The notes beneath the pieces are model-generated. The model was not told where the DNA came from. It saw only the letters and a list, made by a program, of their open reading frames with translations, and made no database searches. A program made the position numbers and the translations under genes. A stretch of 64,000 bases of DNA, from contig NZ_CP060010.1 in NCBI RefSeq assembly GCF_017798205.1, positions 620,001 to 684,000 of the forward strand, given 5' to 3'. This stretch comes from Cognatishimia activa (GTDB lineage: Bacteria; Pseudomonadota; Alphaproteobacteria; Rhodobacterales; Rhodobacteraceae). Shown piece by piece: positions 1-64,000 of the stretch (positions are counted from its first letter, which is position 1; each line of letters starts with the position of its first letter).

Positions 1-154
1 TATAGCCTGATTCCTCAAGGGTGCGCACACGGCGCAAGCAAGGCGGCGCAGAGATCCCCACGCGCTTGGCCAGCTCTACGTTGGTCATACGACCATCCGC
101 CTGAAGCTCTGCCAGAATCTTGCGGTCAATCGGATCCAAACGATATCCCGTCAT
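1..154 (-). CDS. Lrp/AsnC family regulator, N-terminal fragment
   Basis: The start codon is the ATG at 154 and the gene runs off the left edge of the window, so only the first 51 codons are present. They encode the winged-helix DNA-binding half of a leucine-responsive (feast/famine) regulator: LDPIDRKILAELQADGR, then TNVELAKRVGISAPPCLRR, the typical recognition helix of the Lrp/AsnC family. The ligand-binding RAM half lies outside the window, so the effector cannot be guessed. It is divergent from trxB across a 192-bp intergenic region, which probably carries both promoters. An Lrp gene next to trxB is a common arrangement in Rhodobacterales. Confidence 0.9.
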   Translation of the reverse strand, partial: MTGYRLDPIDRKILAELQADGRMTNVELAKRVGISAPPCLRRVRTLEESGY

Positions 155-346
155 GTGCCTCGTTACCCCTCTGCAACTTTGCAATTCTTATAGCACCCGC
201 CGATGCGCGCGCAATAATATTTCGCGTTTTCCACGATGACTGGAAAGTGAGCCCTGATATCGCGCGCTCTGCCGCTTGGGGGTTTTCGCCCGCGCCCCTT
301 ATGTCTATATCCCTGTGACGCGAAATTTTAGGCAATCGGGTGGCCC

Positions 347-1288
347 ATGGCAGAGAGCAAACATACCAAAGTTCTGATTATCGGATCAGGCCCAGCAGGT
401 TATACCGCGGGCGTCTACGCAAGCCGCGCGATGCTGAGCCCGATTCTCGTGCAGGGCATCGAGCCCGGCGGTCAGTTGACCACCACCACCGAGGTCGAAA
501 ACTGGCCCGGTCACACAGAAATCCAAGGCCCCGACCTGATGGTCAATATGGAAGCTCACGCACGCGCCATGGGCACCGAGATCATCGGCGACATTATCAA
601 CGAACTCGACACATCCGTGCGCCCCTTCGTGGCCAAAGGCGACAGTGGCACGACCTATACCGCGGACGCAGTGATCCTCGCGACCGGCGCTCGTGCCAAA
701 TGGCTGGGCATGGAAAGCGAAGAGAAATTCAAAGGGTTCGGTGTTTCCGCCTGCGCGACCTGCGACGGCTTCTTCTATCGCGGCCAAGAGATCGTGGTGA
801 TCGGCGGCGGTAACACAGCCGTTGAAGAAGCGCTGTTCCTGACGAACTTCGCCTCCAAAGTGACTTTGATCCACCGCCGCGACGAGCTGCGCGCCGAAAA
901 GATCCTGCAAGAGCGCTTGCTGAAACACGAAAAGATCGAAACGCTTTGGTTCAATACTCTGGAAGAAGTCGTCGGTACTGACATGCCTCTGGGCGTGACC
1001 GGCGTGAAAACCAAAAACGTCAACACAGGCGAGATCACCGAGATCCCTTGCGCCGGTGTTTTCGTCGCCATCGGCCACGCACCAGCGACAGAGCTCGTGA
1101 AAGACGTGCTGGAAACCCACAACGGCGGCTACGTGAAGGTCGAAGCGGGCAGCACCCGCTCCTCCATCCCCGGTATTTTCGCAGCCGGAGACCTGACCGA
1201 CCACGTTTACCGTCAGGCAGTGACGTCTGCGGGTATGGGCTGTATGGCCGCGCTGGATGCCGAGAAATTCCTGGCGGAACAGGAATAA
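347..1288 (+). CDS. trxB: thioredoxin-disulfide reductase
   Basis: This 313-residue flavoprotein uses NADPH to reduce oxidised thioredoxin in the cytoplasm. The N-terminal FAD-binding Rossmann motif [10 protein letters not shown] is at about residues 13-22, and the redox-active pair is in SACATCDG with Cys136 and Cys139. It is followed by the NADPH-binding [10 protein letters not shown] and a C-terminal FAD motif with AAGD near residue 280. The length is normal for low-molecular-weight bacterial TrxR. The ATG at 347 follows about 190 bp of untranslated sequence shared with the divergent Lrp gene. A hairpin at 1310-1341 follows the stop codon. Confidence 0.96.
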
Positions 1289-1309
1289 GCGTTCCAACAA
1301 ATTGATACA

Positions 1310-1341
1310 CCTGCGGTCAGAATTCCACGTTTGACCGCAGG
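1310..1341 (+). terminator. putative terminator hairpin after trxB
   Basis: A perfect 10-bp inverted repeat, CCTGCGGTCA ... TGACCGCAGG, with a 12-nt loop lies 21 bp after the trxB stop. The downstream sequence is only weakly T-rich (GATTTCCCCCTTATTTT), so it could be a terminator or an mRNA-stabilising 3' hairpin. Confidence 0.5.
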
Positions 1342-1434
1342 CACGTGATTTCCCCCTTATTTTCACACAAGACTTGGCTCAGAAACGCTTTTATGAGATA
1401 CGTTCACTCGTGAACAAACAATGAGAGCCGTGTC

Positions 1435-3507
1435 GTGGCCGAAACTGAGGCACATATCAGCAGCGAAGAAGACCAGCTTTTCCGCCTTTTGCGGCAGCTG
1501 GATATCGCCCCTGATGCGCCACAACGCGCGACCGCTGAGGCAGTCGGCCTGTCGCTTGGTCGCCTGAACGCGCTGCTGCGTGACGCCATCGACCAAGGGC
1601 TTGTGCGGATCGCCCAACGCCCCGGCTCTGACAAACGCCAGCGCAATTCCTATGCGCTGACCACCAAAGGCGCTGCGGAAAAGAACCGCCTGACGGATCT
1701 TTTCCTCGCCCAGAAACTCGCCGACTTTGAGGCCCTGCACGCAGAGCTGACCGGCACGAAAATCGGCCTTGTGCCGCTTAAATCCAGGACGGAACCCATG
1801 CAAAACAACCTCGCTCCTATCCCAGAGCTTTATGTGTCCTATGACTCAGCCCAAAAGCTGAAAGTCGAGGCGGCTGACCTAACGAGCCACGACCTGACCC
1901 CTCGTCAGATCTGCGATCTGGAGCTGTTGATGAACGGTGGCTTTAACCCGCTCAAAGGCTTCTTGTCGGAAGAAGACTACAACGGCGTCGTGGAAAACAT
2001 GCGTCTGGCGGATGGTCAGCTCTGGCCAATGCCGATCACGCTGGATGTCTCTGAAGATTTCGCGCAAAGCATCGAGATCGGCCAAGACATCGCTCTGCGC
2101 GACCAAGAGGGCGTGATCCTTGCGACCATGACGGTCACCGACCGGTGGGAGCCGAACAAATCTCGCGAAGCCGAGAAGGTTTTCGGCGCAGATGACGATG
2201 CGCACCCAGCCGTGAACTACCTGCACAACCAAGCGGGCAAGATCTATCTGGGCGGGCCGATCACCGGCATCCAACAGCCCGTGCATTATGATTTCCGCGG
2301 CCGTCGCGACACGCCAAACGAGCTGCGCGCCTATTTCCGCAAGCTCGGCTGGCGCAAAGTCGTGGCCTTCCAAACCCGCAACCCGCTGCACCGCGCGCAC
2401 CAGGAACTGACCTTCCGCGCCGCCCGCGAAGCACAAGCCAATCTCTTGATCCACCCAGTCGTCGGCATGACCAAACCGGGCGATGTCGATCACTTCACTC
2501 GCGTGCGTTGCTATGAAGCGGTGCTGGACAAATACCCGGCGGCCACCACCACCATGTCGCTCTTGAACCTGGCGATGCGCATGGCGGGCCCACGCGAGGC
2601 GGTTTGGCACGGTCTCATCCGTAAAAACCACGGCTGCACCCACTTTATCGTCGGTCGCGACCATGCAGGCCCTGGCAAGAATTCCGCAGGCGAAGATTTC
2701 TATGGCCCATACGATGCGCAGGATCTGTTCCGCGAACACCAGGACGAAATCGGCATCGAAATGGTCGACTTCAAACACATGGTTTACGTGCAGGAACGCG
2801 CGCAATACGAGCCAAATGACGAGATTAAAGACAAGGATGATGTGACTATCCTGAATATCTCGGGCACAGAACTGCGCCGCCGACTGGCAGAGGGTCTTGA
2901 GATCCCCGAGTGGTTCTCTTTCCCAGAGGTCGTGAAGGAACTGCGCAAGACCAAGCCACCGCGTTCCAAGCAAGGCTTCACCGTGTTCTTCACCGGTTTC
3001 TCGGGCTCTGGCAAATCCACGATTGCCAACGCTTTGATGGTGAAACTGATGGAAATGGGTGGCCGCCCTGTGACCTTGCTGGACGGCGACATCGTGCGGA
3101 AAAACCTCAGCTCCGAGCTAGGTTTCTCCAAGGAACACCGTGACCTCAACATCAAGCGCATCGGCTATGTCGCATCCGAGATCACTAAGAACGGCGGCAT
3201 CGCAATCTGCGCGCCCATCGCGCCGTATGCCTCGACTCGCCGCCATGTGCGCGAAGAGATCGAGCAATTCGGTGCCTTTGTTGAGGTGCACGTGGCGACC
3301 AGCATCGAGGAATGCGAACGCCGCGACCGCAAGGGGCTCTATAAGCTCGCACGCGAAGGTAAGATCAAAGAGTTCACCGGCATTTCGGATCCTTACGATG
3401 TCCCGGTGAACCCAGAGCTAAGCGTCGAGACAGAGAATGTCGAAGTCGACAACTGCGCTCACCAAGTTCTGCTCAAACTGGAAAGCATGGGGCTGATCAA
3501 AGCCTAA
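1435..3507 (+). CDS. HTH domain fused to bifunctional sulfate adenylyltransferase / APS kinase
   Basis: This 690-codon open frame (GTG start) is a three-part protein. Residues 1 to about 118 resemble the small winged-helix 'EPS-associated MarR family' regulators (SLGRLNALLRDAIDQGLV, then a basic wing and ALTTKGAAEKNRLT). Residues 122 to about 510 are ATP sulfurylase of the single-chain type, with the nucleotide-binding QTRNPLHRAHQEL. The C-terminal part is APS kinase, with P-loop GFSGSGKST near residue 524 and a LDGD motif. The enzyme converts sulfate to APS and then PAPS in sulfate assimilation or activation. An internal ATG at 1798 (residue 122), preceded by AGGA with 8-nt spacing, could start a conventional enzyme of about 569 residues. 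Whether the long form, the short form or both are made cannot be told from sequence. A strong terminator follows. Confidence 0.9.
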   Translation: MAETEAHISSEEDQLFRLLRQLDIAPDAPQRATAEAVGLSLGRLNALLRDAIDQGLVRIAQRPGSDKRQRNSYALTTKGAAEKNRLTDLFLAQKLADFEALHAELTGTKIGLVPLKSRTEPMQNNLAPIPELYVSYDSAQKLKVEAADLTSHDLTPRQICDLELLMNGGFNPLKGFLSEEDYNGVVENMRLADGQLWPMPITLDVSEDFAQSIEIGQDIALRDQEGVILATMTVTDRWEPNKSREAEKVFGADDDAHPAVNYLHNQAGKIYLGGPITGIQQPVHYDFRGRRDTPNELRAYFRKLGWRKVVAFQTRNPLHRAHQELTFRAAREAQANLLIHPVVGMTKPGDVDHFTRVRCYEAVLDKYPAATTTMSLLNLAMRMAGPREAVWHGLIRKNHGCTHFIVGRDHAGPGKNSAGEDFYGPYDAQDLFREHQDEIGIEMVDFKHMVYVQERAQYEPNDEIKDKDDVTILNISGTELRRRLAEGLEIPEWFSFPEVVKELRKTKPPRSKQGFTVFFTGFSGSGKSTIANALMVKLMEMGGRPVTLLDGDIVRKNLSSELGFSKEHRDLNIKRIGYVASEITKNGGIAICAPIAPYASTRRHVREEIEQFGAFVEVHVATSIEECERRDRKGLYKLAREGKIKEFTGISDPYDVPVNPELSVETENVEVDNCAHQVLLKLESMGLIKA

Positions 3508-3513
3508 AACCAC

Positions 3514-3542
3514 AAAGCGCGGCTCAAAGGGCCGCGCTTTTT
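3514..3542 (+). terminator. rho-independent terminator of the sulfurylase/APS kinase gene
   Basis: A perfect 10-bp stem AAAGCGCGGC / GCCGCGCTTT with a 7-nt loop begins 6 bp after the stop codon and runs into TTTTT. Confidence 0.9.
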
Positions 3543-3552
3543 CAATTCTAAC

Positions 3553-3597
3553 GGATCCTTTTAAAGGATCCGACGCCGATTTCTTTCAAAGAAATCG
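3553..3597. repeat. two consecutive AT-cored palindromes
   Basis: GGATCCTTTTAAAGGATCC (3553-3571) is followed 6 bp later by CGATTTCTTT-C-AAAGAAATCG (3577-3597). Both are perfect palindromes and both sit between the convergent 3' ends of the sulfurylase gene and the DUF1150 gene. They would form two small hairpins in either transcript. I have the impression that such pairs recur in Roseobacter intergenic DNA, but I cannot verify this here. Confidence 0.7.
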
Positions 3598-3606
3598 TGG
3601 CCCCGA

Positions 3607-3834
3607 TCAATGCACCGTCACAGGCGCATAATCATTCTGACGCGCCAGGGCAAAGGCCAGGTTGCGCTCTTTCACAACAGCCAGACGCTCGCCATCCGCC
3701 CCATGCACCGCATAGAGCGTCTCGATACCTTCGACTTGCTCTTGCATGTCGGCAGGCAGGTCAGCCACCGCGACCTCGCGCACATACACCATGCGGTCTT
3801 CATTCGGGGTTTCAAAATCATATTTGCTGATCAT
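3607..3834 (-). CDS. DUF1150 family protein
   Basis: This 75-residue protein matches the DUF1150 family (RMVYVREVAVADLPADM, YAVHGADGERLAVV, LAFALARQND). The family is small, alphaproteobacterial and found beside Hsp20 genes; its function is unknown. I start it at the ATG at 3834 because AAGGG sits 8 nt upstream. A GTG at 3843 would overlap the hsp20 stop as GTGA but would leave no spacing from the ribosome-binding site. It almost certainly shares the hsp20 transcript, so a stress-related or chaperone-accessory role is plausible by association only. Confidence 0.88.
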   Translation of the reverse strand: MISKYDFETPNEDRMVYVREVAVADLPADMQEQVEGIETLYAVHGADGERLAVVKERNLAFALARQNDYAPVTVH

Positions 3835-3839
3835 ACTGC

Positions 3840-4253
3840 TCACCCTTTCTTAATGTTGATGGTCTGAACCACGGTTTCCGGCCGCGCCTGCGTCAGGTCG
3901 ACGTGCAATAGCCCGTTCTCCATGATCGCCTCGCCCACTTCGACACCATCTGCCAAAACGAAAGAACGCTGGAACTGACGCGCAGCGATTCCTCGGTGCA
4001 GGAACACGCGATTGGCACCATCATCATGCTGCCGCCCGCGGATTACCAATTGGCGATCCTCCACCGTGATGCTCAGATCTTCCTCGGCAAAACCGGCAAC
4101 CGCCAGTGTGATGCGGTAAGAGTGATCCGAAGTTTGTTCAATGTTAAAAGGGGGATAGCCGCCATTTTCGGCTTTGGCCGTGCGCTCAACTAGGCGCTCC
4201 AGCTGTTCAAATCCCAGCATATGGGGATAGGACCCCAAAGTCAGTTTGCTCAT
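3840..4253 (-). CDS. small heat-shock protein, Hsp20 / IbpA family
   Basis: This 137-residue alpha-crystallin-type chaperone holds unfolded proteins in the cytoplasm. The N-terminus has the IbpA-like LGSYPHMLGFEQLERLVER. The alpha-crystallin domain follows from about residue 35 (YRITLAVAGFAEEDLSITV, VIRGR, RQFQRSFVLADGVEV, ENGLLHVDL). A longer frame exists from 4349, but AAGGA lies 6-8 nt before the ATG at 4253, and a heat-shock-type promoter lies inside the extension, so 4253 is preferred. It is followed directly by the DUF1150 gene. No ROSE-type thermometer was recognised in the short leader, though I could not fold it. Confidence 0.92.
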   Translation of the reverse strand: MSKLTLGSYPHMLGFEQLERLVERTAKAENGGYPPFNIEQTSDHSYRITLAVAGFAEEDLSITVEDRQLVIRGRQHDDGANRVFLHRGIAARQFQRSFVLADGVEVGEAIMENGLLHVDLTQARPETVVQTINIKKG

Positions 4254-4319
4254 CGTGATGTCCTTACGCGAAGCGACGATCTTAGGTTGCAGGCCCCTCT
4301 CAGGCAGCCCTTCCTTCAG

Positions 4320-4352
4320 AAATATGGGCATCAAAATCGCCAAGTGCAAGGG
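4320..4352 (-). promoter_or_regulatory. sigma-32-type promoter for hsp20
   Basis: Reading the minus strand, CCCTTGCA (4352-4345) and CCCATATTT (4328-4320) are separated by 16 bp. This resembles the RpoH consensus CTTGAA...CCCCATNT. It would give a leader of about 60 nt before the ATG at 4253. The assignment is by eye. Confidence 0.5.
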
Positions 4353-4410
4353 CTTTGCTAATGCAGCCTAAAGGCGTATCTTGGGGATAAGCCAATAACA
4401 TGAGCCCCTT

Positions 4411-4635
4411 ATGACCGGACTAGACAAACTGGAGATGAAGACAGACGAGGTTCTGCGCGTCGAGCTCCAGGTTTTCAAACAGGAACACCGCGATCTGGAC
4501 GAGGCCATCGAGGCCCTGATCGAGCGCGGCACCAGCGATGTTCTGACGATCAAGCGTCTGAAAAAGAAGAAACTGCTTTTGAAAGACAAAATCGCCTATA
4601 TCGAAGACCGTTTGACCCCAGATATCATTGCCTAG
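4411..4635 (+). CDS. DUF465 (YdcH-like) small protein
   Basis: This 74-residue, highly charged, helical protein of the DUF465/YdcH family contains EHRDLDEAIEALIER and a lysine-rich RLKKKKLLLKDKIAYIEDRL segment at residues 48-68, predicted as a short antiparallel coiled coil. The family is very common in alphaproteobacteria and has no established function. It lies 49 bp before purE in the same direction. A second member of the family is at 63733-63969. Confidence 0.85.
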   Translation: MTGLDKLEMKTDEVLRVELQVFKQEHRDLDEAIEALIERGTSDVLTIKRLKKKKLLLKDKIAYIEDRLTPDIIA

Positions 4636-4684
4636 AGGCCGCATCTGAGTATAGTGCGCGCTCCATTGATCACCGGAGGCACAA

Positions 4685-5170
4685 ATGGCCGATATCAAAG
4701 TGGGCATCATCATGGGCAGCCAATCAGACTGGCCCACCATGAAAGAAGCAGCAGATGTTCTGGATGAACTCGGCGTGGCCTATGAAACCAAGATCGTCTC
4801 GGCCCACCGCACGCCGGATCGCCTTTGGGACTATGGCAAAACCGCCGTGGATCGGGGGATTCAGGTGATTATCGCAGGCGCCGGGGGCGCTGCGCATTTG
4901 CCGGGCATGATGGCGTCCAAAACCCGCGTGCCTGTTGTCGGCATTCCGGTGCAGACCAAGGCGCTGTCTGGCGTCGATAGCCTCTATTCGATCCTGCAAA
5001 TGCCGCGCGGCTTTCCCGTTGCGACCATGGCCATCGGTGCAGCCGGGGCAAAGAATGGCGGCTTGATGGCAGCGGGCATTTTGGCGTTGCAAGACGACGC
5101 GCTCGCGGCTCGTCTGGACCAGTGGCGCGCCGATCTGTCGGCCTCTATCGCGGATGAGCCGGAAAAGTGA
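4685..5170 (+). CDS. purE: N5-carboxyaminoimidazole ribonucleotide mutase
   Basis: This 161-residue class I PurE moves the carboxyl group from N5-CAIR to CAIR in de novo purine synthesis. The substrate loop GSQSDWPTM is at residues 11-19, SAHRTP with the catalytic His41 follows, and the glycine-rich [12 protein letters not shown] is near residue 65. GGAGG sits 7 nt before the ATG. Its stop codon overlaps the next GTG start by 4 bp (GTGA), so the three purE-to-purK genes are translationally coupled. Confidence 0.95.
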
Positions 5171-5922
5171 GCCGCATCGGCTTCATAGGCACGGGTCATA
5201 TCGCAGCCCCTATGGTGCGGCGGATGGTGGCCTTGGGCCATGAGGTTATCGTCACAACACGCAATACAGAGGTCTCGTCGCGACTTGTCGCCAGCCACGG
5301 CGTGAAGGCGCTCGAGCCGCAAGAGGTTCTGGACGCCAGCGAGATCGTATTTATCTGTCTCCGCCCTGCCGTCGCGCCGGACATCTTGTCCCACCTGACT
5401 TTCCGCGCCGAGCATCAAATCATTTCGGTGATGGCGGAACATAGCGAGGCCACTCTGCAAAACCTGTGCAGCCCTGCCACTAGCATCACCCGCACGATCC
5501 CTTTGGGTTTTGTCGAAAAAGGCGACTGCCCGCTACCTGTTTGGGGCGACGCGGGCCTCGTCACCGCGCTTTTTGGATCCGACAACACGATCCTGCCGAT
5601 GCCGCAAGAGGACGGGCTCAATGCGATCCTCACAGCTTCGGCCTTCATGGCGAGCCAATTGGACCTTCTGAACACCGTGGCCAACTGGACCAAATCACAG
5701 ATCGGCGACGCCGACGTCTCTGAGGCCTATATCCGCACGCTCGTTTCGGGCTTCCTCATGGCGATGCCCCGTGATACGGGCAGTCTTGAAGCGGAACGGG
5801 ATGGGCTGACGCTGCCGGGGTCTCTGAACCGACAGGTGATGGAGGCGCTGCAAGAAGCGGGCACCCACGCGACCCTCACCCGCGCCCTTGATGATGTGTA
5901 TGAAAGGCTGACCTCAAAATGA
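5167..5922 (+). CDS. NAD(P)-binding protein related to pyrroline-5-carboxylate reductase
   Basis: This 251-residue protein begins with a dinucleotide-binding fold ([18 protein letters not shown], residues 3-20). It continues in the pattern of the ProC/F420-dependent oxidoreductase superfamily: an FICLRP segment near residue 62, then a helical C-terminal dimer domain. It is somewhat shorter than typical ProC (about 270) and lacks the well-conserved ProC C-terminal segment as I remember it, so I do not call it proC. It overlaps purE (GTGA) and purK (ATGA) by 4 bp on each side, which ties its expression to purine synthesis. Substrate unknown. Confidence 0.75.
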
Positions 5923-6992
5923 GCACCCCCCTTCCGATCGGCAGCACCATTGGCATTCTGGGCGGAGGGCAACTCGGGCGTATGCTCTCGGTCGCAGCAT
6001 CTCGGCTCGGCTACAAGAGCCACATCTTTGAACCCGGCGCGAACCCGCCTGCGGGTCAGGTCGCGGATCAGGTGACGACGGCGGCCTATGAGGACGAAGC
6101 GGCGCTGAAGGCCTTTGCCGATGCGGTCGACGTCATCACCTATGAATTCGAAAATATCCCGACCTCGGCGCTGGATCTCCTCGAGGCCCATCGCCCGATC
6201 CGTCCGGGTCGTGAAGCTTTGCGTGTCAGTCAGGACCGCATCACGGAAAAGGATTTCCTGACCGGCCTGGGCCTGAAAACCGCGCCCTACGCACAGATCG
6301 ATACCGCCGAGGATCTGGCCCAAGCGATGACAGAGATCGGCACCCCCTCGATCCTGAAAACCCGCCGCTTTGGATATGATGGCAAAGGTCAAGTGCGTCT
6401 GTCTGAGGACAGCGATCCGGCGGCCGCGATGGAAGAGGTCGCGGGCGCGCCGTCTGTTCTGGAAGGTTTTGTGACCTTCAGCCACGAAGTCTCGGTGATC
6501 GCCGCGCGCGGCACCACGGGCGAAGTCGCCTGTTTTGATCCAGGCGAGAATGTCCACGAAGGCGGCATCCTGCGCACCACCACGGTCCCGGCCCGTCTAC
6601 CCGGCTCCATGCGTATGGATGCTGTATTGATGGCAAGTCAGATCCTGAATGCTCTGGACTACGTCGGCGTGCTGGGTGTCGAGCTCTTCGTCACCAAAGA
6701 CGGCCTCATCGTCAATGAAATCGCCCCGCGCGTGCACAACTCTGGCCACTGGACCCAGAATGGCTGCGCCGTCGATCAGTTCGAACAACATATCCGCGCT
6801 GTGGTCGGCCTGCCTTTGGGTGACGGCAAACGTCACAACGACGTGGTGATGGAGAACCTGATCGGCGAGGACATGGACCGCGTGCCGGACCTGCTGAAAG
6901 AGCCGCATGTTGCCGTGCATCTTTACGGCAAAGCGGATGTGAAAGCGGGCCGAAAGATGGGCCACGTGAACCGCGTCACCCCTGCAGGCTAA
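5919..6992 (+). CDS. purK: 5-(carboxyamino)imidazole ribonucleotide synthase
   Basis: This 357-residue ATP-grasp enzyme makes N5-CAIR from AIR, bicarbonate and ATP, feeding PurE. The N-terminal preATP-grasp fold has GILGGGQLGRMLSVAA at residues 12-27. The ATP-grasp region contains LKTRRFGYDGKGQ near residue 148, and VNEIAPRVHNSGHWT at about 265-280 is the characteristic PurK signature. It is the last gene of the purE operon, with an ATGA overlap with the preceding gene. It converges on phnM. Confidence 0.95.
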   Translation: MSTPLPIGSTIGILGGGQLGRMLSVAASRLGYKSHIFEPGANPPAGQVADQVTTAAYEDEAALKAFADAVDVITYEFENIPTSALDLLEAHRPIRPGREALRVSQDRITEKDFLTGLGLKTAPYAQIDTAEDLAQAMTEIGTPSILKTRRFGYDGKGQVRLSEDSDPAAAMEEVAGAPSVLEGFVTFSHEVSVIAARGTTGEVACFDPGENVHEGGILRTTTVPARLPGSMRMDAVLMASQILNALDYVGVLGVELFVTKDGLIVNEIAPRVHNSGHWTQNGCAVDQFEQHIRAVVGLPLGDGKRHNDVVMENLIGEDMDRVPDLLKEPHVAVHLYGKADVKAGRKMGHVNRVTPAG

Positions 6993-7077
6993 CGCAACAA
7001 TTCAAAGCGGCGGGGCTAACGAAGGCGCAACTTGCGACGACGGCAGACCCGCCGCACCGCAACCGTTTCGCCCGCTG

Positions 7078-8217
7078 CTAGGCCAGAAATCTCTGCGCCG
7101 CGCCTCCGGCCATATAGGTGATGTTACCCCCGACCAAAGTCGCCTCAATCTGGCGCGTGTCTTTGTTCAGGATCACCAGATCGGCCCGCAACCCCTCGGC
7201 CACCTCGCCGCGATCTGTGAGGCCCAAAATCCTCGCAGGCCCCGAACTCACCAAAGCCCAGGCCTGCGCCAGCGACGCCACGCCCTCATCCACCAATCGA
7301 AACACCGCCTGCTTCATCGCCGGAAAGTGATAGTCGCTGGCCAAAGCATCACAAAGCCCACCTGCGATCAGCTCCGCCGCCGACAAGCGCCCGGAATGAG
7401 ACCCACCCCGCACGACATTCGGAGACCCCAGAATAACCGGAGCCCCCACCGCGCGATGCGCCTCAGCGGCCTCTCGGGTGACCGGAAACTCACCGATGCT
7501 CGCCCCCATCTCGTGGAAACCCTGCACCTGTTCTGCTGTCTCATTGTCATGTGCACCCAAGCGCACCCCGCGCGCAGAAAGACGTGCGGCGAGCTCAGGC
7601 AGCGCGGCAGTGACTGCATCCGATTGCGCATGCAGATCTTTCAATAGGGCAAGGTGGGCCTCGGGACTGCGCCCGCTTTTCAACGCCTGCCCCGTCAAGC
7701 GCGGCGGCTTTTTGCCTTTAGCCAAGGCCGCATGGGGCAGGTGATCGTTGAAGACCACATAGGGCACGGTATATTCCGCAACCAATGCTTCAAACTCTTC
7801 GTATTGCGTCAAAAGATGCGTCTCAAATCGCAGTTGCACGCGCGTATCTGTCAGTATCTGTGCCGCACGATGCGCCGCCAGAAACCGCGCCGCGAAGTCG
7901 GTGCCGCGCATGCCGCCTTCCCAGCTAAAAAACTGCGCCAGAACAGCCGTCCCGATCCCATTGGACGCAAGCTCTGCATCGGTCGAGGCCAGCCCCTGCC
8001 CCAGATCCTTCAGCACGCCGCGACGCGGTGCAAGATGACGTTCAAATCCGTCACCGTGAATATCCACAAAGGCCGGACAAATCATATAGCCGCTCAGGTC
8101 GACATCACGCGCATCTGTATCGCTCTGCAAGAGACCGTCGCAGATGCCAAGATCGCGCGCCTCAAGGCCATCAGCCCCCAGAACCTTGGCGCCGGTCAGA
8201 CGAAGTTTCACACTCAT
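7078..8217 (-). CDS. phnM: alpha-D-ribose 1-methylphosphonate 5-triphosphate diphosphatase (PhnM-like amidohydrolase)
   Basis: This 379-residue amidohydrolase-superfamily protein matches PhnM. The metal-binding FVDIHGDGFERH is at residues 50-61, followed by GAHDNETAEQV, GAPVILGSPNVVRGGSHSG and ALASDYH near residue 295. It ends with the small beta domain GLRADLVILN. In carbon-phosphorus lyase pathways PhnM releases pyrophosphate from the alkylphosphonate triphosphate intermediate. No other phn gene is visible here, so the genuine phn cluster may be elsewhere. It is the last gene of a minus-strand run: nrdJ, FGE homologue, lipase, phnM. Confidence 0.88.
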   Translation of the reverse strand: MSVKLRLTGAKVLGADGLEARDLGICDGLLQSDTDARDVDLSGYMICPAFVDIHGDGFERHLAPRRGVLKDLGQGLASTDAELASNGIGTAVLAQFFSWEGGMRGTDFAARFLAAHRAAQILTDTRVQLRFETHLLTQYEEFEALVAEYTVPYVVFNDHLPHAALAKGKKPPRLTGQALKSGRSPEAHLALLKDLHAQSDAVTAALPELAARLSARGVRLGAHDNETAEQVQGFHEMGASIGEFPVTREAAEAHRAVGAPVILGSPNVVRGGSHSGRLSAAELIAGGLCDALASDYHFPAMKQAVFRLVDEGVASLAQAWALVSSGPARILGLTDRGEVAEGLRADLVILNKDTRQIEATLVGGNITYMAGGAAQRFLA

Positions 8218-8232
8218 GTCGGCCTCTCAACT

Positions 8233-8955
8233 CTAATCAAGAGCGCCTAATAGCGCCTCGCCCAGTGTTTTGGAATGATCAAACCGTCCGTTGTTTAGAA
8301 AGGCTTTGACCTGCGCAATCACCAGCGGATTGTTCATCATGAACGTATGGCTTGTGTGGACGACGATATGATCCGTCATCCCCGCAACCTTGGTCGAACT
8401 GACCGAGACCTTACCGTCGTCATCGCCTTCAACCAGCGCTGAATAGACCGGGTTAAGCGAGATATCCCCCGCGATCACGCCCAAAGGAAAGGCAACATCC
8501 GGCAGATCTCCGGTCACACCATCGGTGCCCAATTCCAGTCCCGCAGGCCCGTTGATCCACTCAAACATGGCCCAATCGCTGAAGGTGTCCACGATTTCTG
8601 ACCCGTGGTTGGGCGGGCCAAGCATCACCACATGGCCAAGACTCGCTTCATCGTTCTCGCTCAGCCAGGCCCGCAGAAGAATGCCGCCCATGGAATGGGT
8701 GACCACATGGGTTTTCGCGTCACCACATGCAGAAAATGCCTTGGGTAAGGTCGTATTCGCGAGTGTCTTGATCGAGGCAGAGGTGGAGGGATAGGGTTGG
8801 TTCACAATCCGGTAACCCTCGGCCTCAAGCGCCAGTTCCATGACCGTAAATGACGCATCCGTCCGCGCCAATCCATGCAAGAGCACGACGCAGTCCTGGG
8901 CCATAGCCGCAGCACTTGTGGTCATCCAAAGCAAACTGGCGATAAAAATCCTCAT
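8233..8955 (-). CDS. secreted lipase-like alpha/beta hydrolase
   Basis: This 240-residue protein has a clear signal peptide (residues 1-19, cleavage after AMA). The mature part is an alpha/beta hydrolase with the oxyanion region LLHGLARTD and the nucleophile elbow THSMGG (Ser88), followed by PPNHGSE, as in triacylglycerol lipases of the EstA/LipB type. A late His in the TSHTFMMNN segment is a candidate catalytic base. Expected location is the periplasm or outside the cell. It lies 15 bp before phnM and 37 bp after the FGE homologue, consistent with one transcript. The natural substrate is unknown. Confidence 0.85.
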
Positions 8956-8992
8956 GGTTTTTACTTAAGCAAAAACCACAGGGAATCCAGTG

Positions 8993-9910
8993 TCAGAGAT
9001 CCCAGACCACGCGTAACCCTTGATGCGTCGTGGTGCTATCAGGCGAATTCCCTGAGCGGGCCGCGATCCTATACCGGTAGCAATAGCTCTTGTGGCACAG
9101 AAAAGAGCCACCCTTTAAGAGTTTATACCCTTTGATCTCGGCCTGCCGCGCTTTGATCTCGCGCTTCATCGAGCGCAGGCGAAACGGTTCTGATGTCCAT
9201 TCCCAGACATTTCCCGCCATATTGAAAAGCCCATAGCCATTGGGTTCAAACGACCGCGCGGGGGCCGTCGTGCGATAGCCATCTCGCGCTGTGTTCATGT
9301 CAGGAAACTGCCCCTGCCAGATATTGCAGGGCGTGAAATCGCTGTCATTGGGATCTTGATCCCCCCACGGAAAGCGCACATCCCCAAGCCCTCCGCGCGC
9401 CGCATGTTCCCACTCGGCTTCCGTGGGCAATCGGCCTCCGACCCAGTCGGCATAGGCCTTGGCGTCATTCCAGGATAGCTGCACAACAGGATGGTCCGGC
9501 AATGCCGCGTCTTCGGTGCCCGGCCCATTGGGCGTGTTCCAAACAGCGCCCTCGACACGCCGCCACCATTGAACATTCACGACAGCCCGCGTCGCGCCCA
9601 CGCTCTCGGGCACCTGCGCCCAAAATACATAAGACCACCCAAAACGCTCGGCCTCGGTGACATAGCCGGTGGCCGCGATGAACTCTGCAAACTGCGCATT
9701 CGTGACCGTTGTCGCCCCCATCAAAAACGGAGCCAGACGCTGCTGGCGCAGAGGGCTCTCACAATCCAGAGGAATAAAGGCCTCGCGGGTCCCGACCAGA
9801 GCCTTACCCCCCGGGATTTTCACCGCATCCTCGGCCACACGTCGCGCGCCTTCGATGGGTACCGAAGGCGCCTCGCTGGGTTCACGTCCAGAGGACGGAC
9901 AACAAGACAT
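8993..9910 (-). CDS. formylglycine-generating enzyme (SUMF1-type) homologue
   Basis: This 305-residue protein has the FGE-sulfatase fold. Visible hallmarks are TTVTNAQFAEFIAATGY, QLSWNDAKAYADWVGGRLPTEAEWEHAARGG (about residues 144-173), GNVWEWTSEPF, and the C-terminal GGSFLCHKSYCYRYR with the copper-ligand cysteines Cys272 and Cys277. The sequence then continues with ARSGNSPDSTTTHQGLR. True FGEs use oxygen to turn a sulfatase active-site Cys into formylglycine; many relatives lack the Cys pair, but this one keeps it. A Cys-type sulfatase is encoded at 13452-14870, a likely client. The gene starts 9 bp after nrdJ. Confidence 0.92.
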   Translation of the reverse strand: MSCCPSSGREPSEAPSVPIEGARRVAEDAVKIPGGKALVGTREAFIPLDCESPLRQQRLAPFLMGATTVTNAQFAEFIAATGYVTEAERFGWSYVFWAQVPESVGATRAVVNVQWWRRVEGAVWNTPNGPGTEDAALPDHPVVQLSWNDAKAYADWVGGRLPTEAEWEHAARGGLGDVRFPWGDQDPNDSDFTPCNIWQGQFPDMNTARDGYRTTAPARSFEPNGYGLFNMAGNVWEWTSEPFRLRSMKREIKARQAEIKGYKLLKGGSFLCHKSYCYRYRIAARSGNSPDSTTTHQGLRVVWDL

Positions 9911-9919
9911 CAGCTGCGC

Positions 9920-12202
9920 TTAGCCACACTTGCTATAACCGCAGCTCGTGCAGGTCATGCAGCCTTCGACCATGTTGAGACTATAGTCACCACAGCTCGG
10001 ACAGGCCTTGCCACGGGGCGTTTCGCCCACGGCCACCACTTCTGCCTTTGGGTCCGTCTTCAGCCCCATGCCCTCGCCTTCGATAAAGCCTGTGGCCACC
10101 ATGTGTTTCTCGATCACGCCCCCGATGGCCGCCAGAATGGACGGAATATATTTCCCTTCCATCCAGGACCCACCACGCGGGTCAAACACAGCCTTGAGTT
10201 CCTCGACCACGAAAGACACATCCCCACCACGACGGAACACGGCCGAGATCATCCGCGTCAGCGCCAGCGTCCAGGCGTAATGCTCCATGTTCTTGGAGTT
10301 GATGAAGATCTCAAACGGCCGACGATGCCCGCCCATGACCACATCATTGATGGTCAGATAGATCGCGTGCTCGCTATCGTGCCACTTGAGCTTATAGGTC
10401 GCGCCCTCAAGGCTTTGCGGACGTTCCAGCGGCTCGGACATATAGATGACTTCGCCCGTGTCGGCGACGTGATCGGCGGGGCTTTCGCCCGGTGCCTTGT
10501 CTTCGCTTTCGCTGACGGTCAGGACCGATCCGGTGATGTCATTTGGACGGTAGGTTGTACAGCCCTTACAGCCCGTATCCCAGGCCTGCATATAGACGTC
10601 TTTGAAGGCATCAAAGCTGATGTCCTCTGGGCAATTGATGGTCTTGGAAATGGATGAATCGATCCATTTCTGTGCCGCCGCCTGCATGCGCACATGGGCC
10701 TCGGGCGCCAGCGTCTGAGCGTTCACGAAATAGCTCGGCAGTTCCTTATCGCCAAACTTGTCGCGCCAGAGTTTCACCGCGTAGTCCACGACCTCCTCTT
10801 CGGTCCGGGACCCGTCCTTTTGCAGCACTTTTCGTGTGTAGGCATAGGCAAAGACCGGCTCTATGCCCGAGCTAACGTTGCCCGCGTAAAGGCTGATCGT
10901 GCCCGTCGGCGCGATTGAGGTCAGCAGCGCGTTGCGAATACCATGCTCTGCGATCTCGGCCTTCAGGCCCTCGTCCAGATGCTGCACCAAACCGCCGTTG
11001 ACGTACTTGTCCTTGTCGAAAAGCGGGAAAGCCCCCTTCTCTTTCGCCAGATCCACAGAGGCTTTGTAGGACGCGTGGGCAATCGCCTTCATCCAAGCCT
11101 CGGTCTGCGCGGCGGCCTCTTCGGTGCCGTACTCCAGCCCCAGCATCAGCAGAGCATCCGCAAGGCCGGTCACACCCAGACCAATCCGCCGCTTGGCCTG
11201 CGCTTCCTGAGCCTGCGCATCCAGCGGGAATTTTGAGGCATCGACCACGTTGTCCATCATCCGCACAGCAGTCGTCACCAGCTCTGTCAGAGCGGTCTCA
11301 CACAGATGCGCCCCTTCCTCGAACGGGTAATAGACCAACCGCGCGAGGTTAATTGACCCCAACAAACACGCGCCATAGGGCGGCAGAGGTTGCTCGCCAC
11401 AAGGGTTCGTCGCCGCAATCGTCTCGCAATAGTTCAGGTTGTTGGCCTGATTGATACGGTCGATAAAGATCACGCCCGGCTCGGCCTGATCATAGGTGTT
11501 CTGCATGATCTTATTCCACAGATCGCGCGCATTGACGGTTTGATACACCTTGCCGCCGAACTTCAGCTCCCATGGGCCGTCGGCTTTCACCGCTTCCATA
11601 AAGGCATCCGTCACCAGCACCGACATATTGAACATGCGCAGGCGTGCGGGATCTGATTTCGCCGTAATGAACTGCTCCACGTCGGGATGGTCACAGCGCA
11701 TCGTCGCCATCATCGCACCGCGACGGCTACCCGCCGACATAATCGTGCGGCACATGGCGTCCCAGACATCCATGAACGACAAAGGCCCAGAGGCATCCGC
11801 CGCCACGCCTTTCACATCCGCGCCGCGCGGCCGAATGGTCGAGAAATCATAGCCAATGCCGCCGCCCTGCTGCATCGTGAGGGCTGCTTCTTTCAGCATA
11901 TCGAAAATACCCGACATGCTATCTGGCACCGTGCCCATAACGAAACAGTTAAACAGCGTCACTTGCCGAGCAGTGCCAGCCCCCGCTGTGATGCGACCCG
12001 CTGGCAAATATTTGAAATCCTCCAAAGCGGCATAGAACTTGTCTTCCCAGGCGCTTGGATCCTTTTCCACCTTCGCCAGATCGCGCGCAATCCGACGCCA
12101 GCTGTCCTCAACCGTCTGATCAATCGGCGTGCCGTCCGCTTCTTTAAAGCGATATTTCATATCCCAAATGCTCTCGGCGATAGGGGCGGCAAAACGGCTC
12201 AT
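9920..12202 (-). CDS. nrdJ: adenosylcobalamin-dependent (class II) ribonucleotide reductase
   Basis: This 760-residue single-chain reductase makes deoxyribonucleotides using coenzyme B12. The N-terminus has YLPAGRITAGAGT and the redox cysteine in LFNCFVMG (Cys86). The core contains the radical-site block NPCGEQPLPPYGACLLGSINLARL, then APTGTISLYAGNVSSGIEP. The C-terminus carries the shuttle/zinc-ribbon cysteines CPSCGDYSLNMVEGC and CTSCGYSKCG. The length is at the short end for NrdJ. No cobalamin riboswitch is seen upstream, but two NrdR-like boxes are (12308-12323 and 12339-12354). The FGE homologue follows after 9 bp. Confidence 0.96.
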   Translation of the reverse strand: MSRFAAPIAESIWDMKYRFKEADGTPIDQTVEDSWRRIARDLAKVEKDPSAWEDKFYAALEDFKYLPAGRITAGAGTARQVTLFNCFVMGTVPDSMSGIFDMLKEAALTMQQGGGIGYDFSTIRPRGADVKGVAADASGPLSFMDVWDAMCRTIMSAGSRRGAMMATMRCDHPDVEQFITAKSDPARLRMFNMSVLVTDAFMEAVKADGPWELKFGGKVYQTVNARDLWNKIMQNTYDQAEPGVIFIDRINQANNLNYCETIAATNPCGEQPLPPYGACLLGSINLARLVYYPFEEGAHLCETALTELVTTAVRMMDNVVDASKFPLDAQAQEAQAKRRIGLGVTGLADALLMLGLEYGTEEAAAQTEAWMKAIAHASYKASVDLAKEKGAFPLFDKDKYVNGGLVQHLDEGLKAEIAEHGIRNALLTSIAPTGTISLYAGNVSSGIEPVFAYAYTRKVLQKDGSRTEEEVVDYAVKLWRDKFGDKELPSYFVNAQTLAPEAHVRMQAAAQKWIDSSISKTINCPEDISFDAFKDVYMQAWDTGCKGCTTYRPNDITGSVLTVSESEDKAPGESPADHVADTGEVIYMSEPLERPQSLEGATYKLKWHDSEHAIYLTINDVVMGGHRRPFEIFINSKNMEHYAWTLALTRMISAVFRRGGDVSFVVEELKAVFDPRGGSWMEGKYIPSILAAIGGVIEKHMVATGFIEGEGMGLKTDPKAEVVAVGETPRGKACPSCGDYSLNMVEGCMTCTSCGYSKCG

Positions 12203-12307
12203 CAGCGATATCCTTGTATAGAGGCAGGGTTAAATATTACCCCGGCAACAGCGATTTTGATAGGTTATCCAGCGTAGAGAGAGTCGCGGGGCTACGCAAC
12301 CACAAAC

Positions 12308-12323
12308 ATACTACATATTGTGC
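12308..12323 (-). promoter_or_regulatory. NrdR box 1 upstream of nrdJ
   Basis: On the minus strand this reads GCACAATATGTAGTAT, matching 13 of 16 positions of the recalled NrdR-box consensus ACACWATATATWGTGT. It lies about 105 bp upstream of the nrdJ ATG. Confidence 0.7.
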
Positions 12324-12338
12324 AATAACCCAACAGCA

Positions 12339-12354
12339 ATACCATATAAAGCAA
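12339..12354 (-). promoter_or_regulatory. NrdR box 2 upstream of nrdJ
   Basis: The plus strand reads ATACCATATAAAGCAA, about 10 of 16 matches to the palindromic NrdR consensus. It begins exactly 31 bp from box 1, the three-helical-turn spacing known for NrdR tandem boxes. That spacing supports it more than the sequence alone. Confidence 0.5.
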
Positions 12355-12428
12355 ACTTATATACGATTGCCGATTTGACCTTCGCGGCCTTTGCGTTAAT
12401 TTGTCGTGGAAGAATCTGTGGACATCCT

Positions 12429-12860
12429 GTGACTAAATTCGTGAATCTCGTCAAGCTCTCGGTCGGCACCGATTCCGTTGACTCGCTCGCCGTCTGGCAG
12501 ACCATGCGCGCCGCTGAGCGCCCCGACAGCCTGCCCCGCCACGTCACCCGCATGTGGCCCAAGCGCGAGGCAGAGGTACTCAACGGCGGCTCAATCTATT
12601 GGGTCATAAAGGGCTCCATCCAAGCCCGCCAAAAGATCCTGCGGTTTGACGAGGTCATCGGATCAGACGGCATCCGCCGCTGCGCCATCGTGCTGGATCC
12701 CGAACTCATCCGCACGCAATCCACCCTCAAACGCCCCTTCCAAGGCTGGCGCTACCTCAAGCCCGAGGACTCCCCCATGGATCTCCCGAAAGGGCGCGAT
12801 CAGGAAGAACCACTACCTGCCGAACTCGCCAGCGCTTTGGTTGAAATCGGGATCCTCTGA
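12429..12860 (+). CDS. DUF1489 family protein
   Basis: This 143-residue protein matches DUF1489 (FVNLVKLSVGTDSVDSLAVWQ at the start, then HVTRMWPKR, GGSIYWVIKG, CAIVLDPELIRTQ, FQGWRYLKPEDSP). The family is conserved in alphaproteobacteria and uncharacterised. I choose the GTG at 12429, because family members begin within a residue or two of this point; a longer frame from 12318 runs through the NrdR boxes. It is divergent from nrdJ. The 3' end abuts a copy of the dispersed element described at 12861. Confidence 0.85.
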   Translation: MTKFVNLVKLSVGTDSVDSLAVWQTMRAAERPDSLPRHVTRMWPKREAEVLNGGSIYWVIKGSIQARQKILRFDEVIGSDGIRRCAIVLDPELIRTQSTLKRPFQGWRYLKPEDSPMDLPKGRDQEEPLPAELASALVEIGIL

Positions 12861-12934
12861 TCTTTCTCTTGCCGGAAATATCCCGGGGTGACTGGGAGGG
12901 ATTGCCTGCAATCCCGCAAACAGGGGCAAAGCCC
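12861..12934 (-). repeat. dispersed convergent-intergenic element, copy A
   Basis: On the minus strand the element starts GGGCTTTGCCCC (a small hairpin) and ends CCCCGGGATATTTCCGGCAA-GAGAAAGA. The plus-strand left end touches the DUF1489 stop codon. The same two ends recur at 22009-22075 and 55928-55973. Confidence 0.75.
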
Positions 12935-13095
12935 GAAGCTCTATAATTTCGCCAGCGAGGAGTCGTAGCTTTGCATTGAACGTGGCTAACAGTACGCCAA
13001 CTGCAAACACGCTCCAGACGCTGCCGATCCCATTGGAAAGTCAGCTTTCCCAGCAATTGTTCGGACTGATGTCGCCCCGATGCGAACCATCCAAA

Positions 13096-13383
13096 TCAAT
13101 CATTCATCGAGAACTTTTTACACGTCGCGAAAATCTGATATTCACGGAGGTCTTTGCGATACATTGGGTCGTTCTCAATCAGGGTCACGATGTGATCTCT
13201 ATCGTTGGCCTTAACGATCCATATGCCACCCTGTGGGTCAGAAGACTCACTTTCGGCAAGTGATGCACCATCGACAAAAATGTCGCTCTGGCCGGTCAGA
13301 TATGCCACATGATCCGAAAAGAGCTGCTTTCGAACTTCCAACATCTGAGGTTGATCTTTGAAGATGACGATCCAGTGGTTCAT
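13096..13383 (-). CDS. YciI-like protein
   Basis: This 95-residue protein resembles the YciI/YCII family of dimeric alpha-beta barrel (ferredoxin-like) proteins. It has a HVAYLTGQSDIFVDGASLAE segment, then GGIWIVKANDRDHIVTLIENDP and YRKDLREYQIFA, matching the usual LAGPL...GGSLLIVEADD...A..DPY pattern. No enzymatic activity is assured for the family. It lies 68 bp downstream of the sulfatase on the same strand and may be the last gene of that operon. Confidence 0.75.
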   Translation of the reverse strand: MNHWIVIFKDQPQMLEVRKQLFSDHVAYLTGQSDIFVDGASLAESESSDPQGGIWIVKANDRDHIVTLIENDPMYRKDLREYQIFATCKKFSMND

Positions 13384-13451
13384 TAGAATTTTCTTTTCGT
13401 CTTAAAAGTTACGCCAAATCCGAAGAAAGCGTTCGAGTTCGCAAAGCGGGA

Positions 13452-14870
13452 CTAACTCTTGGGGGGCGGCGTCGCGCCTTTTCCACCAATTTTGAGTGCG
13501 GCTTCCATACCGCCAAAGCTCTCGATCAGGCGATCTTGGCCGGCGAATGCTTCGACTTCGACGACCTCGGGCACGACATGTTCGCGCAGAGTTTTGGCAA
13601 GCATTGCGCATACATCAGGCCTGTCTTGCGCAACATTCACCGTCTCTTCTGGGTCATTTTCCAGATCGAATAATTCCGGGTCAAACCCTGCGTACTCGAT
13701 ATACTTCCATTTGCCTTTTCGAAGCATATAGCTGCCGGAAACGGCGCCAATCGCGTGATACTGAGAAATGACTTCACGCTCTAAATCCGCCGGCTCAGAC
13801 GCGATGTCCTGCAACGGGCGACCTGGTCTATCTCCGTCCCATTCAAGGCCAAAATACCGTGGAATTGTCTCGGCTATATCAAGCAAAGACACAGGCGTGT
13901 CACATGTGCCTTTTGGAATGCCGTCGACGGACGCGATAAGCGGGATGCCGACCGCCTCTCGGTACATGTTGGACTTGCCCCACAGGCCGCGTGCCCCGGT
14001 GTTGTCCCCGTGATCCGACGCATAGATCACATCTGCCTCCAAGCCACTTTCAGACAGCGCCGTCAGAACGCGACCGATGTTGTGATCGAGCCATTCGCAC
14101 AGGCCCCAGTAGGCAGCAATCGCGTCTTTGCGCTCTTCTGGCGATTTGAACAGCTCTTCGCTGTCCTGAAAGGCGTTCTGCTTTTCGATCCAGGGGTGGC
14201 GCACATATCCATCTCTTGGAAGGAGCTTCGGCTCTGGGAGATCCATTTCTCGATATCGAGAGAAAAACGGCTCTGGGCAAACCAGAGGGAAATGCGGTGC
14301 CACCAGCCCAACATAGAGGCACCAATCATGATCGCCTTCTTCTTGTGACTTTTCTTGGAACCATTGCTCTGTCCGGGCGACGACCGCTTCGTCATAGCGC
14401 GTGTAGCTGCTTTCGCCTGGGCCGATATAGTCGCCAAGCATCCGGCCTTCTGGGCTGATGCGATGTTCTTCGCGGCGCACGGACGCAAACACCATGCCAA
14501 CGCCATCTTTGACCATCATAGGAATATGTATTTTGTCAAAACCCACGGGGTCAGACGGGTCGCGATAATGGAGTTTGCCTATGGATTCGACCTGTACACC
14601 ACCGCGCTGCAGAACATGACCCCAACTGTCAGGCGTGCCCAGATACGGCATGGAGTTGTCCCAATAGCCGGTCTGATGGACGTGTTTACCCGTCGCAAAG
14701 GCCGCGCGTGTAGGAACGCAGATAGGGGATGGCGTATAGGCGTCGGTAAAGACCGTCCCTTTCTTTGCCAATGCATCAAGGTTCGGCGTCCGCACAAACG
14801 GGTGTCCAACGCAGCCCATAGCGTCAATGCGATGCTCATCCGAGAGAATGACCACTAGCCCTTTGCTCAT
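13452..14870 (-). CDS. type I (cysteine-type) sulfatase
   Basis: This 472-residue sulfatase of the alkaline-phosphatase superfamily hydrolyses a sulfate ester. The N-terminal metal site is LSDEHRIDAMGC (residues 9-20). The maturation motif is Cys51-Val-Pro-Thr-Arg55 in SPICVPTRAAFATGKH, so it needs formylglycine formation. ASDHGDNTGARGLWGKSNMY supplies further metal ligands and resembles the choline-sulfatase/arylsulfatase branch. There is no signal peptide, so it acts in the cytoplasm. The ATG at 14870 overlaps the esterase stop by 4 bp (ATGA), and AGGAG lies 8 nt upstream; the longer frame to 15035 is an artefact. The substrate is unknown, but the neighbouring TAXI transporter suggests an imported organic sulfate. 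Confidence 0.92.
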   Translation of the reverse strand: MSKGLVVILSDEHRIDAMGCVGHPFVRTPNLDALAKKGTVFTDAYTPSPICVPTRAAFATGKHVHQTGYWDNSMPYLGTPDSWGHVLQRGGVQVESIGKLHYRDPSDPVGFDKIHIPMMVKDGVGMVFASVRREEHRISPEGRMLGDYIGPGESSYTRYDEAVVARTEQWFQEKSQEEGDHDWCLYVGLVAPHFPLVCPEPFFSRYREMDLPEPKLLPRDGYVRHPWIEKQNAFQDSEELFKSPEERKDAIAAYWGLCEWLDHNIGRVLTALSESGLEADVIYASDHGDNTGARGLWGKSNMYREAVGIPLIASVDGIPKGTCDTPVSLLDIAETIPRYFGLEWDGDRPGRPLQDIASEPADLEREVISQYHAIGAVSGSYMLRKGKWKYIEYAGFDPELFDLENDPEETVNVAQDRPDVCAMLAKTLREHVVPEVVEVEAFAGQDRLIESFGGMEAALKIGGKGATPPPKS

Positions 14871-15592
14871 GCGTCGATCTCCTCTTTTGCGATTTTGTGA
14901 AGCATTGTCGCCAAGACCTGCGGAGCTTCGACCATCGCGTCGTGCTTTGCCGCAATTTCTTGGGTCTGCCATCCAGGTTGCGCTTTCACCCGTTGATATT
15001 CGTTTTGAAACGGCGAAGGCGAATTGCGGGAACACACAATATAATGGCGCCTTTCCACCTCGGATTGGCGACCTGACAGCGTGACACCAAAACGGAAACT
15101 ACCGATAGGATGCGGTGTGCACATCGATTTCAGCCATTCTTTTTTGACAGGATCGTCCGTCCAAGCATCAAACAGGTCTGGTTCTACGAGGAAGTTACCG
15201 TTTGCAGCTTCCGCCTCAAACGCGGCCATGCGTTCTGGGTTTGCATCCGCAAAAATCGACTTCCCGCTCACTTCTGGGGCGAAGGCGTCAAGGTAAACGA
15301 GGCTCTTGATTTTCTCTGGCACTTTGGAGGCCACGCCAGTCACAATCAGGCCCCCATAGGAATGCCCGACCAGAACGATGTTATCCAATTCACGCCATTT
15401 AATGACAGCCAGGATATCCTCGACATGGCTGTCAGGCGTGATGTCTGGATGCGCAAGATGGCTGAGCTCTCCGAGGCCCGAAAGTGTCGGGGCATGTGTT
15501 TCATGCCCTAACTCTCTCAGCGCTTTTTCGGTATCCTTCCAACACCAGCCACCATGCCAGGCGCCATGCACGAATAGGAATGTTTCACTCAT
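14867..15592 (-). CDS. alpha/beta hydrolase, plant-esterase/MES-like type
   Basis: This 241-residue protein belongs to the alpha/beta hydrolase branch that includes SABP2-like methylesterases and hydroxynitrile lyases. It has FVHGAWHGGWCWKD at residues 8-20, the nucleophile elbow VGHSYGG with Ser78, YLDAFAP near residue 115, and a C-terminal AAKHDAMVEAPQVLA with the probable catalytic His. It has no signal peptide. It overlaps the sulfatase by 4 bp and the TRAP permease stop by 4 bp, so the three are co-translated. A plausible inference is that it cleaves a carboxylic ester of the same imported compound. Confidence 0.87.
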   Translation of the reverse strand: MSETFLFVHGAWHGGWCWKDTEKALRELGHETHAPTLSGLGELSHLAHPDITPDSHVEDILAVIKWRELDNIVLVGHSYGGLIVTGVASKVPEKIKSLVYLDAFAPEVSGKSIFADANPERMAAFEAEAANGNFLVEPDLFDAWTDDPVKKEWLKSMCTPHPIGSFRFGVTLSGRQSEVERRHYIVCSRNSPSPFQNEYQRVKAQPGWQTQEIAAKHDAMVEAPQVLATMLHKIAKEEIDA

Positions 15593-17604
15593 GCCGAGAC
15601 CTTTCTATTTGAGCCAAGTGTGATCCAAGCCATCAATCCGATCAGGCCGACGCAGGCTGTTCCCCAAATTTCGACATCTGGTGCAACAAGCGCGATCGAA
15701 AGGACCAGGATCGCAGCACGTTCAAGCCGTCCCAGGTCGCGTCTGTAGTAGCCGGTCGTCGCTGTGGTCAGCGTGAACACCGCCATACCAAGCTTGAACA
15801 TTGCGAGTGCGAACAGAGGCCACGAGAACTCTACCTGACCAATCAGCAATTGCGGATTGAAGAAGAACGCATAGGGGATGACGAAGGCGACAAAACACAG
15901 TCTGAGGGCCGTGACACCCGTCTGGAACGGATGCGATCCTGCGATCGGCGCGGCGGCATAAGCTGCCAAGGCGACTGGAGGCGTTACGGGCGACAAGACG
16001 CCGAAGTACAGAACGAACAGGTGTACTGCCAAAACAGGCGTGTCCGTCCCCGCCAATTGCGTCAGGAAGATACCCATGATCGTGATGATCGTGGCATAGG
16101 CCGGAAGCGTTGGCATCCCCATCGACAGCACCAGAGACGCAATCATCGTCAGCAACAAGGCGACCACCACACTGTCTTGCACCAGCAAGGCAAGGTCAGT
16201 CCCGATCTTTGGGCCAAGACCCGTGCCTTCGACTACGCCGATGAACACACCAAGGCCAGCAACGATCACAAGCAGCTGCGCCACTGCGACGCCGCCTTCG
16301 CGCATTTTCTCGAACACGACGCTTGGCTTGCTTCTGAACTCTTTGTTCAGCAGGCCGAACAAAAGCGTCATCGCCACCGCCCAGAACCCAGCACGGTTCA
16401 CCGAGTAACCCGCGGATAGACAGTAGATGATTGCAGCCAAAGGAGCAAAGAATGCCAGGGATTTAATCCAGTCGCTGCGTGTTAGTCGTGTGTCTGTTTC
16501 TAAAGGAAGAGGTTCAATACCGCGCTTGCGGGCTTGCAGTTCCACAGCAAGGAACAGGCTTGCAAAATAAAACAGCGCCGGAATGAGCACCGCAATCGCC
16601 ACTTGGCTGTAGGGAACTTGTGCTTGCTCTGCCAGATAGAATGCCGCGGCGCCCATAACAGGCGGTGTGATTTGCCCACCTGTTGATGCAGCGGCCTCGA
16701 TGCCTCCGGAAAAGCGTGGTGAAAAGCCCCGCGACTTGATCAACGGGATCGTAAAGGTCCCCGTGCCAACCACATTGGCGGCCGCGGACCCAGAGAAAGT
16801 GCCAAACATCGCAGAGGACACGATCGCAGCATGCGCCGGACCGCCGCGAAATCTTCGCGTTGTGGCGATGGCAATTTTCAGGATGGCTTCGGCTGCACCG
16901 GTTGCCTGAATGATCACCCCGAACAGAATAAAGATGAAAACGTTGTTGATCATGATCGACAGCGCAAAGCCCATCGCACCCGTGGTCTCTAGCCAGAAAT
17001 TCATGGCCATCAGCTCCCAGGTTTTGGGCGATGTTGGATAAAACACACCCTCGGGCGCACCGAATTTCATGTAGATCACCGCAATGATCACAAAGCCGAA
17101 CATCAGCCAGCCCGCCAAACGCCTGACCATTTCAGCAATGACCGCAACGCCGCAGAACGCACCAATGACATCAAGGGGTTCAGGCAAGAACAAGATATCA
17201 GATCCAAGGCTCAGCTTGCGACCCAAAATCCAAAGCGAAAACAGAAGCAGAGCGATCAGGACCGCATTAAAGGCCTTTGCGGCGATTTCACGTTCTCTGG
17301 TGTCTGTCCGCCAGGGTTCAACAGTAAGAATACTGATAATCCCAGCCACACCGACGAAGAACGGACGAATGAATGCAGGATCCAGCAGAGTGCGGTTGAA
17401 CCCGCGCAGCTGGCCTCGCCACCACCCGATGAAATCATTCCAAGCGCCGTCGCCACGTCGCTCCCAACCTAAAGCTTTGTAGGTGTCGTTGTCGGACAGA
17501 AATGGGAACAAAGGCGATGGCATGTAGATAATAACAAAGGCCAAAGCAAGAGAAAGGACTGCGACGACATACGCGCCGGTCCGGCTTAATTTCATAGGTG
17601 TCAT
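15589..17604 (-). CDS. fused TRAP transporter permease (DctQM type, TAXI-associated)
   Basis: This polytopic membrane protein of about 671 residues has an N-terminal small-subunit-like region and a large DctM-like region typical of TAXI-TRAP systems: SSAMFGTFSGSAAANVVGTGTFTIP near residue 275, EAAASTGGQITPPVMGAAAF, and SMGMPTLPAYATI. It uses an ion gradient to take up the ligand delivered by the binding protein. I start it at the ATG at 17604, because GGAAAG lies 6 nt upstream; the longer frame would begin in the intergenic hairpin. The stop overlaps the esterase ATG. Substrate unknown. Confidence 0.92.
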   Translation of the reverse strand: MTPMKLSRTGAYVVAVLSLALAFVIIYMPSPLFPFLSDNDTYKALGWERRGDGAWNDFIGWWRGQLRGFNRTLLDPAFIRPFFVGVAGIISILTVEPWRTDTREREIAAKAFNAVLIALLLFSLWILGRKLSLGSDILFLPEPLDVIGAFCGVAVIAEMVRRLAGWLMFGFVIIAVIYMKFGAPEGVFYPTSPKTWELMAMNFWLETTGAMGFALSIMINNVFIFILFGVIIQATGAAEAILKIAIATTRRFRGGPAHAAIVSSAMFGTFSGSAAANVVGTGTFTIPLIKSRGFSPRFSGGIEAAASTGGQITPPVMGAAAFYLAEQAQVPYSQVAIAVLIPALFYFASLFLAVELQARKRGIEPLPLETDTRLTRSDWIKSLAFFAPLAAIIYCLSAGYSVNRAGFWAVAMTLLFGLLNKEFRSKPSVVFEKMREGGVAVAQLLVIVAGLGVFIGVVEGTGLGPKIGTDLALLVQDSVVVALLLTMIASLVLSMGMPTLPAYATIITIMGIFLTQLAGTDTPVLAVHLFVLYFGVLSPVTPPVALAAYAAAPIAGSHPFQTGVTALRLCFVAFVIPYAFFFNPQLLIGQVEFSWPLFALAMFKLGMAVFTLTTATTGYYRRDLGRLERAAILVLSIALVAPDVEIWGTACVGLIGLMAWITLGSNRKVSA

Positions 17605-17625
17605 AAGTGGCTTTCCGGCATAAGC

Positions 17626-17650
17626 GCCCACCCGCAAAGCACGGGTGGGC
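17626..17650 (-). terminator. intercistronic hairpin between TAXI gene and TRAP permease
   Basis: A perfect 9-bp stem GCCCACCCG / CGGGTGGGC with a 7-nt loop lies between the binding-protein stop and the permease start, with no T-run. It probably attenuates transcription or protects the upstream mRNA, giving more binding protein than permease. Confidence 0.6.
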
Positions 17651-17659
17651 TAGGCGTGT

Positions 17660-18646
17660 TTATTGACCTGGAAGTGCCACACCGCGCTCGGTGTAGTACT
17701 TTGCTGCACCAGGATGGATCTGATTGATCATGCCAAAGGTGGCGTCTTCGATCTTAAAGTCGCCGACGAATGGTGCAATTTCAGCCAGATCACTTTGGGT
17801 TTCCCAAAATGCTTTGACCAGGTTGTAAGCAACGTCATCGCTCATGTTGGCATTTGCCGTCAGACCCGCGAATTCCGTGATGACATTCACCGCTTCACTG
17901 TTCGCTTGGCCGTCACCCCAAGTTCCCGGCTCGATTGTCGTGGTGGTCCGACCAGGGAATTTCATTTGCTTTTGGAAGTCTTCGTTGGCCATCATTTCGT
18001 CTGTATAGCCGACAAAGGTCACATCACGCCCAGATGACAGCTCTGTCCATGCTGCACAGCCCGGCGCACAAAGTTGGAACAGAACATCCACGGAGCCATC
18101 CTGCAAAAGAGCAGTAGAACCCGGCCAGTCGACATGGACCAACTCATAGTCATCACCAGCAACAAGGCCAGTCGCGGCCTCAATCAAACCACCATTGATG
18201 CGCACAAGAGCTGCACCTTTGGGGCCAAGAAACACGCGCTTGCCTTCGATGTCCGCCAGCGTTTTGATGCTGGAGTCATAAGTGCCGAAGGTGAACATGT
18301 CGCCTTTGTAAGTAAGCAAAGGACGCAGTTCAGCCGCGAGTTCAGCGTGATTTTCGACATTGCCATACATTGCAATGCCCTTGTTCAAGAAGAACGCCAA
18401 AGCCGGTGCATAGAGTGAAAGATCAGCCTCGCCTTTTGCGTTGTTCACCTGGCTGCGGACACCGGGAAAACCCGTGGCAACCTCAACATCATATCCATGG
18501 CGCTGCTTCAAAACATTCGCCAAGTGTGTGGTGACAATATACGCCGTCGCACCGGGCGCACTCACCTGCGCACGAATAAGCTCATCAGCAGATGCACCGC
18601 CAGCAACAACGGCCGCAATGGTCGCGGCCTTAAAGAAGTGTTTCAT
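17660..18646 (-). CDS. TAXI family TRAP transporter solute-binding protein
   Basis: This 328-residue periplasmic binding protein has a signal peptide (MKHFFKAATIAAVVAGGASA) and the TAXI pattern: ATAYIVTTHLANVLKQ, GDMFTFGTYDSSIKTLADIEGKRVFLGPKGAA, DGSVDVLFQ, and IHPGAAKYYTERG near the C-terminus. It captures the substrate for the downstream fused permease. The ATG at 18646 is chosen because GGGAGG lies 5-6 nt upstream. It is the first gene of the minus-strand cassette and is divergent from the MarR regulator across an intergenic region with a palindromic operator. Confidence 0.93.
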   Translation of the reverse strand: MKHFFKAATIAAVVAGGASADELIRAQVSAPGATAYIVTTHLANVLKQRHGYDVEVATGFPGVRSQVNNAKGEADLSLYAPALAFFLNKGIAMYGNVENHAELAAELRPLLTYKGDMFTFGTYDSSIKTLADIEGKRVFLGPKGAALVRINGGLIEAATGLVAGDDYELVHVDWPGSTALLQDGSVDVLFQLCAPGCAAWTELSSGRDVTFVGYTDEMMANEDFQKQMKFPGRTTTTIEPGTWGDGQANSEAVNVITEFAGLTANANMSDDVAYNLVKAFWETQSDLAEIAPFVGDFKIEDATFGMINQIHPGAAKYYTERGVALPGQ

Positions 18647-18704
18647 AATTTCCTCCCTGATCGACCGGTTCACTTGGTCGTCGAATCTTATTTACGGTAT
18701 TTTT

Positions 18705-18718
18705 GTTGCCATGGCAAC
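18705..18718. promoter_or_regulatory. MarR-type operator palindrome
   Basis: GTTGCCATGGCAAC is a perfect 14-bp palindrome between the divergent TAXI and MarR genes. MarR proteins commonly bind such short palindromes near their own promoter, so this is the probable switch of the transport/sulfatase cassette. Confidence 0.65.
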
Positions 18719-18757
18719 TAATTGATTTCACCGCAGCGAGCTGATATATGTTTCGGC

Positions 18758-19237
18758 ATGACTAACGAGCTTTCTGCCCCCGACCTCGACACTCAAATGG
18801 ACCTTGAAAAGCTGTTGCATTATCGGGTGCAAAGGCTTGCCTCCAAAATGGAACTCATAACGTCGCGCAAAGTGCTCGCGGGGTCAGGTGTTCATATCGG
18901 CGAATGGCGGTTGATTTGTTTGCTGAGAGAGCACGGGCAAACAAACCACAAAACAATAAGCCGCAAGCTCTCTCTTGATCCGGGGCGCACGAGCAAGCTT
19001 CTCAAGGCCGCAGAAATGAAAGACATGATCGTAAGAACAAGCGATCCCAACGATGGCCGCGCCTCGCTTTTTGCGCTCACTTCCGTGGGCAAAGATTTGC
19101 ACGAACAGCTTTGGCCTAAGGCGGTTGAAGTTGCAGACGGATTTCACAATGAATTCGCAACGCCGGAGTTGCGAAGCCTGAATTCCATGCTTGATAAAGC
19201 GATCGAATACGCAAATTCGCGGATATTCGGGGATTGA
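18758..19237 (+). CDS. MarR family transcriptional regulator
   Basis: This 159-residue winged-helix regulator has VHIGEWRLICLLREHGQTNHKTISRKLSLDPGRTSKLLKAAE (about residues 47-90). The wing is RTSDPNDGRASLFALTSVG, with the family DxR motif in DPNDGR. The ATG at 18758 (MTNELS) is preferred; a longer frame from 18722 overlaps the operator region. Codon use is visibly less GC-rich than in flanking housekeeping genes. It probably represses the divergent TAXI/TRAP/esterase/sulfatase operon until the substrate or a product binds. Confidence 0.88.
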   Translation: MTNELSAPDLDTQMDLEKLLHYRVQRLASKMELITSRKVLAGSGVHIGEWRLICLLREHGQTNHKTISRKLSLDPGRTSKLLKAAEMKDMIVRTSDPNDGRASLFALTSVGKDLHEQLWPKAVEVADGFHNEFATPELRSLNSMLDKAIEYANSRIFGD

Positions 19238-19493
19238 AACAAGACAAAAATGATCCCCAAAGGATCCGCTGAGCCAATTGGCGTTTCTAGCAACGGTCTT
19301 AGGCATCAGTCATCAAATCGGCTCTCTACCCCAAGACACCGCGCCATTGAAGCGTGAAGCAATGACAACTCCACAAATTAATTGCAAACGACCGTATCCG
19401 AGTTGCCTCATTCGGACTTGCATACGCCGCAATATTCCCAACGGTCGGTTCCGAGCCGACTGTTGTTTAGCAAACAGCGCATGGGCAAAGCCC

Positions 19494-20276
19494 CTAAGCC
19501 CCCATCCCAATATGCGCCAGATAGGCGGCGGCCACATCCTTGGGATGTGAAATCACCCCCATATGCCCCACGCCCGCCAAGGTCTGTCTTTTCGCACCCG
19601 CAATCTTTTCCGCCAGAGAATCCTGAATGGGCCTCACAATTGGGTGGCTCTCGGCCCCATCCATTAATAGCGTCGGCACCGAAATCTCTGGTACACGAGT
19701 CAAAACATTTGCGCTGTCTTCAATCAAAGCCTCATTTGCCCCGACCACCAGAGGCATTCCTGCAGCCATCATCTTGCGCATCTCCTCCGGCAGCATCTCC
19801 CAAGGCAAGCCCCCGCCCCAATCCTGCACAAACCGCTTGGCCGCGCCCTCATAGTCCTGCGCGGCCATGAGATCATCCAGCTCTGCCATTTCAGAAAACC
19901 GCGCCGCATAAACCTCTGGGTCAAACTCTCGTGCGGCGGCAAAGAAGACTGGTTCATAAAGCGACAGGCTCAGCACCTTTTCGGGACGTTCAACAGCAAG
20001 GCGCAGAGCGACATAGGCTCCGAAGCTATGCCCAAAGAGATGCATCGGAGTCTCAATCGTCTCAGCCGCCCAAGCCACCGCCAGTTCAGCAGCCTCTTCC
20101 GGTCGCGTAGGTTGCGGGCTTTTGCCATGCCCGGGCAGGTCCATGGCCTGCATCGTCACATAGGGATCACAGGCCATCGCGACCCCGCCCCAAGACCCGG
20201 AGTGGGCCAGAGAGCAATGCAGCGCAAAGACAGGGACCGGGCCGTCTCCGAAGGTCCGGACAAAGGGCGTTGTCAT
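19494..20276 (-). CDS. alpha/beta hydrolase
   Basis: This 260-residue alpha/beta hydrolase has VFALHCSLAHSGSW at the oxyanion region, AMDLPGHGKS at 44-53, the nucleophile elbow FGHSFGAYVALRLA with Ser84, and the C-terminal GVGHMGVISHP with the catalytic His. It has no signal peptide, so it is cytoplasmic. It lies 12 bp downstream of the isomerase gene and probably shares its transcript. The family is too broad to name a substrate. Confidence 0.85.
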   Translation of the reverse strand: MTTPFVRTFGDGPVPVFALHCSLAHSGSWGGVAMACDPYVTMQAMDLPGHGKSPQPTRPEEAAELAVAWAAETIETPMHLFGHSFGAYVALRLAVERPEKVLSLSLYEPVFFAAAREFDPEVYAARFSEMAELDDLMAAQDYEGAAKRFVQDWGGGLPWEMLPEEMRKMMAAGMPLVVGANEALIEDSANVLTRVPEISVPTLLMDGAESHPIVRPIQDSLAEKIAGAKRQTLAGVGHMGVISHPKDVAAAYLAHIGMGA

Positions 20277-20288
20277 GTGAGGAAACCT

Positions 20289-20888
20289 TTAGAGTTTGCC
20301 TGACAGATGCAGATCGAGATCCTCAAGGCGATCCTGCCCCCAGAAGCGCGCGCCATCATCCACCACATAAAACGGCGCGCCAAAGGCACCTGCGTTCACG
20401 GCATCCTCAAGGTTCTGCGCATAGGTTTCCGCGCCTTCCAGAAGGCCGCTTTCTGCCAAAGCAGGATCAAAACCCGCCGCCGCCAGGCATTCGCGGATCA
20501 CATCATCCTCGGCGATGTTCTTTTCCTCAGCCCAAACCGCGCGGGTGAAGGCATGGGTCAGCGCGCCAAGGTCGCCTCCGCCCGCATTTTGCGCTGCGAT
20601 CAGAGCATAAGAGGACGGCGCCATATTGGTCGGCCAATGCGCGGGCTTGAGGTTAAAGGTCATACCCAGCTTTCTAGCCTGACGCGGCAGTTCCTGCGCA
20701 CGGTATTCCTGCCGCGAGATATGGCGATCCTTGGGAGGCTGTCCTCCGGTGCGGGCAAATTGCTGCAGAATATCGACGGGTTTGTACGTAATCGTCGCCC
20801 CGTGTTTGGCGGCAATTTCCTCAAGCCGTGTCCCGGCAAGATAGGTATAGGGCGAGATCGTCGCGAAATAGTAGTCGATATGTGGCAT
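20289..20888 (-). CDS. 2-hydroxychromene-2-carboxylate isomerase-like DsbA-family protein
   Basis: This 199-residue protein matches the HCCA isomerase (kappa-class GST/DsbA-like) family. It has [15 protein letters not shown] with the catalytic-position serine at Ser12, [15 protein letters not shown], a helical insert, and [25 protein letters not shown] near the end. In naphthalene pathways this enzyme isomerises HCCA with glutathione as cofactor; many genomic relatives act on unknown substrates. It is divergent from prs. Confidence 0.88.
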
Positions 20889-20990
20889 TTGACCCTCCTG
20901 TTAGCGCAGTCACCTTTGCCAAAAGCTAACCACATGTTAAGGCGTGCGCAACGTCACGAATCTGTCATCCGACCTCGGGGAACTGCCTCT

Positions 20991-21998
20991 ATGCCCACCA
21001 CCATGGAACCCAAACTCATCACCGGAAATGCGAACCAGCCTTTGGCCAAATCCATCGCGCGCCGCATGTCCATTCATCGCAATTTGGGACTGGTGGACGC
21101 GCGGGTCGAACGGTTCAACGACGGCGAGATCTTCGTTGAAGTCTTCGAGAACGTCCGCGGCGAGGATATGTTCATCATTCAGCCGACATCCAACCCGGCC
21201 AATGACAATCTGATGGAGCTCTTAATCATGTCCGACGCGCTGCGCCGGTCATCGGCCAAGCGCATCACCGCAGTAATACCTTACTTTGGCTACGCCCGTC
21301 AGGACCGTCGTGCCAAGGCGCGGACACCGATCTCGGCGAAACTGGTGGCCAATATGCTGGTCGAAGCCGGTGTGGAGCGGGTTCTGACCATGGACCTACA
21401 TGCTGCGCAGATTCAGGGTTTCTTCGATATTCCGGTGGACAACCTCTATGCCTCACCTGTTTTTGCTTTGGACATCATGCATCAATTCAAGGGCAATATG
21501 GACGACATCATGATCGTCTCCCCTGACGTGGGCGGCGTGGCGCGCGCACGTGAGCTGGCGAAGCGGATCAACGCGCCGCTGTCGATCGTCGACAAACGTC
21601 GCGAAAAGCCCGGCGAGATTGCGGAAATGACCGTGATCGGTGATGTGACCGGCAAGAAGTGTATCATCGTGGACGACATCTGCGACACGGCAGGCACATT
21701 GTGCAAAGCGGCTGAAGTTATTCTGGAGCACGGCGCAACCGAAGTGCATGCCTATATCACGCACGGCGTTCTGTCCGGGCCAGCTGTCGACCGCGTCACC
21801 AAATCCGTGATGAAAAGCCTCGTGATCACGGACACCATCCAGCCAACCGAGCCTGTCAAAGCCTGCAGCAATATCCGCGTTCTGCCGACCGCGCCGATCT
21901 TTGCGCATGCGATCCTGAACATCTGGAATGGCGCATCGGTCAGCTCTTTGTTTGAAACAGAGACGCTTGAGGCCTCTTACGAAGGGCTTTTCACCTAA
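20991..21998 (+). CDS. prs: ribose-phosphate pyrophosphokinase
   Basis: This 335-residue enzyme makes PRPP from ribose 5-phosphate and ATP for purine, pyrimidine, NAD and histidine synthesis. It has [77 protein letters not shown] and the PRPP-binding [17 protein letters not shown]. The ATG at 20991 is chosen because GGGGA lies 9 nt upstream; an in-frame ATG at 21003 is the alternative. An upstream frame extension to 20307 is antisense to the isomerase and is not real. Confidence 0.96.
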
Positions 21999-22008
21999 AG
22001 CCTTTCAC

Positions 22009-22075
22009 GGGGGGCTCTGCCCCCCACGGAAATCTGTGATTTCCGCCCCCCGGATATTTCTGGCAAGAGAAAAAA
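22009..22075 (+). repeat. dispersed convergent-intergenic element, copy B
   Basis: It starts GGGGGGCTCTGCCCCCC, contains an inner hairpin GGAAATC-TGT-GATTTCC, and ends with CCCCCCGGATATTTCTGGCA and AGAGAAAA. It lies between the convergent prs and H-lectin genes and could act as a terminator for either. Confidence 0.75.
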
Positions 22076-22082
22076 GCGGGCG

Positions 22083-22430
22083 TTAGACGTCCCAGTTGTC
22101 CTCGTCTTCGACCTCGCCAAAGGCGATCCAACTCATGCGGACGCGGGCGACTTGTGTGTCCTGCCAGGTCTTGAAGACCAGATCGAAGCCCGTTTCATCG
22201 ACACTATCCGCTGTTAGGTCCGCGCGCAGGTTCGCGCCATTGCTGACGTCCCAGAGTGACAAGGACACATGGACCGCAGGTGTGCTAAGGTAATTTTCGC
22301 TGAATTTCACGCGCTTGCGCCGTTCGCGTGGACCAGAACTGACCCACATGTCGCCGCCGGTGTCATAGTCGGAAAACAGCTGCTCTTCGCCCTGGTCTAT
22401 GCCTAAGGTCTTGCCTCGAAGTTTTTTCAT
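22083..22430 (-). CDS. H-type lectin domain protein
   Basis: This 115-residue protein has the H-type (Helix pomatia agglutinin-like) lectin pattern: GEEQLFSDYDTGGDMW, RERRKRVKFSENYLSTPAVHVSLSLWD, and VFKTWQDTQVARVRMSWIAFGE. It has no signal peptide. The ATG at 22430 is preferred because GGGGA sits 5 nt upstream; a GTG at 22442 has no spacing. It lies just past the atp operon terminator on the same strand, a placement seen in relatives. The ligand and function in bacteria are unclear. Confidence 0.85.
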   Translation of the reverse strand: MKKLRGKTLGIDQGEEQLFSDYDTGGDMWVSSGPRERRKRVKFSENYLSTPAVHVSLSLWDVSNGANLRADLTADSVDETGFDLVFKTWQDTQVARVRMSWIAFGEVEDEDNWDV

Positions 22431-22489
22431 GTTCGTCCCCACAAACTAGGGGAGATTTAGCCTGTTTTTCATACCCGTGTAAATAGAAA

Positions 22490-22517
22490 CGGGCCCCGTG
22501 AATGCTCACGAGGCCCG
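22490..22517 (-). terminator. atp operon terminator
   Basis: On the minus strand a 12-bp stem with one mismatch (CGGGCCTCGTGA / TCACGGGGCCCG) and GCAT loop is followed by TTTCTATTT, about 20 bp after atpC. Confidence 0.85.
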
Positions 22518-22536
22518 CTCTTGAAATTTAGCAAAA

Positions 22537-22935
22537 TCAGATGCTTAGAGCCGCTTTCAGCGCTTCCATGTCCGCGAGGTTTTTGGCCGCCGCGTCTTTG
22601 GTTTCTGCAGAGGCGCTTTCCGCCGCTGCTGCTGCTGTTGCGATCAGACCGTCGATCAGCTCGGCTGTGACATCGCCAGTTGGGATGGCTTGCTCGGCCA
22701 GAACGGACGTGCCTTCTGCGTTGATTTCCGCAAAACCACCGGTCACAGCATAGGACTGAGTTCCGCCCTCTGCCTCTACGCTCAGGATGCCTGGGCGCAG
22801 GGTGGTGATGGTTGGTGCGTGATCAGGCATCGCGGTCATGTCACCATCTGCACCTGGGATCTGCACGGCAGAGGCTTGCAGGGATGCAAGCGCGCGTTCC
22901 GGGCTGACCAGATCAAATTGCATGGTGTTTGCCAT
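22537..22935 (-). CDS. atpC: F1 ATP synthase epsilon subunit
   Basis: This 132-residue subunit is part of the central stalk of F1 and modulates catalysis. It has [35 protein letters not shown] (the conserved beta-sandwich loop), and [22 protein letters not shown], then a short helical tail. The C-terminal region is alanine-rich. It is last in atpHAGDC and is followed by a strong terminator. Confidence 0.95.
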
Positions 22936-22990
22936 TGAGGCCTCCTTTCAGAGAGGCTCTGCACACGGGGCGCAGAGCCGGATCTCTTGA

Positions 22991-25307
<2,317 letters not shown>

Positions 25308-25319
25308 GGTCTGAACTCC

Positions 25320-26858
25320 TTATGCGAAGTCTGCGGCGAATTCGTCGAGCGCTGCTTTGATCTTGTCTGCGGCGTCGCCTTTGATTTTCTGATCTTCTTC
25401 AGTGATCCACGCGAGCAGGTCAGCATGCTTGCCACGCAGGTGCGCCAGCAGGCCTTGCTCGTAACGGCCAACGTCTTTCACGTCGACAGTGTCGAGGTAA
25501 CCGTTGGTACCTGCGAAAATCAGGCAGACGATTTCAGAGTTGGTCAGTGGCGAGTACTGAGGCTGTTTCATCAGCTCGGTCAGACGCGCACCACGGTTCA
25601 GCAGCTGCTGAGTTGCGGCGTCAAGGTCAGAACCAAACTGAGCAAAGGCTGCCATCTCACGATACTGAGCGAGGGACAGTTTAACTGGACCTGCAACAGA
25701 AGACATCGCTTTGGTTTGTGCCGAGGAACCAACACGGGAAACCGACAGACCGGTGTTCACCGCTGGGCGGATACCTTGGTAGAAGAGTTCGGTTTCCAAG
25801 AAGATCTGACCGTCGGTGATCGAGATCACGTTGGTTGGAATAAACGCGGAAACGTCACCACCTTGGGTTTCGATGACTGGCAGCGCGGTCAGAGAGCCTG
25901 CGCCGAAGTCTTCGTTCAGCTTCGCGGAGCGCTCCAGCAGACGGGAGTGCAGATAGAAAACGTCACCAGGATACGCTTCACGGCCCGGTGGGCGACGCAG
26001 CAGCAGGGACATCTGACGATACGCAACCGCTTGTTTGGACAGGTCATCATAGATGATCAGAGCGTGCTTGCCGTTGTCACGGAAGTATTCCGCCATCGCA
26101 GTCGCCGCGTAAGGTGCGAGGAACTGCATTGGTGCAGGGTCAGATGCGGTCGCTGCCACAACGATCGAGTATTCAATCGCGCCGGACTCTTCCAGCTTCT
26201 TCACCAGCTGCGCAACAGTGGAGCGCTTTTGGCCAACCGCAACATAGACGCAGAACAGCTTCTTGCTGTCGTCGTCGCCGGCTGCGTCGTTGTAGGATTT
26301 CTGGTTCAGGATGGTGTCCAGAGCAATCGCGGTTTTACCGGTCTGACGGTCACCAATGATAAGTTCACGCTGGCCACGGCCGATTGGGATCATCGCGTCA
26401 ACGGATTTCAGGCCGGTCGCCATTGGCTCGTGCACAGATTTCCGTGGGATAATGCCAGGCGCTTTAACGTCTGCAACGTTACGTGCTTTGGCGTCGATTG
26501 GGCCCTTGCCGTCCAGCGGGTTGCCCAGACCGTCGACAACGCGACCCAGCAGCTCTGGGCCAACTGGAACGTCAACGATGGAGTTGGTGCGCTTTACAGT
26601 GTCACCTTCTTTAATGTCGCGGTCGGAACCAAAGATAACAACACCAACGTTGTCGCTTTCCAGGTTCAGAGCCATCCCCATGATACCACCAGGGAATTCG
26701 ACCATCTCACCCGCCTGAACATTGTCCAGACCATAAACGCGGGCGATACCGTCACCGACGGAAAGCACACGGCCAACCTCGGCAACTTCGGCTTCCTGAC
26801 CAAAGTTCTTGATCTGGTCTTTCAGGATTGCCGAGATTTCGGCTGCTTGGATACCCAT
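25320..26858 (-). CDS. atpA: F1 ATP synthase alpha subunit
   Basis: This 512-residue non-catalytic nucleotide-binding subunit has [20 protein letters not shown] at the N-terminus, Walker A GDRQTGKT (about residue 170), [36 protein letters not shown], and the family signature with [17 protein letters not shown]. Its ATG shares its last base position with the atpH stop, so it is closely coupled to atpH. Confidence 0.97.
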
Positions 26859-27418
26859 TATCCGACCTCTTTCATTGCATTCTGAAGGGAATTGAGCTTG
26901 GAGCGGATCGACGTGTCGATCATCTTCGAGCCCACCTTAACGACGAGACCGCCGATGAGAGATTCATCAACGGTCGCATTAATTTTGACATCCTTGCCAA
27001 CGCGCTCTTTGAGCGTCTTGGCCAGTTTGTCAGATTGAGTCTTCGTCAGAGCCTTGGCCGAGGTGACATCTGCGGTCACTTCGCCTTTGTCCTCTGCCAC
27101 CAGATCACGCAGGCGCGCAACCAGCTGAGGCAGAACGAACAGACGACGGTTCTCCGCCATCAAGCTCAGGGTGTTGGTGAGCACATCGTCCAAGCCCATT
27201 TTCGCAGCAACCGCTGCAATGGCCTTGCCCTGTACGTCACGGGAATACACCGGGGAATTGATCAACTCGCGCAGGTCTGCGCTGTCTTCCAGGGCTGCGC
27301 TCAAGGCATCAATGCCTTTTTCGAGCTTAGCAACACCTTTGGACTCTTTTGCGATCTCGAAAACCGCAGTGGCATAGCGCGCGGCGATGCCTTGTGAAAT
27401 CGAAGCTGGTTCGGACAC
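26858..27418 (-). CDS. atpH: F1 ATP synthase delta subunit
   Basis: This subunit of about 186 residues links F1 to the peripheral stalk. It has [62 protein letters not shown], and the C-terminal [26 protein letters not shown] use the GTG at 27418 because GGAAGGG lies 5 nt upstream; the GTG at 27424 lacks spacing. It is the first gene of atpHAGDC. F0 genes are not in the window, as usual in alphaproteobacteria. Confidence 0.95.
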
Positions 27419-27710
27419 GTCCACCCTTCCGATATTTGGCCTCGGTATACCGCTGTATGCAGCCTCCGAGGACGTTAGTCGTTCCGACGCAAATCAGAAC
27501 GTTGAAATCTTGGCGGGGTGTATCAGAGGAGTCCTAAGCTCGCAATATTGTTTCGCTTCTGCAGCGAACGAGAAAAACACTAAGTTTTTAAGGCGTTGAC
27601 GCAGGTGCGACCCTTTGACTGATTTTTGTTAAGAAAATTTCGCACAAAAATCGGGTCAAAAGGCGATTCTCTCGGCGAAATTTTCCGATTTGGATCGCGT
27701 TTGTTTGCGC

Positions 27711-28502
27711 TCACCTGCACTTTGATCGGATCGCCGCAACTTCTGGCTTGGGCGCCAAGATCTCGAGCGGCTTGCGCACCGCTTCGGCCACGCCGCCGCT
27801 GGGCGCTTTCATGCGTTTGCTCGCCTCAACCATCAAAACACCACCGGCCAGAACCGGCGACAAAGCTTGTCCGGTGTTTTCCCAAACACGGCTGGTCTTA
27901 CGCCAGAACCTCTTGTGGCTCGGCGGCTGATACAGCGTCGTGCGATGACGTTCCGGTGTAAACCCGTGACGCTTCAGCTGCGCCTCAAGCTGGCTGGTGG
28001 AATAGGGCCGCCCATATCCAAAGGGCGTGCGATCGGACCGCGACCAAAGCCCAGAGCGATGCGGCACAATAAAGAGCGCACGACCGCCGGGCCCCAAAGC
28101 GCGGAACGCTTCCTCCAACAATTCACTCGGGCTTTCGCTGTTCTCGAGTCCATGCATCATGACAAGCCGGTCGATCCGCCCCGTATCAATCGGCCACTCA
28201 GTTTCTTCACACAGCACCGAGACATTCGGGATCCCCGCGGGCCAGGGCATCACACCCTGAGGCGCCGGCATCAAGCCGATCACACGACGCGCCTCGGGCA
28301 AATACGGACGCAGCAAAGGCACCGCGAACCCAAAGCCCACGACGGTCTGCCCTTTGGCGGTCGGCCAGAGTTTCAGAACTTCGTCCCGCACAGCCTTTTG
28401 GGCCGCGCGCCCGAGGGTGCTTCGATAGTAGAAATTCCGCAGATCTTTCACATCAAGATGCATTGCACCAAAGCGCCCAATCTGAATAACTGGCTTCAAC
28501 AT
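27711..28502 (-). CDS. class I SAM-dependent methyltransferase
   Basis: This protein of about 263 residues resembles the alphaproteobacterial methyltransferases encoded next to glyoxalase II. It has [47 protein letters not shown] (SAM-binding region), [48 protein letters not shown], and FGYGRPYS. The ATG at 28502 has GGAAA 8 nt upstream; an internal ATG at 28463 (MHLDVKD) is also plausible. A longer frame to 29084 runs antisense to gloB and is not real. It is divergent from gloB. Substrate unknown. Confidence 0.85.
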
Positions 28503-28562
28503 AATGGGTTTCCGCGATGTGTGAACCGGTGAAACCCAAGAATTCCAAAAGAAGAGATCGCC

Positions 28563-29339
28563 ATGCCGCTGGAAATCGTAACGCTGCCCACGTTGACCGG
28601 GTCGATGAACAACTACAATTTCCTGATCCATGACACCGACACAGGCCAAACCGCGCTTGTGGACGCCCCCGAAGACGATGGCATCTCGGCCGAGTTGAAA
28701 CGCCGCGGCTGGGGTCTGGACGTGATCCTTCTGACCCACCATCATTGGGACCATATCGACGGGGCGGCGGCTCTTTCCTCTGAGTTTGACGCGAAGATCA
28801 TAGGCGCCGCCCAAGACGCGCATCGCTTGCCACCCCTCGCGCAAGAGGTCAGCACGGGCGAGTCCTTCGAGCTTTTTGGCCGCGAGGTTCAGGTGATCGA
28901 CGTTCCCGGCCACACGGTCGGACATGTTGCGTTTTATATGCCCAGCGAAAACGCCCTGTTTTCGGGTGACAGCCTTATGGCACTCGGATGTGGGCGATTG
29001 TTCGAAGGCACTCCGGCCCAGATGTACGACACACTGACCACATTGTCTGCCCTGCCCGCAGACACGGTCATCTATTCCGGCCATGAATATACCGCAGACA
29101 ATGCAGACTTCGCGATGTCCATTGAGCCCGGCAATGAGGCGCTCCAGAATCGTGTCGCCGCCGTCAAACAGGCCCGAGCGGCAAACAATCCCACCGTGCC
29201 CTCGCTATTATCAGACGAACTGGCAACAAACCCCTTCCTGCGCAGCACCAGCCCCGAAGTGCAGGCCACCGTCGGTCTGTCGGGCGCAGATCCAGACGCT
29301 GTCTTCGCCGAAGTGCGAAAAAGAAAAGACAATTTCTGA
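28563..29339 (+). CDS. gloB: hydroxyacylglutathione hydrolase (glyoxalase II)
   Basis: This 258-residue metallo-beta-lactamase-fold enzyme hydrolyses S-lactoylglutathione to lactate and glutathione in methylglyoxal detoxification. The binuclear metal site THHHWDH has His59, His61, Asp63 and His64. Further ligands are in [11 protein letters not shown] and [17 protein letters not shown], then [13 protein letters not shown]. The C-terminal substrate-binding helix ends with [17 protein letters not shown]. Length and motifs are normal for GloB. Confidence 0.95.
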
Positions 29340-29643
29340 GCAATTCTTTAACCCTGCGGTTGTTGCCTTTCCGCAAAACCTCTGTCAGCCTTATATATAA
29401 GACAATAACGTCGGCACCCTGCCCCGGCTGCCGCCAATTGAGTGCAACCTAGAGCAAGCGCGTTTTTGGCCATTTTGTCGCCTAGCACACGCGCCTCACG
29501 CAAAATGTGAGCACTAAATTCCAGAAAAGCCTTGAAGCCGGGCCTAGATCGACCAAACTTTAAGAGTATCGGGTTTAAACTTTGCGTGGCCGTTGCCCAA
29601 TGACCCACGCGGCCCAAAGCACCTAGCGGAAGGAGTTCGAGCA
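29340..29643. other. 304-bp intergenic region before clpA
   Basis: No gene is seen here. It contains the AT-rich palindromic core CTTATATATAAG (29389-29400) and, at its end, GGAAGGAG 8 nt before the clpA GTG. There is no clpS-like frame on either strand. It presumably holds the clpA promoter. Confidence 0.6.
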
Positions 29644-31977
29644 GTGCCTTCATTTTCGACCACTTTGGAAAAGGCGATCCATGCAGCGCTGGCGCAAGCC
29701 AATGAGCGCAAGCACGAGTTTGCCACCCTGGAACACCTTCTCTTCGCCCTTCTGGACGAACCGGACGCCCTGCGAGTGATGCAGGCCTGCAGCGTCGATG
29801 TCACCGAACTGCGCCAAACGCTGATCGAGTTCATCGATGAGGATCTGTCCAACCTTGTGACCGACATCGAAGGATCCGAGGCCGTGCCAACCGCCGCCTT
29901 CCAGCGAGTCATCCAACGCGCCGCGATCCACGTGCAATCCTCAGGCCGCACCGAGGTCACCGGCGCCAACGTTCTGGTCGCGATCTTTGCCGAGCGCGAA
30001 AGCAACGCAGCCTACTTCCTGCAGGAACAGGATATGACCCGCTATGACGCGGTGAACTATATCGCCCATGGCGTGGCCAAGGATCCGGCCTTCGGCGAAA
30101 GCCGCCCAATCACCGGCTCTGATGAAGAGGACGAGGATGAGGGGCTGCAAACCTCGCACAAATCCGAGCCCGACAAAAAAGAGAGCGCGCTGGAAAAATA
30201 CTGCGTCGATCTCAACGCGAAATCCCGCAAGGGCGACGTGGATCCTCTGATCGGCCGCGACCACGAGGTCGAACGCTGCATCCAAGTCCTTTGCCGCCGC
30301 CGCAAAAACAACCCGCTTCTGGTCGGTGATCCAGGCGTGGGCAAAACCGCCATCGCCGAGGGCCTCGCCCATCGCATCGTGAATGGCGAAACACCCGAGG
30401 TTCTCGCCTCCACCACCATCTTCTCGCTCGACATGGGCGCACTTTTGGCGGGCACCCGTTATCGCGGTGATTTTGAGGAACGCCTGAAGGCCGTGGTGAC
30501 GGAGCTTGAGGATCACCCAGATTCCGTTCTGTTCATCGACGAAATCCACACGGTGATCGGTGCGGGCGCCACCTCTGGCGGCGCGATGGATGCCTCCAAC
30601 CTGCTGAAACCTGCGCTGCAGGGCGGCAAGCTGCGCACCATGGGCTCCACCACTTATAAAGAGTTCCGCCAGCACTTTGAGAAAGACCGCGCCCTGTCCC
30701 GTCGTTTCCAAAAGATCGACGTGAACGAGCCCTCTGTGCCCGACACCATCAAGATCCTGAAAGGTCTGAAGGAATACTTCGAGGATCACCACGCGGTGAA
30801 ATACACAGCCGACGCGATCAAAACCGCCGTCGAGCTGTCTGATCGCTATATCAACGACCGCAAGCTGCCCGACAAAGCCATCGACGTCATCGACGAAGCG
30901 GGCGCGGCGCAGCATCTGGTCCCGGCCTCCAAACGGCGCAAGACCATCGGCACCAAGGAAATCGAAGCGGTTGTGGCGAAAATCGCCCGCATCCCGCCGA
31001 AGAATGTCTCTAAGGACGATGCCGAGGTGCTCAAGGATCTCGAGAAAACGCTCAAACGCGTGGTCTTTGGTCAGGACACCGCCATCGAGGCGCTGTCCTC
31101 TGCCATCAAACTGGCGCGGGCGGGCCTGCGCGAGCCTGAAAAGCCCATCGGCAACTACCTCTTCGCCGGTCCAACCGGTGTAGGTAAAACCGAGGTCGCG
31201 AAACAACTGGCGGACACGCTGGGTGTAGAGCTGCTGCGCTTTGACATGTCCGAATACATGGAGAAACACGCGGTTTCTCGCCTGATCGGCGCGCCTCCGG
31301 GCTATGTTGGGTTCGATCAGGGTGGTCAGTTGACCGACGGCGTGGATCAGCATCCGCATTGTGTTCTGCTGCTCGATGAGATCGAGAAAGCACACCCAGA
31401 CGTCTACAACATCCTCCTGCAAGTGATGGACCACGGCACGCTGACCGACCACAACGGGCGCACGGTGGATTTCCGCAATGTGATCCTGATCATGACCTCC
31501 AACGCGGGTGCGACCGAGCAAGCCAAGGCGGCCATCGGCTTTGGCCGCGACCGTCGCGAAGGCGAGGATACGGCGGCCATCGAACGCACCTTCACGCCGG
31601 AATTCCGCAACCGTCTGGATGCGGTCATCAGCTTTGCACCTCTGCCAAAGTCGGTGATCCTGCAGGTGGTCGAGAAATTCGTGCTGCAGCTTGAAGCCCA
31701 GCTCATGGACCGCAACGTCCATATCGAGCTCACGCCAAAAGCCGCCGAATGGCTGGCGGACAAGGGCTATGACGACAAGATGGGCGCGCGTCCGCTGGGC
31801 CGTGTGATCCAGGAACACATCAAAAAGCCACTCGCCGAAGAGCTGCTCTTTGGCAAGCTGGCCAAAGGTGGTCTGGTGAAAGTCACGGTCAAAGCAGGCG
31901 AATTGCACCTGAAACTCGATGGCCCGGAAAAACCGCGCATCGCAGGCGACAAGCCACCGCTTTTGACGGCGGAGTAA
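29644..31977 (+). CDS. clpA: ATP-dependent Clp protease ATP-binding subunit ClpA
   Basis: This 777-residue AAA+ unfoldase feeds substrates to ClpP. The N-domain is [41 protein letters not shown]. The first AAA module has [64 protein letters not shown]. The second has [46 protein letters not shown] and [16 protein letters not shown]. It lacks the long middle domain of ClpB, so it is ClpA. GTG start at 29644 with GGAAGGAG upstream. A perfect terminator follows. Confidence 0.96.
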
Positions 31978-31998
31978 CGCCAGACACAAAACGCAACC

Positions 31999-32030
31999 GC
32001 CGCGCAGCTCGCAAGAGCTGCGCGGCTTTG
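31999..32030 (+). terminator. clpA terminator
   Basis: A perfect 12-bp stem GCCGCGCAGCTC / GAGCTGCGCGGC with a GCAA tetraloop is followed by TTTGCTTT. Confidence 0.9.
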
Positions 32031-32121
32031 CTTTGCGAGCCCCCCGATACCCGACGCAAAACACTGGACAGATCGCAGCATCTCGCCCACCCTCACTTCA
32101 TATCAGTCACGAGGGATTACC

Positions 32122-32592
32122 ATGTTCAAAAGACTACTATTGCTATTCACCCACGCCGGAGCTCTGGCCGTCGGCTTTGCACTTGGTATATACCTGCTCC
32201 CCATCCTGACTGCCCCGCCCTCGCCCGACGCGGATATGCTTGAGGAAAAGGCCCAAGCGGCACTCTTCTCGGCGGAATTCACCCGCGATCTGCGCGGCAG
32301 CGACTTCCTACATTGGGGCGAAGGCAAAGTATCCGTGACGGCAGAAAGCATCGTTCACGAAGGCAAAATGGCGCCGGGACCGGACTATAAACTCTATCTG
32401 ACCAAGGATTTCGTTGAACACGAAGACGAGTTTAATCCGATCAAATCCGAAGCGGCCCTCGTTGGCGACATCAAAAGCTTTGGCGGCTTTCTCGTGGACG
32501 TTCCGCAGGGCGTGAACGTCAGCGACTACACCACCGTTGTCGTCTGGTGCGAGAGCTTTGGCGAATTCATCACATCCGCCAAATATCAATAA
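32122..32592 (+). CDS. DM13 domain membrane-anchored protein
   Basis: This 156-residue protein has an N-terminal uncleaved membrane anchor or signal (residues 1-27, LLLLFTHAGALAVGFALGIYLL) and a DM13 domain. Visible DM13 features are HWGEGKVSV, GPDYKLYLTKDFV, LVGDIKSFGGFLVDVPQGVNVSDYTTVVVWCESFGEFITSAKY, with the conserved Cys in VWCESF. DM13 domains are thought to be redox or electron-transfer related in bacteria, without firm proof. It converges on the OmpA/coiled-coil gene, whose stop is adjacent. Confidence 0.85.
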   Translation: MFKRLLLLFTHAGALAVGFALGIYLLPILTAPPSPDADMLEEKAQAALFSAEFTRDLRGSDFLHWGEGKVSVTAESIVHEGKMAPGPDYKLYLTKDFVEHEDEFNPIKSEAALVGDIKSFGGFLVDVPQGVNVSDYTTVVVWCESFGEFITSAKYQ

Positions 32593-35286
32593 TCATTTCT
32601 CAGTAAACTTCAGCTCGATGCGGCGGTTCTTGGCCCGCGCCTCGCGGGTATTGGCCGTATCAATCGGCTGATATTCCCCAAACCCGTTGGCCGACAGGCG
32701 GCTCGGCGGCAGGCCCATTTGCTCAGACAGAAGGCGCACCACAGACAAAGCGCGCGCCTGTGACAGTTCCCAGTTGTCCGCGAACTCAGGGTTATTGCGG
32801 ATCGGAATATCGTCGGTGTGACCATCGACCTGCAAAACCCAGTCGATTTCCGGCGGGATCTGATCCGCCACATCCTGCAACAGGCTCGCCACGCGGGCAA
32901 TCTGCGCCACACCCTCGCCGCTCATCTCAGCGCCACCGGGTGGGAACAGAACCTCGGACGAGAACACAAAGCGGTCGCCCACGATCTGAACCCCTTGGCG
33001 GTTGCCCAAGAGATCACGCATCCGGCCAAAGAACTCAGACCGATAGCGTTCCAGATCCTCGGCCTCAGCCGCCAGACGCGCGGCTTCTTCTTCCAACCGC
33101 TTACGCTCTGCTTCCTCAAGCTGACGACGACGGCGCTCTTCGGCCGCCGCGCGCGCCAGCGCTGCGTTCAAATCGCGCCCAAGCGTGTCCAGTTGCACCT
33201 GAGCCTCAGCATCGCGCTCAAGGCTTTCATCCAATAGACCCTGCAACTGGTTCAACTGACGGCGCAGCTCCAGAACCTGCTGGTTCAACAGGGCCACTTG
33301 TTTCTCGCCCTCCGTGGCCCGCGCGCGCTCATCCTCCAGCGCCTGGTTCGCAAGCGCCAACAGACGTTCACGCTCCTCTGCTGCCGTCAGAGTGGTATCC
33401 GCCGCATTCTCAGCGGCTTCACGCGCTGCAATCGCCGCTGCGAGCTGACGCTGTATCTCTTCCTGATCCAACGCCGCTTGTTCAGCCGCTTCCTGTGCCG
33501 CCAAGGCGCGCGCGAGCTGTTCTTTCAGATCGGCCTGCTCATTGGTCAACAGCTCGATGTTTTGCTCAATCGCAATCCGTTCCGCCAAAGCTGCCGCCAG
33601 ACGGTCCTCAAGATTCTCGACCGTGTTCTGAGACGCCAGCCGTTGCGCAATCGCCTCTTCCAACGCCTTGCGCAGATCATCCGAAGTCTGCCCCGCGTCC
33701 TGCGCCGATTGCTGCGCCACCAAAGCCGCCGTCAACTGTTCCTCAAGCGACGCCACCTGCCCCGCCAAAGTCTCACCACTGCGCTCCGCCGCCGTCGCGC
33801 GATTTTCCGCAGCCAGCTGGGCGGCCAAGGCCTCTTGCAGGCGCGTTTCCAGATCCGCGTTCACCGCCGTCAGTTCCGCATCGCGCGCCGCCGCTGATGC
33901 CTCAAGCGCCGCCAAGCGCGCGTTCAAATCCGCGAGCCGACCTTCCAATTCCGTGCGCGTGTCTGTGGATTGTGTCTCTGTCCGCGCCAATTGCGCCTGT
34001 GTTTCGGCCAAAGCCTGACGGGTCGCGGCCAGTTGCTCTTGGCTGACGCTTTCATTGGCTTCGGATGCCGCAAGGCTCGCCGTCACTGCTGCCAACCGCG
34101 CCTCAAGATCCTCTATCGTGACCGTGTTCTGATCGACCTGCAGCAAGGCCGCCGTCAATTGCGCCGTCGCGGATGCCAGCTCATTTTCCGTCGATAGCCG
34201 GTCATTCCGCGCCTGCTCCAGATTGGCCAACGCCGCCGTCAAATCCGTCTGCAACCGCGCCACATCCTGCGTCAGAGACTCGCCCGTCTGATCGGCCTGC
34301 TCAAGGCGCAGCAATGTCGCCGCCAGTTCCTCAAGCGTCTTCTCGGATTCCCCTTGCGTTGTCTCAAGCGTCAGCAAAGCCTTGGTCAGCTGACTTTCCA
34401 GATCTTCTTCCTTCACCAGCGCCGCCGCCAGTTTCAGATCCAGATCTTCGCGCGCCTTTTCAGCCGCTGCCAAAAGGGTCAGAGTATCTTCCGCCGCCTT
34501 ACGTTGTTCTTCCAACGCGAGCGTCAGCGAGGTCAGCTCGGCATCCGCCTCCTCCAGCCGTTTGCGCAATTCCTCTGCAGCCGCGGCCTCGGCTAGCTTC
34601 GCGATTTCCTCTTGGCTTAGCTCGGCCTGCAATTCCTCGATCCGCGCCGCCAATGCCGCACTTGCGTCCGCATCCTGCGAAGCCTCGGCCTCGAGCTGCG
34701 CAATCAACGTCTCCAGCGCCTCACGCTGTGCCGCCGCCAGTCGCGCGGCTTCCGCTTGCGCGTCAATCTCATCGCGCGCCTGCGCCAATGCAAGGTTCAT
34801 CGCCTCTTGCTGGGTCAGCAATTCGGCCTTTTCGCCTTCAAGCGTTTCAATCGCGATATTGGCTTCGTTCTGCTGCGCAATGAGGGCGGCGACCTGCGCT
34901 TCAAAGGCCGTGATCTGCGCCTCATAGGCCACCTGTTGGTCGCGCGCGTCGTTGCGTTCCGAAATCAGGGACGCAATGAGCAATGCGTTGGTTTCGGCCT
35001 CAGCCTGTGCATCCGACAGCGTGGATTCCAGCGTACCAATCTGCGCTTCCAAATCGCGGTTGCGATCCCGCGCCAGACCCAATTGCTGCGCTAAGGCTGA
35101 GAGTTCCGCCGAAAGCTCGCCAAGCTGGTTTTCCTGCCCTGTGATGGTTTCCCGCAGCACATATTGCAGCACCATAAAAATCGTCAGAACGAACATCAGG
35201 ACCAGCAACAGCCCCGTCATCGCATCCACAAAGCCGGGCCAGATCTGAGCCTGAAAACGTTGACCAGTGCGCCGCGACAGAGCCAT
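32593..35286 (-). CDS. MotB/OmpA-like protein with giant coiled coil
   Basis: This 897-residue protein has three parts. Residues 1-45 form a short cytoplasmic tail and one MotB/TolR-like membrane helix (WPGFVDAMTGLLLVLMFVLT), with Asp21 at the position that carries protons in MotB. Residues from about 47 to 760 are almost uninterrupted heptad-like, Ala/Glu/Gln/Leu-rich coiled coil. Residues from about 763 to 897 are an OmpA/MotB peptidoglycan-binding domain (VDGHTDDIPI, NWELSQARALSVVRLL, ANGFGEYQPI, NRRIEL). It starts 3 bp after the MotA/ExbB-like gene and surely works with it. The result would be a proton-driven stator whose arm could span a large part of the envelope. Cellular role unknown. 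Confidence 0.88.
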   Translation of the reverse strand: MALSRRTGQRFQAQIWPGFVDAMTGLLLVLMFVLTIFMVLQYVLRETITGQENQLGELSAELSALAQQLGLARDRNRDLEAQIGTLESTLSDAQAEAETNALLIASLISERNDARDQQVAYEAQITAFEAQVAALIAQQNEANIAIETLEGEKAELLTQQEAMNLALAQARDEIDAQAEAARLAAAQREALETLIAQLEAEASQDADASAALAARIEELQAELSQEEIAKLAEAAAAEELRKRLEEADAELTSLTLALEEQRKAAEDTLTLLAAAEKAREDLDLKLAAALVKEEDLESQLTKALLTLETTQGESEKTLEELAATLLRLEQADQTGESLTQDVARLQTDLTAALANLEQARNDRLSTENELASATAQLTAALLQVDQNTVTIEDLEARLAAVTASLAASEANESVSQEQLAATRQALAETQAQLARTETQSTDTRTELEGRLADLNARLAALEASAAARDAELTAVNADLETRLQEALAAQLAAENRATAAERSGETLAGQVASLEEQLTAALVAQQSAQDAGQTSDDLRKALEEAIAQRLASQNTVENLEDRLAAALAERIAIEQNIELLTNEQADLKEQLARALAAQEAAEQAALDQEEIQRQLAAAIAAREAAENAADTTLTAAEERERLLALANQALEDERARATEGEKQVALLNQQVLELRRQLNQLQGLLDESLERDAEAQVQLDTLGRDLNAALARAAAEERRRRQLEEAERKRLEEEAARLAAEAEDLERYRSEFFGRMRDLLGNRQGVQIVGDRFVFSSEVLFPPGGAEMSGEGVAQIARVASLLQDVADQIPPEIDWVLQVDGHTDDIPIRNNPEFADNWELSQARALSVVRLLSEQMGLPPSRLSANGFGEYQPIDTANTREARAKNRRIELKFTEK

Positions 35287-35289
35287 GAC

Positions 35290-36489
35290 TTAGTCGTCCT
35301 GCCCCGGGTGGATCCGGCGTCGGCCTTTGCTCGACTGCGACAAGACGCCGATGGCCTGTGTCAATGCATTCAGGTCCTGACGGATCTCGGACATGCTTTC
35401 CTGGCGACCCGCGCTGATTTCTTCCAGAATACGCAACATCTGAACGTCGATCGACCGCAGACGCATCCGGCTTTCGGCATCCACACCTTCGCCCTGATGC
35501 ATCTCAGACAAGGTCGCGATCAAGCGTTCCTGCCCCTCAGCCACGCGGATCATCGCCGTACCCGCACCACCGTCACGGCTCATCTGCGCGGTCAGTTGGT
35601 TCAGCGAATTCGCAAGGTCTCCGATCTGATTTTCGATGACAGTGCGCCGCTCTTCAGATTCCGCGAAGGTCGTCTGAAGCCGATCCATCTGCAGGATCAT
35701 ATGCTCGAGCGCCTCGCCAAAAATCGACGCCTCACCAGAGCCGTCCATGTCGCCCGAAGAAAAGCCGACGCGGGTGATCGTCGACAGCCACTCTTCCATC
35801 TCTTGGTAAAAGCGGTTCTGTGCGTGGCCCGCGAAGAGTTCAAGCAGCCCAACAATCAGCGACCCCGCCAGACCCAGCAGGGACGAGGCAAAGGCAATCC
35901 CCATGCCGCCCATTTGTTCTTCAAGGCCACTTTGAAGGCGCACAAAAACATCCGCACCGGTCTCGCCATCCTTGGGCGTCAGGCTGCGGATGGTTTCCAC
36001 AATCGCCGGAACCGAGGTCGCGAGACCGTAAAACGTGCCCAAAAGCCCCAGGAAAATCAGCAAGCCGGTAATATAACGCGTGATTTCCCGCGCCTCATCG
36101 ACCCGCGTGCCGACCGAGTCCAAAATAGACCGTGTCGAGGCCGTCGAGATCTGGCTCTGCGCCCCACGCGCCCGCAGCAAAGACGCCAGAGGCGCGAGCA
36201 GTCGAGGCGGTTGGAACATATCGTGTCCGGGGATCTGCGCCGCAAAGCCTTCGATCCAGCGCACCGAGGAAATCATTGAAATCACTTGCCAAAAACAAGC
36301 GAACACCCCGATCAGAAAGACAAAAACGATGACCCCGTTAAACCAGGGATTGGCGATAAAGACCGGCAATACCCGCGGCAGGGCGATGTAGCTGCCGACA
36401 GCAGTTAACGCCAAAACGGCCAGCATCGAGAAGATCTGGCTAATCGGTTGCGAGAATTGTGGCTCGGCCTCGCGGTCTGGCAGCTCCAT
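35290..36489 (-). CDS. MotA/TolQ/ExbB-family proton channel protein
   Basis: This protein of about 399 residues has four predicted membrane helices (about 21-44, 49-74, 140-164 and 196-220). The last two carry the family signatures LGLLGTFYGLATSVPAI and GMGIAFASSLLGLAGSLIVGLLEL. A C-terminal cytoplasmic helical region of about 170 residues follows (DRLQTTFAESEERRTVIENQIGDLANSLNQL). The ATG at 36489 is chosen because AGGAG lies 8 nt upstream; an in-frame GTG at 36507 is inside that site. It pairs with the downstream OmpA-like gene. Its arrangement differs from tolQRA, exbBD and motAB, and no flagellar, Tol or Ton gene is adjacent. Confidence 0.88.
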   Translation of the reverse strand: MELPDREAEPQFSQPISQIFSMLAVLALTAVGSYIALPRVLPVFIANPWFNGVIVFVFLIGVFACFWQVISMISSVRWIEGFAAQIPGHDMFQPPRLLAPLASLLRARGAQSQISTASTRSILDSVGTRVDEAREITRYITGLLIFLGLLGTFYGLATSVPAIVETIRSLTPKDGETGADVFVRLQSGLEEQMGGMGIAFASSLLGLAGSLIVGLLELFAGHAQNRFYQEMEEWLSTITRVGFSSGDMDGSGEASIFGEALEHMILQMDRLQTTFAESEERRTVIENQIGDLANSLNQLTAQMSRDGGAGTAMIRVAEGQERLIATLSEMHQGEGVDAESRMRLRSIDVQMLRILEEISAGRQESMSEIRQDLNALTQAIGVLSQSSKGRRRIHPGQDD

Positions 36490-36576
36490 AGAGGCGGCTC
36501 CTGACACTGTTTCTTTTCTGCCGACACCCTACTGCGCGCGCAGCATCCTGCCAAGGATTATTGGTTTATTGCGCAA

Positions 36577-37104
36577 TTAACTGGCCAACTGACGCACACG
36601 GGTCGACAACCAGTTCAAATCTGCGTCCTCAATGCCCAGATCGGTCAAATGCGCGGCGGTATTGTAAAGATATTCCGTGTTGGGACCGCGTCCCCCGACA
36701 GCGGTCGAGATAATCTGCGCCTGCTCTTCCAGATCCAAATGCACATATTGCACATGGTTTGGGTCGATCACATAGGTCACGGCCTGCACGCGCCGCCCAT
36801 CGGCGAGATCAATCATCAGATTGGTTTCCAGATAGGCCGAAGACACGAGTTCCCGTTCCCGCAATTCCGCCAGCGCGGCCTCTTCGCTCCCGGGGGTCAC
36901 CCGAAACGCCACCCCGTGACAGACCGCGCCGTCCGCGGCGTCCAGCGCCAGGACCAGCCCCGGATGCTCATCGGTGCCACGATGGTGGATCGAGGACATG
37001 CAAAAGCTGCGGTGCCAGTCGGGCAACGTCGCCACGACCTGCTCGGCCACATCAATGCCTGGGTTCCACAAAAGCGACCCATACCCGAAAACCCAAAGCG
37101 TCAT
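36577..37104 (-). CDS. glutathione-specific gamma-glutamylcyclotransferase (ChaC-like)
   Basis: This 175-residue protein has the ChaC pattern: VFGYGSLLWNPG at residues 5-16, RSFCMSSIHHRGTDEHPGLVLALD, CHGVAFRV, and the RERE segment (82-85) with the candidate catalytic Glu. Then come VTYVIDPNHVQYV and GPNTEYLYNTAAHLTDLGI. ChaC splits glutathione to 5-oxoproline and Cys-Gly. It is divergent from the DUF2125 gene. Confidence 0.9.
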   Translation of the reverse strand: MTLWVFGYGSLLWNPGIDVAEQVVATLPDWHRSFCMSSIHHRGTDEHPGLVLALDAADGAVCHGVAFRVTPGSEEAALAELRERELVSSAYLETNLMIDLADGRRVQAVTYVIDPNHVQYVHLDLEEQAQIISTAVGGRGPNTEYLYNTAAHLTDLGIEDADLNWLSTRVRQLAS

Positions 37105-37177
37105 TCTTGCCCCATCACTGGCCTATTCCTATCTGCGTGTTTAAACACCAAAGCGACGAAGAGAAAAGGCCGCCGAC

Positions 37178-38164
37178 ATGAGACCATTGCTTTACCTGAT
37201 CGTGACCCTGACATTGGCGTGGTCGGGCTATTGGTTCGTGGCCTCGTCAGGGACGAAAGCAGGGCTTGAGTCCTGGTTTCAGGCGCGCGAGATCGAGGGC
37301 TGGCAGGCGGACTATAGCGATTTGTCCGTCGGCGGTTTCCCCAACCGCGTTGATGCCAGCTTCACCGAAATCGCTTTGGCCGATCCAGACACCGGTCTAG
37401 CCTGGACCGCGCCGTTCTTTCAACTTTTGGCGCTCAGCTATCGGCCCAATCATGTGATTGCGGTCTGGCCAAACGAGCAGGTGATTTCGACGCCGCAGGA
37501 AAAGCTGACCGTGACCTCTGCCAAGATGCAGGCGTCCTTGGTGGTCGCGCCTGAGGCCTCATTGCCTGTAGAGCGCAGCAACTTTGCAAGCGAGACATTG
37601 GCGATCTCGTCCGATGCCGGTTGGAGCATGCAAGCCGATAGCCTGCGCATGGCTGTGCGCGCGGTCGAAGGGGCTGAAAACCTCTATGACTTCGCTTATC
37701 AAGCAGAGGGCGTCGCCCCGCCGAGCTTCCTCAAAACCTCGGTTCTGCCGGCCAAGATGAGCGCCATGGATCTGGACATGCAGGTCGGGTTTGACCGCCC
37801 ATGGGACCTGCGCGCCCTGGAGGACCGTCGCCCACAACCAACCACCCTCACGATCCGCACTGCGAAGGCCGCGTGGGGAGACCTGTCCTTCCAGATGGCT
37901 GCCGACCTGACAATGGATGAGGTCGGCTCACCGACTGGCGAGGCCACTCTTAGGCTGAACAACTGGCGCGACATGATGGCGATGCTGCGCGAGAGTGGTC
38001 AGGTGGCCTCGGCGTCGCTGGACACGGCTGAACCGGTCATGGCGCTGCTCGCCAGCCTCTCGGGATCGCGCGATGACATCGATGTAACGCTGAGGTTCGC
38101 CAATGGCGCGGCCTTGGTTGGCATCATCCCCGTCGGCACAGCCCCCAAGCTGACATTGCGCTAA
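37178..38164 (+). CDS. DUF2125 domain protein
   Basis: This 328-residue protein has an N-terminal membrane anchor or signal (residues 3-22) and the DUF2125 pattern (YSDLSVGGFPNRVDASFTEIAL, WTAPFFQLLALSYRPNHVIAVWPNEQ, GDLSFQMAADLTMDEVGSPTGEATLRLNNWRDM). It is rich in predicted beta strands, consistent with a periplasmic protein held at the inner membrane. The family is alphaproteobacterial and uncharacterised. It converges on the extensin-like gene 14 bp away. Confidence 0.85.
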   Translation: MRPLLYLIVTLTLAWSGYWFVASSGTKAGLESWFQAREIEGWQADYSDLSVGGFPNRVDASFTEIALADPDTGLAWTAPFFQLLALSYRPNHVIAVWPNEQVISTPQEKLTVTSAKMQASLVVAPEASLPVERSNFASETLAISSDAGWSMQADSLRMAVRAVEGAENLYDFAYQAEGVAPPSFLKTSVLPAKMSAMDLDMQVGFDRPWDLRALEDRRPQPTTLTIRTAKAAWGDLSFQMAADLTMDEVGSPTGEATLRLNNWRDMMAMLRESGQVASASLDTAEPVMALLASLSGSRDDIDVTLRFANGAALVGIIPVGTAPKLTLR

Positions 38165-38178
38165 GCCGTGCCATGGGC

Positions 38179-38937
38179 TTACCGACAGTAAGCCCCACCC
38201 CGATGGTTCGCTGTGTCAAAATGGAAATGATCGCGGTGGTGGCGATCTGACTCTGGCCCCAGAACCGTCCCAAAGGGCCCACAGGCCGATTTATGCAGGT
38301 CCCGCAGAACCCGCCCTTTACGCCCGGAACCCCAATGTTCGATCAGCGAAATCACCTCGCCATTCTCAAAGCGGAACTCTGCGATATCGATGGCCTTGCC
38401 CTTGCCATGCTCGGAAATCTTCGCCCCCGGCTTATGGTTCCGCGTCCGGCAGGAATAGCCCGCCACGATCTTGAGTTCCTCGACTTCAGATCGCATCGGC
38501 CGCACCGCCCGCGCCATACCGCCTTCGACCCAGGACCTAAACGTCTTGGCCGTATCGCAATTCATCGAGGCAGGTGTGCTGAGTTTCACCCCCGCAACCT
38601 CATAGACCTTCACCGCATTACGAATGCCACAGCCCGGCAATTTCCCGGGCACATTGCCGATCTCTAGCCCTTGGATCTTGCGATCCCCACAAACGCGCCC
38701 AACCCGCGTCGAGGTCGCGCGCTTTGGCGCCTCAGGCTCTTTCACCGACGGGCGTTTCGCCACATAGGCGGACCCCGGCCGAAGCATCGGCCTGAGCGAG
38801 CGATCTGGCGCGAAAGTCGGCAAAGCCACCGGAAACACATCCTCCCGCGCGACAGGACGCAGAGACGTATATGGCGCATTGGCCTGCGCCATTGTCACTG
38901 TCACCAACAAGGCCAAAAGCCCTGTCTTTACGCGCAT
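38179..38937 (-). CDS. extensin-like C-terminal domain protein
   Basis: This 252-residue secreted protein has a signal peptide (residues 1-20, cleavage near AQA-NA) and a proline/arginine-rich linker. The extensin-like C domain follows from about residue 83: CGDRKIQGLEIG, GCGIRNAVKVYEVAGVKLSTPASMNCDTA, VAGYSCRTRNHKPGAKISEHGKGKAIDIAEF, and HHRDHFHFD. The HxxGxAxD and HxHFD patterns resemble zinc peptidases of the D-Ala-D-Ala carboxypeptidase (VanY/MepA-like) fold, so a cell-wall role is possible. Its ATG directly abuts the tyrA stop codon. Confidence 0.85.
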   Translation of the reverse strand: MRVKTGLLALLVTVTMAQANAPYTSLRPVAREDVFPVALPTFAPDRSLRPMLRPGSAYVAKRPSVKEPEAPKRATSTRVGRVCGDRKIQGLEIGNVPGKLPGCGIRNAVKVYEVAGVKLSTPASMNCDTAKTFRSWVEGGMARAVRPMRSEVEELKIVAGYSCRTRNHKPGAKISEHGKGKAIDIAEFRFENGEVISLIEHWGSGRKGRVLRDLHKSACGPFGTVLGPESDRHHRDHFHFDTANHRGGAYCR

Positions 38938-39855
38938 TTAAGTTGCCTTTCCGCGCCCAAAATCCGGCGCATCGGTGTCTTGCCCAGCTTCGATAATACC
39001 ACGGCGAATAGACCGCGTGCGTGTAAAATAGTCGTGAAGGTGATCCCCGTCGCCCCGACGGATCGCACGCTGCAATGCAAAGAGCTCTTCGGTGAAACGC
39101 CCAAGGATCTCTAGCGTGGCGTCCTTGTTGTTCAGGAACACATCCCGCCACATCGTCGGGTCCGAGGCCGCAATCCGCGTGAAATCGCGGAAACCAGAGG
39201 CTGAGTATTTGATGACTTCGCTTTCGCTCACTCGACGCAGGTCATCGGCAACGCCGACCATCGTGTACGCGATGAGGTGCGGCGTATGCGAGGTTACGGC
39301 CAGAACGAGATCATGGTGATCTGGATCCATCTCCTCGACATTTGAGCCAAGCCCTTCCCAAAAGGCGATCACCTTATCGACCGCGGCGCGATCCGCCTCC
39401 GCTGGCGGCACGATCAGCGACCAGCGATTGTCAAAGAGCTCGGCAAACCCAGACGTCGGGCCAGAATGCTCAGTCCCCGCTAGCGGGTGGGCTGGAACAA
39501 AATGAACGGAATCTGGCAAATGCGGCGCAACATCTGCGATCACCTGCCGTTTCACAGAACCTACGTCGGACACAGTCGCCCCATCCTTCAGATGCGGAGC
39601 AATCTCGGCGGCGACTTGGCCCATGACACCCACAGGCACACAGAGCACCACCAGATCGGCGTCTTTGACCGCCTCGGCAGCGCTGTCAAAAACCTGATCG
39701 CACAGGCCGATCTCCCGCGCCGTCTCACGCGTTTCGGCCGAGCGGGCATAGCCTGTCACCTCGGCCGCCAGACCACCACGTTTGATCCCCCAAGCCATGG
39801 AGGACGCAATAAGACCCAATCCAATCAGCGCAACACGATTGTAAATCTGTGTCAT
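38938..39855 (-). CDS. tyrA: prephenate/arogenate dehydrogenase
   Basis: This 305-residue NAD(P)-dependent dehydrogenase of tyrosine synthesis has [17 protein letters not shown] at residues 8-24, VVLCVPVG, and [10 protein letters not shown]. The conserved [15 protein letters not shown] is followed by [13 protein letters not shown], and [14 protein letters not shown] contains a catalytic-site His. Whether it prefers prephenate or arogenate cannot be read from sequence. The ATG overlaps the hisC stop by 3-4 bp (ATGA). Confidence 0.93.
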
Positions 39856-40937
39856 GCATCCACCCCCTTGAATTGCTTCACGGTATGGGCCACACGCCGA
39901 CAGGCGCGCTCATCGCCAATGGTGATGCGCAGACAATTCGGCAGACCGTAACCTGCGACCTTGCGCACCAGAATGCCCTCGGCTTTCAAGGCTTCATCGC
40001 AGGCGTCCGCTTCTTCGGGTGACGCAAAGCGCGCCAGAATGAAGTTCGTGTAGCTTTCATCGACCTCTAAGCCTGCCGCGCGCAAAGCCTCGCTCAGCCA
40101 CGCGCCAAGACGCGTGTTTTCGCTTCGGCACCAGCGCATGAACTCTTGGTCGCGCACAGCGGCCTCTGCGGTTTGCAGTTGTACGTCCGAGAGGTTGAAA
40201 GGCTGACGCACGCGATTTAGCACATCAATGATCTCTTTTGGCGCATAGCCCCAACCGATCCGCAAACCGCCAAGACCGTAGATCTTGGAGAACGTCCGCG
40301 TCATGATCACGTTACACCGCGCTTCAACCAAAGCCGCGCCGCCATCATAGCCCTCGACGAACTCGGCATAGGCGCCGTCCAGCACCAACAGGGCGCCCGC
40401 AGGGAGCCCATCCGCCAACCGCGCAACCTCATCCGCCGCCAACATCGTCGCGGTCGGGTTGCCGGGGTTCGCGATAAAAACGATCCGCGTCTTGGCGTTA
40501 CAGGCCGCGAGGATCGCATCCACATCTACGACGCGCTCTTTCTCGGCCACCTTCACCGGGGTCGCGCCACAGGCATGCGCCAGGATCGGATACATGGAAA
40601 ACCCATGCTCGGTGTAAATGATCTCATCACCGGGGCCCGCAAAGCTTTGTGCCACGAATTGCAGCACCTCATCCGAGCCCACGCCACAGACGATCCGCTC
40701 GGCATCCAGCCCATGCACTTCGGCAATCGCAGCCCTGAGCCCCGCGTGATCCGTGCCAGGATATCGATGCAACGCCAGACCGGACTGCGCGAAAGCTGCT
40801 TTGGTCGCCTCGCTTGGTCCATATGGGTTTTCGTTGCTGGAGAGCTTTACCACCTCGGTGACGCCGGCAAGCGCCGACTGACCGCCCTGATAAAGCGCGA
40901 TTTCCATGATCCCAGGCTGCACGTTGATCTGTGTCAT
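39852..40937 (-). CDS. hisC: histidinol-phosphate aminotransferase
   Basis: This 361-residue class I/II PLP aminotransferase has [12 protein letters not shown] at 27-38, [31 protein letters not shown], and the PLP-lysine segment [17 protein letters not shown] (about 213-229). It acts in histidine synthesis; in many alphaproteobacteria the same enzyme also serves aromatic amino acid transamination, which fits its overlap with tyrA. First gene of hisC-tyrA-extensin-like. Confidence 0.94.
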
Positions 40938-41229
40938 AACACGTCCTCACATTCGCCCTTGTTGTAGAGCGCAGCCGAGACATAGGAAATGCCAATTCGG
41001 CGTGAAGAGAAGCTCTGCGACATTTTTTGCGGCAAACTTAATACACCCGCCGGTCAACTGAATGACACAAATTGAAAGATTTCGCCCGCAAGTGCCCATT
41101 CCTTAGGCTCTGAGATGATGAAACAGCCCCGTTTATGACAAAAACTGTCGGAAACTGCGGTTTTTACCCCGATTTCTTTTGAAAACCTGCCTTTTTGACC
41201 CATATCACCCCTAGGAAACTCAACTTGGG

Positions 41230-42420
41230 ATGGACATGGAAAAGGCACTCTCTCGTATTCAAAAATTCATGCAAATGGAGGCCAGTGCGGGACTGGTATT
41301 GATGGGCGTCGCGGTGCTTGCGATGATCTTTGCAAACACCGGTTTGGCGGGGCTCTATACCTCGGTGTTGGACACCAATATCCGCGTTGGGATCGGGTCG
41401 TTTGAGATCTCAAAACCCGCTCTTCTGTGGATCAACGATGGCCTTATGGCGATCTTCTTCTTCCTCATTGGTCTTGAAATCAAACGAGAGGTCCTGCTTG
41501 GCGAGCTCTCGAGTTTTGACAAAGCGATCCTGCCGATTTTTGCCGCTATCGGCGGTATGGCCGTACCCGGTCTGGTCTATGTAGCGATCAACTGGGGCAC
41601 ACCAGAGAACCTTGTGGGCTGGGCGATCCCTGCGGCGACAGACATTGCCTTTGCACTGGGTGTATTGGCCCTTCTGGGCACCCGCGCACCGGTCGCACTC
41701 AAGGTGTTCCTGCTGGCAGTAGCGATCATCGACGACCTTGGTGCAATCATCATCATCGCGATCTTTTATACGTCGGAACTCTCGACCAACGCGCTAACCT
41801 TCTCGATGCTGGGCTTTGCGGCAGCGGTTGCCCTGAACCGCATGGGGATCCAAAGGATTGCCCCCTACATCATCATAGGCGTGATCATGTGGGTCTTTGT
41901 GCTGAAATCAGGCGTCCACGCGACCTTGGCAGGCGTTTTGATCGCCCTCACCATTCCGCTCAAGGAAAAGAACGGCGACAAGGCGCTGCTTTATAAAGTC
42001 GAGCACGCGCTGCACCCTTGGGTGGCATACATGATCCTGCCGATCTTTGCCTTTGCCAACGCGGGTGTGAGCCTCACCGGTCTGTCGGTCAGCGACCTGA
42101 CCCAGCCTCTGACCTTCGGCATCGCGGCTGGCCTCTTCCTTGGTAAGCAGATCGGCGTTGTGGCCGCGACGTGGATCGCTGTGAAAAGCGGCATTGCGAA
42201 GCTGCCCGAAGGCATCAACTGGCTGCATCTTTATGGCGTCGCCTGCCTGACCGGTATCGGCTTTACCATGAGCCTCTTTGTCGGCTCGCTGGCCTTTGGT
42301 GCAGATGACGCGATGAACGCTGTACGTCTGGGCGTGATCTTTGGCTCTGTGCTCTCGGGCATCCTTGGCTTTGTGGTCCTGCGCAGCATGGCCCCGAAGC
42401 CGGTCAAAGCTGCCGCGTAA
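41230..42420 (+). CDS. nhaA: Na+/H+ antiporter NhaA
   Basis: This 396-residue antiporter has about 12 predicted membrane helices and the NhaA hallmarks: GLEIKREVLLGELSS, GGMAVPGLVYVAIN, PAATDIAFALGVLALLG, and the cation-binding IDDLGAIIIIAIFYT with paired Asp at about 163-164. The C-terminal half includes TGIGFTMSLFVGSLAF. It exports sodium in exchange for protons, suiting a marine organism. A bidirectional terminator shared with rpsD follows. Confidence 0.95.
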   Translation: MDMEKALSRIQKFMQMEASAGLVLMGVAVLAMIFANTGLAGLYTSVLDTNIRVGIGSFEISKPALLWINDGLMAIFFFLIGLEIKREVLLGELSSFDKAILPIFAAIGGMAVPGLVYVAINWGTPENLVGWAIPAATDIAFALGVLALLGTRAPVALKVFLLAVAIIDDLGAIIIIAIFYTSELSTNALTFSMLGFAAAVALNRMGIQRIAPYIIIGVIMWVFVLKSGVHATLAGVLIALTIPLKEKNGDKALLYKVEHALHPWVAYMILPIFAFANAGVSLTGLSVSDLTQPLTFGIAAGLFLGKQIGVVAATWIAVKSGIAKLPEGINWLHLYGVACLTGIGFTMSLFVGSLAFGADDAMNAVRLGVIFGSVLSGILGFVVLRSMAPKPVKAAA

Positions 42421-42445
42421 AACATACGCATCCAAAAACGAAAAA

Positions 42446-42478
42446 AACCGCGCTGGCATCCCAGCGCGGTTTCTTTTT
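42446..42478. terminator. bidirectional terminator between nhaA and rpsD
   Basis: A perfect 11-bp stem AACCGCGCTGG / CCAGCGCGGTT with a CATC loop has a T-run (TTCTTTTTT) on the plus strand and an A-run (AAAAAAA) on the left. It can therefore terminate both nhaA (plus) and rpsD (minus). Confidence 0.92.
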
Positions 42479-42496
42479 TCTGATATATGCGAAGGA

Positions 42497-43117
42497 TTAG
42501 TTCTTCGCGTAATATTCAACAACCAGGTTTGGTTCCATCATCACTGGGTATGGAACGTCAGACAGGCCTGGTGCGCGTACGAAGGTCGCGGTCATTTTGG
42601 AGTGGTCCGCGTCGATGTAGTCAGGCACGTCGCGCTCTGGCAGCTGAACCGCTTCCAGCAGGACTGCGAGTTGCTTGGACTTGTCACGCACAGAGATCAC
42701 GTCGCCTTCTTTAACACGGTAAGATGCGATGTTCACTTTCTTGCCGTTCACTTCGACGTGGCCGTGGTTCACGAACTGACGTGCCGCGAAAACGGTAGGA
42801 ACGAATTTCGCGCGGTAAACAACCGCGTCCAGACGCCGCTCCAGCAGACCGATCAGGTTTTCACCGGTATCGCCTTTTACACGCTCAGCTTCGCCGTAGA
42901 TGCGACGGAATTGCTTTTCAGTCAGGTCGCCGTAGTAGCCTTTCAGCTTCTGCTTTGCGCGCAGCTGCAGGCCGAAGTCAGACATTTTGCCTTTGCGGCG
43001 CTGACCGTGCTGGCCTGGGCCGTATTCACGACGGTTTACTGGGGATTTTGGACGACCCCAGATGTTTTCGCCCATCCGGCGGTCAATTTTGTACTTGGCA
43101 GCAGTTCTTTTTGTCAT
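42497..43117 (-). CDS. rpsD: 30S ribosomal protein S4
   Basis: This 206-residue protein matches bacterial S4: [42 protein letters not shown], then the S4 RNA-binding domain [45 protein letters not shown]4 nucleates 16S rRNA assembly. It is monocistronic here, outside the main ribosomal operons. The leader (43118-43220) contains two small hairpins (CCCGG-CCGGG and CCTC-GAGG stems). Confidence 0.97.
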
Positions 43118-43269
43118 CTGCTGATCTCCTTCGTTCAGGTTTTCGAAGGGCGTTGTCCTCTTCCCGGATTTTGCCGGGATGACAGGGATCCTCTTGCGAG
43201 GGCCACCAACACCAATGAATGGCGGCTTATACGCCTGATTTATTGGGAGTCAACAGGGGTGAGCAGGCT

Positions 43270-44331
43270 TTATGCCACGTCGTGACGCAGAATTGCCGCT
43301 TCACTTGCAGAAAGCTGACGCCGCGCGTGGTCTCCAAAGGCATAAGGCTGATCCACAAGGGCCGGATCCAGCGCCTCGAGACGCCTGCGATCCGTTTCAT
43401 CCAGAACGCTCATATTGGCGTCTGCCGGATGGAAGCTCTCGGTTTCCACGCCATTGGCAAAGATGATCTCATGACGCTCCAGCATCAGGTGCATATAGGT
43501 GACCTCGCGCATCGCGAAATCTGTCGCGATGCTGGTGCCATTGACCAATTCACTGGCCGAGACCAGAACCTCGGGCGTGTTGAACAGATCGCGGGCCACG
43601 TCCCCGCGCACCACAAATTTGTGGTCCGGAGACACAATAAGATCGCCCTGCGGTTCACCAGACCCCAAGGCGCCTGACTTCACGCGGATCGGGCGCAGCT
43701 TGGGAAATGTGAACAGACGCGCACCGGTCATGCGGCGCGAGCCGATCCATTGCACCTCTTGCGTGCCATTGTCTTTGGTATGCACCAGATCGCCTTCATG
43801 CAGGCTTTCAATCGGGCGTGCGCCATAGGGCGTCGAGATCAGAGTGCCGGGTGCGAAACAAATCATCTGCGAGGGATCATCGCCGGGCTGCGCATCACGA
43901 CCACGGTTGAGCGCATGATACACGACCCAAAGATCGCGGCCCTTCGGCGGGATCTCATCGATGAACATCAAAAGCGGCTGTTTGCCAGCGACCTCAATCA
44001 AGGTGACTGTATAGGTCTCTGAGCCATCGGTGACGACGAAACTGTCGTCCAGCATCGGCTCTTCGATATCAACCTTGTTCAGATCAGAGGTATGCGTCAA
44101 AGCCGCACCGACCATCTTGCGCACCATGCGCGCGGCCCTGCGGCGTAACATCGCCTCACCTTCGCCTTGCTCCAAGCGCAATAGGCCCGATGGGCCATCA
44201 ACGCGGACTGTCTCTCCGTTCCAGGACCACACTGCGCCTTTTTGCACGGCACTTATGGGTGCAGCCCGAAGACCATCCAGCTCTGTTTGCGACCAGGAGA
44301 TGACGAACGTGCCCAAAAAGCCCGTTCCCAT
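43270..44331 (-). CDS. Hint-domain (Hint_2) protein
   Basis: This 353-residue protein ends in a hedgehog/intein-type Hint domain that starts at ICFAPGTLISTPYGARPIESLHEGDLVHT (Cys158 as the likely nucleophile). It continues with VQWIGSRRM and the B-block SPDHKFVVRGD, then HLMLERHEIIFANGVETESFHPAD. The N-terminal 150 residues (ISWSQTELDGLRAAP, WSWNGETVRVDG) are a beta-rich segment seen in other alphaproteobacterial Hint_2 proteins. No classical signal peptide is present; related proteins are thought to be exported through RTX-type type I secretion. Autoprocessing is inferred. Confidence 0.85.
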   Translation of the reverse strand: MGTGFLGTFVISWSQTELDGLRAAPISAVQKGAVWSWNGETVRVDGPSGLLRLEQGEGEAMLRRRAARMVRKMVGAALTHTSDLNKVDIEEPMLDDSFVVTDGSETYTVTLIEVAGKQPLLMFIDEIPPKGRDLWVVYHALNRGRDAQPGDDPSQMICFAPGTLISTPYGARPIESLHEGDLVHTKDNGTQEVQWIGSRRMTGARLFTFPKLRPIRVKSGALGSGEPQGDLIVSPDHKFVVRGDVARDLFNTPEVLVSASELVNGTSIATDFAMREVTYMHLMLERHEIIFANGVETESFHPADANMSVLDETDRRRLEALDPALVDQPYAFGDHARRQLSASEAAILRHDVA

Positions 44332-44455
44332 TGCTCGTTTCCTGCCTCATTTTTTTGGCAGGATACCAGAAACGAATCAGCCTGCAAAGCAGAAACCGTC
44401 GCGGATTCAACAGCCTATGGGTGTATAGAACAGCTCAACAACTTTAGGTGACGGA

Positions 44456-45064
44456 TCAGTAAAGGCCCGCTTCCTTGGCGATCATAGCTGCATGGGTCCG
44501 GTTTTTTGCATCCAGCTTGCGGCACAACGTGCGCACATGCAGCTTGATGGTCACTTCCTGCAAACCGAGTTCAGACGCGATTTCTTTGTTGGATTGCCCC
44601 TTGCACAACCCATTCAGAACCTCGACCTCACGCTTGCTCAGTTGCTTGGAAACCGGATTGTCCTTTTTCTGGTCCGCAAAATGCGACACCGGAAAAAACG
44701 TCTCGCCCGCCATCATAAAGCGCACGGCATGCACCAGGCTTTGAGCGGTCATGGTCTTGGGCAGAAACCCGATCGCCCCGCGATCGATCGCCTCTTGCGC
44801 CACAGAGTGCGGCGCATTTCCTGATAGGATCGCAACCGGAGTGCCCTGATTATTTTCGATGGCCTTGGACAGGCCTGAAAGGCCCTCCATCCCCGGCATA
44901 TTGTAATCCAACACCAAGAGGTCGAAGGCCTTATCTTCTTCGCAGATCGTCAAGGCTTCATCCAATGAACTGGCACTTTTCACTTCAGTGGCACCTTCTT
45001 TCATAAGGTACTCACTAATCGTATCCCGGACCAAATCATGGTCATCGGCAATTAGTATTCGCAT
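44456..45064 (-). CDS. LuxR/NarL-type response regulator
   Basis: This 202-residue regulator has a receiver domain (MRILIADDHDLVRDTISEYL, phosphoacceptor Asp53 in LLVLDYNMPGMEGL) and a C-terminal LuxR HTH (LSKREVEVLNGLCKGQSNKEIASELGLQEVTIKLHVRTLCRKLDAKNRTHA). It is divergent from the sulfite-oxidase-fold protein and hybrid kinase gene pair. It is their most likely output, receiving phosphate through the kinase's Hpt domain. Confidence 0.92.
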   Translation of the reverse strand: MRILIADDHDLVRDTISEYLMKEGATEVKSASSLDEALTICEEDKAFDLLVLDYNMPGMEGLSGLSKAIENNQGTPVAILSGNAPHSVAQEAIDRGAIGFLPKTMTAQSLVHAVRFMMAGETFFPVSHFADQKKDNPVSKQLSKREVEVLNGLCKGQSNKEIASELGLQEVTIKLHVRTLCRKLDAKNRTHAAMIAKEAGLY

Positions 45065-45182
45065 ACGCGTTTTCTCTTTCCCCTGACCGTGTCGAGCATG
45101 GATTACCGCTTAAACGCTAGCGGAGAACCAATTTTTTTGACACGGTCTCGCTCCCGCACTCAGAATTAAACGATTGCACAGC

Positions 45183-45218
45183 AACTTGAGAAGTATAAGT
45201 TTCTACCTCGTTCAAGTT
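45183..45218. promoter_or_regulatory. inverted repeat between response regulator and sensor genes
   Basis: AACTTGA (45183-45189) and TCAAGTT (45212-45218) form a perfect spaced inverted repeat in the divergent intergenic region, which otherwise holds no gene. It is a candidate autoregulatory site, by eye only. Confidence 0.3.
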
Positions 45219-45313
45219 TTGTGTTTAATTTCCCACATAAAATATGGACAAAAATCGTTTATCACCCGAGACTTCAATATCGTAGAGCCCATTTATTCCG
45301 GAGCACCAAAAAA

Positions 45314-45823
45314 TTGAAAAATCTCTTCGCAATCGCCCTTCTGATCGTTTGTTCAGCAGCGGCTTCCGTCGCGGAAATCTCGCAACCCAAAGGTGAAGTT
45401 ATCTTGGAAATTTCAGGAGAAATCTCGAGCAAAAACGTTGCTGAGACCGCGCAGTTTGATCTCGAGATGCTGCAAGCCCTACCGTCGCATTCTTTCGTGA
45501 CATCAACAATTTGGACTGATGGTGCCCAATCTTTCGAGGGAGTCGAACTAAGCGTCATCGCGGACCTTGTCGGCTTTGAGGGAGACACGCTTAGTGCGAG
45601 TGCCGTGAATGACTACACAATTGAAATCCCAATTGCAGACGCAGCACCAGGTCGGGCCATGATCGCCTACATGCGTAACGGTAACCCGATGCCGCTGCGC
45701 GACAAGGGGCCGCTTTGGATCGTCTATCCATTCGACTCTTCGTCAGACTTCCAAAGCGAAACAATTTATTCGCGCAGCATCTGGCAATTGAATCGAATTG
45801 CTGTTTCCAACAGCGGCGGATAA
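45314..45823 (+). CDS. periplasmic sulfite-oxidase-fold protein without molybdenum-ligand cysteine
   Basis: The mature part resembles the molybdopterin-binding oxidoreductase (SUOX) fold: FDLEMLQALPSHS, DGAQSFEGVELSVIADLVGF, YTIEIPIADAAPGRAMIAYMRNGNPMPLRDKGPLWIVYPF, IYSRSIWQLNRIAV. In enzymes of this fold a Cys binds molybdenum in a T-C-x-x motif; here the equivalent region reads VTSTIWTDG, and the only Cys (residue 13) is in the signal peptide. I use the TTG at 45314, because it gives a clean signal peptide (MKNLFAIALLIVCSAAASVA) and GGAG lies 11 nt upstream; the frame extends to an ATG at 45221. It is followed by the kinase gene after 36 bp, suggesting a sensing partner rather than an enzyme. 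Confidence 0.75.
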   Translation: MKNLFAIALLIVCSAAASVAEISQPKGEVILEISGEISSKNVAETAQFDLEMLQALPSHSFVTSTIWTDGAQSFEGVELSVIADLVGFEGDTLSASAVNDYTIEIPIADAAPGRAMIAYMRNGNPMPLRDKGPLWIVYPFDSSSDFQSETIYSRSIWQLNRIAVSNSGG

Positions 45824-45859
45824 CCTACCAGCGGCGTAAATAGGCCGGAAAGCTGGGAC

Positions 45860-48364
45860 ATGTTCAAAAGTCGCTTCGCAAAAGCACTCTTGTTGGCTGC
45901 GGCTGCGATTGTGTGCCTGTTCCAGGTCGGCCTTTTTGCCTACAATATGACCAACCGGATTTCGACCCTGACTGGGCCGCGTCCGGATCAGGCACCTTGG
46001 GCGCTTGGTCAGCTCGAAGCGGAATATCATCGCCTCAACGCGAGCCTCCGGTCAGATTTTGGCGCCCCGCTCGACACCACGCAAATCCGCCTTCTCTATG
46101 ACATTTTTTCTAGCCGGGTCACCGTGCTCGTCGAAAGCAAATCCTTTGCCAGCCACCGAGACGACCCCCGGTTTTTGACACCCCTTGAAAATATAGAAGC
46201 CTATCTCGGCGACACAGTTAGGTATTTTGCGAATGGCGATGACGGGCTGCGCAAAGACCTGCCTGCTTTGGCGAGGCGCACTCAAGCGGTCGGGCCTGAC
46301 GTTCGCAAAGTTGCTCTGATGGGATTTCAGATAAACTGGGCACAGGCAGACGCGCGCGAGATGGACGCCCGCCGGCTGATCTTCTGGAACTCCGCACAAA
46401 CCGGGTTACTCTTCCTGCTGCTGTTATTGATGGCCGCAGGATTTTACCGGCAGGACTCTGGGCGTCGCCGTGCTCTGCAGGAAGTGTCTCGCACCAAAGC
46501 CCGCATCGAAGCGATCCTTAAAAGCAACACCGATGCGGTCATCGTTTGCTCTCACAATGGCAAGGTTCAGGAAATGAATGAACCGGGCCATGCCATGTTT
46601 GGCATTGCCGAAGCTGCCGAAGAGGGCCTTGATCTGCACGACCTTTTGCAAGCCACCTCGCCTGCAAAAGACTTCTCTGACCCCCGCGATTCAGGCTTTC
46701 TGCACAAGGAGCGTGTCGAAACACAGGCCACGCGCGCGGATGGCACCCGTTTCCCCGTGGCTGTGTCCCTCACGCAGGTTAAGACCGACACGGAGACCGC
46801 GCTCTATGTGGCTCACGTCCGAGACATTTCGCGTCGCGTAAATTCACAACGGGCTTTGCGCGAGGCTCATGACGAAGCCAAAGCCAGCGAGAAGGCCAAG
46901 TCCGATCTGCTTGCTGTCATGAGCCATGAAACCCGCACGCCGCTAAACGGCATTCTCGGCGCATCAGAGCTTTTGAAAAAATCCATGCGCAGTGATAAGC
47001 ACTTGCGCCTTGTGGCTGCGATTGAAACCTCTGCCAAACTGCTGTTGCACCATGTGAACAACGTTCTCGACGTCTCGCGGATGGATGCTGGCCAAGACGA
47101 CCTGCGCGTGGCTCAGTTCGACCTGCGACAATTGATCCGCGACGTCATGGAAAGCCAGCAGGCGCGCGCCACGCAAAGTGACCTCACACTATTGGCAGAT
47201 ATAGCCGAGGATCTCCCGCCCTCGGTTATGGGCGACGCCCAGAAGATCCGTCAGATTTTGCTGAACCTCATCGGCAATGCGATCAAATTCACCGACGAAG
47301 GCTCGGTGATCGTGGAAGTCGAATTGATCGGCGACGGCCCAATCGTTGAATTTCGCATCATGGACACGGGCGCTGGGATCGAATCCCGCCAGCTTGAGAA
47401 CATCTTTGAGGACTTCTTCACCGCCGACAGCACCTATGCCCGCCGCCGCGAAGGCAGCGGCTTGGGCCTTGGCATTGTGAAACGTATTGTCGAGGCCATG
47501 GGCGGCGATGTTGGCGCGGAAAGCGTGTTGGGCGAAGGCAGCCTATTCTGGGTGCGGCTGCCCCTGCCGACGGAAACCACTAAGGTCGAAGCCACCGCCG
47601 ACCAAGAGCCAAACGACACATCCCTGTCCATCCTCTTGGTCGAAGACAACGCGATCAACCGTATGATCACCCGGCAGATGCTCATTGAAGCCGGTCATTT
47701 TGTCGACCTTGCCGAAGACGGCACCGCCGGGGCAAGGATGGCCGAGCAGACTGCCTATGACCTGATCCTGATGGACATCAGCATGCCTGGAATGGACGGC
47801 ATCGAAACCGCGCAAAGAATTCGGGCCGACAATGGTCTGTCCAGCGCGACCCCGATTGTCGCCCTTACCGCCTATTCCCGAGACGAAGATCTGGGGCGCG
47901 TTAAAGCCGCGGGCATCCATCATATACTCACAAAACCAACCTCTGAAAGCGCGCTTGAGACGATGATTTTGAAAGTCATGGGGGATATGTTCCTAAAGAC
48001 CTCGAGCCACATCGTGTCCTCGACCAGCTCAGCCCTATTGGACGAAGAAGTTGCCGAAAGCGTGATGCGAGGATTGGGCCATATTCAGGCCGAGGCAAAC
48101 CTGAAAGAACTCGAACGGGACATGCAGGCACTTCTAAGCCGTTTGTCGAGCTGCTCCTCTGCCGAAGACCTTGATCTCGAAGAAATCCACAGGCTCACCG
48201 GATCCACCGGCGTCATGGGCATGGCGAAACTGCGCAAACACCTGATCCGCGCCGAAGCCATGGAACTCGGAGACCCGCAGGACCTGCAGCTTTGGATCCA
48301 GACGACCCAGACACTGTGGGACGACACCCACGCGGCTTACTTATCTTTTCTTAAGGGCGCCTAG
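45860..48364 (+). CDS. hybrid sensor histidine kinase (PAS-HisKA-HATPase-REC-Hpt)
   Basis: This 834-residue inner-membrane kinase has TM1 at about 7-29, a periplasmic region to about 175, TM2 at 176-196, and a PAS domain at about 212-325. HisKA follows with His356 in MSHETRTPLNG, then the catalytic domain with Asn473 and DTGAGIE / GSGLGLGIVKRI. A receiver has Asp639 in LILMDISMPGMDG, and a C-terminal Hpt-like region has His777 in EIHRLTGSTGVMG. It contains a complete internal phosphorelay that can pass phosphate to the LuxR-type regulator at 44456. The ATG is 36 bp after the SUOX-fold gene. The stimulus is unknown. Confidence 0.93.
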   Translation: MFKSRFAKALLLAAAAIVCLFQVGLFAYNMTNRISTLTGPRPDQAPWALGQLEAEYHRLNASLRSDFGAPLDTTQIRLLYDIFSSRVTVLVESKSFASHRDDPRFLTPLENIEAYLGDTVRYFANGDDGLRKDLPALARRTQAVGPDVRKVALMGFQINWAQADAREMDARRLIFWNSAQTGLLFLLLLLMAAGFYRQDSGRRRALQEVSRTKARIEAILKSNTDAVIVCSHNGKVQEMNEPGHAMFGIAEAAEEGLDLHDLLQATSPAKDFSDPRDSGFLHKERVETQATRADGTRFPVAVSLTQVKTDTETALYVAHVRDISRRVNSQRALREAHDEAKASEKAKSDLLAVMSHETRTPLNGILGASELLKKSMRSDKHLRLVAAIETSAKLLLHHVNNVLDVSRMDAGQDDLRVAQFDLRQLIRDVMESQQARATQSDLTLLADIAEDLPPSVMGDAQKIRQILLNLIGNAIKFTDEGSVIVEVELIGDGPIVEFRIMDTGAGIESRQLENIFEDFFTADSTYARRREGSGLGLGIVKRIVEAMGGDVGAESVLGEGSLFWVRLPLPTETTKVEATADQEPNDTSLSILLVEDNAINRMITRQMLIEAGHFVDLAEDGTAGARMAEQTAYDLILMDISMPGMDGIETAQRIRADNGLSSATPIVALTAYSRDEDLGRVKAAGIHHILTKPTSESALETMILKVMGDMFLKTSSHIVSSTSSALLDEEVAESVMRGLGHIQAEANLKELERDMQALLSRLSSCSSAEDLDLEEIHRLTGSTGVMGMAKLRKHLIRAEAMELGDPQDLQLWIQTTQTLWDDTHAAYLSFLKGA

Positions 48365-48556
48365 TCCCAAGAACCGCGACCCTTCGGACAGCCCACTACT
48401 CCCAAAGGGCAACCTTCTATCCGCCCGCTCCACTCACGTCATGCCCTCTGTTTGATATCCACGCCTCACGTCAAACAGTAGGCCGAGAAAAATGGAATCG
48501 TTTCACCCCTTTGCGGTGCAGGCACCTAAGTCTGCGCAGGTTAGCGGAACCGTTAG

Positions 48557-48570
48557 GGTTAACGTTAGCG
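48557..48570. promoter_or_regulatory. LacI-type operator 1 upstream of gap
   Basis: GGTTAACGTTAGCG matches 11 of 14 positions of TGTTAACGTTAACA, the CG-centred palindrome style of LacI-family regulators. In Rhodobacter sphaeroides the LacI-family regulator CceR controls central carbon genes; its exact motif is from memory. Confidence 0.45.
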
Positions 48571-48592
48571 CCACCACGCAGGGGCGACCGAT

Positions 48593-48606
48593 ATTTATCG
48601 CTAACA
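48593..48606. promoter_or_regulatory. LacI-type operator 2 upstream of gap
   Basis: ATTTATCGCTAACA carries a perfect TNNCGNTAACA half and a near-perfect opposite half. Its centre is 36 bp from operator 1 and about 95 bp before the gap start codon. Confidence 0.45.
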
Positions 48607-48695
48607 TCCAGAATTTCAACGCTATTTAACTTTCCCCTATGGCATGCTGGGCTTATATCCGGCCCCAAGCTGCTAAAATTTCGAGAGGACTAGGC

Positions 48696-49697
48696 ATGAC
48701 CGTCACCGTAGGTATCAACGGATTTGGCCGTATCGGGCGCTGCACATTGATGCACATCGCAGAAGCTGCGCGCGACGACGTGCAAGTGGTCAAGATCAAC
48801 GCAACCGGCCCCATCGAAACCGCAGCGCATTTGATCCGCTATGACTCAGTCCACGGACGTTTCGCCAATGACGTTGTTGTCCAGAACGGCACCATGGATG
48901 TGGGCCAAGGCCCGATCCGCATGTTCTCGACCTACGACATGGACGAGCTGGACTGGACCGGCGTTGACGTTGTTCTGGAATGCACCGGCAAATTCAACGA
49001 CGGCAACAAAGCGGTCAAACACCGCGAGCGCGGCGCCAAGAAAGTCCTGATCTCGGCACCCGCCAAGAACGTTCAGAAGACCATCGTCTTCGGCGTGAAC
49101 GACGAGCTGCTTGAAGCCAACGACAACGTCATCTCTAACGGCTCTTGCACCACCAACTGCCTCGCCCCTCTCGCGAAGGCGCTGCACCAAGGCATCGGCA
49201 TCGAAAACGGCCTGATGACCACGATCCACAGCTACACCGGCGACCAGCCAACGCTCGACCGTCGCCACTCTGACCTATACCGCGCGCGTTCCGCCGCAAT
49301 GGCGATGATCCCAACTTCCACCGGCGCGGCCAAAGCTCTGGGCGAAGTGCTGCCGGATCTGAAGGGCAAACTGGACGGCACAGCCATGCGTGTTCCAACC
49401 CCAAATGTTTCCGCCGTCGACCTGACCTTCGTCGCCTCCAAAGACGTCACCGTCGATGACGTTAACGAAGTGGTCCGCGAAGCCGCTGAAGGCGCGATGA
49501 AAGGCGTTCTGGCATACGATCCAGAGCCAAAGGTCTCCATCGACTTCAACCACACCACCGAAAGCTCGATCTACGCGCCGGATCAGACCAAAGTCATCGG
49601 CGGCCGCACCGTGCGGGTTCTGGCGTGGTATGACAACGAATGGGGCTTCTCTGCACGTATGGCAGATGTCGCCGCGAAAATGGGTCAGCTGGGCTAA
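48696..49697 (+). CDS. gap: glyceraldehyde-3-phosphate dehydrogenase, type I
   Basis: This 333-residue glycolytic/gluconeogenic enzyme has VGINGFGRIGRCTLM (NAD site), ISAPAKN, SNGSCTTNCLAPLAKALH with the catalytic Cys, HSYTGDQPTLD, RSAAMAMIPTSTGAAKALGEVLP and WYDNEWGFSARM. The residue after the beta-2 strand region (KINATGP) departs from the usual Asp, so NADP use is possible but not proved. The ATG at 48696 has GAGAGGA upstream. A long-loop hairpin follows and overlaps the leader of the next small gene. Confidence 0.96.
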   Translation: MTVTVGINGFGRIGRCTLMHIAEAARDDVQVVKINATGPIETAAHLIRYDSVHGRFANDVVVQNGTMDVGQGPIRMFSTYDMDELDWTGVDVVLECTGKFNDGNKAVKHRERGAKKVLISAPAKNVQKTIVFGVNDELLEANDNVISNGSCTTNCLAPLAKALHQGIGIENGLMTTIHSYTGDQPTLDRRHSDLYRARSAAMAMIPTSTGAAKALGEVLPDLKGKLDGTAMRVPTPNVSAVDLTFVASKDVTVDDVNEVVREAAEGAMKGVLAYDPEPKVSIDFNHTTESSIYAPDQTKVIGGRTVRVLAWYDNEWGFSARMADVAAKMGQLG

Positions 49698-49720
49698 GCC
49701 CACCCCGTTTAGAAAACTTG

Positions 49721-49780
49721 CGCCCTCGGGTTCGCTATTGCATAGACAAGATGCAGGCAAACCCGAGGGCGTTTTCGTTT
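49721..49780 (+). terminator. gap 3' hairpin overlapping the next gene's ribosome-binding site
   Basis: A perfect 12-bp stem CGCCCTCGGGTT (49721-49732) / AACCCGAGGGCG (49760-49771) with a 27-nt loop is followed by TTTTCGTTT. The right arm contains GAGGG, 11-16 nt before the ATG of the small gene at 49782. Confidence 0.8.
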
Positions 49781-49781
49781 C

Positions 49782-49925
49782 ATGACCAATACGATTGCAC
49801 TGGTGCTGGGCGTGATCATCACTCTTTTGCTGATCGCCGATCAAATCTGGCTTGGTGGCGCAACGACTTTGTTTCTCGCCCGCGAGTTCACCCAACTGAT
49901 TGAATGGGTCGCCTTCTGGCGATAG
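49782..49925 (+). CDS. 47-residue membrane protein downstream of gap
   Basis: This small gene encodes one hydrophobic helix (TIALVLGVIITLLLIADQIW, residues 4-23) followed by an amphipathic tail ending EFTQLIEWVAFWR. I have the impression that near-identical small frames follow gap in many Rhodobacterales, sometimes misannotated as GAPDH. The ending LIEW-AFWR looks conserved, which argues that it is real. Its only plausible ribosome-binding site (GAGGG) lies in the right arm of the gap hairpin, so translation may depend on hairpin melting. Function unknown. Confidence 0.7.
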   Translation: MTNTIALVLGVIITLLLIADQIWLGGATTLFLAREFTQLIEWVAFWR

Positions 49926-49929
49926 CGCC

Positions 49930-52212
49930 TCAGGTCATCGAGACGTTCACCGTCACATCCCCATATAGCGGCTCTTCCCAATTCAAATGCAGCTGATCGC
50001 CGCTGCTGCCCTGCTCTAGATCCACATAGGGCGTCGCCCAACGCGTCACATTCGCGCCCGTGCGCAAGCGCGAAGTCGCAACCACAGAAGAACAGACGCG
50101 CGCACGGCCCCCGAATGGCAATTGCCCACCTGTCTCCACAACCCAGGTGCTCGCCGCGGTGTTCTGAGCATGCTCCAGCACCAGAGGGTTGTAGCTCGGC
50201 ACATTGATCCGGTGGAATGTATTGCCCTCAAAAATTACATCCTTGCCCCGCGTCATATCCAGCGGCGCAAAGGTTGTGTCGACCACATCCACCTGATCAA
50301 TATTGCTTTCTAACGCGCGGAATTTATTGCCCGTCACAGACAACCCGCCAATGAAATGCCCCGTGCCGAAAGGCTTGATCGAGATAAACCCAAACCACGG
50401 AGCCACATTGCTGCAGAGGAACACATTGTCCGTGATGTTCATCGCCGCAAAAGAAAAGCCAGTGGTGAAATCAGGCGTGGCCGAATGCTCATTGCTCCAC
50501 TCAATCGAGCAATTGTCCACGTAGTTCCCCGTGATCGTGGTCGAACAATAGCTCGTGGTGATCAGGATCCCCGCGGTCCGCAGCCCTGCCGTCGCGGTAT
50601 CCCCCTGGAAAAAGTGATTGCCGATAATTGTGGAATTCGACCCACCCAGAACCGCAAAATGCCGAAACTGCGTCGCCCGATTGTTGCGCAGCTTCACGTC
50701 ATTGGCGTTGGCATTCACAACGATCCCAATCCGATCCTGCGCCAAGCTCTGCCCCTCATCACTGAGGAAATTGCAACGATCAATCAACATACCCTGACAG
50801 CCCGTGCCGTGGCTGGTGATCCCCTTGTCCCGAGGCCGATTGATCCAGCAATCCTTCATATGAAAGATGAGGCCCGATGGCGGCAACAAAACCCCGCTCG
50901 CAACGGCGGAACAGATGATCTCGATGTTCGACATCACAAAGCGTGTCAGCTTGGTAAAGCCCGAGAAATCCAGCACATATTTGTGCCGCGTGAAGGTAAA
51001 GACCTGCGTGCCTTCCGCATCGAAAAGCGGCTTTGACAGAGTGATCTCCTGCGTCGCCAGATTGACGCTTTGAACATAGATCTCGCGACCCACCCCATTC
51101 CCCGTCACCCGCGCACCCGGCTCGATATTGGCGATATTCCCGACCGCTGTCAGGGTCCTCGAATTGCTCGCCGAATAGGTCGCTGACGAGGTCACAACAT
51201 CGCTCTCCCAGGCCGTATCGCCCGTGACCTGAAACTGCCCGTTCAGAATATGCCGCCGCTGCGCAAAGCTCGTGATATTGGGCACAATCGCCTGCAGATC
51301 CATCGGCTCGGAAATCGTGATCCGGCGGCCACCCAGATCCAGTGACTCGTGGTCTGAGTTGTTAAACAACGCCTGAAACGCCTTCTCAAACGCCAGCTGC
51401 TCATTGCCAAAAGCTTCGATGTAATTCGGCAAGTCGAAATTCTTGGTCAGCGAAAAGATCGCCGCCTGCGGCATGGTTACATTGCCCTCAAACTGCACCT
51501 TCTCGGTGAAGGTCATGCCGCCGCTCAGCAAATAGATCCCCGCAGGCACCAACACAGTGCGCCCATCGGCGGCCGCATTGGCCGCCTGAAAAGCCGCCGT
51601 GTCATCCGTGATCCCATCGCCCATCGCGCCGAAATCACGCACATCCACCATCGACATCATGTCCCGCAGAAAGGCCGAGGTGATGTCGACGACCTCAAGG
51701 TCATCAATCCTGATAACGCCCCCACTCGGCCCCGTCAGATCCAGCCCCACATGCGCATAGGTCGGCGCCGTGCCCCAAACCATATCCACACCACCACGCT
51801 GCCCCGCGCCAATGATGGCCGTAACCTCGACAACCTCGCCATAGCTCGACAACGTCACCGAGGACCCAAACTCCGTCAGCCCCGTCACACGCGCTCCGCC
51901 CGAAGCCCCCGCCCAGGCGGCCATCCGCACCGTCGGCAGGTTCCCCGAAATCGCCTTCACCCGCGCCTTGATCTGCAGATAACAGCCCGCCTGCAACGGC
52001 GTCTGACCCATGTACCGCAACTGCTGGGTACCCGAGGTCTTTTGCATCTCAAGGCAGCCCGCGAAATCCGCATCCGCAGGCACAAAAGCCGCATTGGCCG
52101 CGCCCTCATAGGTGTCCGATCCCGGCGTTCCATCGCCGCTCGACCACACCCCAAGCCCCTCCGCAAATGGCGGTGGCATCAATTGCAAACCCTCGGTGAT
52201 TGCCTTGTTCAT
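49930..52212 (-). CDS. right-handed beta-helix protein (pectate-lyase-3 fold), spike-like
   Basis: This 760-residue protein has an N-terminal module (residues 1-185) with VWSSGDGTPGSDTYEGAANAAFVPADADFAG and a carbohydrate-binding-like beta segment. From about residue 189 comes the Pectate_lyase_3 start VDVRDFGAMGDGITDDTAAFQAA, then a long array of short beta-helix turns (NVFLC, NRATQF, GNHFFQG, GNYVDNC, GNKFRAL, GNTFHRI). It has no signal peptide, unlike secreted polysaccharide lyases. That, with the N-terminal attachment-like module, resembles phage tail spikes or the head spikes of the Rhodobacter gene transfer agent. The GTA link is inference; no GTA gene is adjacent. Confidence 0.8.
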   Translation of the reverse strand: MNKAITEGLQLMPPPFAEGLGVWSSGDGTPGSDTYEGAANAAFVPADADFAGCLEMQKTSGTQQLRYMGQTPLQAGCYLQIKARVKAISGNLPTVRMAAWAGASGGARVTGLTEFGSSVTLSSYGEVVEVTAIIGAGQRGGVDMVWGTAPTYAHVGLDLTGPSGGVIRIDDLEVVDITSAFLRDMMSMVDVRDFGAMGDGITDDTAAFQAANAAADGRTVLVPAGIYLLSGGMTFTEKVQFEGNVTMPQAAIFSLTKNFDLPNYIEAFGNEQLAFEKAFQALFNNSDHESLDLGGRRITISEPMDLQAIVPNITSFAQRRHILNGQFQVTGDTAWESDVVTSSATYSASNSRTLTAVGNIANIEPGARVTGNGVGREIYVQSVNLATQEITLSKPLFDAEGTQVFTFTRHKYVLDFSGFTKLTRFVMSNIEIICSAVASGVLLPPSGLIFHMKDCWINRPRDKGITSHGTGCQGMLIDRCNFLSDEGQSLAQDRIGIVVNANANDVKLRNNRATQFRHFAVLGGSNSTIIGNHFFQGDTATAGLRTAGILITTSYCSTTITGNYVDNCSIEWSNEHSATPDFTTGFSFAAMNITDNVFLCSNVAPWFGFISIKPFGTGHFIGGLSVTGNKFRALESNIDQVDVVDTTFAPLDMTRGKDVIFEGNTFHRINVPSYNPLVLEHAQNTAASTWVVETGGQLPFGGRARVCSSVVATSRLRTGANVTRWATPYVDLEQGSSGDQLHLNWEEPLYGDVTVNVSMT

Positions 52213-52314
52213 CGACGTCCCTTTCCCAAAGCCAATGGGCCGCGGCCCGTTGGCTGGAAAGCTCGTCGCTCAAGGTTAAAGCGCGCTCAAACCAGCGCGC
52301 GCAGATGTTGCACC

Positions 52315-52710
52315 CTAGGCCGTATCGCCCGGCGCTGGCAGGATCTGAACGCCGTTGATGCGCCACATGCCGTCAATCATTTTCATTTGATAATCAAGTA
52401 TGTGGATGACGCCCGCGGGATCCGTGATCATCACACGCTGCCACAGGTTCCCGGCAATCTCCCGCAACTCCAGATAGCGCACCGCATCTGGCCGATGCAC
52501 CATCGGATAGCCGCTCATGACCATCTGACCAAAACGTTCGGACGTGCCGAAAAAGCCCTGAATATTCGGGCTGGCATAGGTGAAAGCCTGCGCAAAATCA
52601 TCCACCTGAAAGGCTTCGATCTGTTGCGTGATCACCGCCTGAATGTCGCGCTCCTGCGCTACAGAAACACTGGCCCAAAGGCTCAGTAGCAAAGCATAGA
52701 CTATCCGCAT
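52315..52710 (-). CDS. DUF4864 family secreted protein
   Basis: This 131-residue protein has a signal peptide (residues 1-18, cleavage after SVA) and a DUF4864 pattern: VITQQIEAFQVDDFAQAFTYASPNIQGFFGTSERFGQMVMSGYPMVHRP, and DYQMKMIDGMWRINGVQIL. The fold is NTF2/SnoaL-like. Expected in the periplasm; function unknown. Confidence 0.85.
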   Translation of the reverse strand: MRIVYALLLSLWASVSVAQERDIQAVITQQIEAFQVDDFAQAFTYASPNIQGFFGTSERFGQMVMSGYPMVHRPDAVRYLELREIAGNLWQRVMITDPAGVIHILDYQMKMIDGMWRINGVQILPAPGDTA

Positions 52711-52759
52711 GACGTATCCTCCTGCCTCAAACTTAGCGCGTTATCAGATCACGACCAGC

Positions 52760-53074
52760 CTAAGGCCCACAACAGCTCTGCACCGTCGCATTCCCCTTAC
52801 AGCAATCCTGCAGCAAAAACCGCATCACCTCGCCGATGGCCTGAAAGTTCACGCGATAAATCATCTGCCGGCTCTGGCGTTCCGACGTGACGATGCCAGC
52901 CGCCTGCAAGGTCGACAAATGAAACGACATCCGCGACGGGCTCGCGCCCAAAGCCTCCGCCACATCGCCCGCCAACATACCCGCTGGCCCCGCCTCCACC
53001 AGCTTGCGCAACACCTGCAAACGGGTCTGATTGGACAAAGCCCCAAAGGCCTCGATCACCTGTTCCTCATTCAT
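52760..53074 (-). CDS. ArsR family transcriptional regulator
   Basis: This 104-residue winged-helix repressor has EAFGALSNQTRLQVLRKLVEAGPAGMLAGDVAEALGASPSRMSFHLSTLQAAGIV, then RQSRQMIYRVN. It ends with paired cysteines (Cys91-Cys92 and Cys101-Cys102 in DCCKGNATVQSCCGP). A C-terminal CC...CC arrangement resembles the arsenite site of AfArsR-type repressors rather than the classical helix-3 site. An operator directly overlaps its ribosome-binding site. It is divergent from the DUF6428 gene. Confidence 0.9.
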   Translation of the reverse strand: MNEEQVIEAFGALSNQTRLQVLRKLVEAGPAGMLAGDVAEALGASPSRMSFHLSTLQAAGIVTSERQSRQMIYRVNFQAIGEVMRFLLQDCCKGNATVQSCCGP

Positions 53075-53094
53075 ATTTCAACACCTCTTGAAAT
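53075..53094. promoter_or_regulatory. ArsR operator 1
   Basis: ATTTCAACACCTCTTGAAAT: 7-bp inverted arms ATTTCAA/TTGAAAT with a 6-bp spacer. It is immediately next to the arsR start codon, and the palindrome extends by two further base pairs (ATATTTCAA...TTGAAATAT). Confidence 0.8.
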
Positions 53095-53114
53095 ATAGAT
53101 CGCTTTCATCCTAT

Positions 53115-53134
53115 ATTTCAAGAATCATTGAAAT
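53115..53134. promoter_or_regulatory. ArsR operator 2
   Basis: ATTTCAAGAATCATTGAAAT: identical arms and the same 6-bp spacer length as operator 1. It is centred exactly 40 bp away, just before the DUF6428 ribosome-binding site. Confidence 0.8.
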
Positions 53135-53145
53135 GGAAGAGAGCC

Positions 53146-53601
53146 ATGACCCTAAATGACTTCCTAAACGCCCTACATGAGCAACCCGCCGAGGCCCCTT
53201 TGGTCTTTACCACCTCTGAGGGTCCCATCGGCGCGGGCTATCACATCACCGAGCTGAAATCTCTTGATATCAAGAGCATAGACTGCGGTGGGCGCACCTC
53301 GGACTGGACCGAAGTGCAGATCCAGCTGCTCGACGGCGCAGGCCGGTCGCATCTCTCGGCAGGCAAAAGCGCCAAGATCCTGGAACATAGCCTCAAAGCC
53401 ATTCCAGACCTGGCCGAGGGTGAATTGTCCTTTGAATATGCGCCCGGCAACAACGGGTTACGTCGCTATATCCCAACCCAACCGATCTGGGCAGAAGGCC
53501 ACGTCGAAATGCGGCTGACCGAAGATGGCGCGCAATGTAAAGCCGCTGCCTTCAGTGGAACAACGGCCAGCTGTTGCGGCGCAAGCGCCCGTTGCTGCTA
53601 A
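53146..53601 (+). CDS. DUF6428 family protein with Cys-rich tail
   Basis: This 151-residue protein matches DUF6428 (LVFTTSEGPIGAGYHITELKSLDIKSIDCGG, WTEVQIQLLDGAG, SAKILEHSLKAIPDLAEGELSFEYAPGN, RRYIPTQPIW). It ends in CCGASARCC (Cys143, 144, 150, 151). The ATG at 53146 has GGAAGAG 4-5 nt upstream. Its divergence from an ArsR with a similar CC...CC tail and the shared operators suggest metal or metalloid control. DUF6428 is often found with arsR genes. Biochemical role unknown. Confidence 0.85.
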   Translation: MTLNDFLNALHEQPAEAPLVFTTSEGPIGAGYHITELKSLDIKSIDCGGRTSDWTEVQIQLLDGAGRSHLSAGKSAKILEHSLKAIPDLAEGELSFEYAPGNNGLRRYIPTQPIWAEGHVEMRLTEDGAQCKAAAFSGTTASCCGASARCC

Positions 53602-53607
53602 GGAAAA

Positions 53608-53628
53608 AGAGGGGCCAAAAGCCCCTCT
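53608..53628 (-). terminator. lysS terminator
   Basis: The stem AGAGGGGC / GCCCCTCT with a 5-nt loop has TTTTTCC after it on the minus strand. The stem overlaps the lysS stop codon. On the plus strand it follows the DUF6428 stop but lacks a T-run. Confidence 0.75.
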
Positions 53629-55270
53629 AAACCAGCTCGCCCTTCAAGGCGCTGTCGATCAGAGCGATGGTCTCTCCGACGCCATAAAGCGCGATGAAAC
53701 CTCCAAAACGCGGCCCCTGGCTCGCGCCCAGCAGAACCTCATAGATCGCAGTGAACCAATCCCGAAGCGGCTCGAAATCATGCAGCTTACCAATGGCAAA
53801 AACCACGGACTGCAGGAACTCATCATCGCCAAAATCGACCTCTGGCAGAGGGTCATCCCGTCCCATCTTCTCGTTCTTGGCCGCAATGGCCGCCAGCGCC
53901 GCCTCTTCAGACCGGAGCGCATCGGCCAAGGCCTCAAGCGCTGCCCGCTCTTTATCGGTCGGCGCGCGATAGGTCTTGGTCGGCTTCACAAAGTCATTGA
54001 AATACCGCACCGCAAAGCCCGCCGCATCATCCATGTTCGGATGGGTTTCAGGCGTCGCATCCGGCGCATATTTATTGATAAAGCCCCAAAGCGTATCCTT
54101 GTCCTCAGCCGAAGACACCGACGCGATGTTCAAAAGCATCGCGAAAGGCACAATCATATCGGATTGAGGCACATCCGCACCATGGATGTGATACACAGGG
54201 TTATTGAGCTGCCCCTTCAGATCCTGCCCCGGATAGGCCCGCAGCTGCTGATGATACTCATCCACTGCCTTCGGGATCACATCAAAATAAAGCCGCTTCG
54301 CGGTCTTTGGCTTTTGATACATGAAATACTGCAGAGACTCCGGCGCCGCATAGGTCAGCCATTCTTCCATCGACAGACCATTGCCCTTGGACTTGGAAAT
54401 CTTTTGGCCCTGCTCGTCGTTGAACAGCTCATAGCTTAGGGATTCCGGCGGACGCACACCCAGCGCACGACAAATCTTTGACGACTGCGTGACCGAGTCG
54501 ATCAGATCCTTGCCCGACATCTCATAATCGACTTCTAAAGCCGCCCAGCGCATCGCCCAATCGGGCTTCCACTGCATCTTGACGTTGCCGCCAGTCACAG
54601 GGATCTCGACCTTCTCGCCATCAGGTTCCTGATAGACAATGGTGCCCTTCTCCACGTTGCGCTCCAGCGTCGGCACCTGCAGCACGTGACCGGTTTTCGG
54701 GCTCACAGGCAGGAAACAAGAATAGGTCGCCTGACGTTCCGCACCCAAGGTGGGCAGCATGATCTCTTGGATCTTGTCAAACCGCGCCAGCGCGGTCAGC
54801 AACATGTCGTCAAACTTACCGCTCTTGTAGTAATCCGTCGCGCTTGCGAACTCATACTCAAAGCCAAAGCTGTCCAGAAATGCGCAAAGCCGCGCGTTGT
54901 TGTGCTGCGCAAACCCCTCATGCGTGCCGAAAGGATCGCGCACTTGGGTCAATGGCAGATGCAGATCCTCAGCCAAGCCCTCTTGATTTGGCAAATTAGA
55001 CGGCACCTTGCGGAACCCATCCATATCATCGGAAAAACAGATCAGTTTGGTGGGAATATCGCTGATCCGCTCAAAAGCACGACGCACCATCGTCGTACGC
55101 GCCACCTCGCCAAAAGTGCCAATATGCGGCAGACCCGAGGGACCATAACCCGTCTGAAACAACACATAGCCCTTCTCCGGCGCGCCCTTTTGATAGCGTT
55201 TGAGCAAGCGGCGCGCTTCTTCAAAGGGCCAGGCTTTTGAACTCATCGCAGCATCGCGCAGATCAGACAT
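53627..55270 (-). CDS. lysS: class I lysyl-tRNA synthetase
   Basis: This 547-residue enzyme charges tRNA-Lys. It is the class I type found in archaea and many alphaproteobacteria: the HIGH-type motif PSGLPHIGTFGEV (residues 44-56), FSDDMDGFRKVP, and the KMSKS-type KISKSKGNGLSMEEW near residue 293. The C-terminal anticodon-binding part is helical. It is unrelated in fold to E. coli LysS. It is divergent from terB. Confidence 0.95.
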   Translation of the reverse strand: MSDLRDAAMSSKAWPFEEARRLLKRYQKGAPEKGYVLFQTGYGPSGLPHIGTFGEVARTTMVRRAFERISDIPTKLICFSDDMDGFRKVPSNLPNQEGLAEDLHLPLTQVRDPFGTHEGFAQHNNARLCAFLDSFGFEYEFASATDYYKSGKFDDMLLTALARFDKIQEIMLPTLGAERQATYSCFLPVSPKTGHVLQVPTLERNVEKGTIVYQEPDGEKVEIPVTGGNVKMQWKPDWAMRWAALEVDYEMSGKDLIDSVTQSSKICRALGVRPPESLSYELFNDEQGQKISKSKGNGLSMEEWLTYAAPESLQYFMYQKPKTAKRLYFDVIPKAVDEYHQQLRAYPGQDLKGQLNNPVYHIHGADVPQSDMIVPFAMLLNIASVSSAEDKDTLWGFINKYAPDATPETHPNMDDAAGFAVRYFNDFVKPTKTYRAPTDKERAALEALADALRSEEAALAAIAAKNEKMGRDDPLPEVDFGDDEFLQSVVFAIGKLHDFEPLRDWFTAIYEVLLGASQGPRFGGFIALYGVGETIALIDSALKGELV

Positions 55271-55370
55271 GTGTTTCTCCGAAAATCATAAGCGCCCAAG
55301 ACTCAGAAAAGGGCGACGCGGCTTCCTAGGTCTTAGCGCCGCGAAGGTCAACGAAAACACGGCCCGCTCG

Positions 55371-55398
55371 CATTCATCTTGCCAAAAATACTCAAAAT
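55371..55398 (-). repeat. solo tail resembling the dispersed element
   Basis: On the minus strand, ATTTTGAGTATTTTTGGCAA followed by GATGAATG. The part GAGTATTTTTGGCAAGATGAA aligns with the right end of the three convergent-intergenic elements (GGATATTTCTGGCAAGAGAAA). It lacks the GGGGCTCTGCCCC part. Confidence 0.4.
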
Positions 55399-55489
55399 CC
55401 GACCGTCGCAATCGAAGGCTTTCGCATCTTGCTCTTGGCTAACCCGCTCCCTATTCTCAAATGTAACAAAGACATCCAAAGGCCAGACC

Positions 55490-55927
55490 ATGACCGAAGC
55501 GACCCCACACCCGTTGACCCCACAAGACAGCCTTGTCGCCATGATGGTGGCGGTCTCGGCCTCGGATGCCACGATCCGCACCGCTGAACTCATCAACATC
55601 CAAAACGCGGTGAACAACCTGCCGATCTTTGCCGATTACGACATCGACCGGATCACCACGGTCAGCCAGACGGTCTATGACCTCTTCGAACAAGAGGACG
55701 GCATCGCCGCGCTCTTTGGCCTGATCCGTGACAACCTGCCCGAAGGTCTGAACGAAACGGCCTATGCGCTGGCCTGCGACGTGGCGGCCTCAGATGGTCA
55801 CATCTACGAGGGCGAGCTGCGTCTTCTGGAAGAAATGCGCTATGAGCTGCAAATCGACCGCTTGCATGCTGCTGCTATCGAACGTGGTTCCCGCGCACGC
55901 CACATGACGCTCGCGCATGTGAGCTAA
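55490..55927 (+). CDS. TerB-family protein
   Basis: This 145-residue helical protein of the TerB/tellurite-resistance-like superfamily has LVAMMVAVSASDATIRTAELINIQNAVNNLPIF, NLPEGLNETAYALACDVAASDGHIYEGELRLLEEMRYELQIDRLHAAAIERGSRARH. The repeated A-S/D-G-x-I-x-x-x-E pattern is the acidic, possibly metal-binding TerB signature. Many TerB-like proteins have no link to tellurite. It stands alone and is followed by a dispersed-element copy. Confidence 0.85.
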   Translation: MTEATPHPLTPQDSLVAMMVAVSASDATIRTAELINIQNAVNNLPIFADYDIDRITTVSQTVYDLFEQEDGIAALFGLIRDNLPEGLNETAYALACDVAASDGHIYEGELRLLEEMRYELQIDRLHAAAIERGSRARHMTLAHVS

Positions 55928-55973
55928 GGGGCTCTGCCCCTTAAACCCCGGGATACTTTAGGCAAGAGAAAGA
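55928..55973 (+). repeat. dispersed convergent-intergenic element, copy C
   Basis: It begins GGGGCTCTGCCCC within 1 bp of the terB stop codon and ends CCCCGGGATACTTTAGGCAA-GAGAAAGA, 1 bp before the queF stop codon. This is the shortest copy and defines the two conserved ends. Confidence 0.75.
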
Positions 55974-55974
55974 C

Positions 55975-56442
55975 CTAGCCGCGTCCGCGATAAGTCGGCA
56001 CGCCTTGGTCTGGGATCCAGACTCCGGGCAGCTCGGGGCCGGTTTGATAGAAGACATCAATCGGAATGCCACCACGTGGGTACCAATAGGCTCCAACACG
56101 CAGCCATTTCGGCTCCAAAAGCTCTTCGATGCGTTTGCCGATGGTGACAGAGCAATCCTCGTGGAAGGCCCCATGGTTACGGAACGACCCGAGGAAGAGC
56201 TTCAGAGACTTGCTCTCCACCAGCCAATCCCCCGGCACATAATCAATCACGATATGTGCAAAATCCGGCGCGGCTGTCAGGGGGCAGAGCGACGTGAACT
56301 CAGGCGCTGTAAAGCGCACCGCGTAGTCCGTGCCCTTCTGAGGGTTCGGCACCCGCTCCATCACCGCCTCTTCGGGGGTTTGGGGCAGTTCGGTTTTGCT
56401 GCCAAGTTGCGTCAGGTTTTCATAGATGGATTTATCAGACAT
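55975..56442 (-). CDS. queF: NADPH-dependent 7-cyano-7-deazaguanine reductase
   Basis: This 155-residue type I QueF reduces preQ0 to preQ1 in queuosine synthesis. The catalytic Cys53 is in [38 protein letters not shown] carries the QueF motif that binds NADPH and substrate, and RGGIPIDVF is near the end. I start it at the ATG at 56442 because GGAG sits 6 nt upstream. An ATG at 56457 overlapping the queE stop is possible. Last gene of queCDEF. Confidence 0.94.
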
Positions 56443-56453
56443 CTGCGTCTCCG

Positions 56454-57167
56454 TCATACGCCGCGCTTGTTGCCCCAGATCAGGACATGCAGCTGCGGCA
56501 GGATTGTAGGTGTGTACCAATGGTCGGCGAGGGTCTTGTCGATCAGCCACTCATAGCGGGTAATGATGCCGTCGATATCGACCTCTGCGTCGTCATCATC
56601 AGGCGGCGGTGGCGTGTGGTTGCCGGGCTGAATATAGAGCGGCATATCGGGATAGCGCCGTGCCACATCCCGCGCCCAATCATAATCGCGATCATCAAAG
56701 ATCACCATTTTTAGCACACGCGGCGCATCGCCCGCAGCGTCGATGCAAGCGTCAAACTGATCCCAATCGACCATTTGTTTGGACGACGGCGGTTTAGGTG
56801 ACAGGATCAGCGGATCCAATTTAGCAAACCAATCCTTCGCCACCGATCCCTGCGTTTCACAGGCAAAGCGATAGCCTTTGGCCTTGCCCATCTCAATCAG
56901 CTCTCCGAATTGCTGGATCGCCGGATTGCCGCCTGAAAGGCTCACCGTCAGAGGCACACCTCCCGACAGGCGCTCGATCTCGGCCATGACATCAGCAGAG
57001 GTCATCTTCGCCCAAGTGTGGCGGAATTCTGTGTCTACCGCATGCAGCGTATCGCACCACTCACAGCGATAATCACAGCCACCGGCCCGCACAAAAACCG
57101 TCGGCTGGCCGATCACCGCGCCTTCACCTTGGATGGTGGGGCCAAAGATCTCAGAGATCCGCAGCAT
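56454..57167 (-). CDS. queE: 7-carboxy-7-deazaguanine synthase
   Basis: This radical SAM enzyme of about 237 residues makes CDG from CPH4. It has [28 protein letters not shown] with the cluster motif Cys31-x3-Cys35-x2-Cys38 ([12 protein letters not shown]). Then come [22 protein letters not shown] and ILSPKPPSS. The start ATG at 57167 shares a base with the queD stop (TAATG). Part of queCDEF behind a preQ1 riboswitch. Confidence 0.94.
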
Positions 57168-57523
57168 TACGGGCGGTACTCGGCCCAGAGCTTTGGCGTT
57201 TCCTGGATCTTTACGGCACTGGTCTGGTGCCAACGCTCTTTGCACCAGTCATAGATCACCTTACAGAGCCATTCTGTCGTGACATTCGGATGATCAAACA
57301 CGTCATTCAGATGCCGGTGATCAAGGTTTTCATCGATCCAATCCCGCAACGCGTTCAGCTCTTTGAAATCCACAATAAAGCCAGTCGCGTCCAATTCTTC
57401 AGACGCCAGCTCCAGCGTCACAATATAGTTGTGCCCGTGAACGCGTGTACAGGGATGCCCCTCGGGCAGGTCCCGCAGGTTATGCGAGGCCGAGAAATGG
57501 AACTCTTTGCCAATGCGATACAT
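57167..57523 (-). CDS. queD: 6-carboxy-5,6,7,8-tetrahydropterin synthase
   Basis: This 118-residue PTPS-family enzyme makes CPH4 from dihydroneopterin triphosphate. The zinc ligands are His14 (FSASHNL), His29 and His31 (RVHGHNY), and the catalytic Cys25 is in [39 protein letters not shown] and PTTEW-type [11 protein letters not shown] follow. The ATG at 57523 has GGAGG upstream and shares its A with the queC stop (TGATG). Confidence 0.94.
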
Positions 57524-58215
57524 CAGTGGGCCTCCACAACAGATTTCCAATAGTCCGGGTCGGCGTAGACTGTCGGATCCTCAACCCCTGCCAGATGAAA
57601 GGCCTCGCGACGCTCGACACAGGTGCCGCAGCGCCCGCAATGGGTCTCGCCGCCTTTGTAGCAGGACCACGTATCTGCAAACGGCGCACCGGCCTGAACC
57701 CCCTCAGTGACGATATCCGCCTTCGAAATATTCACAAACGGCGTGTAAAGCGTCACATCCGCATAGCCCTCAAGCGCCGCATTCTGCATGGTTTGGAACG
57801 CGTCGATGAAGCCCGGACGGCAGTCAGGGTAAATAAAGTGATCCCCGCCATGCACAGCCGTCGCCACAGCGTCAGCACCCTTCGCCGCCGCAACCCCAAA
57901 CGCCACCGCCAACATGATCGCATTGCGGTTAGGAACCACGGTGACTTTCATATTCTCTTCGGCGTAATGCCCGTCGGGCACATCCACATCATCAGTGAGC
58001 GCCGAGCCCGACAAAAAGCCTCCGATGGCGCGCATATCAATCAGATCATGCGGCACGCCAAGCGCTTCGCCCGCGCGGGCGGCATAGTCAGTTTCTTTCT
58101 TGTGACGCTGGCCATAATCAAACGACAAGAGCCCCACCAGCTCGCGTTCCTTCGCGACCTTGTAGGCGAGCGTGACTGAATCCAATCCGCCAGAGCAGAT
58201 AACAAGTGTCTTCAT
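57523..58215 (-). CDS. queC: 7-cyano-7-deazaguanine synthase
   Basis: This 230-residue enzyme converts CDG to preQ0 with ATP and ammonia. It has the PP-loop VICSGGLDSVTLAY (residues 5-18), FDYGQRHKKE, PNRNAIMLAVA, and the C-terminal zinc site with CYKGGETHCGRCGTCVERREAF. The ATG at 58215 is 6 nt after AAGGA, and that sequence is part of the riboswitch. First gene of queCDEF. Confidence 0.95.
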   Translation of the reverse strand: MKTLVICSGGLDSVTLAYKVAKERELVGLLSFDYGQRHKKETDYAARAGEALGVPHDLIDMRAIGGFLSGSALTDDVDVPDGHYAEENMKVTVVPNRNAIMLAVAFGVAAAKGADAVATAVHGGDHFIYPDCRPGFIDAFQTMQNAALEGYADVTLYTPFVNISKADIVTEGVQAGAPFADTWSCYKGGETHCGRCGTCVERREAFHLAGVEDPTVYADPDYWKSVVEAH

Positions 58216-58221
58216 GACTGA

Positions 58222-58257
58222 TCCTTGTTTTAGAAAACCGGGTAGGCTGCGACCGGT
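58222..58257 (-). promoter_or_regulatory. preQ1-I riboswitch controlling queCDEF
   Basis: On the minus strand the leader reads ACCGG (P1), the loop TCGCAGCCTAC, CCGGT (P1'), then TTTCTAAAACAAGGA, which ends in the ribosome-binding site of queC. The order, the UCGCAG...UACC loop and the A-rich tail match the short preQ1-I class, closely recalling the Thermoanaerobacter tengcongensis example. The tail contains the Shine-Dalgarno sequence, so preQ1 binding should block translation. Start codon lies 6 nt further on. Confidence 0.85.
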
Positions 58258-58357
58258 ATCCGGGACCATCCCGAACGGGCGGGGTGTACCAAAGCCCGCG
58301 CGCCTTGCAAAGGATCAATTTCGCTTAAGACTTTTGCTGAAAAAGCCGAACAATCCC

Positions 58358-59848
58358 TTAACCGGAATAGATCCGCCCCCATCGCTCGATCATCACCTGC
58401 TGAAGCTGCCGCGCACGGCGGTTCCAGCCCCGCGCCCCCTCGGGCCGCTCACGCTGCGCCCGCGACAGCTTGCGACGCACGCCCTCGTTGGCGGAAAACA
58501 CCGCAAATGCCATAACGCGGCCATCTGACGCCTGCATATATCCCGCCAGACCGCTCACGAAATTCAGCGTGCCCGTTTTGGCATGCACCTTAATCGGATG
58601 GGCTTTATCAGGCTTGCCTTTAGCGTCTTTCAGAATGATCTCTTTCAGCAACGGCCGCAGCCGATCTGAACTCGCCGCCCGCGCCAACCCCAAAGCGGTT
58701 TCCCCCGCCAACATCCGCGACGCATCCCCAAGTCCAGAGTGATCCACAAATTTCGAACTCTTGATGCCCAGAGACTTACGCGCCCATTTCTCCATCTCGC
58801 GCCCCGAGGCGCGCAGGTTCGCGGCAAAGACCCCGCGTTTTGACGTCGCCGTCAGGCCAATGGTTTCCGCCGTCAGGTTCGTCGAAAACTTCAGCATGCG
58901 TTGCAGCATCACCGACAAGGGCGCACTCTGATGTTGCGCAAGCACCGTGCCCTTGGGACGCGAAGAGGTCTTCTTGGCCGTTGGCAAATAAAGCCCATGC
59001 TGAGCGGCCAACCATCGAAAGACTTCACCCGCATAGACCTCAGGCTGGCGGACTGGCAACCACCGCCCCCCATTGCCCCCCAGCGCAGGGCGCGACACAG
59101 ACCATTCCTCAATGCCACCACGTTTGCGATATTCATAAATCGGCGCCGCCCGCGGATCCAACACCACCTTCACCGACTTGACCGGAGGCCGCACCCGCTC
59201 GCTGCGCGCATCCAATGTGACCGAGAGCCCCTCAGATCCATTGCGCCACTCAAAGAACACGCGATTGAAATTCAGGCAGATACCCGAGATAGCAGGAGAA
59301 TAGCCCACATGCACCGGCTGCCCGCCATCAATGCTCTCAACCGACGGCAATGCGCCGCCATAGACCAGCAGCCGCCCGGTGACCTTCTTGATCCCCCGCG
59401 CCGCCGTTGCTTTGGCCAAGGCGTTCAGATCATCGGTATCCAGCGTCGGGTCGCCGCCGCCGACAAGGATCAGGTCGCCATCCAACGTCCCGTTCTCAAT
59501 CGACCCATTCGCGACAACCCGCGTCTGGAAGCGGAAATCCGCACCCAAAGTATCCAACGCATATAGCGCCGTGATCGATTTCGCGACACTCGCGGGTGGC
59601 AGTTTCTCTTTGCCCCCATGGCTTTCGAGCAGTTTGCCAGAGGCCAAATCCACCACAGCCACGCCGGTTTTCCCACCCAGCTTGGCTTGCTCGATCGCTG
59701 CAGGGATCGGCACATCGCCTTGGATTTTCACAGAAATGGGGCGCAGTTTCGGGCGCAAAGACGACTTGGGCGCCTCCGCCACACCGGCGGTCGCGGCAAA
59801 CCCAAACATACTCGTCAAAAACGCGCGTCGTGAAAATTGCGTCAACAT
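58358..59848 (-). CDS. dacB: D-alanyl-D-alanine carboxypeptidase/endopeptidase (PBP4 type)
   Basis: This 496-residue periplasmic class C penicillin-binding protein has an N-terminal twin-arginine-like signal (FSRRAFLTSMFGFAATAGVAEA). The active-site SxxK is S87-V-A-K90 in LPPASVAKSITALYALD, the SxN is STN in KFSTNLTAETIGL, and the KTG is in HAKTGTLNFVSGLAGYM. It trims or cross-cuts peptidoglycan peptides. The long insertion between SxxK and SxN is typical of PBP4. A single-gene unit upstream of queC on the same strand. Confidence 0.93.
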   Translation of the reverse strand: MLTQFSRRAFLTSMFGFAATAGVAEAPKSSLRPKLRPISVKIQGDVPIPAAIEQAKLGGKTGVAVVDLASGKLLESHGGKEKLPPASVAKSITALYALDTLGADFRFQTRVVANGSIENGTLDGDLILVGGGDPTLDTDDLNALAKATAARGIKKVTGRLLVYGGALPSVESIDGGQPVHVGYSPAISGICLNFNRVFFEWRNGSEGLSVTLDARSERVRPPVKSVKVVLDPRAAPIYEYRKRGGIEEWSVSRPALGGNGGRWLPVRQPEVYAGEVFRWLAAQHGLYLPTAKKTSSRPKGTVLAQHQSAPLSVMLQRMLKFSTNLTAETIGLTATSKRGVFAANLRASGREMEKWARKSLGIKSSKFVDHSGLGDASRMLAGETALGLARAASSDRLRPLLKEIILKDAKGKPDKAHPIKVHAKTGTLNFVSGLAGYMQASDGRVMAFAVFSANEGVRRKLSRAQRERPEGARGWNRRARQLQQVMIERWGRIYSG

Positions 59849-59938
59849 AACCTGGCAGTCAAATTCCCCAGATCAAAACAAGCCATAGTTCACCTGACCA
59901 AACAAGTGCGGTTAACCATTACAAAAGGGAATGTGATC

Positions 59939-60544
59939 TCAGCGTGACGCCCATTTGCCTTGGGCACGGATCTCGGTCGAGCTCAGATCCACCATGGGCA
60001 CATTGGTGAAACACCAAGCCGGAGTCTGCGCCTTCACCAAGCGCCGACTCTGCTTGCCGGGGACCTTGGCGAAATCATAGACCGCTGCAGCCTTGGCCGT
60101 CTTGGCCGGGATCCGGTCGCCGGGACGCGCCAAGACGCCCACATGGAAGTTCTCCATAATGAACCGCCAGTCCTTCCAGCGATGAAACTGCGCGAGGTTA
60201 TCCGCCCCCATCAGCCAGACAAACCGCACCCCCGGATAGCACGCCTGCAATGCCGCCAGCGTCTCTGCCGTATAGGTCGTACCACTGCGCGCTTCAAAAT
60301 CGCTGATCGTTACACGCGGATGCCGCATGATCGCCCGCGCCGCCGCCATCCGCCGTTCCATCGCCGCGGGGCCACGCTCTTTCAGCGGATTGCCCGGGCT
60401 CACCAGCCACCAAACCCGATCCAGCCCGAACCGCTTCAAAGCCTCGCGCGTGATATGCACATGCCCCGCATGCGGCGGGTCAAACGATCCGCCAAGCAGC
60501 CCGACGGTCATGCCCGCCGTCAGATATGTCACGCGTTTCCTCAT
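59939..60544 (-). CDS. nadD: nicotinate-nucleotide adenylyltransferase
   Basis: This enzyme of about 201 residues converts NaMN to deamido-NAD in NAD synthesis. It has the nucleotidyltransferase [57 protein letters not shown] and the C-terminal [13 protein letters not shown] (the ISSTxIR-type motif). The start is uncertain: ATG at 60544 is used, while ATG at 60511 (MTVGLLGG) would give a core-length protein. No strong ribosome-binding site distinguishes them. Confidence 0.93.
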
Positions 60545-60639
60545 GGTCGCCAAGTAGAAAGTTCACCACCCAGATTGTCCAGTCGATAATCAGGACATTA
60601 GGGCTTTTCTCGCGCCTGCGACGCCCGTAGCCTGCGCCC

Positions 60640-61113
60640 ATGATCGACCCAAATTCCGTCACCCTGATCCAATGCGACCCCCGCGACGACGCCGCCGTCT
60701 GGTGCTTGGGCCAGTACTACGCCGAACTCGAACGCCGCTTTGACCGTGGCTTTGACGTCAACCTCTCCCGCGACCCCGAGGCCAGCGACATGATCCACCC
60801 CAAAGGCGCGTTCTTTGTGGCGATGTCAGACGGAGGCGCCTTAGGCTGCGTCGGCCTCAAAGGCTGGGGTGACGGACAGGCAGAGATCAAACGGCTCTGG
60901 GTGTCTGAGGCCGCACGGGGTTTGGGCCTCGCAACCCGCCTGATGGGGTTCTGCGACACGGCTGCGCGGGACTTAGGGATCAAGGTCTTGCGGCTAGATA
61001 CAAATTCCGCCTTGCCCGAGGCGGCACGGCTTTATGAAAAGCTCGGCTGGGTCGAGATCGAGCGGTTCAACGACGATCCCTATCCGGATTTGTTTTTTGA
61101 GAAGCGTCTGTAG
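60640..61113 (+). CDS. GNAT family N-acetyltransferase
   Basis: This 157-residue acyl-CoA N-acetyltransferase has GALGCVGLKGWGDGQAEIKRLWVSEAARGLGLATRLMGF (with the CoA pyrophosphate loop ARGLGLATRL), IKVLRLDTNSALPEAARLYEKLGWVEIERFNDDPYPDLFFEKRL. Substrate unknown. Its TAG stop codon is provided by the first bases of a REP element (GTAGGGCGGG), so the native 3' end was probably altered by REP insertion. Confidence 0.88.
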   Translation: MIDPNSVTLIQCDPRDDAAVWCLGQYYAELERRFDRGFDVNLSRDPEASDMIHPKGAFFVAMSDGGALGCVGLKGWGDGQAEIKRLWVSEAARGLGLATRLMGFCDTAARDLGIKVLRLDTNSALPEAARLYEKLGWVEIERFNDDPYPDLFFEKRL

Positions 61114-61177
61114 GGCGGGCTTCAGCCCGCCAACTTGAAAAAATCAAAAACAAGGCGGGCTGAAGCCCGCCCTACGG
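61110..61177. repeat. REP pair upstream of the RAYT gene
   Basis: REP1 (61110-61131) has GTAGGGCGGGCTTCAGCCCG followed by CC. REP2 (61154-61177) begins with its exact reverse complement. Each half is itself a hairpin (GGCGGGCT-GAAGCCCGCC type), and together they form a BIME-like inverted pair with a 22-nt spacer. Confidence 0.9.
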
Positions 61178-61219
61178 CCATTCATCAATGGTTAACCAAA
61201 ACCCTGCACCATCGTATAT

Positions 61220-61723
61220 GTGCCAAACTACATCCGCCCCAAAATCCCCGGAGCAACTGTCTTTCTGACGGTCAACTTGGCGCATCGGGAGCAGACTCTG
61301 CTCACAGACCATTTTGACGCTCTATCCTCGATTACCTTGTCCACACTCAAAAGCAGGCCGGTCACAATCCACCAATGGGTCGTTCTGCCAAATCATATGC
61401 ATTGCCTTTGGACACTCCCATCAAACGATCACGACTTCTACACCCGCGTCGCCTCCATCAAAGCACAATTCACAATGACCATCCGTAGGGCAGGCTTCAG
61501 CCCGCCTCCAAACCTCCCAATCGTTACATCAGGGCGCTACGCCGGGCTGAAGCCCGGCCTACGGGTCAACAAACGTGAACAAGGCATTTGGCAACGACGT
61601 TTCTGGGAACACCACATTCGAGATCAAAACGATTTCGACGCCTGCGCCGAATACTGCTGGCACAACCCTGTCAAACATGGCCTCACAAACAAACCCGAAA
61701 CATGGCCCTTTCGCATCACATAG
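61220..61723 (+). CDS. REP-associated tyrosine transposase (RAYT) carrying an internal REP pair
   Basis: This 167-residue IS200/IS605-like Y1 transposase has MPNYIRPKIPGATVFLTVNLAHR, the HUH motif in LPNHMHCLW, then IWQRRFWEHHIRDQNDFDACAEYCWHNPVKHGL with the catalytic Tyr position in EYCWHNP. RAYTs are domesticated single-copy enzymes that mobilise or process REP elements. Between AQFTMTIR and VNKREQGIWQ the gene contains two REP sequences (61485-61506 and 61541-61564), which keep the reading frame (AGFSPPP, AGLKPGL). Whether the enzyme is still active is uncertain. GTG start. Confidence 0.85.
   Translation: MPNYIRPKIPGATVFLTVNLAHREQTLLTDHFDALSSITLSTLKSRPVTIHQWVVLPNHMHCLWTLPSNDHDFYTRVASIKAQFTMTIRRAGFSPPPNLPIVTSGRYAGLKPGLRVNKREQGIWQRRFWEHHIRDQNDFDACAEYCWHNPVKHGLTNKPETWPFRIT
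61485..61564. repeat. REP pair inside the RAYT coding sequence
   Basis: REP3 (61485-61506) contains GTAGGGCAGGCTTCAGCCCG. REP4 (61541-61564) contains GCCGGGCTGAAGCCCGGCCT followed by ACGG. They form an inverted pair with a 34-nt spacer. Both differ by 1-2 bases from the upstream pair but keep the GTAGGG ends and the stem. Confidence 0.88.
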
Positions 61724-61819
61724 AGCAAACGGCAGAATTGCCATCCCCCACCCCATCCGCTATCACCCCCTCTGACGCGCGAAAGCGCCCAAAGATTCCC
61801 CTAAAGCGGAGCCCGACCC

Positions 61820-63487
61820 ATGGCAGCCTATCAATACGTCTATCACATGCAGGGTGTGTCCAAGACCTACCCCGGCGGCAAGAAATGCTTTGAAAACATC
61901 CACCTAAGCTTCCTGCCCGGCGTGAAAATCGGCGTCGTCGGCGTCAATGGCGCGGGTAAATCGACCCTGATGAAGATCATGGCGGGGCTGGACAAAGACT
62001 TCACCGGCGAGGCCTGGTCTGCTGAGGGCGCCAAGGTCGGCTACCTGCCGCAGGAGCCTCAGCTCGACGAAAGCCTTTCCGTGCGCGAAAACGTCATGCT
62101 GGGCGTCGCCGAGAAAAAGGCCAAAGTGGATCGCTTTAACGCCATCGCCATGGAGATCGCCGAGAACTACACCGACGAGCTCATGGAAGAGATGACCGAG
62201 CTGCAAGACGGCATCGACGCGGAGAACCTCTGGGATCTGGACAGCCAGATCGACGTCGCGATGGAGGCCCTGCGCTGCCCGCCCGACGACGCCAATATCG
62301 CCGATCTGTCTGGCGGTGAAAAACGCCGCGTGGCGCTCTGCAAACTGCTGCTCGAAGCGCCGGATATGCTGCTACTCGACGAACCGACCAACCACCTGGA
62401 TGCGGAAACCATCGCCTGGCTGCAACAGCACCTGATCGACTACAAGGGCACCATCCTCTGCGTCACCCACGACCGTTATTTCCTGGATGACATCACCGGC
62501 TGGATCCTGGAACTCGACCGCGGCCGTGGCATTCCTTACGAGGGCAACTATTCCAGCTGGCTTGAGCAAAAAGCCAAACGTCTCGCGCAAGAAGCGCGCG
62601 AAGATAAGGCCAAGCAGAAAACGCTGGAACGCGAACTCGAATGGATGCAGCAGGGCCAAAAAGCGCGTCAGGCGAAGTCCAAGGCCCGGATCGCGGCCTA
62701 TAACGACCTCGCCAGCCAGTCCGAGCGCGAAAAGATCACCCGCGCCCAGATCGTCATCCCGAACGGCCCACGCCTCGGCTCTAAAGTGATCGAGGTCGAA
62801 GGCCTGTCCAAGCACTACGGCGACAAGCAACTGATCGAAAACCTCGAATTCAGCCTGCCGCCCGGCGGCATCGTCGGCGTCATCGGTCCCAACGGCGCCG
62901 GCAAATCGACGCTATTCAAAATGCTGACCGGTCAAGAACAGCCCGACAGCGGCGCGGTCACCTATGGCGACACGGTGCAGCTCTCTTACGTGGACCAAAG
63001 CCGCGATGACCTGAACGATGGCGACACCGTCTGGGAAGCGATTTCCGGTGGGGCCGAGATCATTGAACTCGGCGACGCGCAGGTCAACTCCCGCGCCTAT
63101 TGCTCGTCCTTCAACTTCAAAGGCGGAGACCAGCAGAAGAAGCTCAACCTCCTCTCAGGCGGTGAACGCAACCGCGTCCACATGGCGCGTCTGTTGAAAG
63201 AGGGCGGCAACGTTCTGTTGCTCGACGAACCGACCAACGATCTGGACGTCGAGACCCTGCGGGCTTTGGAAGACGCGCTTGTCGATTTCGCCGGCTGCGC
63301 GGTGGTGATCTCGCACGACCGTTTCTTCCTCGACCGGATCTGCACGCATATTTTGGCCTTTGAGGGCGACGCGCATGTGGAGTGGTTTGAGGGCAACTTT
63401 GAGGACTACGAAGAAGACAAGAAGCGGCGTTTGGGACCGGATGCACTGGAGCCAAAACGGTTGAAGCATAAGAAGTTTACGCGGTAA
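61820..63487 (+). CDS. ettA: energy-dependent translational throttle protein EttA (ABC-F)
   Basis: This 555-residue soluble ABC-F ATPase gates translation elongation according to ATP/ADP level. The first ABC domain has GVNGAGKST (41-49), LSGGEKRRVALCKLLLEAPDMLLLDEPTNHLD. The linker (P-site tRNA interaction motif) includes AREDKAKQKTLERELEWMQQGQKARQAKSKAR. The second has GPNGAGKST (about 356) and LSGGERNRVHMARLLKEGGNVLLLDEPTNDLDVETL. The C-terminus has EDKKRRLG and RLKHKKFTR, as in EttA. Two REPs follow. Confidence 0.95.
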   Translation: MAAYQYVYHMQGVSKTYPGGKKCFENIHLSFLPGVKIGVVGVNGAGKSTLMKIMAGLDKDFTGEAWSAEGAKVGYLPQEPQLDESLSVRENVMLGVAEKKAKVDRFNAIAMEIAENYTDELMEEMTELQDGIDAENLWDLDSQIDVAMEALRCPPDDANIADLSGGEKRRVALCKLLLEAPDMLLLDEPTNHLDAETIAWLQQHLIDYKGTILCVTHDRYFLDDITGWILELDRGRGIPYEGNYSSWLEQKAKRLAQEAREDKAKQKTLERELEWMQQGQKARQAKSKARIAAYNDLASQSEREKITRAQIVIPNGPRLGSKVIEVEGLSKHYGDKQLIENLEFSLPPGGIVGVIGPNGAGKSTLFKMLTGQEQPDSGAVTYGDTVQLSYVDQSRDDLNDGDTVWEAISGGAEIIELGDAQVNSRAYCSSFNFKGGDQQKKLNLLSGGERNRVHMARLLKEGGNVLLLDEPTNDLDVETLRALEDALVDFAGCAVVISHDRFFLDRICTHILAFEGDAHVEWFEGNFEDYEEDKKRRLGPDALEPKRLKHKKFTR

Positions 63488-63496
63488 TTGCACACC

Positions 63497-63568
63497 GTAG
63501 GGTGGGTTTCCAACCCACCATCCCCGGTCACCATTACTCGGAACGGTGGGGTATAACCCCACCCTACG
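63497..63568. repeat. REP pair downstream of ettA
   Basis: REP5 (63497-63519) has GTAGGGTGGGTTTCCAACCC then ACC. REP6 (63545-63568) has GGTGGGGTATAACCCCACCC then TACG. The GTAGGG/CCCTAC ends match the RAYT-linked REPs, but the stem sequence is a GGTGGG variant. They lie 10 bp after the ettA stop. Confidence 0.82.
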
Positions 63569-63732
63569 CTCTGCCTTGAAGCGGAGCCCGGACAGTCCGG
63601 CGGGTCGGCGCTGGCGCAGCGGCTAGACGGCCTTGTTCCGCGCTCAAAACCTTTCCAAATTTGATCCCGATCAAATCCAACCCTGCACCAGCGCGTTAGT
63701 CTCCCCCTGAAACCACAAAACGGAGAGACATC

Positions 63733-63969
63733 ATGGGCAACACCCCGCACGAACTGGCCACAGAGTTTCCGGAACATGTCGCCAAAATCTCGGCTCTGAA
63801 ACAAACCGACGCACATTTCGCGCGGCTGGCCGAAGACTATCACGACTTGAATCGCACCGTGCATCGGGTCGAAACCAATGTGGAACCGATGGGAGACATG
63901 GAAACCATCGAACTGCGCAAGAAACGCGCCGCATTGAAAGATGAAATCTACCGGATGTTGGTGAACTAA
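63733..63969 (+). CDS. DUF465 (YdcH-like) small protein
   Basis: This 78-residue member of the DUF465/YdcH family has FPEHVAKISALKQTDAHFARLAEDYHDLNRTVHRVE, then ELRKKRAALKDEIYRMLV. The first part matches the E. coli YdcH-type N-terminus better than the paralogue at 4411. GGAGAG lies 6-7 nt before the ATG. Function unknown. Confidence 0.9.
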   Translation: MGNTPHELATEFPEHVAKISALKQTDAHFARLAEDYHDLNRTVHRVETNVEPMGDMETIELRKKRAALKDEIYRMLVN

Positions 63970-64000
63970 CCTCGGCTACCCGATTTTATAGGCCTTCCCA

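Follow-up and report, generated by a model that had tools for sequence, protein, structure and literature searches.

The window analyzed here, a 64,000-nucleotide stretch of Cognatishimia activa DNA, contains two adjoining genes on the minus strand, referred to below as A and B. Gene A (35290..36489, minus strand) encodes a 399-residue channel or ring subunit with four transmembrane helices and a cytoplasmic helical tail, an assignment drawn from the AGGAG before its ATG, the fold match of its AlphaFold model and its class-wide conservation. Because the AGGAG lies 8 nt upstream of the ATG at 36489, this start, also the one chosen in the first-pass annotation, was preferred over a longer ORF opening with GTG at 36507. 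The membrane core of A (residues 22-247 of the 405-residue ORF; 35767..36444, minus strand) includes the motifs FLGLLGTF (Thr158) and GMGxAFxSS, has pLDDT values mostly >90 and contains invariant columns in 46 sequences. The tail (residues 262-394; 35326..35724, minus strand) is predicted, at lower confidence, to be helical and ends in a motif, R(S/N)xDxxxxRxLEExxxGR, found in 109 of 162 relatives.

The TAA stop of A sits 3 nt ahead of the ATG of B at 35286. Gene B (32593..35286, minus strand) encodes an 897-residue MotB-like axle or anchor subunit that is a full member of NCBIfam NF006542/PRK09039 (738.1 bits against a cut-off of 388). Its transmembrane helix (residues 17-42; 35161..35238, minus strand) carries Asp21 (codon 35226-35224) within WPGFVD(21)AM, and the WPGFVDA motif is present too in relatives' B genes chosen by position alone. 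A proline-free periplasmic coiled coil (~residues 45-745; 33052..35154, minus strand) follows, in heptad register with both Asp21 and the OmpA domain. This peptidoglycan-binding domain (32602..32979, minus strand; PF00691 over residues 781-888, E 1.8e-15) has GDRFVF at 770 and keeps GHTD and Asp825; the binding motif, GH(T/A)D or GY(T/A)D, was found in 180 of 181 relatives. The gene positions, the MotA/TolQ/ExbB-like channel with its Asp- and OmpA-bearing partner, and the coil of ~700 residues had all been proposed by the first-pass annotation and were borne out.

Upstream of A, on the same strand, lies a ChaC-like gamma-glutamyl cyclotransferase gene (36577..37104, minus strand; PF04752 6.9e-42). 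It occupies this place in 20 of 21 Rhodobacteraceae loci and is probably a mere neighbour. ORF and Pfam analysis of the window identified ChaC, DUF2125, extensin-like, DM13, clpA and ATP synthase genes around the pair. No ZorC, ZorD or ZorE effector gene, whose absence had been noted at the outset, was found among the ORFs of the window, in the Pfam matches of the neighbours or in the Sinorhizobium meliloti neighbourhood.

Placement of the pair among ion-driven motors

The model of A has pLDDT >90 across the membrane core, and the best 25 VIA-align rows were all TolQ, ExbB, ZorA or MotA (Z 12.0-9.2), with TolQ and ExbB at the top (Z 11-12); Foldseek gave a probability of 1.00, at an E value of only 5e-3. 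As modelled, A thus carries the four-helix membrane fold of the TolQ/ExbB/ZorA/MotA superfamily. The TM3/TM4 motor motifs of A (columns from 46 sequences) and the membrane Asp of B are invariant or nearly so, and, as in 5:2 motors, B has a single N-terminal transmembrane helix bearing the Asp and its gene adjoins A. Judging from this Asp alone, the driving ion may be the proton. Sequence comparisons returned little: A scored 15.7 bits against Pfam MotA_ExbB (PF01618; cut-off 22.9), a PDB search with the A profile matched coiled-coil tails only, and the profile matched the TolQ of this genome over one 25-residue stretch (Prob 31) and its MotA not at all. Since the comparison with TolQ and MotA is near-empty, the relatedness of A to known motors rests on its fold and on weak matches to ZorA.

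ZorA proteins are the closest sequence relatives of A outside its own family, and Zorya ZorAB, especially type III, shares the 5:2-type fold and a wall-binding B with a transmembrane Asp. There, ZorB is short and the long element is the tail of ZorA in the cytoplasm, whereas in A-B it is the periplasmic coil of B; moreover, A-B lacks effectors and is a core, not an accessory, locus. On A, antiphage_ZorA_4 reached 9.1 bits against a cut-off of 500 and PADLOC ZorA1 gave 33 bits with partial coverage, compared with ~800-1100 for true ZorA3 genes.

The Tol (TolQRA) and Ton (ExbBD-TonB) systems resemble the pair in the fold of A and in being envelope-directed. However, B has an OmpA domain, its sole domain match, and a long coil where TolR and ExbD have the TolR/ExbD domain, the locus includes no TolA- or TonB-like protein, and A is barely similar in sequence to the TolQ of its own genome. 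MotAB and PomAB share with B the combination of a membrane Asp and an OmpA-type wall-binding domain, but A-B also occurs without flagellin, has a long coil between these two elements, and falls short of the MotB equivalog PRK07734 (77.6 against 301 bits). C. activa encodes tolQ-tolR and motA of its own besides A-B, in agreement with the initial view that the pair is not motAB, tolQR or exbBD.

That view had also proposed an undescribed system, which holds for function only, as B is already catalogued. The PRK09039 family (NF006542-NF006546) is named merely 'peptidoglycan -binding protein', the annotation also given to B of S. meliloti, where A is a 'MotA/TolQ/ExbB proton channel family protein'. 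The two mentions of PRK09039 in the searchable literature were incidental, with no partner, mechanism or coil rule described; within that literature, A-B is a catalogued but functionally undescribed family. A possible identity of the pair with the S. meliloti Rgs proteins of polar growth was considered, but no link was found, the paper's text containing no MotA, ExbB or OmpA term. MotA and ExbB are likewise absent from the CenKR regulon paper, and the text of the S. meliloti Tn-seq study does not mention the pair. The latter does identify the IMPase family protein smc04042 as histidinol-phosphatase, so a functional link between A and the IMPase that adjoins it in other lineages cannot be taken for granted.

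Length and phase of the B coil

Across 181 loci, Asp21 and the OmpA domain lie between 158 and 2215 residues apart, a 14-fold variation, yet 129 of these distances are divisible by 7 (26 expected), and a further 43 are half a heptad off. In C. activa, 749 residues (107 x 7) separate Asp21 from GDRFVF (Gly770). The rule persisted after removal of similar sequences (118 of 162), among distinct lengths (49 of 89, p 3e-19), among length differences between disjoint closest pairs (45 of 81) and in a set kept out of its discovery (14 of 18). Among periods 2 to 15, none besides 7 and 14 stood out, and two control spacers, those of the C protein described below and of the A tail, were flat (p 0.94 and p 0.96).

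Prolines are nearly absent from the coils (8 in 52,653 residues), with none between residues 18 and 781 of C. activa B. In the 129 whole-heptad proteins, the hydrophobic positions share one phase between the half nearer the membrane and the half nearer the wall; in the +4 class, this phase is shifted in the wall half. The quantized span, together with the absence of the rule from the controls, strongly supports the reading of B as a continuous, in-register coiled coil whose helix phase is conserved and whose length is free. Against it, an AlphaFold model of B from the single sequence had a few helix breaks, but its low confidence (pLDDT 59.6) made it too uncertain to rely on.

A similar principle applies to SMC arms, in which natural coil lengths recur with a periodicity linked to helix phase (PMC5344682). 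SMC lengths also cluster at steps of ~100 residues, whereas a search for a superhelical period of ~91-100 residues in the B spans found none; therefore only local helix continuity seems to be constrained.

With a rise of about 1 nm per heptad (PMC5082667), the coil would measure about 100 nm in C. activa; in relatives, where it has ~110 to 2170 residues, it would span about 16 to 310 nm. A coil of this size cannot stand across the periplasm and must bend or follow the wall. The earlier picture of a machine reaching through the periplasm was thus abandoned, as it is the heptad phase that is tuned, not the length to the gap. The C. activa coil also contains 14 glycines, at which a coil of such length could bend or double back on itself.

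Distribution and a candidate third protein

A is present in 161 of 235 good alphaproteobacterial genomes and in 22 of 23 same-family relatives, and B comes immediately after it in almost all loci examined, a pairing beyond chance. Seventeen A-bearing genomes are ≤1.5 Mb, of which 14 have no flagellin; B is kept in all 15 of those tested for it. In reduced genomes, A and a TolQ-like gene are often the only MotA_ExbB members, and genomes of 0.7-0.9 Mb keep A together with B even when the two are unlinked. Some reduced genomes appeared at first to have A without B, which turned out to be encoded elsewhere. No phage copies of the pair were found, and only three plasmid-collection records, all multi-megabase, carry it. 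One complete same-family genome and about one-third of the class's good genomes have no A, which means that not every member depends on the system.

Beyond Rhodobacterales and Rhizobiales, many lineages encode a secreted, Pro-rich protein with an OmpA-like domain (C), which is likely to be a periplasmic partner of A-B. It is an imperfect one, as it occurs also in genomes without A; it is absent from C. activa and from the other Rhodobacteraceae tested.

A proposed mechanism and its alternatives

Taken as a whole, our best explanation, to which we give about an even chance, is that A-B is an ion-driven, peptidoglycan-tethered rotary motor of the 5:2 type, belonging to the TolQ/ExbB/MotA/ZorA superfamily and serving envelope maintenance as a housekeeping system of Alphaproteobacteria beside Tol. 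For this motor we infer the 5:2 stoichiometry, the parallel dimeric coil, the ion, the rotation and the output. By homology, ions would pass between TM3/TM4 of A and Asp21 of a B dimer, the A ring and B axle counter-turning. The dimer would leave the membrane as a single unbroken, in-register coil, a step strongly supported by sequence, and its intact OmpA domain, to judge from the conserved residues, would clamp peptidoglycan at the far end. Given its length, the coil would run along the wall or bend, making the motor a cable-tethered unit that could move within the inner membrane about a remote anchor in the wall. Turning might then twist or tension this cable, coupling the energized inner membrane to the wall remotely for envelope maintenance or growth.

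Two alternatives concern the coil. Multiples of 7 might merely be a mutational outcome of 21-bp repeat slippage and owe nothing to selection that keeps the coil unbroken: tandem arrays whose period is divisible by 21 bp occur in 27 of 181 B genes, and one gene (L171) grew by 339-bp repeats. We judge this improbable, since array-free B genes are equally quantized (103 of 144 whole-heptad), the rule spans distant pairs (e.g., 203 versus 770 residues), 339 bp amounts to 113 residues, which is no whole number of heptads, and near-zero proline with a conserved hydrophobic phase requires selection on the helix itself; no 21-bp array was found in the C. activa gene. A somewhat weaker candidate is a passive tether, the pair mainly linking inner membrane and wall while the channel does little work. 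The unconstrained coil length, with no ~100-residue superhelical period, would suit this, in contrast to SMC arms, for which a role in force transmission has been proposed (PMC5344682), but the near-invariant membrane Asp and motor motifs and the retention of A alongside B in genomes of 0.7-0.9 Mb, even when the two are unlinked, argue against it.

The other two concern the output. The most serious rival, which we consider less likely than not, is that A-B acts in the cytoplasm as MotAB and ZorAB do, B being a long leash to the wall while the A ring turns with its bundled tails and acts on a cytoplasmic partner. OmpA-type MotB and ZorB do bind the wall and anchor their motors (PMC11890865; PMC9389320), the A tail is predicted to be helical with a conserved C-terminal motif, and ZorA is closest to A in sequence. 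Yet the tail shrinks to ~50 residues in some lineages and is nearly absent in L284 and L285 (A of 243-267 residues), whereas the B coil is never lost, and no conserved gene for a cytoplasmic partner lies in the neighbourhood. A Zorya-like anti-phage module is very improbable: PADLOC weakly matches A to ZorA (5.9e-9) and B to ZorB (2.4e-21, mostly through the OmpA domain), but the locus is a core, vertically kept one with housekeeping neighbours, lacks ZorC, ZorD, ZorE and phage copies, and does not approach the curated Zorya cut-offs.

The envelope motor can be put in a bolder and more tentative form, in which the B dimer would act as an uninterrupted coiled-coil drive cable, ~16 to 310 nm long and lying along the wall, with phase and not length conserved; A-B might then be a near class-wide, previously undescribed envelope motor and the first ion-driven 5:2 motor acting at a distance. 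A recent survey states that non-flagellar B subunits have no OmpA-like domain (PMC12505986), which the non-flagellar, OmpA-bearing B of this pair qualifies. Most Alphaproteobacteria, among them S. meliloti and many whose genomes are reduced, would carry an unstudied motor besides Tol, and the length-free, phase-locked coil of B may offer a natural experiment on the features that a load-bearing coiled coil has to retain.

The gene pair and its family

The channel subunit A, a MotA/TolQ/ExbB-like protein of 399 aa, is encoded at 36489-35290 on the minus strand of the window, and the MotB-like subunit B (897 aa) at 35286-32593 on the same strand. The stop codon of A and the start codon of B are 3 nt apart, and an AGGAG precedes the ATG of A at the proper distance. 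B consists, in order, of its sole transmembrane helix with Asp21, a proline-free coil and an OmpA domain that carries GHTD, the wall-binding motif. The first-pass annotation had described these genes accurately, as the positions, Asp21 in the helix, the long coil and the OmpA domain were all found. A DM13-domain gene (32122-32592) converges on B with zero spacing (ends at 32592 and 32593), and atpD, atpG, atpA, and atpH of the ATP synthase (22991-27424) lie on the same strand as the pair, ~5 kb past the end of B.

The Pfam MotA_ExbB score of A is under the cut-off, and profile comparisons with this genome's own proteins gave a single short stretch of similarity to TolQ and none to MotA. For an AlphaFold model of A built with 46 sequences (membrane-core pLDDT mostly >90), the best 25 structural rows were TolQ, ExbB, ZorA, and MotA chains (Z 12.0 to 9.2); by sequence, ZorA proteins are the closest outsiders. 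B belongs to NCBIfam NF006542 (PRK09039; 738 bits vs a cut-off of 388), which carries only the name "peptidoglycan-binding protein", and in S. meliloti the two are annotated as a MotA/TolQ/ExbB proton channel family protein (A) and a peptidoglycan-binding protein (B). No functional study of the pair was found in the literature open to search. The earlier proposal of an undescribed system holds to this extent: the pair does exist and is conserved, and that literature has no account of its function. It is, however, already catalogued as PRK09039 and widespread, which had been overlooked, and ranks as a variant within an established type of motor, not as a new type. Pairs of a Zorya type III-like ZorA (~700 aa) and ZorB (~215 aa) with weak matches to the A profile occur in other proteobacteria (loci L277, L279, and L282), the type III assignment being confirmed with PADLOC for L277 and L279.

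Distribution and a possible third part

Of 235 good-quality alphaproteobacterial genomes, 161 carry A, as do 22 of 23 relatives from the same family (Rhodobacteraceae). One complete genome of that family, G467, is without it, and outside Alphaproteobacteria A is rare. The locus is chromosomal with housekeeping neighbours; no A was found in phages, and the only three plasmid-collection records with A are all multi-megabase. In Rhizobiales (L288, L289, L295, L312), thiE, a sel1-repeat gene, and inositol monophosphatase precede the pair, with efp in some, while the divergent L296 has a B-like gene, a 563-aa A, and then efp.

Flagellin is missing from 15 of 20 genomes of 0.7-2.8 Mb that carry A (14 of the 17 at ≤1.5 Mb). 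MotA_ExbB members are present in all 20, and most of the smallest have just two of them, A and one TolQ-like gene. B was kept in 19/19 of those tested for it, including those where it is unlinked from A; adjacency was lost and both genes kept at L297, L298, L299, L300, L303, L305, L308, and L310.

In 61 loci (L055:7004-7900 and 60 others), mostly of Rhodospirillales and relatives, the gene directly upstream of A on the same strand encodes a secreted protein (C protein) that is Pro-rich and has a degenerate OmpA-like domain. In this domain the wall-binding Asp is gone (AYA-like in place of GHTD), but the LSLxRAL motif is kept. Because the C protein is absent from this genome and the other Rhodobacteraceae tested, and also occurs in genomes without A, it would be an optional partner of the pair at most.

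Heptad quantisation of the B coil

No other result of the analysis is as surprising or as open to testing as the rule for the span that separates the membrane Asp of B from the OmpA motif GDRFVF, measured to its first Gly. Among 181 loci the shortest span has 158 residues and the longest 2215, and 129 spans are multiples of 7, where ~26 are expected; another 43 spans stand at 3 or 4 modulo 7, the mark of one stutter, and just 9 fall in other classes. The window B spans exactly 107 heptads. With similar sequences removed, 118 of 162 spans are in class 0, and the 89 distinct lengths, each counted a single time, include 49 multiples of 7 (binomial p 3e-19); periods 2 to 15, screened in these distinct lengths, gave no signal besides 7 and 14. 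Between closest relatives of unequal length (81 disjoint pairs), the difference is a multiple of 7 in 45 and at 3 or 4 in 26. A later locus set, unused in finding the rule, gave 14 multiples of 7 among 18 spans and includes S. meliloti (196) and four loci outside Alphaproteobacteria (210, 210, 217, 242). Neither control, the Pro-rich C protein (p 0.94) or the A tail (p 0.96), showed heptad quantisation.

Only 8 prolines occur among 52,653 coil residues. The hydrophobic phase counted from Asp21 is identical in the membrane and wall halves of the 129 whole-heptad proteins, and in the +4 class it shifts in the wall half, as predicted by a stutter. Judged from sequence, B thus appears to be a single coil, unbroken and in register. 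Of the 181 genes, 27 contain in-register tandem duplications of DNA whose periods are multiples of 21 bp, and the 2363-aa B of L171 (G022:C12), with a predicted coil of ~300 nm, owes its growth to a 339-bp repeat present in six to seven copies. Coil growth by duplication is thus real, and a mutational bias of this kind might generate the rule by itself. We consider this improbable, as array-free genes obey the rule equally (103 of 144 whole-heptad) and the window gene has no tandem array; the rule is instead read as probably reflecting selection for coil continuity. SMC arms have a ~100-residue length step, whereas B spans show none, so the azimuth of one coil end relative to the other seems unimportant. 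With phase fixed and length free, the coil is the opposite of a molecular spacer.

A proposed cable along the wall

At its widest, the periplasm measures a few tens of nanometres across. At a rise of ~1 nm per heptad (PMC5082667), the predicted B coil measures ~100 nm in the window, ~16 nm in the shortest relative, and ~310 nm in the longest. The suggested arm through the periplasm is therefore unsupported: at its predicted length, the window coil exceeds the periplasm's width, could be no radial arm, and must run along the wall or be bent.

The main rival places the output in the cytoplasm, through the tail of A; this is rather unlikely, being weakened by lineages in which the tail is almost missing. 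In the mechanism that we favour, an inner-membrane motor would turn against or with the B cable, whose unbroken, in-register coil is the strongly supported step; the cable would be clamped to peptidoglycan far from the motor, probably lying along the wall or bending, and a hypothetical output would complete the series. The best reading of the pair is an inner-membrane motor with a B cable held to distant peptidoglycan.
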